A DNA stretch of 26,512 nucleotides from a virus. The translations under genes and the position numbers were made by a program. Below are positions 1 to 26,512 of this stretch, in pieces; the stretch's first letter is position 1; each line of letters opens with the position of its first letter. The DNA is taken from positions 1-26,512 of the IMG/VR virus record IMGVR_UViG_3300044675_004589; one strand, given 5' to 3'. Below the pieces are notes generated by a model. The model was given only the letters and a program-made list of their open reading frames with translations. It made no database searches and was not told the origin of the DNA.

Positions 1-2
1 CA

Positions 3-3000
3 GTACCATATAAATTAAATTACTTTGAGATTGAAACAGGTATTGATTCCACAAGTACTTTCATACATACTGGCGACCTTACTGCTACTAAAGTAAAAAA
101 ATACTTAGCAACATCTAACGATATACTGCTTGGCGATGGAACAACTACTTCATTGTCAGGACTTCAGCCCACAGGAAATTATATTACAGCCCTTACAGGA
201 GAAGCTACTGCAACAGGACCCGGTTCTGTTGCTATTACGCTTACAAACTCTGCTGTAATAGGCAAAGTACTAACAGGTCTATCAATTACAGGCTCTACTA
301 TTACATCAACCGATACTATATTACAAGCTTTTGGTAAGGTACAAAACCAGATAAACGGTAAGCAAGATACTATTACCCTTACCACTACAGGAACAAGTGG
401 AGCGGCGACTTTAATAGCAAACACGCTTAACATTCCTCAATATACCGATGCCTTTGTAGGTACAGTTACAAGCGTGTCTGCTCTTACATTAGGTACAACA
501 GGAACAGATTTAAGCTCTACGGTAGCTAATAGCACCACTACTCCTGTAATCACATTAAACGTGCCTACTGCGAGTGCAACAAATCGTGGAGCATTGAGTT
601 CGGCTGATTGGACTACATTTAACAGTAAGCAGGATACAATAACCCTTACCACAACAGGTTCAAGCGGTGCTTCAACTTTCATATCTAATACGTTAAATGT
701 ACCTACCTATACCTTATCAGGTTTAGGTGGCGTTCCAACAACAAGAACAATAACAATCAATGGCACATCTCAAGACCTTTCAGCAGATAGGACATATAAT
801 GTAGGTACAGTTACTTCAGTCGGTTTAACAATGCCTGCTGCCTTCAGCATCGCAAACAGCCCTGTAACAACATCAGGAACTATTGCAGTAACAGGAGCAG
901 GTTTAGCATCTCAGTATATCAGAGGCGATGGAGCTTTGGCTGATTTCCCAACAAGCGGAGGCGGTGGTTCGTCTGTTTCCTATTATCTTAACGGTTCGAT
1001 TAGTCAGGGTACAATAGGTGGAAATGCCTATTATGAAATGAACAAAACACCTGTTATCGGCACAGGTACTGATTTTACTATCGGTGCAGATGGATATATT
1101 GCTCAGTTTATAACAGATGCTAATGACCCTGCATCTTTACTAATACCGGCAGGTAATTGGAACGTAGAGATGTATTTTTCGGCATCATCTAGCGGAGGTA
1201 CTCCATCATTTTACGTAGAGGTCTACAAATATAACGGCACTACTTTTACGTTATTAGGTTCTAGCGCAACTACGCCAGAGGGCATCACAAACGGTACGGC
1301 AATAGATATTTATTATACTTCGGTTGGTATTCCTGAAACAGTTTTAACAATAACAGACAGACTTGCTATTCGGGTTTATGTTACCCATTCAGGCAGGACA
1401 ATTACCTTGCACACAGAAGATAATCATTTATCAGAGATAGTTACAACATTCTCAAATGGATTAACGGCGCTTAACGGCTTAACGAAACAGGCTCAGTATT
1501 TTGCAGTTGGAAGTACAGGTACTGATTTCAATATCTCAAGTTCAGTTGATACGCATACTTTTAATATTCCGAGTGCGAGTGCGAGTAATAGAGGTTTAAT
1601 TACCACAGGAGCGCAAACATTTGCAGGGCAAAAAACATTTATAGATGCCGTAATTTTAAATAGCACTTTAAATCTTACTTCTGGAGCTTTAAGTATAATT
1701 TATAACCCTGCTAATACAGCATATTGGCAAACTTATGTTGATTCTAGTAATGTATTTAATTTTGGGTTTAATGGAACTAATGTAAAAGCATCTATTACAA
1801 GTGGTGGTAATATTACAGGCGCATCATTCATTAAATCAGGAGGAACTTCAAGTCAATTCTTAAAGGCTGATGGCTCGGTTGATTCTACTGCCTATGGCAC
1901 AGGAAGCGTTACAAGCGTAGCTGCTTTAACTTTAGGAACTACAGGTACTGACTTGTCATCAACAGTAGCAAACGGCACTACAACGCCTGTAATTACGTTA
2001 AACGTACCTGATGCAAGTGCAACTGCTAGAGGTGTTGTAACCACAGGGACTCAAACCTTTGCAGGTGATAAAACGCTTACAGGTTCTCTTTATGGTATTG
2101 GATTATCAATGACAGGCACAAGTGGTGATATTATTGGTAGTGTAGCAACAACAGGTAAGGCTTTGAGAGGTACTGCAACAACAGGTTTTGGGGTGTATTC
2201 AAGTGCTACAACAGGTACGGCAATTTATGGTGAATCTACTGGGACTGGTGGAGCGGGTATTAATGGTACTGCTGGTAATGGCATTGGTGGATATTTTTTA
2301 AATAATGCAACAGGATTTGCAACTTTATATGTAACCAATAACGGCTCTGGAAATTTAGCAAATTTTAGTAATTCAGCAGGAACAAAATTCACGATAAACA
2401 ATGCAGGTAATTTAGGTAACGGAACGTACACCTATACGCTACCATCAGCTACAGGTACTTTAGCTTTGACATCTGATATTACATCTGCTATTTCAGGCAC
2501 AACAAACTACATTCCTAAATTTACAAGTGCAAACGTAATAGGAAATAGTAATTTAATTAATGACGCTTCAGGCAATTTAGGCTTAGGAGTTACACCGAGT
2601 GCGGGTGGATTAAGTGGTTATACATTATTTGAAATGGCTAATGGTGGTGCTTCAATTTATAGTGGAGCAAATCAAAACCTTAATGGTACAAATATATCAT
2701 GGAGTGGTGGAACTGCATCTTACAAGATAAGTAATTTTGCAACCTTATATAATCAGCAATCAGGTCAACATCAATGGCTAACCGCTCCTTCAGGCACAGC
2801 AGGTAACGCTATATCCTTTACCCAAGCAATGACCTTGTTTAGTGATGGTAATTTACTTTTAACAAATAGTACAGTTACTAACGCAGGTTACAAGCTAGAT
2901 GTTAATGGGACTGGGAGGGTTCAAACAAGTTTAACAATTTCATCAACAACTAATTCAAGTTTAGTTGCAGCAACAAATTCAACGACAGGTTATACATTTG

Positions 3001-3914
3001 TTGATTTAATAAATAATGGAGCATCTGGAAAAAATTATCAAATAGGAGTTGGAGGTAATGGTGCTGCTTCAGGATATGCTAATAATTTATATTTTGATTT
3101 AGTTGGAGTTGGTAATGTAATGACTTTAACAAGTGGTCGCAACGTACTAATAGGAACAACCACAGACGCAGGTTACAAGCTAGATGTTAATGGTACATTT
3201 AGAGCCACAGGAGCAGCTACGTTTAGTTCATCGGTTGCTGCAACATCTTACGGATTAAATAACGGTACTTTTAGAGGTGGGTTATATACATATAATTTAA
3301 TTGCAGGTACAGGAACTGATTATGGTGCAACAATATTTGCAGAAACCTCATACAACATTTATTTTTGTCCTGGTGGCTCTGCTACAAAACGAATGACCAT
3401 CACATCAGGTGGTAACGTATTAATAGGAACAACTACAGATAATGGTGCTAAGTTGCAGGTACAAGGTAGTGGATTAGTAGCAACATTTAATGATACAACA
3501 TCTGGTGACGAAACCATAAGATTTTTAGCTAACGGAACATTTAGAGGAGGATTAGGTGCAGATTCAGTAAGTGCTTTGAAAATTACAGGTACAGGAGGAA
3601 TAGTTGCACTTGTCAATACAGTAACAGGTATTTACACTGCTACATCGGATGTAAATAAAAAGAAAGATTTTGAAGATTCTAAATTAGGATTAAATGCAAT
3701 TTTAGGATTAAAGCCTACCTTGTATAGAATGAAAAGTGAGCAAAATACACCAAAAAATTTAGGTTTTATTGCTCAAGAAGTAAGAGAATTTATACCACAA
3801 GCTTACGTTGAAAGTGGAAGCTTTATAGGCTTAACAGAAATGCCTATAATTGCTACATTAGTTAAAGCAATTCAGGAGTTAAAAGCAGAAATAGACATTT
3901 TAAAAAATAACTAA
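3..3914 (+). CDS. Large phage tail fibre / receptor-binding protein with C-terminal S74 chaperone (5' end missing)
   Basis: The reading frame is open to the left edge, so the gene starts outside the window; the TTG at 153 is only the first possible start seen and is probably not used. The chain is Gly/Thr/Ser/Asn-rich, as in beta-structured fibres, and modular. A block of the type VTSVxALTLGTTGTDLSS recurs at about 465-594 and 1908-2040, a KQDTITLTTTG block at about 358-450 and 622-715, a TTGxQTFAGxKT block twice, and a GYKLDVNGT-type block near 2890, 3170 and 3440. A non-repetitive domain lies at about 965-1500. The last ~90 residues match the intramolecular chaperone/peptidase S74: Ser at 3645-3647 in SDVNKKK with Lys five residues on, then an LGFIAQEV-type motif and a helical end. 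This family trimerises fibres and cuts itself off at that Ser. The gene is probably late and drives host recognition. Confidence 0.9.
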   Translation, partial: VPYKLNYFEIETGIDSTSTFIHTGDLTATKVKKYLATSNDILLGDGTTTSLSGLQPTGNYITALTGEATATGPGSVAITLTNSAVIGKVLTGLSITGSTITSTDTILQAFGKVQNQINGKQDTITLTTTGTSGAATLIANTLNIPQYTDAFVGTVTSVSALTLGTTGTDLSSTVANSTTTPVITLNVPTASATNRGALSSADWTTFNSKQDTITLTTTGSSGASTFISNTLNVPTYTLSGLGGVPTTRTITINGTSQDLSADRTYNVGTVTSVGLTMPAAFSIANSPVTTSGTIAVTGAGLASQYIRGDGALADFPTSGGGGSSVSYYLNGSISQGTIGGNAYYEMNKTPVIGTGTDFTIGADGYIAQFITDANDPASLLIPAGNWNVEMYFSASSSGGTPSFYVEVYKYNGTTFTLLGSSATTPEGITNGTAIDIYYTSVGIPETVLTITDRLAIRVYVTHSGRTITLHTEDNHLSEIVTTFSNGLTALNGLTKQAQYFAVGSTGTDFNISSSVDTHTFNIPSASASNRGLITTGAQTFAGQKTFIDAVILNSTLNLTSGALSIIYNPANTAYWQTYVDSSNVFNFGFNGTNVKASITSGGNITGASFIKSGGTSSQFLKADGSVDSTAYGTGSVTSVAALTLGTTGTDLSSTVANGTTTPVITLNVPDASATARGVVTTGTQTFAGDKTLTGSLYGIGLSMTGTSGDIIGSVATTGKALRGTATTGFGVYSSATTGTAIYGESTGTGGAGINGTAGNGIGGYFLNNATGFATLYVTNNGSGNLANFSNSAGTKFTINNAGNLGNGTYTYTLPSATGTLALTSDITSAISGTTNYIPKFTSANVIGNSNLINDASGNLGLGVTPSAGGLSGYTLFEMANGGASIYSGANQNLNGTNISWSGGTASYKISNFATLYNQQSGQHQWLTAPSGTAGNAISFTQAMTLFSDGNLLLTNSTVTNAGYKLDVNGTGRVQTSLTISSTTNSSLVAATNSTTGYTFVDLINNGASGKNYQIGVGGNGAASGYANNLYFDLVGVGNVMTLTSGRNVLIGTTTDAGYKLDVNGTFRATGAATFSSSVAATSYGLNNGTFRGGLYTYNLIAGTGTDYGATIFAETSYNIYFCPGGSATKRMTITSGGNVLIGTTTDNGAKLQVQGSGLVATFNDTTSGDETIRFLANGTFRGGLGADSVSALKITGTGGIVALVNTVTGIYTATSDVNKKKDFEDSKLGLNAILGLKPTLYRMKSEQNTPKNLGFIAQEVREFIPQAYVESGSFIGLTEMPIIATLVKAIQELKAEIDILKNN

Positions 3915-4244
3915 ATGAAACAAATCACACCAATCTCTATATGGGATAAAGGCACAGTTCAAGAAGCAACAATTTTAAACGCTTATTGCATTAATGATAA
4001 TTTAAGCACGTCAGCATCATTTTACTATTCTTTATTAAGCGATAGTTTGCAACAACTTGCTCAAGGTAATTTATCTATGTCAGGCGAAGTTTATGATGCG
4101 TGGCAAACAAATGATTATGCTTATGATTGGGTAGCTACTCAACTTAATTTAATCATTACAGGTGATTACGTTGCTCCTGTTGTTGAGCCGATAGCAGAAG
4201 TTACGCCTGAGCCGATAATACCGACTGATAATAATTTAGAATAA
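3915..4244 (+). CDS. Small protein downstream of the tail fibre, possible tail accessory protein
   Basis: The ATG follows the fibre stop codon directly (no gap), so the two genes are probably co-translated. The 109-residue product has an N-terminal beta-like stretch (ITPISIWDKG), a middle rich in aromatic residues and Ser, a DYAYDWVATQLNL helix, and an acidic Pro/Glu/Val-rich tail. Small proteins of this layout often follow fibre genes in Bacteroidota phages. A role in fibre assembly or attachment is inferred from position only. Confidence 0.7.
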   Translation: MKQITPISIWDKGTVQEATILNAYCINDNLSTSASFYYSLLSDSLQQLAQGNLSMSGEVYDAWQTNDYAYDWVATQLNLIITGDYVAPVVEPIAEVTPEPIIPTDNNLE

Positions 4245-4250
4245 AACAAG

Positions 4251-4258
4251 TACATTTG
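4251..4258 (+). promoter_or_regulatory. Putative promoter -7 box TACATTTG before the lysis genes
   Basis: TACATTTG fits the Bacteroidota -7 consensus TAnnTTTG and lies 17 nt before the ATG at 4276, in a gap between genes. A clear TTTG -33 element at the right spacing is not seen, so this may be a weak or factor-dependent (late) promoter. Confidence 0.45.
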
Positions 4259-4275
4259 ATAAACCAAAAAAAAAC

Positions 4276-4470
4276 ATGAAAACCAAAGAAGAATTACAAC
4301 CAGAAGTACAAACAGAAGTACAAAAATTAAAAGTTGAGTTAACAGTTCAAGAATGGGAGGCAGTATTAGCAGTAATAGAGCAAAGCACAAGTCCGCACAT
4401 TCAAGTTAAATCAGTAGCCGCAGAATTAATTAAACAGTTACAACCGCAAATAAAAGATGACAAACCATAA
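4276..4470 (+). CDS. Small hypothetical helical protein
   Basis: This 64-residue, Glu/Gln/Lys-rich protein is probably all helical (an opening KEELQPEVQTEVQKLKVEL stretch, then LTVQEWEAVLAVIEQS and AAELIKQLQPQ). A run of A precedes its ATG, as usual here. It overlaps the next, membrane-protein gene by 14 nt, which places it in the lysis operon. No function is recognised. Confidence 0.65.
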   Translation: MKTKEELQPEVQTEVQKLKVELTVQEWEAVLAVIEQSTSPHIQVKSVAAELIKQLQPQIKDDKP

Positions 4471-4627
4471 CGCCGATTTAGCAACCATATTAAGCATTTC
4501 AAGTGCCATAGTTAGCATAGGAAACTTTCAACCGATAGTTACCTTAGTAGCCTCTTTGGTTGCCATTATCAGTGGATTATTTGCGATTAGGTATTACTAC
4601 CGAGCAACTAAAAATTTAGATGATTAA
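4457..4627 (+). CDS. Small holin-like membrane protein
   Basis: This 56-residue ORF starts with MTNHNADLATIL and overlaps both neighbours (14 nt upstream, 8 nt downstream), typical of packed phage cassettes. It carries a hydrophobic segment at about residues 26-45 (PIVTLVASLVAIISGLFAIR), a weaker one at 8-22, and a basic, Tyr-rich end (RYYYRATK). Size, topology and place before spanin and endolysin genes suggest a holin or a holin modulator. The function is inferred. Confidence 0.65.
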   Translation: MTNHNADLATILSISSAIVSIGNFQPIVTLVASLVAIISGLFAIRYYYRATKNLDD

Positions 4628-5150
4628 GAACGGACTGATATTTTTATTAATATTAATGTCCGTTTTTTTGTTTTCTCTTAAACGAAAAGATAAAACCATT
4701 ACAACAACTACAGTTGATACAGTTATAGTCACTAAAGAATTTACCAAGTTTACAAAAGGCGATAAAATACCTTACAAGATTTTAGACACTATTTATAAGC
4801 AAAATTATGATACTACCTACATTGTTAAAGATTATAACCAGGCTAAAGAGTTTACTGATAGCATCAGACAAGATAGCAACCTCTTTGTCATCCGAGATAC
4901 CATCAGCCAAAACAGAATCATCGGCAGGTCATTCCAAGCCAAAATCCAAGAAAAAACCATAACAATTACAAACAACATACAAGCCAAACCTAAATCAGCT
5001 TTATACATAGGATTTAAAAGCGATATAAGGCAAGATATGAGCAGAGTGGAACACAACATTAGCCTATCATTTAAAACTCGGCAGAGGGGCTTATTTAGCG
5101 TTGGTTATGGAATGTCTGGATATTCAATTGGTTATTCATTAAAATTATAA
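4620..5150 (+). CDS. Membrane-anchored envelope protein, spanin-like candidate
   Basis: The 176-residue product has an N-terminal membrane anchor (residues 4-20, IKNGLIFLLILMSVFLFS) followed by KRK, so the rest is predicted in the periplasm. The middle is Thr/Asp/Ile-rich and polar. The last ~50 residues alternate hydrophobic and polar residues with glycines (ALYIGFKSD, ISLSFKT, FSVGYGMSGYSIGYSLKL), like outer-membrane beta strands with an aromatic/hydrophobic end. An inner-membrane anchor plus an outer-membrane-like beta end would suit a one-piece spanin, but this is inference; it could also be a tail or superinfection protein. Confidence 0.7.
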   Translation: MIKNGLIFLLILMSVFLFSLKRKDKTITTTTVDTVIVTKEFTKFTKGDKIPYKILDTIYKQNYDTTYIVKDYNQAKEFTDSIRQDSNLFVIRDTISQNRIIGRSFQAKIQEKTITITNNIQAKPKSALYIGFKSDIRQDMSRVEHNISLSFKTRQRGLFSVGYGMSGYSIGYSLKL

Positions 5151-5152
5151 AT

Positions 5153-5446
5153 ATGGCAATCAAACAAAATTTAACAAATCCATTACCTGTATCATTTAAA
5201 GATTTTAGTAAAAATCCTGTAGTAGGTACAATGTTTTTAGTCATCATTGGCATTAGCGTTCTATACATTGACATTAGAGGTAACTTTAATAGTCAATTAG
5301 AGGCTCAGAGTGCTAAGATTGAAAAGCTAGAAGCTAAGATGGATGCTATGGGACAGTCACTAATTAAGTGCGAGAGCGCAATGAGTGGAGCATCTGCAAA
5401 GTTAAGCACATTAGAATCATTAGGTAAAATACAAAAGATAAAATGA
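5153..5446 (+). CDS. Inner-membrane spanin candidate (i-spanin-like)
   Basis: The 97-residue protein has a ~24-residue cytoplasmic start, one membrane span (about residues 25-43, VGTMFLVIIGISVLYIDI), and then a long heptad-like coiled coil (NSQLEAQSAKIEKLEAKMD onward). This is the N-in/C-out plan of inner-membrane spanins. The gene overlaps by 4 nt (ATGA) a lipoprotein gene, the usual partner arrangement. Holin accessory protein is the alternative. Confidence 0.7.
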   Translation: MAIKQNLTNPLPVSFKDFSKNPVVGTMFLVIIGISVLYIDIRGNFNSQLEAQSAKIEKLEAKMDAMGQSLIKCESAMSGASAKLSTLESLGKIQKIK

Positions 5447-5778
5447 GATATTTAGCATTCATACTGCTTTTATCTTCATGTTCTACGGCTGAAGTTGAGC
5501 AGGTAAATAAATACGATACTTTATTATTAAAAATAGAGCAAAGCCAAAAGGTAATGGATAGCAGTATTGTTGAGGCTACAAAAAAAGAGGCTAAAATAAT
5601 TAATAAAACTGTGCAAACTATTATTCAAGACAAAAAGCAAATAGCAGAATTAGTTACTCAGGTATCTAAAGCAAAAGCAAACGCTAGAGTTGAGATACAA
5701 GTGCAGACTATAAGAGATACTGTTTTTGTTACAGAGAAGAAAAACTTCTGGGGCAAAAGTAAAAAGGATACATTATGA
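5443..5778 (+). CDS. Lipoprotein, outer-membrane spanin candidate (o-spanin-like)
   Basis: A short signal peptide (MRYLAFILLLSSC) ends in a lipobox with Cys13, so the mature protein should be lipid-anchored. The remaining ~98 residues are charged and mostly helical, with a KAKANARVEIQVQTIRDTVFV strand near the end and a basic tail. Lipoprotein plus an upstream single-span coiled-coil partner is the hallmark of two-component spanins, which fuse inner and outer membranes after endolysin action. Start and stop both form 4-nt ATGA overlaps with neighbours. Confidence 0.75.
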   Translation: MRYLAFILLLSSCSTAEVEQVNKYDTLLLKIEQSQKVMDSSIVEATKKEAKIINKTVQTIIQDKKQIAELVTQVSKAKANARVEIQVQTIRDTVFVTEKKNFWGKSKKDTL

Positions 5779-5987
5779 AACAGTTTTTTTGTGATGAAAA
5801 TGGTCATTATAGCATGAAGCGTTTATGCGGATTACTTTGTGTTATAGCCTTATGTGTGACTATGTATCATAACTCATTCAGCGAGGAGCATACTGCACCA
5901 TCAACTATACTTGTGGAATCAGTAGCTTTGTTGGCATTTGGTTGCCTTTCATTGACTAGCGCAGATAAAATACTTAAAAAGAAATGA
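5775..5987 (+). CDS. Phage holin-like protein with two membrane spans
   Basis: This 70-residue protein has a short FFCDENGHYSMKRL start, a first span at about residues 16-33 (LCGLLCVIALCVTMYHNS), a short linker, a second span at about 46-62 (LVESVALLAFGCLSLTS), and an ADKILKKK basic end. The pattern of Asp/Glu/Asn/Gly before MKRL and LLAFGCLSLTSADK near the end is familiar from small Bacteroidota phage holins. Its stop overlaps the endolysin start (ATGA), as expected for a holin-endolysin pair. It should set lysis timing by opening the inner membrane. Confidence 0.8.
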   Translation: MKQFFCDENGHYSMKRLCGLLCVIALCVTMYHNSFSEEHTAPSTILVESVALLAFGCLSLTSADKILKKK

Positions 5988-6463
5988 AACTATCTACACA
6001 TTTAGATTTATCAGAGGTTATACGTAGCGATTCTGCTAAACGTAACGGCATTAGTAACATGCCAACAGGTGAACATATAGCAAACTTTATGCTATTGGCT
6101 GAAAAGATATTCGAGCCTATCAGGGAGCATTTTGGCGTTCCTATCCGTATATCATCAGGGTACAGAAGTAAGGAGTTGAACGCTATTACCAAAGGCGCTA
6201 GTAAAACATCTGACCATTGTTTTGGTTTTGCCATAGATATTGACAATGATGGAACATCAGTTAGCAATAATGAAATATTTTATTTTATTAAGGATAACCT
6301 AAAATACAAACAATTAATATTTGAATTTCCTGTAAATGGTCAAGCAAGCTGGGTTCATGTATCATACGATGCTAAGAATTTAAAAAATGAAATTCTAGTT
6401 GCTAAAAAACTTTACGGTAAAACTGTTTATATACCATACAAAACTGATTCAGATTTAACTTAA
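5984..6463 (+). CDS. Endolysin, M15-family zinc D,D-peptidase
   Basis: The 159-residue protein is a single peptidase M15_3-like domain. SGYRS (residues 58-62) is the substrate-side Arg motif. SDHCFGFAIDI gives zinc ligands His78 and Asp85, Glu114 is the likely catalytic residue, and WVHVS gives the third ligand His125. Such enzymes cut the peptide side chains or cross-bridges of peptidoglycan. There is no signal peptide, so export through the upstream holin is expected. The C-terminal ~20 residues extend past the core. Confidence 0.9.
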   Translation: MKLSTHLDLSEVIRSDSAKRNGISNMPTGEHIANFMLLAEKIFEPIREHFGVPIRISSGYRSKELNAITKGASKTSDHCFGFAIDIDNDGTSVSNNEIFYFIKDNLKYKQLIFEFPVNGQASWVHVSYDAKNLKNEILVAKKLYGKTVYIPYKTDSDLT

Positions 6464-6466
6464 ATT

Positions 6467-7090
6467 ATGGCATACGTTTATAGGCATATTAGATTGGATA
6501 AAAATGAGCCTTTTTATATTGGAATTAGTAGCCTTAATAATTATTCTAGATGTATTAATACAGATAGAAATAATTTATGGAATAAAATAGTAAATAAATC
6601 TGATTATAAAATAGAAATATTATTAGATAATTTAACTTGGGAAGAAGCATGTGAGAAAGAAAAAGAGTTTATAAAACTTTATGGAAGAAAAAACAACAAT
6701 ACTGGGATTTTAGCAAATTTGACAGATGGAGGTGAAGGAGTAATAGGATTAAAAGCATGGAATAAAGGAATACCTTGTTTAGAACATGTGAAAAAAGCTC
6801 TATCAAAAAAAATGCTAGGTTCAAAACCTTGGAATCTTGGAATACCACATACTCCAAATGCAAAATTAAAAATGAGTAGAGTTAAACTATCTAAAAATAA
6901 TATTGCTTGGAATAAAGGATTAAAAAAAGTTAATGGCATAACCAATGCTAAAATAATATTGGATTTTAAAACAGGTATATATTACGATTCAGCAATAGAG
7001 GCTTCAAATATTTTAGGCTATAAATATTCTACATTAAAAGGAATGTTAAATGGAAATTGTAAAAACAAAACAAATTTAAATTATGTTTAA
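6467..7090 (+). CDS. Free-standing GIY-YIG homing endonuclease with NUMOD3 repeats
   Basis: The N-terminal ~90 residues fit a GIY-YIG nuclease: VYRH at 4-7, FYIGIS at 16-21, a Glu-rich helix (WEEACEKEKEFIKLYG), then NLTDGGEG, common at the end of this domain. DNA-binding modules follow: NUMOD3 copies AWNKGIP (97-103), PWNLGIP (121-127) and AWNKGL (147-152), and a NUMOD1-like end (ILDFKTGIYYDSAIEASNILG). Base composition is clearly more A/T-rich than the flanking genes, which fits a mobile insertion between the endolysin and phosphoesterase genes. It sits only 3 nt after the endolysin stop. No intron boundary is evident. Confidence 0.88.
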   Translation: MAYVYRHIRLDKNEPFYIGISSLNNYSRCINTDRNNLWNKIVNKSDYKIEILLDNLTWEEACEKEKEFIKLYGRKNNNTGILANLTDGGEGVIGLKAWNKGIPCLEHVKKALSKKMLGSKPWNLGIPHTPNAKLKMSRVKLSKNNIAWNKGLKKVNGITNAKIILDFKTGIYYDSAIEASNILGYKYSTLKGMLNGNCKNKTNLNYV

Positions 7091-7107
7091 AACCAAGTAT
7101 TTTCCTT

Positions 7108-8106
7108 ATGCGTAAGCATGAGATTATTAGGGAGTATTTAAAACGATTCCCTAATCATGCTGATTTGACAATGGCAAAAAAGATATATGCTGACCATCCT
7201 TTAGTCTGGAAGGGTATTGAGACAGTTAGAAGTTCAATCAGGGCAATAAAAGGCAAAAAACCTGCAAGTATTTGGCATGGAGAGTATAATGATAAATCTT
7301 TATATGTCGAAAAAACCTTTAACTACAATCCTTATAAACTACCTGATTCAGAAGAAAAGATAAGAGAGCCTTATATTTTGCCTGTAGCTGATAATAACAT
7401 TCTGCTAATCTCTGATTTACATATTCCTTATCACAATATTCAGGCGATTACTGCCGCCTTAGATTATGGCAAGGAAAATAATGTAAATACGATTATCATA
7501 AATGGTGATTTGATGGATTTTTATCAGATGTCACGATTTGAGAAAGACCCACGTAAAAGGTCGGCTAAGTTTGAGTTTGATAGCACAAAAGCATTCTTAG
7601 TCATTCTAAGAGATACATTCCCTAATGCACAGATATATTGGGTTAAAGGTAATCACGATGTTAGATACGAGCATTGGCTGATGGCTAAAGCACCTGAAGT
7701 ATTTGATGACCCTTATTACAAGTTAGAGGAAAGGTTAAGACTAAATGAACAAAGAATACATCTGATTAATGATAAGACCATTGTTAAGGCAGGTAAATTA
7801 AACATCCATCATGGTCATTTGTTCTTTAGGGGGTTCATTGCTCCTGTAAATTCTGCAAGGGGTTTGTTTATGAAGGCTAAAGAATCAACTATTTGTGGCC
7901 ATGTACATAAGATTAGCGAACACACCGAAACCAATCTATCAGGTGAATTAACTACCTGCTGGAGTACTGGGTGCTTGTGTGAGTTATCGCCTGATTACTC
8001 TCCGTTTGCTAATAATTATGCTCATGGATTTGCTCATATTAAAGTAAATACAGATAGAAATTATAGCGTAAAGAACTTTAGAATTATTAACGGTAAAATC
8101 TTATAA
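7108..8106 (+). CDS. Calcineurin-like metallophosphoesterase
   Basis: The 332-residue protein carries all metallophosphoesterase motifs in order: SDLH (Asp103, His105), NGDLMD (Asp134), GNHD (Asn182, His183), HHGH (His237) and CGHVH (His265, His267). These bind two metals and hydrolyse phosphomono- or diesters. The first ~60 residues (REYLKRFPNHADLTMAKKIY) look like a helical HTH-type region, which may direct it to nucleic acid. The substrate is unknown; in phages such enzymes are often assigned to DNA or nucleotide processing. It is the last large gene before the strand switch. Confidence 0.9.
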   Translation: MRKHEIIREYLKRFPNHADLTMAKKIYADHPLVWKGIETVRSSIRAIKGKKPASIWHGEYNDKSLYVEKTFNYNPYKLPDSEEKIREPYILPVADNNILLISDLHIPYHNIQAITAALDYGKENNVNTIIINGDLMDFYQMSRFEKDPRKRSAKFEFDSTKAFLVILRDTFPNAQIYWVKGNHDVRYEHWLMAKAPEVFDDPYYKLEERLRLNEQRIHLINDKTIVKAGKLNIHHGHLFFRGFIAPVNSARGLFMKAKESTICGHVHKISEHTETNLSGELTTCWSTGCLCELSPDYSPFANNYAHGFAHIKVNTDRNYSVKNFRIINGKIL

Positions 8107-8107
8107 G

Positions 8108-8200
8108 ATGGAAAATTGGCAAATGGTACTTGTAGGAATGGTTCTTTGCATTATTGCAGGGATAGTTATCCTATACCAAAAACACCGAGAAAATCAATAG
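8108..8200 (+). CDS. 30-residue membrane peptide
   Basis: ATG lies 1 nt after the phosphoesterase stop. The product MENWQMVLVGMVLCIIAGIV + LYQKHRENQ has one membrane span and a charged end, a common form of phage micro-membrane protein. Its last codons form the left arm of the terminator hairpin at 8183-8222. Whether it is translated is uncertain. Confidence 0.45.
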   Translation: MENWQMVLVGMVLCIIAGIVILYQKHRENQ

Positions 8201-8222
8201 TTGAATATTGTATTTCTCGGTG
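8178..8222 (-). terminator. Rho-independent terminator of the leftward operon
   Basis: CACCGAGAAA (8183-8192) pairs perfectly with TTTCTCGGTG (8213-8222). A 2x2 internal loop and an inner 5-bp CAATA/TATTG stem extend it. Read leftward the stem is followed by five U (8182-8178), so it should end minus-strand transcription after the gene at 8237-8596. Read rightward it lacks a U tract and may only slow the polymerase. It lies at the convergent junction of the two strands. Confidence 0.7.
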
Positions 8223-8236
8223 CTATAAATGTGTGA

Positions 8237-8596
8237 CTAAATAGTCCTTTCAATTCGCCTTACTTTTTGTAAAAACTTAAAATCAGTATCAATTAAGTTT
8301 TTTATTGCTTCAGCAGAATATATTATAGTAGAATGGTCACGATTGCCAAACATTGCACCAATAGTCTTTAAACTTAAATTAGTGTATTTTCTTAGCAACC
8401 ATATTATTATCATTCTTGGCTCTGTAAATTCCCTCTTTCTCGATTTGGTAGTTAAATCATAATACTCAACTTTGTAGTATTCACAAACAGCCGCTACAAT
8501 ACTGTGCTGTTTGTGAACTACATTGATGTACTTAGACTTTATTATCCATTCCCTTAATTTTATAGGGTTTAACCCTACTGCTATGTATGGATTCAT
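8237..8596 (-). CDS. Stand-alone DnaA domain IV-like DNA-binding protein
   Basis: The 119-residue protein resembles only the C-terminal DNA-binding domain of the initiator DnaA. A helix (IVAAVCEYYKVEYYDLTTKSRKR) matches the start of domain IV, then FTEPRMIIIWLLRKYTNLSLKTIGAMFGNRDHSTIIYSAEAI. GNRDHST (84-90) corresponds to the DnaA signature that reads the DnaA box. There is no AAA+ ATPase part. Such phage proteins could bind DnaA boxes to recruit, mimic or block host initiation; this role is inferred. It is the last gene of the recombination/replication operon and ends just before the terminator. Confidence 0.85.
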   Translation of the reverse strand: MNPYIAVGLNPIKLREWIIKSKYINVVHKQHSIVAAVCEYYKVEYYDLTTKSRKREFTEPRMIIIWLLRKYTNLSLKTIGAMFGNRDHSTIIYSAEAIKNLIDTDFKFLQKVRRIERTI

Positions 8597-8604
8597 GGCT
8601 TAGA

Positions 8605-8952
8605 TTAAAATGGTAAATCTTGAGAATCGTCATTACCTGAAATTTTCACTTCTCCTTTCGCTTCTGCACCTGTCTGATGCAAGTCAAACTTCCATACGTT
8701 TAAGGTATTAAAATACTGATTAACGCCAGCCTTATCTTTCCATGCTCTTCCTCGTAAGTTGAAATGTACTGTAATGTCATCTCCTGCACGTAGTTCATCA
8801 AGCTTATCGCATCCTGCTTGGTTTGCTTCAAACTTAACCTGTTCAGGGTATGTTGGGTTCTCTGCATACTCTACAATCAATTCGCGCTTTTTAAATTTCT
8901 CTGTTACTTGTTGTGTTTCGCCTATTGCGATTACTGTTCCTCTGATTTCCAT
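8605..8952 (-). CDS. DUF3127-family SSB-like protein
   Basis: The 115-residue protein starts with an OB-like beta pattern (MEIRGTVIAIGETQQVTEKFKKRELIVEYAENP, with GDDITVHFNLRGRAW later), as in the DUF3127 family of Bacteroidota. After a Gly/Lys/Glu linker it ends in NDDSQDLPF, very like the acidic C-terminal tip of bacterial SSB (DDDIPF), which docks partner proteins. It is likely a single-strand DNA-binding protein for replication and recombination. Its leader has the ACTAAAAACAA-ATG form common on this strand. Confidence 0.82.
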   Translation of the reverse strand: MEIRGTVIAIGETQQVTEKFKKRELIVEYAENPTYPEQVKFEANQAGCDKLDELRAGDDITVHFNLRGRAWKDKAGVNQYFNTLNVWKFDLHQTGAEAKGEVKISGNDDSQDLPF

Positions 8953-8987
8953 TTGTTTTTAGTTTATGTAATTAAATTATTTGTTAG

Positions 8988-9221
8988 TTATTGTTTTTCT
9001 TCGATAAATAAATCCTTGATAGTCATAGGCTCGTGGTCTTTTAATTCTAAATAACAGACTAAGTCCATTATACAGTTGTAGCTTAGGTCTGCCCAGTGAT
9101 GGCATTTTTCAAGCTCCCTGATAATACTATCAACAGTATTTGGGTACAACTCTTCGATTCTATCAAGCTTGTACTTAACTTCAGGTTCAAGTTTTTCTAT
9201 CAATGTTTCCATGTTTCTCAT
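8988..9221 (-). CDS. Hypothetical acidic helical protein
   Basis: This 77-residue, Glu/Leu-rich, probably helical protein begins MRNMETLIEKLEPEVKYKLD and contains a CHHWADLSYNCIMDL stretch. An inner ATG at 9212 is an alternative start. It starts 3 nt after the HNH gene stop and is part of the operon. Function not recognised. Confidence 0.65.
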   Translation of the reverse strand: MRNMETLIEKLEPEVKYKLDRIEELYPNTVDSIIRELEKCHHWADLSYNCIMDLVCYLELKDHEPMTIKDLFIEEKQ

Positions 9222-9224
9222 TTT

Positions 9225-9641
9225 TTATTTGTTTAATCGTTTAATTGAATATCCTTTTTCATAAGCCCATGCTGGGTTTCTCTCTATTAATTCATGGCAT
9301 GTATGGCATACTGATAGCCATGTTGTTGTATCAAGCATGTTGTTGCCTATCCTTCCTGCTCTGTGATGTATCTGCGTAGCTACGTGGGTGCATTCAGTAG
9401 AAGATACTTGACAATGATGTATCATCTTCAAATACTGAACTCTCATATCTGTATAAGCCCTATTTATCTTTGCTTGTTTATCAGAAGTCTTCTTAATAGG
9501 CTCTCTCGCTTTAATTGGTAGCTTCTGCAAGGGTTTCTCTACTGCATAGCAATCTTTACACATACAAGGATTATCTCTTGTCTTAGCCTTCCAAATAGGC
9601 TTGTTTGGATTGTTGCATATCCCACATACTTTCTTAATCAT
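9225..9641 (-). CDS. Zinc-binding HNH endonuclease-like protein
   Basis: The 138-residue protein has an N-terminal Cys cluster (Cys6, Cys9, Cys26, Cys28, Cys31) like a zinc finger. A basic linker and a C-terminal HNH-like core follow: Cys77 and Cys84, then IHHRAGR (His92, His93), a middle LDTTTWLSV, and CHTCH (Cys112, Cys115). This layout occurs in small phage HNH/NinG-like proteins that act in DNA processing. It shares a TAATG junction with the RusA gene upstream, supporting a joint role in recombination. Confidence 0.75.
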   Translation of the reverse strand: MIKKVCGICNNPNKPIWKAKTRDNPCMCKDCYAVEKPLQKLPIKAREPIKKTSDKQAKINRAYTDMRVQYLKMIHHCQVSSTECTHVATQIHHRAGRIGNNMLDTTTWLSVCHTCHELIERNPAWAYEKGYSIKRLNK

Positions 9642-10054
9642 TACAATAGTGTTATGTCAATTTCTGTTCTTGGCTTATCATCGTATTGTTTGGTAATCCA
9701 GCAGTCTGCAATATAGCTATCGTCTTTCCAATAAATCTTGTTTAAAGAATCCATTAAGAACTTAGCCATGTTATCTACATCAGGTTTACTTGTGTGCCAT
9801 AGTGGTGCAGTATCTTTCATTACGTGGCTATTCTTGCCTGTTTTGAAGTGAGATTTAGGTCTTGTAAAGTAAAACCTAATTGCTACTGCCAATGCGCCAC
9901 AAAATGGTTCTTTAGGAGCATTGTATTGAACAATACTTAAAAAGTCTCCCTTATCAGATGCACTTGGGTCATATTGTCTAACAAAATTACCCATTCTTAC
10001 GTGCCTATGCCTTTTCTGTGCTTTTGGCTCGCCTAATATTGATAGCTTAATCAT
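9641..10054 (-). CDS. rusA: RusA-family Holliday junction resolvase
   Basis: The 137-residue protein opens with the family start ILGEPKAQKRHR. It carries the acidic active-site pattern KPDVDNMAKFLMDSLN (Asp92, Asp94) plus WKDDSYIAD (Asp111/Asp112), spaced as in E. coli RusA. RusA cuts Holliday junctions as a dimer with metal; in phages it resolves recombination or replication branches before packaging. The gene overlaps the upstream gene by 8 nt and lies beside HNH, ERF and SSB-like genes, a coherent recombination set. Confidence 0.9.
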   Translation of the reverse strand: MIKLSILGEPKAQKRHRHVRMGNFVRQYDPSASDKGDFLSIVQYNAPKEPFCGALAVAIRFYFTRPKSHFKTGKNSHVMKDTAPLWHTSKPDVDNMAKFLMDSLNKIYWKDDSYIADCWITKQYDDKPRTEIDITLL

Positions 10055-10265
10055 CGCTTCCCGGTCTTTTAACTAATTCTCCATACTCATTTAATTGTAT
10101 TTTAAAATATTGGTCTAATGCTTTTCTAATTACATAGTCCCTGCTTTTATTGGTTTTTCGTGCTTCTTTCTTAGCAAGATAAATTTGGTCATCCCATAGT
10201 ATTGCTACGCTTCGATGTATATCTCGAGTAACCATTTTCTTTTGTTTAAATCTCTTCTCAATCAT
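10047..10265 (-). CDS. Small basic protein, possible ribbon-helix-helix DNA-binding protein
   Basis: The 72-residue product has a basic start, a strand-like HRSVAILW, and two helices ending in KSRDYVIRKALDQYFK. This resembles the strand-helix-helix plan of RHH (Arc/CopG-like) regulators. The start forms an ATGA overlap with the upstream gene, so M1 is preferred over the inner ATG. The role is uncertain; it could regulate this operon. Confidence 0.6.
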   Translation of the reverse strand: MIEKRFKQKKMVTRDIHRSVAILWDDQIYLAKKEARKTNKSRDYVIRKALDQYFKIQLNEYGELVKRPGSDD

Positions 10266-10408
10266 TTTTTTACTTTATTGTATATATTCTCAATCCACTT
10301 ATTGTATTTGGATGTTTTAGGAAACGGCAAAATATCTATTTCCATTCCTTGTTTGTGGTGCTTTACCTTACCATTGGGGTAGGCAGTATGTGTTACTGAT
10401 ACTTTCAT
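10262..10408 (-). CDS. Small hypothetical protein (start uncertain)
   Basis: The ATG at 10408 lies 7 nt after the previous gene's TAG, behind an A-rich stretch, and gives a 48-residue basic protein (MKVSVTHTAYPNGKVKHHKQ...). The frame runs open to an ATG at 10498, but that start would overlap the upstream gene by 83 nt; ATG 10432 is a compromise. Function not recognised. Confidence 0.5.
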   Translation of the reverse strand: MKVSVTHTAYPNGKVKHHKQGMEIDILPFPKTSKYNKWIENIYNKVKK

Positions 10409-10415
10409 ATTTTTT

Positions 10416-10673
10416 CTAATCTGAACTGTCATATTTATAATAATATTTACAAATGTTACATTGAACGGTATTCTCAAATCCTCTTCTGTCATGAGCATAC
10501 GTTTCTCTTGGATGGTTTAATTTTTTACAGTCAATTACTTCTTGTGGAGTTTTATCCCATGCGTTTTCCCAATATAAGAATTTAAAGGATGTATCTGCCA
10601 TTTCAATGGATATGGCAGTTTCTGTTTTGGCAAGTTGTTCTTCTTGCATCAGCATAAATAGGTCTTTACTCAT
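10416..10673 (-). CDS. Hypothetical protein with a Cys pair near the C-terminus
   Basis: This 85-residue acidic protein has a helical start (MSKDLFMLMQEEQLAKTETA), a Trp-rich middle and a VQCNICKYYYKYDSSD end with CxxC that might bind zinc together with Cys49 and nearby His. It shares an ATGA overlap with the upstream gene. Function not recognised. Confidence 0.65.
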   Translation of the reverse strand: MSKDLFMLMQEEQLAKTETAISIEMADTSFKFLYWENAWDKTPQEVIDCKKLNHPRETYAHDRRGFENTVQCNICKYYYKYDSSD

Positions 10674-10882
10674 AACTTGTTAAATTTTAGGTAAGCTTCT
10701 GTTACATCGTTTAGGTATGTAGAAAATTGAGGTTTACTCATGTTTTTAAGCCATGTAATTGAACAGTCAAGTTTTCTATTACAGTTGACATAAACCATGT
10801 CATTCTCATAGTCTATTGATATTTGAAAATCAGATAGGAGGTTAATCCTACCTGATAATCTTTTTTGAATATCGCTTGTCAT
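10670..10882 (-). CDS. Hypothetical protein
   Basis: This 70-residue protein of mixed character (ISIDYENDMVYVNCNRKLDCSI beta-like centre, helical end) is linked by ATGA overlaps to both neighbours, so it is translated in step with them. Function not recognised. Confidence 0.62.
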   Translation of the reverse strand: MTSDIQKRLSGRINLLSDFQISIDYENDMVYVNCNRKLDCSITWLKNMSKPQFSTYLNDVTEAYLKFNKL

Positions 10883-11388
10883 TTTAATGTTACTGCTATA
10901 TTCATTGCGCCATAGGTTATCGCTGGAGGGTTAATAATCTCTCCATCCATTGTAGCCATAGGCTCTGTTAAAGTTTTAAGGAATGTTTCTCGTGCTTTCA
11001 TCTTTGCCTTAACATCATTAAGTAAAGCATTAAATTCATTCCATTGAGCATCTCCACATACAGTAAAATCATACTTATCAGGATTCTTCTTTTCAACAAT
11101 TTCTGTATCGTATAGTTTAAGTCCTCCCTTTTGTATTTGTTTACTTGCTACAATAGGTCTTACATTATCAATTACAGACTTGAAAAATTCTTCTGCCTTG
11201 CAAGCGTAAATTAAGGCTTGTGTAGCATCTAAATTGCCTTCCGTAATGTCTTGCACTACCGACTGTGCTAAAGTTGTTCTGAAGGCTTTATTTGAAGCCA
11301 GCATATCTTTTATCTCGATAGATAATTTATCTTGTTCTGTTGCTAAATCTAATTTATCGGATAATAAATTTTGTTCTGTTGTTTCCAT
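10879..11388 (-). CDS. Conserved phage protein of unknown function next to ERF
   Basis: The 169-residue protein is mostly helical: a charged first half (DKLSIEIKDMLASNKAFRTTLAQSVV), an ALIYACKAEEFFKSVIDNVRPI helix, then YDTEIVEKKNPDKYDFTVCGDAQWNEF and a MKARETFLKTL helix, ending in a short strand NIAVTLK. The segment KYDFTxxGDxxWN...KARExFLKT looks like a recurring unknown family of Bacteroidota phages encoded near annealing or recombination genes. A role with ERF is suggested by position only. Confidence 0.72.
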   Translation of the reverse strand: METTEQNLLSDKLDLATEQDKLSIEIKDMLASNKAFRTTLAQSVVQDITEGNLDATQALIYACKAEEFFKSVIDNVRPIVASKQIQKGGLKLYDTEIVEKKNPDKYDFTVCGDAQWNEFNALLNDVKAKMKARETFLKTLTEPMATMDGEIINPPAITYGAMNIAVTLK

Positions 11389-11392
11389 TTTT

Positions 11393-11512
11393 TTATTGTT
11401 TAATAAATTTCCAAATAACTCTAATTATAAATTCTAACGATATTAATGTAATGTATATGCTAAGTATTACAAATGTTGTAACAATTATAGCTTCAATCAA
11501 TTTATCACTCAT
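11393..11512 (-). CDS. 39-residue membrane protein
   Basis: The product begins MSDKLIEAIIVTTFVILSIY, has one long or two short hydrophobic spans, and ends in a basic VIWKFIKQ. The start overlaps the stop of the upstream gene by 8 nt and the stop lies 4 nt before the next ATG, a perfect operon fit. Function unknown. Confidence 0.6.
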   Translation of the reverse strand: MSDKLIEAIIVTTFVILSIYITLISLEFIIRVIWKFIKQ

Positions 11513-11777
11513 TGTTTTTTGTTTTCTTGATTGCATCCCAATTTTGTCCTATTATTTCCCACAAATCATCATCCAAAGCTTGCTTGTCCTCAATGTTTTT
11601 CTCTACGTTGGCAAATGCTCTCTTTGATGCTCCTTGAAGCTTTTCAAGTAGTGACTGAAATTTCCCTGCTCTTGGGTCATTCAGGTCTTTCATTTCTCCT
11701 AATGCAGTTTCAAGACATTTAGTAAGCTGGTCTGCGTGTAAATAGCTTAATATCAATGCAGTTTCAAGTGGTGTCAT
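11505..11777 (-). CDS. Hypothetical helical protein coupled to ERF
   Basis: The 90-residue protein looks fully helical (TPLETALILSYLHADQLTKCL, SLLEKLQGASKRAFANVEK, DDDLWEIIGQNWDAIKKT). The start shares one base with the ERF stop (TAATG), so it is probably made together with ERF. Function not recognised; a modulator of the annealase is possible. Confidence 0.68.
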   Translation of the reverse strand: MTPLETALILSYLHADQLTKCLETALGEMKDLNDPRAGKFQSLLEKLQGASKRAFANVEKNIEDKQALDDDLWEIIGQNWDAIKKTKNNE

Positions 11778-12475
11778 TATTTTTCAGTATTAACTTTTAA
11801 TTCTTCTCTCCTTGCACTAAGCAAAGCAATAATGTCTTGGTTAGTTTTTTCTACGCTGGTCAAGGAATTAAAATAACCTACGAGTCCTACGGCACTTGGA
11901 ATAGAATTAATAGCAGTCTTATGCTCTTCTATTGTTATTTCAGGTACTTTAACTCCTTGCATATTAGCTACCCTTTGTGCTTCTGTATCTTCCTTGAATG
12001 AGGTGATGGGTGCTTTAGCTGGTATTGGCTCTGATGTTTCTCTTTTAGGATTATCAATATCATCTTCATCAGTAGCAATGTGGAAATACTTCAATAAGAA
12101 ATATCGTTCTCCATAGGTCAACGCTGACCCGAATCCCTTTTCCCAATCATTCTGACCATTTGCTCCCCAAAAGTTTTCATCTTTCTCTCCGGTTTCAGTA
12201 TCAATCCATGTGAATTTCATGTCTACCTTTGTGAGTATCTCCGACTTAGAGCCATTTTTAGTAGCGTAGTCTTGTCTTTCGTTTGTAAATCCAATTACTT
12301 CTTGCTTTAGTATCAATCCTAATTCATTCATTAGTGGCTTGATATGTTCTAATGCTTTTGAGCCAGTTACATACCCGTAACCGAATGATTTGGCATCCTT
12401 GCCTAATCCCATTACTTTTTGCTGAATAGATAATAGCTTTTGATAGATGTTTTTAAATTCTGTTTTCTTTTCCAT
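11777..12475 (-). CDS. erf: ERF-family single-strand DNA annealing protein
   Basis: The 232-residue protein shows the ERF core. FGYGYVTGSKALEHIKPLMNE (31-51) leads into a GLILKQEVIG strand, and GFGSALTYGERYFLLKYFHI (114-133) ends in the acidic TDEDDID. ERF-type recombinases form rings that anneal complementary single strands in phage recombination and genome circularisation. The C-terminal third is a variable linker and helical tail. The neighbours (SSB-like, RusA, HNH) complete a recombination module. Confidence 0.92.
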   Translation of the reverse strand: MEKKTEFKNIYQKLLSIQQKVMGLGKDAKSFGYGYVTGSKALEHIKPLMNELGLILKQEVIGFTNERQDYATKNGSKSEILTKVDMKFTWIDTETGEKDENFWGANGQNDWEKGFGSALTYGERYFLLKYFHIATDEDDIDNPKRETSEPIPAKAPITSFKEDTEAQRVANMQGVKVPEITIEEHKTAINSIPSAVGLVGYFNSLTSVEKTNQDIIALLSARREELKVNTEK

Positions 12476-12492
12476 TTTTTTGTGTTTTAAAA

Positions 12493-12822
12493 TTATACTT
12501 CTGTAAATTCAATATTTGGTTTTAAGATTTTATATCCCTTAGATTTTAATAGGTAAATAGCTTTTGTTATTTCATTTTCTTCATCTATTACTAAATTTTT
12601 TATTTTTTCAACTTGCACTTCATTTACTACTTCAGTTCTGAAGAATCTTTTATACCAAGTTCTTCGACTATTGCCTTTTTCTGCGTTAATCTTTAAATAA
12701 TTAGATATAATGCCATTGGCAATATCATTTTTAGTAAGTCCGTTTTTTTGTGCTTTTGCACTAAATTCATTTGATGAAAAATAAGGTGGCATTTGTCTTA
12801 ATGTGTGATTTAAAATTTCCAT
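12493..12822 (-). CDS. Hypothetical protein, possible winged-helix DNA-binding protein
   Basis: The 109-residue basic protein starts LNHTLRQMPPYFSSNEFSAK and carries helix-turn-helix-like spacing in FSSNEFSAKAQKNGLTKNDIANGIISNYLK, followed by NSRRTWYKRFF. This is inferred to bind DNA. The C-terminal part (EVQVEKIKNLVIDEENEITKAIYLLKSKGYKI) is helical. It precedes ERF in the operon with an A-rich leader. Confidence 0.66.
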   Translation of the reverse strand: MEILNHTLRQMPPYFSSNEFSAKAQKNGLTKNDIANGIISNYLKINAEKGNSRRTWYKRFFRTEVVNEVQVEKIKNLVIDEENEITKAIYLLKSKGYKILKPNIEFTEV

Positions 12823-12841
12823 TTTTTTTAAAGTTTTAAGT

Positions 12842-12982
12842 TTAAATTTTAATTTTTGATAATATAATTATTGTTAATATAAATAATGCTTCTCCTATGC
12901 TTCTGAATAAAACTATGCAGATAAATAATGTTGATATTAGAAGCATCAAGCAAATGTTTATGGTGGTATTGCTCCATTTCAT
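12842..12982 (-). CDS. 46-residue membrane protein
   Basis: MKWSNTTINICLMLLISTLF begins a protein with two close hydrophobic spans separated by FRSIGE and ending in LSKIKI. It starts 3 nt after the stop of the upstream gene. It is one of a series of tiny membrane proteins on this strand; function unknown. Confidence 0.55.
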   Translation of the reverse strand: MKWSNTTINICLMLLISTLFICIVLFRSIGEALFILTIIILSKIKI

Positions 12983-12985
12983 GAT

Positions 12986-13195
12986 TCATACTCCAACTAT
13001 CTTAAATTTAGATTTATCAGGATATAAACTTCCTTGCATCTTAAATGTTTTTAATTCTAATTGGCATCCTGAATAGTACATAGGATTAGTCAGTACCTTA
13101 TCTCCGTACTTAACAATCCAATGGGTGCTTTTAGGTTGTTGCCTTACATTACCATACTTGGCGATGTAATTAAGGTTTTGCCAGCTACTCTGCAT
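12986..13195 (-). CDS. Hypothetical protein
   Basis: The 69-residue protein looks beta-rich (THWIVKYGDKVLTNPMYYSG, KSKFKIVGV) with a Gln-rich start. Its start overlaps the previous gene by 11 nt. Function not recognised. Confidence 0.6.
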   Translation of the reverse strand: MQSSWQNLNYIAKYGNVRQQPKSTHWIVKYGDKVLTNPMYYSGCQLELKTFKMQGSLYPDKSKFKIVGV

Positions 13196-13352
13196 AACTA
13201 TCAGCTATTAACTGTTTTAAAGCATATTCTGAAATTTGCATCTTGATTTTTAATTCAGATAATTTACCTTCATGGTATTGAATATCCCAATCTAATCGTT
13301 TGATGTCTGCTAAGATTTGTTCTTTTAATTTTTCTTTTTCTGTGATTTCCAT
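13185..13352 (-). CDS. 55-residue coiled-coil-like protein
   Basis: MEITEKEKLKEQILADIKRL begins a product with helical heptads throughout and no membrane span. The leader is A-rich with AAACTAAAAAA before ATG. It overlaps the next gene by 11 nt. Function unknown. Confidence 0.6.
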   Translation of the reverse strand: MEITEKEKLKEQILADIKRLDWDIQYHEGKLSELKIKMQISEYALKQLIADSYAE

Positions 13353-13358
13353 TTTTTT

Positions 13359-13529
13359 TTAGTTTAAATCATCCCAATTAATTGCTATGCCTTGATTAAG
13401 GTCATCGCATATCTTTTCTGCTTTACTGATTTTAAGGTGCTTTTTATCGAAGATTATTTCTTCTCGGTCATCTTGTACCCTAATTATAATAGGGTGTGGA
13501 GTTAGTCTAACTTTGTAGGTAGCTTTCAT
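13359..13529 (-). CDS. 56-residue hypothetical protein, first gene of the recombination operon
   Basis: MKATYKVRLTPHPIIIRVQD begins a product with a beta-rich first half and a helical acidic second half (ISKAEKICDDLN). It is the first gene behind the strong promoter at 13559-13588, with a leader containing CACTAAACCACTAAAAA. Function unknown. Confidence 0.62.
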   Translation of the reverse strand: MKATYKVRLTPHPIIIRVQDDREEIIFDKKHLKISKAEKICDDLNQGIAINWDDLN

Positions 13530-13558
13530 TTTTTAGTGGTTTAGTGCGTTTCAGGGTT

Positions 13559-13588
13559 CAAAGATAATAGTATTTAATTAAAATCAAA
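13559..13588 (-). promoter_or_regulatory. Promoter of the leftward recombination operon
   Basis: On the minus strand TTTG (13588-13585), an 18-nt spacer and TATCTTTG (13566-13559) match the Bacteroidota TTTG-N~19-TAnnTTTG promoter. It lies between the stop at 13584 and the gene starting at 13529, giving a leader of about 25 nt. It should drive the genes from 13529 down to the terminator at 8.2 kb. Confidence 0.78.
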
Positions 13589-13811
13589 ATACTATGTTAA
13601 TATAATTGGTTAGAATAAGTGAATAGCACGTAATTACAATGATTATTAATGCTATTGTGCCTATTAAAAAGTTCTTTAAAACCTTTTCATCTTCATCCAT
13701 TTTCAAGAGGTCTTCAGGATAAATGGCTGAATTTTTCATCAGATATAAAAATGTTGCGAAACCTGATAAAATCAATAAGATGATTACCGTTAATGCTTGT
13801 TGATATTCCAT
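13584..13811 (-). CDS. Small membrane protein with two spans
   Basis: The 75-residue protein has spans at about residues 6-24 (ALTVIILLILSGFATFLYL) and 48-68 (FLIGTIALIIIVITCYSLIL). The loop between them is acidic (YPEDLLKMDEDEKVLK). Function unknown; it is last in the middle leftward unit. Confidence 0.68.
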   Translation of the reverse strand: MEYQQALTVIILLILSGFATFLYLMKNSAIYPEDLLKMDEDEKVLKNFLIGTIALIIIVITCYSLILTNYINIVF

Positions 13812-13812
13812 T

Positions 13813-14082
13813 TTAGTGCTTGATTATGTTTGTACATTCCTTAATACATTCAGCCAATGCTTGTGCATCTGTTTCTTGATAGCTGGATGAATTTTTATTT
13901 CTTTCATGCAGTTGCCCATACATAAATGCTACTTTAAATACTTCTTGATAGAATTGCATCCTTTCATTTTCGTGAATGCTTTCAAAAACTATGTCAAGTG
14001 CTTGGTCGTGGTCTATACCTATTTTTGATAATTCACGTACTGCTTTTAGCTTGTCACTCATACTTCCAAAAAAATTTTCCAT
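13813..14082 (-). CDS. Hypothetical helical protein
   Basis: The 89-residue protein has a possible UBA/HTH-like start (KLKAVRELSKIGIDHDQALDIVFESI) and an amphipathic rest with two Cys near the end (AECIKECTNIIKH). Function not recognised. Confidence 0.65.
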   Translation of the reverse strand: MENFFGSMSDKLKAVRELSKIGIDHDQALDIVFESIHENERMQFYQEVFKVAFMYGQLHERNKNSSSYQETDAQALAECIKECTNIIKH

Positions 14083-14086
14083 GTTT

Positions 14087-14203
14087 TTACTTTAAATAAT
14101 TATATACTAATTTACAAATTAATGATATAATATAAGTTACTCCTATTACTGTAATTGTAGCGTGAATGAATACGATTACTTTATCGTTGAAATTATTCTT
14201 CAT
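14087..14203 (-). CDS. 38-residue membrane protein
   Basis: MKNNFNDKVIVFIHATITVI begins a protein with one membrane span and a basic Tyr-rich end (KLVYNYLK). It overlaps the upstream gene by 11 nt in another frame. Function unknown. Confidence 0.55.
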   Translation of the reverse strand: MKNNFNDKVIVFIHATITVIGVTYIISLICKLVYNYLK

Positions 14204-14351
14204 CCTTTACGTACATAATTAAAGCTATTAATGAGCCTAATTTTTCGGGTTCTATTCCGTAGTATTCAGCCATATGGTCAATAGATAGCCAATCGTTTAC
14301 ATATTCAAGGTATATATCTTCAGCCGTTCTTTGGCTTAGTGGTATGTTCAT
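14193..14351 (-). CDS. 52-residue HTH-like hypothetical protein
   Basis: MNIPLSQRTAEDIYLEYVND begins the product, and a WLSIDHMAEYYGIEPEKLGSL segment with helix-turn-helix spacing follows. Similar short proteins (a Y-x-D-W-L-S/T-x-x-x-x-A-E-x-Y-G pattern) recur in Bacteroidota phages and plasmids. DNA binding is inferred. Confidence 0.62.
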   Translation of the reverse strand: MNIPLSQRTAEDIYLEYVNDWLSIDHMAEYYGIEPEKLGSLIALIMYVKDEE

Positions 14352-14355
14352 GATT

Positions 14356-14664
14356 TTATTTGTTTTCGTTATACCATTTAATAAATTCTACTACTTCTTT
14401 GTACGTTTCTTTAATGTTTGGAATGCTATCTGTAATATTATAATATAGTTCCATAGCATCTAATTCTAAAGATATATCTAATATTTTTACAACTACTGGC
14501 ATTATCCAGTTCCAATCTGTATGGTATGCTAAATCTTTAGTTTCATAAAGAGTGTCAAAAAATACTTCCCATTGCTCTATATCTTTATTATATGGCTCTC
14601 CAAAAAATAATTGTACTCCCATAAATTCTGCGATTAATTTGTTGTTTTCAATTAGTGTGTTCAT
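14356..14664 (-). CDS. Conserved hypothetical phage protein
   Basis: The 102-residue acidic protein has an IAEFMG opening helix, a conserved-looking YHTDWNWIMPVVVKI centre and a KEVVEFIKWYNE end. The pattern IAEFMG...YHTxWxWLMPVVxKI...VVEFIKWYN is one I recognise as recurring in Bacteroidota phages and plasmids with no known function. Confidence 0.75.
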   Translation of the reverse strand: MNTLIENNKLIAEFMGVQLFFGEPYNKDIEQWEVFFDTLYETKDLAYHTDWNWIMPVVVKILDISLELDAMELYYNITDSIPNIKETYKEVVEFIKWYNENK

Positions 14665-14668
14665 GATT

Positions 14669-14890
14669 TTAGTTTAGGTAATTATTAATTTCTATTAATT
14701 CTGATTCTGTTACAAATGCGTAGGATTCCCAACCTATTGCGTGTTCTAATAATTCGGATATGTGGTCTTTTTTTGTATCATACCCAATTATATCTCCATT
14801 ACAGTCATTAATTAAGTCAGCTACCAATTTCCAATCTTCATTGATTACTGCTTCTGAAATGTCTTGCCCAAATGCTATGTTATATTTCAT
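14669..14890 (-). CDS. Hypothetical acidic protein
   Basis: The 73-residue protein is rich in Asp/Glu (AVINEDWKLVADLINDCNGD, KDHISELLEHAIGWESY). It lies in the run of genes with ACTAAAAG-type leaders. Function not recognised. Confidence 0.65.
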   Translation of the reverse strand: MKYNIAFGQDISEAVINEDWKLVADLINDCNGDIIGYDTKKDHISELLEHAIGWESYAFVTESELIEINNYLN

Positions 14891-14901
14891 GTTCTTTTAG
14901 T

Positions 14902-15453
14902 TTAAATTAATCCTTCTTCGCAAAATGATAAATATTCTCCGTTGCCCCCAATTATCATGTGGTCAAGCAGTTTAATGTCCATTAGCTTTGCTGATTGTTT
15001 TATCTTATCCGTTATCTCTTTGTCTTGTTGGCTGGGTTTTAATTCTCCGGAGGGGTGGTTGTGTGCCAAAATTAGTCCTGAAGCCTTGCACAAAATAGCA
15101 TCTTTAAGAATTAGGCGTATATCAACTACCGTTCCTGCTATTCCTCCTTTGCTTTGTTGTTTCATGTTTATGATGGTGTTGTTTTGGCGTAGATAAATTA
15201 CCCAAAATTCTTCATGCCCATATTCCTCTAAAAATGACAAATTTTCGTAAAGGTTTAGGCTGGATGTTATTTTTATTTGTGGCTCTGTTATTTTTCGTCT
15301 TGTAAGCTCTTTATAGGCTCTGTATTGAATTGAATTATAGAAGCTGGTAGTATCTTCCTTATAATTAATTAGCTTTAATAGGTCGCTATCTGACTGCGAA
15401 ACGTAGCCGTATGTTTCTACGTTTTCGCAAATTATCTGTTTTGGTGTTTTCAT
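14902..15453 (-). CDS. radC: RadC-like JAMM/MPN-domain protein
   Basis: The 183-residue protein has a helical N-terminal ~65 residues and a RadC/JAB metalloprotease-like domain. EEFWVIYL carries the likely catalytic Glu (residue 81 or 82), and HNHPSGELKPSQQD supplies metal ligands His131, His133 and Asp144. Full-length bacterial RadC proteins are ~220 residues, and short forms are frequent on mobile elements, with a role in DNA repair or anti-defence still unsettled. The leader before ATG (15454-15468) is complementary over 15 nt to the putative small RNA at 23.9 kb, so it may be regulated post-transcriptionally. Confidence 0.88.
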   Translation of the reverse strand: MKTPKQIICENVETYGYVSQSDSDLLKLINYKEDTTSFYNSIQYRAYKELTRRKITEPQIKITSSLNLYENLSFLEEYGHEEFWVIYLRQNNTIINMKQQSKGGIAGTVVDIRLILKDAILCKASGLILAHNHPSGELKPSQQDKEITDKIKQSAKLMDIKLLDHMIIGGNGEYLSFCEEGLI

Positions 15454-15466
15454 CTTGTTAGTGTGT

Positions 15467-15682
15467 TTAGTTTATACAAATTGCGTTAAATACTTCTTCT
15501 TCTTGAATTTCTAAATATCTATCATCTTCAATATTATTAATTGGCATTAAAACTGGAATGCAATTAACTTTTTGAAATTCATTACCTTCATCATCGTGTG
15601 CATAAATTACTTCATAATTCATGGCTTCAGGATGCAATGCTATTAATTCATTTAGTTCTTTTAAATATTCTTTTAGTTTCAT
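15467..15682 (-). CDS. Conserved hypothetical protein (LHPE..YEVIYAHDDEGN type)
   Basis: The 71-residue acidic protein has a helix EYLKELNELIALHPE followed by a strand YEVIYAHDDEGNEFQKV. This type recurs in many phages with no assigned role. The next gene downstream has the same layout, so the two may be diverged duplicates. Confidence 0.7.
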   Translation of the reverse strand: MKLKEYLKELNELIALHPEAMNYEVIYAHDDEGNEFQKVNCIPVLMPINNIEDDRYLEIQEEEVFNAICIN

Positions 15683-15687
15683 CTTTT

Positions 15688-15864
15688 TTAGTTTTTAACA
15701 TTATTTGCACATATTTCTAAACACCAATTCATTAGTTCATCTAACATAGGTGATTCATCTTCTTCATCAAAAGCATCTGTTGTAGCAATACATAATAAAT
15801 CTGCTTGATTTGGATGCATTTTAATTAACTCACTTGTTTTATTTGAAAATTCTTCTACTGTCAT
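15688..15864 (-). CDS. Hypothetical acidic protein, possible paralogue of its neighbour
   Basis: The ATG at 15864 follows an A-rich leader and gives 58 residues; upstream extension would need a TTG start. EEFSNKTSELIKMHPNQADL parallels the neighbour's EYLKELNELIALHPEAMNYE, then comes an acidic DAFDEEDESPMLDE stretch. Function unknown. Confidence 0.65.
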   Translation of the reverse strand: MTVEEFSNKTSELIKMHPNQADLLCIATTDAFDEEDESPMLDELMNWCLEICANNVKN

Positions 15865-15910
15865 CTTATTTCTTTTTAAATTGTTCAAACCAATCTTTTG
15901 TTTTTAGTTT

Positions 15911-16270
15911 TTAACATTCTGCTTGAAAAGAACATTGTCCTGATTCTTTAATACAATCTCTTATTTGTATTCCTAATTTACGGTCGGCATATTCTGATAA
16001 TTCATCTTCTGTTATGTTTGCTTCTTTTAACTTTACATCATTATATCCATTGTTTTTTTCAAAAAAATCTTCAATTATTTTAATTTTATCTCCCAAAGAT
16101 TCTTCAATATTCTTTATTTCAGATTCAACATCTTCTAAATTATCTTCATCAAACCAATAATCTAAATATGCTGGTTCATTTCCCGTTACTCCAAATCTAT
16201 CTGCTGAATTACTTGATTGAATGCCAAACCAAAATTTGCCTTCAATATCTCCGTTATAATATCTTCCCAT
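15911..16270 (-). CDS. Conserved hypothetical acidic protein (GDIEGKFWFGIQSS)
   Basis: The 119-residue strongly acidic protein opens with GRYYNGDIEGKFWFGIQSSN, which looks like a beta structure with conserved aromatics, then a YLDYWFDEDNLEDVE stretch and helices. The leader carries CACACTAAAAACAAAA before the ATG, matching the putative small RNA's linker. Function unknown; an acidic anti-defence or DNA-mimic role is possible but unproven. Confidence 0.72.
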   Translation of the reverse strand: MGRYYNGDIEGKFWFGIQSSNSADRFGVTGNEPAYLDYWFDEDNLEDVESEIKNIEESLGDKIKIIEDFFEKNNGYNDVKLKEANITEDELSEYADRKLGIQIRDCIKESGQCSFQAEC

Positions 16271-16292
16271 TTTTTTTGTTTTTAGTGTGTTT

Positions 16293-16442
16293 TTAATTAA
16301 GTTCTATTAAATCTAAATCGTTTTTTATCCGTATTGCTTTGGCTCTTGCCAATTCATATGCTTTGGCTCTTGTCTTTGCTTTTACCTTTACCAGCCTTGC
16401 TGGTTCATGATAGTAATACGCTAAAAATTTATACTCTTGCAT
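16293..16442 (-). CDS. 49-residue basic protein
   Basis: MQEYKFLAYYYHEPARLVKV begins the product, and a helix with an internal repeat (KTRAKAYELARAKAIR) follows. The strand-strand-helix look and high charge suggest nucleic-acid or protein binding, but no family is recognised. Confidence 0.58.
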   Translation of the reverse strand: MQEYKFLAYYYHEPARLVKVKAKTRAKAYELARAKAIRIKNDLDLIELN

Positions 16443-16454
16443 CTTACTTGAGTT

Positions 16455-16556
16455 TTAAAGGTTTTCAACTGCTTTAATAATTCCATAGGTTATCCATACA
16501 AAAGTTATGCTGGTTAATATCCATTTCAGGAAGTCAATTTTTAGTAATGTTTTCAT
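16455..16556 (-). CDS. 33-residue membrane peptide
   Basis: MKTLLKIDFLKWILTSITFV begins a peptide with a single hydrophobic span and a short charged end. It overlaps the upstream gene by 4 nt (ATGA), which supports translation. Function unknown. Confidence 0.5.
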   Translation of the reverse strand: MKTLLKIDFLKWILTSITFVWITYGIIKAVENL

Positions 16557-16699
16557 TTCTTGTACTTAATTAGGTCTAAATTAAAATTGTCTAAATTATT
16601 TTTGCCCCAAATTTTGGCATTTTCGTAATTATCAAAATAGATTATATCTATCTTGAAATTTTTATTTTTATTCATGTATTGGATATAAAATCTATTCAT
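16553..16699 (-). CDS. 48-residue Asn/Lys-rich hypothetical protein
   Basis: MNRFYIQYMNKNKNFKIDII begins the product, and YFDNYENAKIWGKNN follows. The ATG follows a typical AAACTAAAAAC leader; the stop overlaps the next start (ATGA). No family recognised. Confidence 0.57.
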   Translation of the reverse strand: MNRFYIQYMNKNKNFKIDIIYFDNYENAKIWGKNNLDNFNLDLIKYKK

Positions 16700-16703
16700 G
16701 TTT

Positions 16704-16907
16704 TTAGTTTTTACAAATAAATTTTAAATATTCAAGGTCTTTTCTTTTGGGTGCATCTTCGTTCTTTGTGGCGTCTATTAACGGCATGTCATTGGTTACC
16801 TTTGCCCATTTTTTGCTCGTTGCTGGACTCGTATAAATTACCTTATAATGTCCATGTCCTGAAAATAAAAATTGAAAATCTGATTTTGTTGTGTTTTGTG
16901 TTTTCAT
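16704..16907 (-). CDS. Conserved small protein (SGHGHYKV type)
   Basis: The 67-residue protein has a beta-like FLFSGHGHYKVIYTSPATSKKWAKVT and a short end with basic PKRKDLEYLK. Short proteins with the S-G-x-G-H-x-x-V strand are frequent in Bacteroidota mobile elements; function unknown. The leader and first codons lie in a 21-bp exact repeat (16895-16915) shared with the gene start at 17579. Confidence 0.68.
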   Translation of the reverse strand: MKTQNTTKSDFQFLFSGHGHYKVIYTSPATSKKWAKVTNDMPLIDATKNEDAPKRKDLEYLKFICKN

Positions 16908-16917
16908 CTTGTTTAGT

Positions 16918-17448
16918 TTAGTTATAAATTTCTCCTTTTATTGTAAATTCAATTTCATTTGCTTCCAATGCTTCAATTATAGCTTCTTCGCTTGTTAAGT
17001 ATTCGTATTCTTTGCGTAGAATAGATAGGTATTCTTCTGATAATTCATGGTGTAATTCAGTTTCCAATTCAATAATTTCATTATCAAAATCTTCTTCGTT
17101 ATCTTCTGAAACAATGTTTGTTTTTATTCCGTCTGAATACTTTTTTACCAATTCTTCATAATCAGATAAAAATTTTGTAGCTATCTTATGGGTTTCACAA
17201 TTTTCTCCATGTTCCATAATAATTTTTTGGCATATATCTTTTTCGTCGTATCTAAATTCAATTTTACAATGGTTTACCCTATCTAATGCAAATCCGTTAA
17301 TTGTTATACCTACATTTTTAGCATCGTAATAAACAGAGTCCCACCAATCAAAATTTACATTCCAATCGTAGTATTCAATTAATGCTTTTTCTTTTGCTTT
17401 GTCGGATAATTCATCAAACTTGAATAATTGTATTTCTATTGTTTTCAT
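16918..17448 (-). CDS. Conserved hypothetical acidic phage protein (LFKFDELSDKAKEKAL)
   Basis: The 176-residue, strongly acidic protein begins with a strand TIEIQLFKFDELSDKAKEKAL and WWDSVYYDAKNVGI. A CKIEFRYDEKD segment, a central helical stretch and a very acidic region (EDNEEDFDNEIIELETELHHELSEEYL) follow. This start is one I recognise as common in phages and plasmids of several phyla, without a function. The charge pattern would allow DNA mimicry, but that is only inference. Confidence 0.78.
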   Translation of the reverse strand: MKTIEIQLFKFDELSDKAKEKALIEYYDWNVNFDWWDSVYYDAKNVGITINGFALDRVNHCKIEFRYDEKDICQKIIMEHGENCETHKIATKFLSDYEELVKKYSDGIKTNIVSEDNEEDFDNEIIELETELHHELSEEYLSILRKEYEYLTSEEAIIEALEANEIEFTIKGEIYN

Positions 17449-17453
17449 GGTTT

Positions 17454-17579
17454 TTAGTATTTATTGGTTTTAATAATCTTGTTAGCATCTATTTTATTTT
17501 GAATACAATATTTGTAGGCATCCATATAATCAATGAATATTTCTCTGTTTACTTTGTAGTGCGAAATTTGTGTTTTCAT
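17454..17579 (-). CDS. 41-residue hypothetical protein
   Basis: MKTQISHYKVNREIFIDYMD begins the product, and a helical, Lys/Tyr-rich end follows. It shares a 21-bp exact repeat (17567-17587) over its start codon and leader with the gene at 16907. It stops 5 nt before the next ATG. Function unknown. Confidence 0.55.
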   Translation of the reverse strand: MKTQISHYKVNREIFIDYMDAYKYCIQNKIDANKIIKTNKY

Positions 17580-17591
17580 CTTGTTTATGGT

Positions 17592-17807
17592 TTAATATTT
17601 TTTAATTATATTGTTTATTATTTTATCGGTTTTTATTTCTGCATCTTGTTGTGTATATGCTACGTCTTCAATATAAATTCCTCCCTCATAATCACTAAAT
17701 TCATCAAATATAGTTATGAAAAATTCATCGCACTCTTGTTGAATAATTGCAATTAAATTATTTGAATTGCTTAACTTAACTCTTTTGTATATTTCTGTTG
17801 TTTCCAT
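17592..17807 (-). CDS. Hypothetical acidic protein, first gene of the middle leftward unit
   Basis: The ATG at 17807 (METTEIYKRVKLS...) gives 71 residues. The frame extends to 17888, but that extension would overlap the -7 promoter box at 17866-17873, so the shorter start is preferred. The product is beta-like and acidic (CDEFFITIFDEFSDYEGGIYIEDVAY) with a helical end. Function unknown. Confidence 0.66.
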   Translation of the reverse strand: METTEIYKRVKLSNSNNLIAIIQQECDEFFITIFDEFSDYEGGIYIEDVAYTQQDAEIKTDKIINNIIKKY

Positions 17808-17815
17808 TTGACTGA

Positions 17816-17835
17816 TTTTAAGGCGTTTTAAGGCG
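17816..17835 (-). repeat. Tandem 10-bp repeat in the leader of the gene at 17807
   Basis: TTTTAAGGCG occurs twice head to tail (plus-strand reading), followed by TTTAA. It lies between the promoter box and the start codon, so it may be an operator or a leader-binding site. Confidence 0.5.
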
Positions 17836-17865
17836 TTTAATTTATTGGGTTGATAATTACCCTTA

Positions 17866-17873
17866 CAAACATA
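17866..17873 (-). promoter_or_regulatory. Putative leftward promoter -7 box (TATGTTTG)
   Basis: The minus strand reads TATGTTTG, a match to TAnnTTTG, in the 97-nt gap between genes at 17905 and 17807. No perfect TTTG is seen at -33; TTTT lies at a somewhat long spacing. It is likely the start of the 17.8-13.6 kb unit. Confidence 0.5.
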
Positions 17874-17904
17874 TTTTAATGTCTGCAAGGGTGCTTAAAA
17901 TTGA

Positions 17905-18270
17905 TTATAGGCTATTGAAGAAGTTATCTATATCCGTTTCTTTATCATAAAAATCTTCACTAACCTTTTGAGTGGCTAACAATGAGGCTAACAATTCGCT
18001 ATTAATATTTTCTAAAGTGAAGCCATTTTCTAAAGCTATTCCTATTGAATCCATTAGGCTTTTGTCATTTTCTGACAAATATTGAATTGCATTTGAATAG
18101 TAGATAATTTCCACGTTGAATCCTCCAGCGTCATCAATTTGCCCATAAATTGAGTCAAAAGCATTTGACAAATCAATTTCTTCAATATCTACGTAATCCA
18201 TAATTTCGAGGTTATCAATATTTAAGGATTTTAAAAATTCTTCGATTTGTGTTTTTAGTGTGGTTTCCAT
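17905..18270 (-). CDS. Hypothetical strongly acidic protein
   Basis: The 121-residue protein is rich in Asp/Glu with few basic residues (LEIMDYVDIEEIDLSNAFDSI, IDDAGGFNVEIIYY, SENDKSLMDSIGIALENGFTLENI). It may fold as an alpha/beta unit. The net negative charge fits anti-defence or DNA-mimic proteins, but nothing specific is recognised. Its codons 2-9 contain a CACACTAAAAACAC stretch resembling the leader motif. Confidence 0.7.
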   Translation of the reverse strand: METTLKTQIEEFLKSLNIDNLEIMDYVDIEEIDLSNAFDSIYGQIDDAGGFNVEIIYYSNAIQYLSENDKSLMDSIGIALENGFTLENINSELLASLLATQKVSEDFYDKETDIDNFFNSL

Positions 18271-18280
18271 GTCTTTAAAT

Positions 18281-18601
18281 TTATAAGGTGTTAAGGTTTA
18301 ATTTTGTTTTTATGTTTTGGATGATTAAATTATTCAAATTCAGCATTTCGCCAAAATTGTTTTTGTTGTAATTATATACATTTCTGCCATTCAGGAAGTC
18401 CGGATAAATTTCTGTAATTGCTTTATTATAGTCGTGGGGCGTTGCGCTATCTATTTTACGGTTTTCTTCCTCTGTCAGTCCTGATAGTTTTACAGTCATT
18501 TGATAGTCCGGATAATTAGCAAAGTTCAACAAATCGCCTAAAAACTGTATTTGTTCCTCTGTCATTTCTTCAATATGCTGGAATAGGTGTTCTTTTGTCA
18601 T
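18281..18601 (-). CDS. Hypothetical protein
   Basis: The 106-residue protein has an acidic helical start (EHLFQHIEEMTEEQIQFLGDLL), a middle strand (YQMTVKLSGLTEEE) and an Asn-rich end. Function not recognised. It sits in the early unit between two other unknown genes. Confidence 0.66.
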   Translation of the reverse strand: MTKEHLFQHIEEMTEEQIQFLGDLLNFANYPDYQMTVKLSGLTEEENRKIDSATPHDYNKAITEIYPDFLNGRNVYNYNKNNFGEMLNLNNLIIQNIKTKLNLNTL

Positions 18602-18617
18602 GGTCTTGAGTTTTTGA

Positions 18618-18827
18618 TTAATAGTCTATTTTGTTATCAATTATACTTTTTTCAATTAGGCTTATGCGTTCATTAGCTAAAAAAATACTTATGTCATGCC
18701 AATATTCTAAATCTTCAGATAAATATTGTTTGTTTTGAGATTTGCAATTACTTTCTGAAAATTTATCTTTTTTAGCTTTTTCCAATTCTGACATTAATGC
18801 CTCTCTGTGATGTTTGTTAAGTTCCAT
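18618..18827 (-). CDS. Hypothetical helical protein
   Basis: The 69-residue, highly charged, probably coiled-coil protein begins MELNKHHREALMSELEKAKK. The leader before ATG is a run of A. Function not recognised. Confidence 0.63.
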   Translation of the reverse strand: MELNKHHREALMSELEKAKKDKFSESNCKSQNKQYLSEDLEYWHDISIFLANERISLIEKSIIDNKIDY

Positions 18828-18876
18828 TTTTTTTAAGGTTAAAAATAGGGCTATATTTCAAGCCCTATAAGTGAAT

Positions 18877-19119
18877 TTATCCGTAAATTAATGTTTGAAT
18901 GAAGTCAATATCTACACTATGTAATATTGCTTTAATGCTCTCTTTGTCGGCTGGGTTGTCTCGTAATTGGTCGGCAAGTTCCTCCAATACATTTGCAAGG
19001 TCGCACGTATCCGGTAGGTCGGATAAACTTAATCCGAAAATACGTATTACCTGATTATCAATTAATTTGTAGGCTGTTTTTTCCTCGCCATGTTTGGCAA
19101 TAAATTCTAAAATTGTCAT
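18877..19119 (-). CDS. Hypothetical acidic protein
   Basis: The 80-residue protein opens MTILEFIAKHGEEKTAYKLI and continues with a helical acidic section (DTCDLANVLEELADQLRDNPADKESIKAIL). Function not recognised. Confidence 0.65.
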   Translation of the reverse strand: MTILEFIAKHGEEKTAYKLIDNQVIRIFGLSLSDLPDTCDLANVLEELADQLRDNPADKESIKAILHSVDIDFIQTLIYG

Positions 19120-19121
19120 GT

Positions 19122-19295
19122 CTATTTGATTAGTGTTAAATTAAATTCTTTAGCTATATAGTTAATATGTTTTTGGGTTGTTTGACTCCAGTACCCTAAC
19201 TGGTGCAAGGTGTTGCCCTGAATGGTAGCTACGTGCGTATTGTAGCTGTAAACGTTTGAACCGATTACCGATAAATTTTCTTTATACTTTTTCAT
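19122..19295 (-). CDS. Small hypothetical protein, first gene of the leftward early unit
   Basis: The ATG at 19295 gives 57 residues (MKKYKENLSVIGSNVYSYNT...) with a beta-like first half (VYSYNTHVATIQGN) and a helical end (KHINYIAKEFNLTLIK). The ATG at 19319 in the same frame is possible, but it lies 5 nt from the -7 box. The inner ATG has the CACACTAAACACAAACAA leader used elsewhere. Small early proteins at this position are often regulators, but no DNA-binding motif is clear. Confidence 0.65.
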   Translation of the reverse strand: MKKYKENLSVIGSNVYSYNTHVATIQGNTLHQLGYWSQTTQKHINYIAKEFNLTLIK

Positions 19296-19323
19296 TTGTT
19301 TGTGTTTAGTGTGTTTCAATATT

Positions 19324-19354
19324 CAAATGTAATTATATTATAATAGCTATTATA
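19324..19354 (-). promoter_or_regulatory. Leftward early promoter with a 16-bp palindrome as likely operator
   Basis: The minus strand reads TACATTTG at 19331-19324, a good -7 box. Immediately behind it lies the perfect palindrome TATAATAGCTATTATA (19339-19354), centred in the spacer where a repressor would block polymerase. A TTTG at -33 is not seen at the usual distance, so activation or a weak promoter is possible. Confidence 0.55.
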
Positions 19355-19651
19355 TTATTCTTTGTAACAAAGCTGATACATTACATAACTTGCTGATTAT
19401 CAATACAATAAAATTATAATAAAGGTATATTAATAGCATGTATATAATACTATCATGTACTATATGTATTTAATCAGGTATTGAATACATTGTACTAATC
19501 AAATAGACTGTATTAACAAATCAGGTATTCAATCAGGCTTTAAATAAAGCGTTTTAAAGGTAGTATATTGATTAGGTTTATACTTATACCGGTACATATA
19601 TTAAAAGTCTTTTAGAGGGTTTTATTTAAGGTCTTGCCTATTACTATTCTA

Positions 19652-19734
19652 TTTTGTGGGTGTTGCTGGTGCTGGTGTGTTTGGGTTGGTGTGGGTGTTG
19701 TTGTTTTGGTGGGTTGTGAGGTTTTGGGGTTGGT
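19652..19734 (+). repeat. G/T-only tract with G-quadruplex potential
   Basis: In these 83 nt only three bases (two C, one A) are not G or T. It holds several GGG/GGGG runs, and 19684-19694 reads GGTTGGTGTGG. The strand asymmetry is unlike anything else in the window. Confidence 0.7.
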
Positions 19735-19974
19735 ATTATCCCGTACCTTTTTCCCCCAAATTAGTACAAAAATATACCTTCCTTCCTTACCCTAACCAAT
19801 CCAAAAATACCCGAAGCCCTTAGCCTTTTCCGTTCCACTTGTACAAATGTTTGGAGGTGCTGACCAATGGCGAAGCGTGAAGCCTTGCAAGGTTTGGAGT
19901 ACCCCCATTGAGGGAAAACGTTTCTTTTTTGTGTTGTGTTGGTGTAGGTGTGGGGGGATAGTCCCTGACAAACA

Positions 19975-20020
19975 TATATGCAGTACCCCTAAAGCTACCC
20001 CGATAAAGCTATATGCAGTA
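19975..20020 (+). repeat. Direct repeat pair TATATGCAGTA
   Basis: TATATGCAGTA occurs at 19975-19985 and 20010-20020, 35 nt apart. AAAGCTA is also repeated between them (19991 and 20005). Possible protein-binding iterons. Confidence 0.5.
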
Positions 20021-20080
20021 TGTCTAAACCAGTCGTTGATAAACACACGCGTATCATCTATGAGGTGTGCCCCTTACAAG

Positions 20081-20123
20081 CCACCCCTTATAGCCCACCC
20101 CTATTGGTATATAGCCCACCCCT
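20081..20123 (+). repeat. Three CCACCCCT repeats, two within 14-bp direct repeats
   Basis: CCACCCCT is at 20081, 20095 and 20116; TATAGCCCACCCCT is exactly repeated at 20089-20102 and 20110-20123. The minus strand therefore has GGGG/GGG runs that could fold as a G-quadruplex. Confidence 0.6.
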
Positions 20124-20320
20124 GTTTGTATATTGGTATATTACGATAGGTATAGTGTATGTTCGCAGGGTATTTACGGTTGTAGATGAAAGAGTTAATT
20201 TATTAACTATTGAATTGATAGAAGGTTTATATTTATATACGGGTTTTTAATGATTTAAAATAGTGTTAAAAAGCTTGGTTTAAATGTGTGTGAGTGGTGT
20301 TTATATACTGTTTAGTAAAA

Positions 20321-20388
20321 TCAATCTATTGACAGTATGTAATCAAAAACATCAATATGTTGATAAAATAATGCTATCAATGTATTGA
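20321..20388. promoter_or_regulatory. Three TCAATnnATTGA palindromes, operators or iterons
   Basis: TCAATCTATTGA (20321-20332), TCAATATGTTGA (20352-20363, one arm mismatch) and TCAATGTATTGA (20377-20388) lie 31 and 25 bp apart. The last covers the -33 element of the promoter for the RepL-like gene. A dimeric repressor or a replication initiator could bind them. Confidence 0.7.
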
Positions 20389-20414
20389 CAATATGAATGT
20401 ATTTAGTATATTTG
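20385..20414 (+). promoter_or_regulatory. Promoter of the rightward replication unit
   Basis: TTG (20385-20387), a 19-nt spacer and TATATTTG (20407-20414) match the Bacteroidota promoter. It overlaps the third palindrome, implying repression or autoregulation. Transcription should begin near 20420, so the ATG at 20423 would be leaderless or nearly so. Confidence 0.75.
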
Positions 20415-20422
20415 TTAAAGAT

Positions 20423-20896
20423 ATGACACGAATTAAAAAGAAGCCAGATTTACATAGTATTGGAGAGAATCCGTTTAAGGAGGGGTTGTTGATAGATGCT
20501 AATAAACAGATGTATGATATTATTACTCGTTCAGGAGATAAGGAAAGGGTTAATTATTCATTAGAGAATATTCCATATACTAAGGTGTTTGAGGTTGCAG
20601 GGGCAAAGAAGAAAGTTATGGCATTGCCTGTACGTGCTAAAGAGATGTTGTTATACTTTATACACTCTATTGATAGTGGCATGGATGTGTTGTGGGTTGA
20701 TAGGGTTAGCTATATGAAGGCTTATGGGATAAAGTCTGTTAATACGTTTAAGGATGCTGTAAGGTCTTTGTCAGAAGAGTTGTTCATATACCCACATGCT
20801 TCCGTAAAAGATGTGTATTGGATTAACCCTCATTACTTTTTCAAAGGTAGCAGAATGATTAAATACCCCGATAAAGTAAAATTTAAAAACAAATAA
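20423..20896 (+). CDS. RepL-like winged-helix replication or regulatory protein
   Basis: The 157-residue product starts MTRIKKKPDLHSIGENPF. The frame is open up to an ATG at 20393, but that start lies upstream of the promoter box at 20407-20414, so it is probably wrong. The core resembles plasmid RepL/winged-helix proteins: MALPVRAKEMLLYFIHSIDS, a recognition-type segment YMKAYGIKSVNTFKDAVRSLSE, and the wing-like VYWINPHYFFKGSRMIKY. Similar proteins initiate replication or regulate phage early genes. Three palindromes just upstream would be natural binding sites. No catalytic motif is seen. Confidence 0.78.
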   Translation: MTRIKKKPDLHSIGENPFKEGLLIDANKQMYDIITRSGDKERVNYSLENIPYTKVFEVAGAKKKVMALPVRAKEMLLYFIHSIDSGMDVLWVDRVSYMKAYGIKSVNTFKDAVRSLSEELFIYPHASVKDVYWINPHYFFKGSRMIKYPDKVKFKNK

Positions 20897-20898
20897 AC

Positions 20899-21165
20899 AT
20901 GAAAACAGAAAACATGGGTTGGCAATGCCCTAATTGCTTAATAGTATATGCTCCAAGTGTAAAGAGATGTGAATGCTCTACTTCTACAACTGTTTCACTT
21001 AGTGGAGGATTTGTTGTTGGAACTGGTGGTGTTGGAACTATAACTGCAACTGATGATAAATGCAAAATATATTTATGTTCAGGATATATAAGTGAAAGTT
21101 CTAATGGAGTATGCTCTAAATGTGGTGAACCTCAATGGAAACATTATACCGTAAGCTCTACGTAA
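20899..21165 (+). CDS. Zinc-ribbon-like Cys-rich protein
   Basis: The 88-residue protein has WQCPNC (Cys9, Cys12) and CEC (Cys24, Cys26) at the N-terminus, and CKIYLC (Cys55, Cys60) and CSKCGEPQWKHY near the end. This suggests two small zinc-binding units separated by a Gly/Thr-rich beta segment (SLSGGFVVGTGGVGTIT). The partner is unknown. It is the second gene of the rightward unit and its stop overlaps the nuclease start. Confidence 0.7.
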   Translation: MKTENMGWQCPNCLIVYAPSVKRCECSTSTTVSLSGGFVVGTGGVGTITATDDKCKIYLCSGYISESSNGVCSKCGEPQWKHYTVSST

Positions 21166-21527
21166 TGGAATACAACTCAGACTTTAAATACGACCTTCTC
21201 ACAGGTATTCTTAATGGGGAATCGTGGGTGCATTCACTACTTGAAAACAAAAAGATAGAAGTTAAATACGATGGAGATATTTCCAATAGAACAGGTAATG
21301 TATATGTTGAATATGAATGTAGAGGTAAGAAGTCAGGCATAGCGACTACTGAAGCAGACTATTGGGTATTTAAGCTATCAGGTGAACGTGCCATTGTTAT
21401 TGGTACTAAACAGCTAAAGGGTAGACTTAGGGAGCTTGTGAGCAACGGCATGGCTAAATCAGGCGTTAAGGGCGGAGATAATAACTTATCTGTTGGAGTA
21501 TTAGTTAAAATAAAAGACTTAATATGA
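21165..21527 (+). CDS. PD-(D/E)XK-like nuclease candidate
   Basis: The ATG at 21165 overlaps the previous stop (TAATG), giving 120 residues; an upstream ATG at 21135 would run deep into the zinc-ribbon gene. KIEVKYDGD has the E-x-K pair on a strand after an SWVHSLLENK turn, followed by TGNVYVEYECRGKKSGIATTEADYWVFKL, a pattern seen in small phage restriction-endonuclease-fold proteins. It could act on branched or host DNA. The nuclease role is inferred from motif and fold pattern. Confidence 0.65.
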   Translation: MEYNSDFKYDLLTGILNGESWVHSLLENKKIEVKYDGDISNRTGNVYVEYECRGKKSGIATTEADYWVFKLSGERAIVIGTKQLKGRLRELVSNGMAKSGVKGGDNNLSVGVLVKIKDLI

Positions 21528-21721
21528 GCGATATTACAATGTGTTCAGGTGTAGGATGCGATATGAAACATGAGTGTTATAGACATACCGCTAAAATGTC
21601 AAATTGGCAATCTTGGTTTAGCGTTGTTCCTATTAAAGATGGTAAGTGCAATATGTTTTGGGATAACAAAGCAGAAGAGTCTTATGATGACTTGAAAGAT
21701 ATATTTAAAAGCAATGATTAA
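21524..21721 (+). CDS. Small Cys-rich protein (CSGVGCDMKHECYRH)
   Basis: The 65-residue protein has Cys7, Cys12 and Cys18 plus Cys42, with a YRHTAKMSNWQSWF helix, as in small metal-binding phage proteins of unknown role. It shares an ATGA overlap with the nuclease gene, so they are likely co-expressed. Confidence 0.68.
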   Translation: MSDITMCSGVGCDMKHECYRHTAKMSNWQSWFSVVPIKDGKCNMFWDNKAEESYDDLKDIFKSND

Positions 21722-21722
21722 T

Positions 21723-21908
21723 ATGAACGAAGAATACTACGTTGTTTCCCTAAATGGGGACATGGTTGCAATGGTTGAAATTAAGGAGGCTGAAAGCTTT
21801 GATTCCAAGAAGTTTATTAAAGACTTGGTTGAAGATGGCTATAAAGTCCAATGCGTAAGCAAGGAGCAGAAAGATATACTATTACCTAAAGACATATCAC
21901 TAAATTAA
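21723..21908 (+). CDS. Hypothetical acidic protein
   Basis: The 61-residue product begins MNEEYYVVSLNGDMVAMVEI, with two strands then a helix (DSKKFIKDLVEDGYKV). An in-frame ATG at 21714 is an equal option, overlapping the previous gene by 8 nt. Function unknown. Confidence 0.62.
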   Translation: MNEEYYVVSLNGDMVAMVEIKEAESFDSKKFIKDLVEDGYKVQCVSKEQKDILLPKDISLN

Positions 21909-21912
21909 GACT

Positions 21913-22317
21913 ATGAAGATACGCAGATTTCCGAGTGGCGCAATCCGTTCTGACGATACAGGCCGTATAAGACCCGATTACCTAAGTCCTTATGCCTTAA
22001 AGTATATTGCAGAGTGCTTCAGCAATAACTCTAATGACTTTGGAGCAACAAATTACTATAAAGGTATTAAGCCTGATGATATATTCCCTAGCCTATCACG
22101 ACACTATATAGACCTACATGAAGCCTTAATTGAAGGCAGAGATAGTGAGGTTAAGCGAGAGTTTGCAAGTATCGCACAGAACTGCATTATGGCTATCCAT
22201 CAGATTATAATGGAGGAGAAAGGTTTGTACAAGGAAGTGTACAAAAAAACCGAATTAGTGGATAAAGAAGTTGCCTTAAATGGAAACATTGATATTGTGT
22301 ATCATGTTGTAAAATAG
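21913..22317 (+). CDS. dATP/dGTP diphosphohydrolase-like protein (DUF5664 type)
   Basis: The 134-residue protein opens with FPSGAIRSDDTGRIRPDYLSP, then ALKYIAECFSNNSNDFGATNYYKG, FPSLSRHYIDLHEALIEGRD and a NCIMAIHQIIMEEKG helix. It matches the all-alpha family described as dATP/dGTP diphosphohydrolase N-terminal (formerly DUF5664), where Glu/Asp/His side chains hold metal. Members cleave purine dNTPs and shape the nucleotide pool during infection. Whether this one is active is not shown. Confidence 0.78.
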   Translation: MKIRRFPSGAIRSDDTGRIRPDYLSPYALKYIAECFSNNSNDFGATNYYKGIKPDDIFPSLSRHYIDLHEALIEGRDSEVKREFASIAQNCIMAIHQIIMEEKGLYKEVYKKTELVDKEVALNGNIDIVYHVVK

Positions 22318-22333
22318 TATTGTTTTTGTTAGG

Positions 22334-22341
22334 TACATTTG
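22334..22341 (+). promoter_or_regulatory. Putative promoter -7 box TACATTTG before the basic-protein cluster
   Basis: TACATTTG fits TAnnTTTG in the gap between 22317 and 22373. TTG at 22307-22309 could be the -33 part, but its 24-nt spacing is long. It would transcribe the basic proteins starting at 22373. Confidence 0.5.
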
Positions 22342-22372
22342 TTAAACTAATTAGCAATTAAAAAACAAAGTC

Positions 22373-22630
22373 ATGAAAAATGAAATGAAGTCAATGCCAA
22401 AAATGATGGTAAAGAAGACAGTAAAAGTCAACGTAGACCCTAAAATGGATGGTGTCAAGAGAAATGTCTTGAAAGCGGCCAAGCAAGGAGCAAAGTCAGC
22501 AGTAAAGTCAGCCTTTAAATTTAAAGTAGCAGACGCTAAGATGGCTAAACCTGCAAGAAGAGTGATTAGGGAGGCAAGAAAAGACATGAAAGTTGCTAAA
22601 AAAGAAATCAGAAAATATACTGACTACTAA
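22373..22630 (+). CDS. Very basic Lys/Ala-rich protein, histone H1-like candidate
   Basis: The 85-residue protein is dominated by Lys, Ala, Met and Val (KKTVKVNVDPKMDGVKRNVLK, AAKQGAKSAVKSAFKFKV, ARRVIREARKDMKVAKKEIRK) and should bind nucleic acid without strong sequence choice. Histone-like compaction or an ejected protein are possible roles; none is proven. The stop overlaps the next start. Confidence 0.68.
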   Translation: MKNEMKSMPKMMVKKTVKVNVDPKMDGVKRNVLKAAKQGAKSAVKSAFKFKVADAKMAKPARRVIREARKDMKVAKKEIRKYTDY

Positions 22631-22770
22631 TGGCTAAAGTTAATACATCGGTAGTTAAGAAAGCTGAAAGAAAAAAGGTATCAAGACCTAATGTACATTG
22701 TAAATGCAAGTCAAGTAAGCTCAAATCAAGTAAGAATTATTTAAAAAAATATAACGGACAAGGAAAATAA
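22630..22770 (+). CDS. 46-residue very basic protein
   Basis: MAKVNTSVVKKAERKKVSRP begins the product; an HCKCKSSK segment with two Cys follows. It overlaps the preceding stop by one base and ends 2 nt before the next ATG. Nucleic-acid binding is inferred from charge only. Confidence 0.58.
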   Translation: MAKVNTSVVKKAERKKVSRPNVHCKCKSSKLKSSKNYLKKYNGQGK

Positions 22771-22772
22771 TC

Positions 22773-22904
22773 ATGCCAGAAAAAAACTCACTTTGGAAAA
22801 ACATCAGGGAGAAAGCTCAGAAGAATAAAATGACTGGGGCTAAACCTAAAAAACCTACTGCGGCTATGTTGAAGCAGGAAGCTAAGATTAATGCTAAGAA
22901 ATAA
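22773..22904 (+). CDS. 43-residue basic protein
   Basis: MPEKNSLWKNIREKAQKNKM begins the product; a TGAKPKKPTAAMLKQEAKI stretch follows. Short proteins of this kind (N-S-L-W-K-N-I-R..., K-P-T-A-x-M-L-K-Q-E) occur beside the DUF6321-type gene in other Bacteroidota phages as far as I recall. The next gene starts immediately after its stop. Confidence 0.58.
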   Translation: MPEKNSLWKNIREKAQKNKMTGAKPKKPTAAMLKQEAKINAKK

Positions 22905-23126
22905 ATGATTTACGAGCCATCTAACAGGCTTGAAGTAAGTACTCCTAAAGGTGATGGTGTAGTTTGGCTCGTTATCGAGTTGGGTCACGAAACGGATACC
23001 ATCTACACCATCATCATTAATGAAACAGGAGAGATTTGGCAGTTTACCAATCGTGATATTATAGTAAAACCAAATATAACATTTAGAAGATATGGCAAAG
23101 AAAAATGTATCTCTAACAATAGGTAG
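22905..23126 (+). CDS. Conserved small beta protein (SH3-like)
   Basis: The 73-residue protein is beta-rich (NRLEVSTPKGDGVVWLVIEL, DTIYTIIINETGEIWQFTNRD). The pattern NR(L/V)EV-TPKG-G-VWL...TDTIYTVIIN.TGEIWQF-NRDI looks like a recurrent phage family of unknown role. It overlaps the next gene by 35 nt, longer than usual here. Confidence 0.72.
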   Translation: MIYEPSNRLEVSTPKGDGVVWLVIELGHETDTIYTIIINETGEIWQFTNRDIIVKPNITFRRYGKEKCISNNR

Positions 23127-23376
23127 AGGTGAGAAATCAAAAGCAGGTGGCCTTACTGCCAAAGGTGTAGCTAAATATAATAGAGCAACTGGTGGAAATT
23201 TAAAAACTGCTGTAACTACTCCTCCTTCTAAACTAAAGGCAGGTAGCAAACCTGCGAAGCGTAGAGCCAGTTTTTGCGCCCGGATGAAAGGAATGAAATC
23301 TAAATTAACATCAGACAAAACTGCAAATGACCCCAATTCAAGAATCAATAAAAGCTTACGTAATTGGAACTGTTAA
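23092..23376 (+). CDS. DUF6321-like basic protein
   Basis: The 94-residue, very basic protein has GGLTAKGVAKYNRATGGNLK followed by KRRASFCARMKGMKSKL and a Lys/Arg/Trp end (NKSLRNWNC). This is the GGL-AKG-YNRATG...SFCARM pattern of a family found in many phages of Bacteroidota and others (DUF6321). Function unknown; the family tends to sit near small basic proteins. The start lies within the previous gene in another frame. Confidence 0.78.
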   Translation: MAKKNVSLTIGRGEKSKAGGLTAKGVAKYNRATGGNLKTAVTTPPSKLKAGSKPAKRRASFCARMKGMKSKLTSDKTANDPNSRINKSLRNWNC

Positions 23377-23389
23377 CACACACTAATCA

Positions 23390-23857
23390 ATGCAAAAGAG
23401 AAACCTTGCAATCATCAATCTATCAGACCCCAATAGCCCTAAATTAGACTTCCTTTCAAAAAAATCTTTTACTGAAGACCTTAAAGACTTTAAAGATAAA
23501 GATAGAGTATGGATAGTTGTAGAAACTTACTATTCTAAGAGGAGCTTAAAGCAAAATAATCTCCTTCATCTGTATCTATCAGAGATAGCTAAAGAAACAG
23601 GCGCACAATTAGAGCAAATTAAAGACGCTCTAAAGAAGAAATTCCTTTCTGTGCCACTTACCACCAAAGATGGAGAGATAATGGCTGATAAGTCCTCTGG
23701 TGAAGTCTTAGAACGCGTAAGAGGAACATCAGAACTAACGGTAGTAGAGTTTATGGAGTTCACAGAGAATGTACGGTTGTGGGCAATGGAGTTTTTAGGA
23801 ATTTATTTAGCTTTGCCCGAAGAGCAGGTTGAATTAAGTTTTAAAAATCATAATTAA
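23390..23857 (+). CDS. ninB: NinB-like recombination protein
   Basis: The 155-residue protein has a beta start (KRNLAIINLSD), a KDRVWIVVETYYSKRSLKQNNLLHLYLSEIA stretch with the SxxQN-LxH element common to NinB/YP-type proteins, a basic KDALKKKFLS, and RGTSELTVVEFMEFTENVRLWAMEFLGIYLALPEE. NinB-type proteins bind single-stranded DNA and take part in phage recombination. The leader ACACACTAATCA before ATG resembles the leaders on the other strand. Confidence 0.75.
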   Translation: MQKRNLAIINLSDPNSPKLDFLSKKSFTEDLKDFKDKDRVWIVVETYYSKRSLKQNNLLHLYLSEIAKETGAQLEQIKDALKKKFLSVPLTTKDGEIMADKSSGEVLERVRGTSELTVVEFMEFTENVRLWAMEFLGIYLALPEEQVELSFKNHN

Positions 23858-23867
23858 TAATTATTTA

Positions 23868-23875
23868 TATATTTG
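23868..23875 (+). promoter_or_regulatory. Promoter -7 box TATATTTG before the putative small RNA
   Basis: TATATTTG is a full match to TAnnTTTG and lies 11 nt after the NinB-like stop. The -33 position is not a clear TTTG (TTTTAA is near). Transcription would begin close to 23881. Confidence 0.5.
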
Positions 23876-23880
23876 CATGT

Positions 23881-23988
23881 CTATTGAGGGTTCTCATTCC
23901 CTTGTTAGTGTGTTTTCATAGAGTAGCTTGGTAGTGCGAGCTTCTCAATTAACCCAGAGTTTTATCCAATTTCTCTGGGTTTTTTTTA
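23881..23988 (+). ncRNA. Putative small regulatory RNA with three hairpins
   Basis: No ORF fits this stretch, which is flanked by a promoter box and a terminator. Hairpin 1 is GAGGG (23886-23890) with CCCTT (23899-23903) and an 8-nt loop. Hairpin 2 is GAGTAGCT (23921-23928) with AGCTTCTC (23939-23946), one mismatch, 10-nt loop. Hairpin 3 is the terminator. The single-stranded linker 23904-23920 reads GTTAGTGTGTTTTCATA. CTTGTTAGTGTGTTT (23901-23915) is identical to plus-strand 15454-15468, i.e. complementary to the radC-like mRNA leader; shorter matches hit other leftward genes. Existence as a transcript is not shown. Confidence 0.5.
23951..23988 (+). terminator. Rho-independent terminator
   Basis: AACCCAGAG (23951-23959) pairs with CTCTGGGTT (23973-23981); the loop is 13 nt and eight T follow from 23980. 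It is a strong intrinsic terminator ending the upstream unit and the putative small RNA. Confidence 0.88.
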
Positions 23989-24024
23989 TTTTAAAATAAA
24001 TTTCATTATTTGTGAAATAGTATT

Positions 24025-24032
24025 TACCTTTG
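24025..24032 (+). promoter_or_regulatory. Promoter -7 box TACCTTTG
   Basis: TACCTTTG matches TAnnTTTG and ends 4 nt before the ATG at 24037, directly after the terminator. The TTTG upstream is only 12 nt away, so the -33 element is weak. Transcription would start at or near the ATG. Confidence 0.55.
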
Positions 24033-24036
24033 ATTT

Positions 24037-24216
24037 ATGGAAACAACAAAAGAAAAACAGCCACCTATTCAGAATCTTGTAACGATTGATGAATACGCAA
24101 TCCTTGTAGATAAAACAAAAAGGACAATTTACAACTGGATTAACGAAAAAAGATTAACTACTTACGAAAAGTTTGGAGTTACACTATTAAATAGATTTGA
24201 TAGGCCAAAGGATTGA
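24037..24216 (+). CDS. Small helix-turn-helix protein (MerR/excisionase-like)
   Basis: METTKEKQPPIQNLVTIDEY begins this 59-residue protein, and an HTH AILVDKTKRTIYNWINEKRLTTYEKFG follows, of the type seen in excisionases and MerR-like proteins. The short length suggests a DNA-binding regulator only. It is the first gene after the terminator, with its own promoter, so it may control the helicase unit that follows. Confidence 0.68.
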   Translation: METTKEKQPPIQNLVTIDEYAILVDKTKRTIYNWINEKRLTTYEKFGVTLLNRFDRPKD

Positions 24217-24276
24217 ATGATTTTTAGGCTCTATACAATTCATAAATTAAGAAAAAACAACTAAAAACAACTAAAA

Positions 24277-25059
24277 ATGGCAAGACCCGAAAGCAATACG
24301 GTTTCATATTTTCCTCATAAAATTGGCGATGGTAAAAAAATATTCTCTATTGAAACAAAATATGGTAACGATGGCTATGCTACTTGGTTTAAGATATTGG
24401 AAAAATTAGCTACTACTGAAAATCATTATTTAGACTTAAACGATGAAGTTGAAGTTATATACTTGTCGGCCAAATGCAAGGTTTCAGAACAAGTATTATT
24501 TTCTATAATTAATGACCTTACAAGGCTCGGTTGCTTTGATAAAATACTATGGGAAAAGAGGTATTTATGGAGTCAGGTTTTTATAGATAGCATACAAGAT
24601 GCGTATAGTAGGAGAAATAATAAATGTATGACTTATGAGGGTTTATGTAAACATTTATTAGGTTTATGTAGTACAAAAACCGAGTTAGTGTCTGAAATTC
24701 TTGACAGTAATACACAAAGTAAAGTAAAGAAAAGTAAAGTAAAGAAAAAGGTTAGTACCAATGTTGAAACATTGGATATTGATTTTGATAAATTTATTAA
24801 GAATTTTAATGGCTACACCGAAAGAAATTTTAAGGTTACTGAAAAAGTAAAATCCTCATTGATAGCAAGACTTAAAGATTACTCAAAGGAAGAAATAATA
24901 CAAGCAATAGATAATGCTCATAAAGACAGTTATCATTTAGAAACAAATTATAAATACCTAACACCTGAATTTATTTTGAGGCAAGATAAAATAGAAAAAT
25001 TCTTAAACGCTCCCAATCCTTTAAAAATTAAATCATACTCAATGGTAGCAGACAATTAA
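24277..25059 (+). CDS. DUF4373 (Lin1244/Lin1753-like) replication protein
   Basis: The 260-residue protein opens with ARPESNTVSYFPHKIGDGKKI and GYATWFKILEKLATTENHYLDL, the Lin1244/Lin1753-like N-terminal pattern found in phage replication proteins near helicases. Next come helical segments, a Lys-rich SKVKKSKVKKKV linker encoded by a tandem 15-bp repeat (24718-24747), and a C-terminal helical domain (FDKFIKNFNGYTERNFKVTE, ARLKDYSKEEIIQAIDNA) resembling DnaD-like loaders. It probably loads the helicase encoded next. Two ACAACTAAAA units make up its leader. Confidence 0.8.
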   Translation: MARPESNTVSYFPHKIGDGKKIFSIETKYGNDGYATWFKILEKLATTENHYLDLNDEVEVIYLSAKCKVSEQVLFSIINDLTRLGCFDKILWEKRYLWSQVFIDSIQDAYSRRNNKCMTYEGLCKHLLGLCSTKTELVSEILDSNTQSKVKKSKVKKKVSTNVETLDIDFDKFIKNFNGYTERNFKVTEKVKSSLIARLKDYSKEEIIQAIDNAHKDSYHLETNYKYLTPEFILRQDKIEKFLNAPNPLKIKSYSMVADN

Positions 25060-25060
25060 A

Positions 25061-26026
25061 ATGATAAAGAAATACACACACATAAAAAATAGCTTAGACG
25101 AGTTAAGAGAAATTGGTATTCCGAGAGGAGAAAATACAGGTTTTAAAAAATTGGATAGTCTTTACAGCTTAAAGCAAGGGTCATTCACATTTATCCTTGC
25201 TCCGCCACATCATGGGAAATCAGAGTTCTGTTTTGAACTTGTAATCAATCAAGCGATTAAATTTGGTAAGAAATCTTTAATCTATTCTCCCGAAACAGGA
25301 AGCGTAGAGGATATTTATTCAGAACTAATCCACAAGCTTACAGGAAAACCTTTCTACAAATCAATTAGCGACCACGTAGATGACAGGAAGTATTACGAGG
25401 CAATAAATTACATTGATGAATACTTTTCAATCGTTGATGGGGATGAAAGAGGTTATAGTTTTCAGGATTTAACGGATTTAGTAACAGATGAAAAAATAAT
25501 CATGTCTGACCCATACAATGAGTTAATCCACGATATGACAGAGTTTGGTACAAGGCAGGATTTGTACATCGAAAAACTTTGTAGTGATATTCGCAGGTAC
25601 TGCAAGAAAAACAAAAAGCATTGTTTGCAGACTTTGCATCCAGCACATCAGCAAATTGTAGTTGAAAAATCAGGATTTAGGTATTACCCGATGCCTATGG
25701 CAAGAGAAGCCGCAGGAGGTCAAGCGTTATTGAGAAAGGCAATGACTTGGATAAATATGTGGAGGCCACCATCAGGAATGAACGATGAACATGGTCAGCC
25801 ATATCGTGATAACGAGGTTTTAATTAACATTGAGAAGGCAAAACCTAAAGGTGTTTCTACACGAGGCACAATTAGTTTGTTTTTTGATTGGAAGAAGAAC
25901 AGATATTACGAAGAAGGTGATTTTAAAGACCTGTACGCATTTGAACACGAAAAGGTTGTTAAAACAAATGATTTTAGAGAGCCATTAGCAGAAAGAAAAA
26001 TTAAAGAAGAAGATAGCCCATTTTAA
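25061..26026 (+). CDS. DnaB/RecA-type replicative helicase-like ATPase
   Basis: The 321-residue protein is a single RecA-like core. Walker A is APPHHGKSE (residues 47-55, Ala in place of the first Gly), the strand IYSPETG follows, and Walker B is IIMSDP (Asp150). CLQTLHPAHQ is a probable motif 3/H4-like strand, and REAAGGQALLRKAMTWINMWR a DnaB-like segment. It lacks the DnaB N-terminal domain, as many phage SF4 helicases do. It starts 1 nt after the DUF4373 stop. The end EEDSPF resembles an SSB-type acidic tip. It likely unwinds the phage replication fork. Confidence 0.83.
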   Translation: MIKKYTHIKNSLDELREIGIPRGENTGFKKLDSLYSLKQGSFTFILAPPHHGKSEFCFELVINQAIKFGKKSLIYSPETGSVEDIYSELIHKLTGKPFYKSISDHVDDRKYYEAINYIDEYFSIVDGDERGYSFQDLTDLVTDEKIIMSDPYNELIHDMTEFGTRQDLYIEKLCSDIRRYCKKNKKHCLQTLHPAHQQIVVEKSGFRYYPMPMAREAAGGQALLRKAMTWINMWRPPSGMNDEHGQPYRDNEVLINIEKAKPKGVSTRGTISLFFDWKKNRYYEEGDFKDLYAFEHEKVVKTNDFREPLAERKIKEEDSPF

Positions 26027-26028
26027 TT

Positions 26029-26364
26029 ATGAATAATCAATATTACAAAGATTTAGCAGAGATGTACGCTTACAACAAAGAAGCTGAATTAAAGCCACAC
26101 AATCAATTATTATTAGCCAAAGGTGTCTTGTATAAGATGGAGGATGAAATGCTGGCATATCGATTAAAAAGTGGCAACAGCGACAAGATTAAGGATGCTC
26201 AAGATAGGTTAAATATTTTATTTGAGTTTGTTGATACTATTTCATCCATTTTATCCGAAAATACACAACTTAGAATCTTACTGAAGAATGGAATGCTGGA
26301 AAGGTCAAAATTAGAGGATATGGCATTGGATTTACAAAAACAAATAAAATTTTCTGAACAATGA
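26029..26364 (+). CDS. Hypothetical helical protein
   Basis: The 111-residue, probably all-helical protein (QYYKDLAEMYAYNKEAELK, DRLNILFEFVDTISSILSE, MLERSKLEDMALDLQKQI) begins 2 nt after the helicase stop and overlaps the next gene by 4 nt (ATGA). It may be a coiled-coil replication accessory protein, but the function is not recognised. Confidence 0.68.
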   Translation: MNNQYYKDLAEMYAYNKEAELKPHNQLLLAKGVLYKMEDEMLAYRLKSGNSDKIKDAQDRLNILFEFVDTISSILSENTQLRILLKNGMLERSKLEDMALDLQKQIKFSEQ

Positions 26365-26512
26365 TAGAAGATAAAACATTAGTTTTTTGCTGGAACATAC
26401 TTGATAAAATAGAAGTAGGCCAAAAGATATTAATTTCACAATACGCACCAAATAAGCCTGATTTGTTTATTGAGTGCGCTAAAAAATATGCAGATTGTTA
26501 CGGTACTATTTT
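26361..26512 (+). CDS. Hypothetical protein (3' end beyond the window)
   Basis: The frame opens with ATG in an ATGA overlap and stays open for 50 codons to the right edge (MIEDKTLVFCWNILDKIEVG...). The visible part is too short to assign; it contains ECAKKYADCYG. Confidence 0.6.
   Translation, partial: MIEDKTLVFCWNILDKIEVGQKILISQYAPNKPDLFIECAKKYADCYGTI

Follow-up and report, generated by a model that had tools for sequence, protein, structure and literature searches.

A predicted phage small RNA with an invariant linker complementary to the initiation regions of ninB and several early genes

Does the short stretch of DNA behind the phage gene ninB encode a regulatory RNA, and if so, with which mRNAs would it pair? 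An earlier sequence-only reading of the window (the whole 26.5-kb virus record analyzed here) had proposed a small RNA (sRNA) of which an unpaired linker between two hairpins is antisense to the leaders of early genes. The tail and lysis genes of the window point rightward and reach to 8.1 kb; from 19.3 down to 8.2 kb small genes form a leftward operon, and at 20.4 kb another operon sets out rightward, with ninB in it. About 1 kb between the divergent operons (19330-20390) has no clear genes; it contains short direct repeats (a 31-nt repeat in two copies, a 21-nt tandem repeat and G/T-rich repeats) and may be an origin of replication or a control region. Among isolated phages, those that encode a related DnaB-like protein come mostly from Flavobacterium, with some from Riemerella and Cellulophaga, and the host of the phage in the window is therefore very probably a Bacteroidota bacterium.

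A search with the 20-mer CTTGTTAGTGTGTTTTCATA returned 10 public viral contigs, nine of which have the same RNA around the match; the tenth (L073) has no similarity to the sRNA in its flanks and was rejected as a chance match. Two further diverged copies were found in the DnaB relatives L004 and L005. A covariance model (R1) detected the sRNA in 12 of 72 sources, the window counted, all from one phage clade, and in no other DnaB relative; an additional match in L014 (23.6 bits) was judged from its sequence to be due to chance. No Rfam family (release 15) matched the sRNA, the best subthreshold scores lying far under the gathering threshold, and ARAGORN reported neither a tRNA nor a tmRNA in the region. 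Cellular genomes gave no match to a strict pattern of the sRNA, and the two matches to a relaxed pattern were taken as chance, their surroundings being without such a gene.

Just upstream of the RNA, the conserved box TATATTTG agrees with the sigma-A consensus of flavobacteria (TAnnTTTG, positions -12 to -5; PMC9723704), which places the predicted start of transcription near 23880; no clear -33 element was seen upstream of the box. The predicted gene is thus made up of a Bacteroidota-type -7 box, two hairpins and a terminator (Table 1). Sequence conservation and covariation across the 11 other contigs bear out the proposal of a small RNA gene, and on this comparison the segment is a discrete RNA gene with a predicted transcript. 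In every contig checked it comes directly after ninB, a position as for 3'-UTR-derived autoregulatory sRNAs; the conserved -7 box argues for a promoter of its own over release from the mRNA by an RNase, both being possible. Further downstream (24026-24037, plus strand), TACCTTTG stops a few bases short of the ATG of an HTH gene at 24037, so that the mRNA of this gene would be leaderless or nearly so.

Comparison between phages also brings out the fold. Two-sided changes that keep the pair occur in 7 of the 21 pairs of the whole structure, 97.3% of the cells are paired, and the observed covariation score was reached by none of 500 shuffles and by no slid structure. Because of the G-U pairs in the second hairpin (H2), the sRNA is assigned to the plus strand. 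The first hairpin (H1) was misaligned in the alignment (A4) and its variants were read by eye: L004 has GGC/GCC for GGG/CCC, and L005 has CCCC. As for the linker, described earlier as unpaired, covariation and the folds of relatives speak for the two-hairpin form, since H1, H2 and the terminator fold separately in five other distinct homologues (L004, L005, L006, L007 and L010). The minimum free energy (MFE) fold of the window's own copy, on the other hand, is a single long imperfect hairpin that buries part of the linker, and the linker-open form lies 4.7 kcal/mol above it. In addition, UUAG of the linker (TTAG in the DNA) can pair weakly with CUA (CTA) before H1. From the relatives' folds, the MFE fold of the window and this weak pairing, the linker appears to be mostly, not wholly, open. 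The minus strand of 23905-23919 reads ATG AAA ACA CAC TAA, a complete four-codon minigene; this is probably a coincidence of start-codon complementarity, since the G-U pairs put the RNA on the plus strand.

Table 1. Predicted sRNA, its parts and the complementary sites in the window
Feature	Coordinates	Strand	Details
-7 box of sigma-A type, TATATTTG (TAnnTTTG)	23868-23875	+	Putative promoter; invariant across six diverged contigs
Predicted small RNA, ~105 nt	23880-23985	+	Covariance model; 11 other IMG/VR contigs, E 1e-19 or better
Hairpin H1, GAGGG/CCCTT stem	23886-23903	+	Folds of homologues
Linker TTAGTGTGTTTTCAT, 15 nt, invariant	23905-23919	+	Seed core TTAGTGTG at 23905-23912
Hairpin H2	23921-23946	+	Loop GTAGTG (23931-23936) invariant; 5 compensatory pairs, 98.4% of cells paired
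Intrinsic terminator and T run	23951-23987	+	2 compensatory pairs, 100% of cells paired
ninB, Orf/NinB family recombination protein	23390-23857	+	PF05772, E 5.4e-8; directly upstream of the sRNA
Target element CACACTAA in ninB leader, just 5' of the ATG	23379-23386	+	In 9/9 contigs with a complete leader, window counted
15 nt complementary to 23901-23915, immediately 5' of the radC-like start (15453)	15454-15468	-	
12-nt complement in leader of gene 16270	16282-16293	-	Exact match
11-nt complement in leader of gene 19295	19306-19316	-	Just behind promoter box TACATTTG
CGCACTAA in leader of gene 13529	13541-13548	-	One G-U; behind promoter box TATCTTTG
CACACTAA at first codons of gene 14664	14652-14659	-	
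CACACTAA at codons 3-6 of gene 18270	18255-18262	-	

When the ninB leader, ninB and the sRNA were aligned across six diverged contigs, the linker proved to be the longest invariant run, outdoing the runs in coding sequence. Within the ninB leader, the island left unchanged in the same alignment is CACACTAA, the exact reverse complement of the linker core. This element is kept in L093 although the rest of its ninB leader is unrelated, and in L006 despite a neighboring 2-nt deletion. In turn, nine public contigs were found to have this subfamily of ninB, and in each of them the sRNA follows the gene. Among ORFs of at least 60 aa in the phages G002, G003, G004 and G006, CRCACTAA stands at the start of ninB only, and at ORF starts in general the motif was found in 8 of 192 cases in sRNA-bearing phages versus 12 of 3700 in loci lacking the sRNA (p=2e-6). 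The predicted ninB-sRNA duplexes are modest (-12.3 to -14.6 kcal/mol), with 4-11% of leaders and 0.2-2.5% of linkers doing as well as the real duplex after shuffling; the pairing is supported by conservation, not by these energies. No seed change accompanied by a matching leader change was found among the contigs compared. The L093 leader (phage G004) also has CACACTACTA, complementary to its own H2 loop region, which is suggestive of H2 as a possible second contact or seed in the G004 lineage alone.

The other half of the linker, TTTTCAT, is invariant and has no supported target; it may serve a host target, a protein or folding. Pairing of a second seed half with ATGAAAACACA had been proposed at the first codons of the genes at 16907 and 17579. 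These TGTGTTTTCAT matches are exact, but they do not rise above background: ATGAAAACA was found at 5 of 192 ORF starts in sRNA-bearing phages and at 71 of 3700 in others (p=0.32). Since the frequencies are alike with and without the sRNA, the matches reflect a common gene start, not a target.

In the window, start regions were defined as -30 to +15 (61 regions, 5% of the window sequence). CRCACTAA occurs eight times: one copy is the sRNA's own complement and seven are at gene starts, namely those of ninB and of the leftward early genes 19295, 18270, 16270, 15453, 14664 and 13529. The complementarities reported earlier at radC (15/15), 16270 (12 nt), 19295 (11 nt) and 13529 (one G-U pair) are all present as described; the starts of ninB, 14664 and 18270 come in addition, and with ninB on the plus strand the statement that every match lies on the leftward strand falls. 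Six copies in the 61 start regions compare with 0.12 expected in dinucleotide shuffles (six reached in 0/2000) and with 0.81 under a conservative third-order Markov model of the same leaders (1/2000 reach six). Similarly, TTAGTGTGTTT, with sites at 15458, 16282 and 19306 and one at 13541 with a single mismatch (a G-U pair in the RNA), gave 10 matches with at most one mismatch versus 1.2 ± 1.1 expected, a number reached in 0/100 shuffles, so that the matches exceed chance in shuffled sequence.

Linker duplexes of -12 kcal/mol or lower were predicted at 13 of 37 leftward starts, compared to 2.9 ± 2.1 for shuffled linkers (0/400), and the same energy test gave no enrichment in number at rightward starts. 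Complementarity tests with the whole sRNA, which take in its U-rich tail, were of modest significance: complements of at least 9 nt in 11 start regions versus 4.3 expected (40/1000 shuffles reach 11), and a longest complement of 15 nt (reached by 7/1000).

We looked for the leader motif in phages without the sRNA, and found the target element in none of the 80 leaders of gene 16270 homologues from 80 such contigs; the case that the earlier reading had named as refuting, the motif being kept where there is no such RNA, did not arise here. Relatives of gene 16270 sit in contigs without the 15-nt seed, searches with radC and gene 20393 found no relatives with the left operon, and none of the sRNA-bearing relatives has this operon; the early regulon is for this reason drawn from this one phage. 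The 119-aa protein encoded at 15911-16270 (minus strand) has no Pfam match and 390 IMG/VR relatives, with identity often at 55-74%, from contigs that vary greatly in size; its gene seems to be an accessory gene common to many phages. The leftward promoter regions 13529-13566 and 19295-19332 (minus strand) share a duplicated box-plus-leader, TTTGAA-NNN-TGAAACRCACTAAAC; at both, the predicted start of transcription is closely followed by the target element.

Conservation, covariation, enrichment at starts and the absence of the element where the sRNA is missing speak for the proposed pairing of the linker in trans with early leaders. An invariant linker, a conserved complement before ninB and start enrichment are what an accessible seed of a trans-acting sRNA calls for, the accessibility here being partial. 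With somewhat better than even confidence, we favor a trans-acting phage sRNA that pairs where translation of ninB and of early mRNAs is initiated and probably represses it; comparison from phage to phage supports the pairing for ninB alone.

A smaller, local loop would have the sRNA control ninB only, with the early matches arising from A/C-rich left-operon leaders that share sequence and by chance hold CACACTAA. It would explain why ninB is the only target conserved between phages, and it agrees with the longer duplicated stretch TGAAACRCACTAAAC shared by the leaders of 13529 and 19295 and with a leader composition that by itself lifts the expectation to 0.8 sites. We consider it unlikely given six more sites, all at starts, of which those at 14664 and 18270 lie just inside coding sequence and do not stem from a copied leader, and given the 15-nt longest complement at radC.

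A real sRNA could also have a host mRNA or a protein as its main partner, the 15-nt linker being kept for the host target and the pairing with phage leaders being secondary. Many phage sRNAs target host mRNAs (reviewed in PMC12197685), and 15 invariant nucleotides are more than the 8 needed for ninB; such a partner is nonetheless improbable as the main one, with CACACTAA kept in the ninB leaders of sRNA-bearing phages, the unrelated leader included, and enriched at the phage's own starts. We find it very improbable that CACACTAA/TTAGTGTG is a DNA operator of a phage repressor with incidental RNA complementarity: the sites at 13529 and 19295 do lie right behind promoter boxes, but for five of the seven start sites the 80 nt upstream hold no promoter box and several are inside operons, the copy in the sRNA gene belongs to the loop region of an RNA fold with covariation, and the invariant run is 15 nt rather than 8. 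Finally, a cis element that acts on the downstream gene as an attenuator or riboswitch (suggested by a terminator 5' of gene 24037) or a tiny coding gene (suggested by a 14-codon ORF at 23877-23921) is hardly credible, as the next gene is convergent, not co-directional, in G003 and G004, so that the sRNA is not the leader of a downstream gene, Rfam holds no matching riboswitch, and a 1-nt indel disrupts the ORF in L010, while L004 and L005 lack it.

For the favored trans-acting sRNA, we infer the following course of transcription, pairing, repression and timing. The sRNA would be made behind ninB from its own Bacteroidota-type promoter and end at its terminator, and the mostly open linker, with the core UUAGUGUG, would pair with CACACUAA at or just before the start codons of ninB and several leftward early genes. 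Bacteroidota mRNAs are without Shine-Dalgarno (SD) sequences, and secondary structure and an A-rich start context tune their initiation (PMC6847099); given this reliance on unstructured A-rich leaders, a duplex in the start region should block 30S binding and thereby lower translation. At ninB, the duplex would lie 2-13 nt 5' of the AUG, within the expected 30S site, which, together with the precedent of GibS, a Bacteroidota sRNA able to repress by pairing at start codons (PMC7366714), points to translational repression; activation instead is possible. ninB would thereby be under feedback, and in this phage the leftward early genes would be turned down together once the rightward operon carrying the sRNA is on. 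With the adjacent ninB as the conserved target, the core circuit looks like neighbor-gene control, extended here to early genes.

Though outside any Rfam sequence family, the sRNA would work in a mode like that of known phage antisense RNAs. P22 sar and P1/P7 c4 (PMC12197685) are likewise phage RNAs that pair close to the start of an mRNA of their own phage and so block its translation; they differ in having one target (ant), a role in lysogeny control and enteric phages as their source, whereas here there are several putative targets and a recombination gene. More generally, sar, c4 and OOP each act on essentially one mRNA, while here one octamer seed has several candidate targets in its own phage. 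GibS of Bacteroides thetaiotaomicron is host-encoded, with its seed at the 5' end and metabolic targets, and no sequence in common with it was found (PMC7366714). The Vibrio cholerae 3'-UTR sRNAs OppZ and CarZ (PMC7398697) also lie behind an operon and inhibit translation of that operon's mRNA, forming a feedback; unlike the present RNA, which is preceded by a conserved promoter box of its own, they are processed by RNase E and host-encoded.

T4 RegA (PMC3014915) is a single phage factor that occludes the A-rich start regions of many early mRNAs; RegA is a protein, whereas here specificity would lie in RNA pairing. We tentatively put forward, at somewhat less than even confidence, that the sRNA is an RNA counterpart of RegA: an RNA-only regulator recognizing a shared octamer in many of the phage's own early mRNA starts, in a host phylum without SD sequences. 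Our literature search turned up no previous account of a Bacteroidota phage encoding a base-pairing RNA. If true, a single RNA with one octamer seed, several targets in its own phage and a conserved loop to the neighboring gene would be a compact case in which to test post-transcriptional timing in phages whose hosts lack SD sequences, and its natural pair of seed and target could be used to ask how initiation is blocked by antisense RNAs when there is no Shine-Dalgarno sequence.
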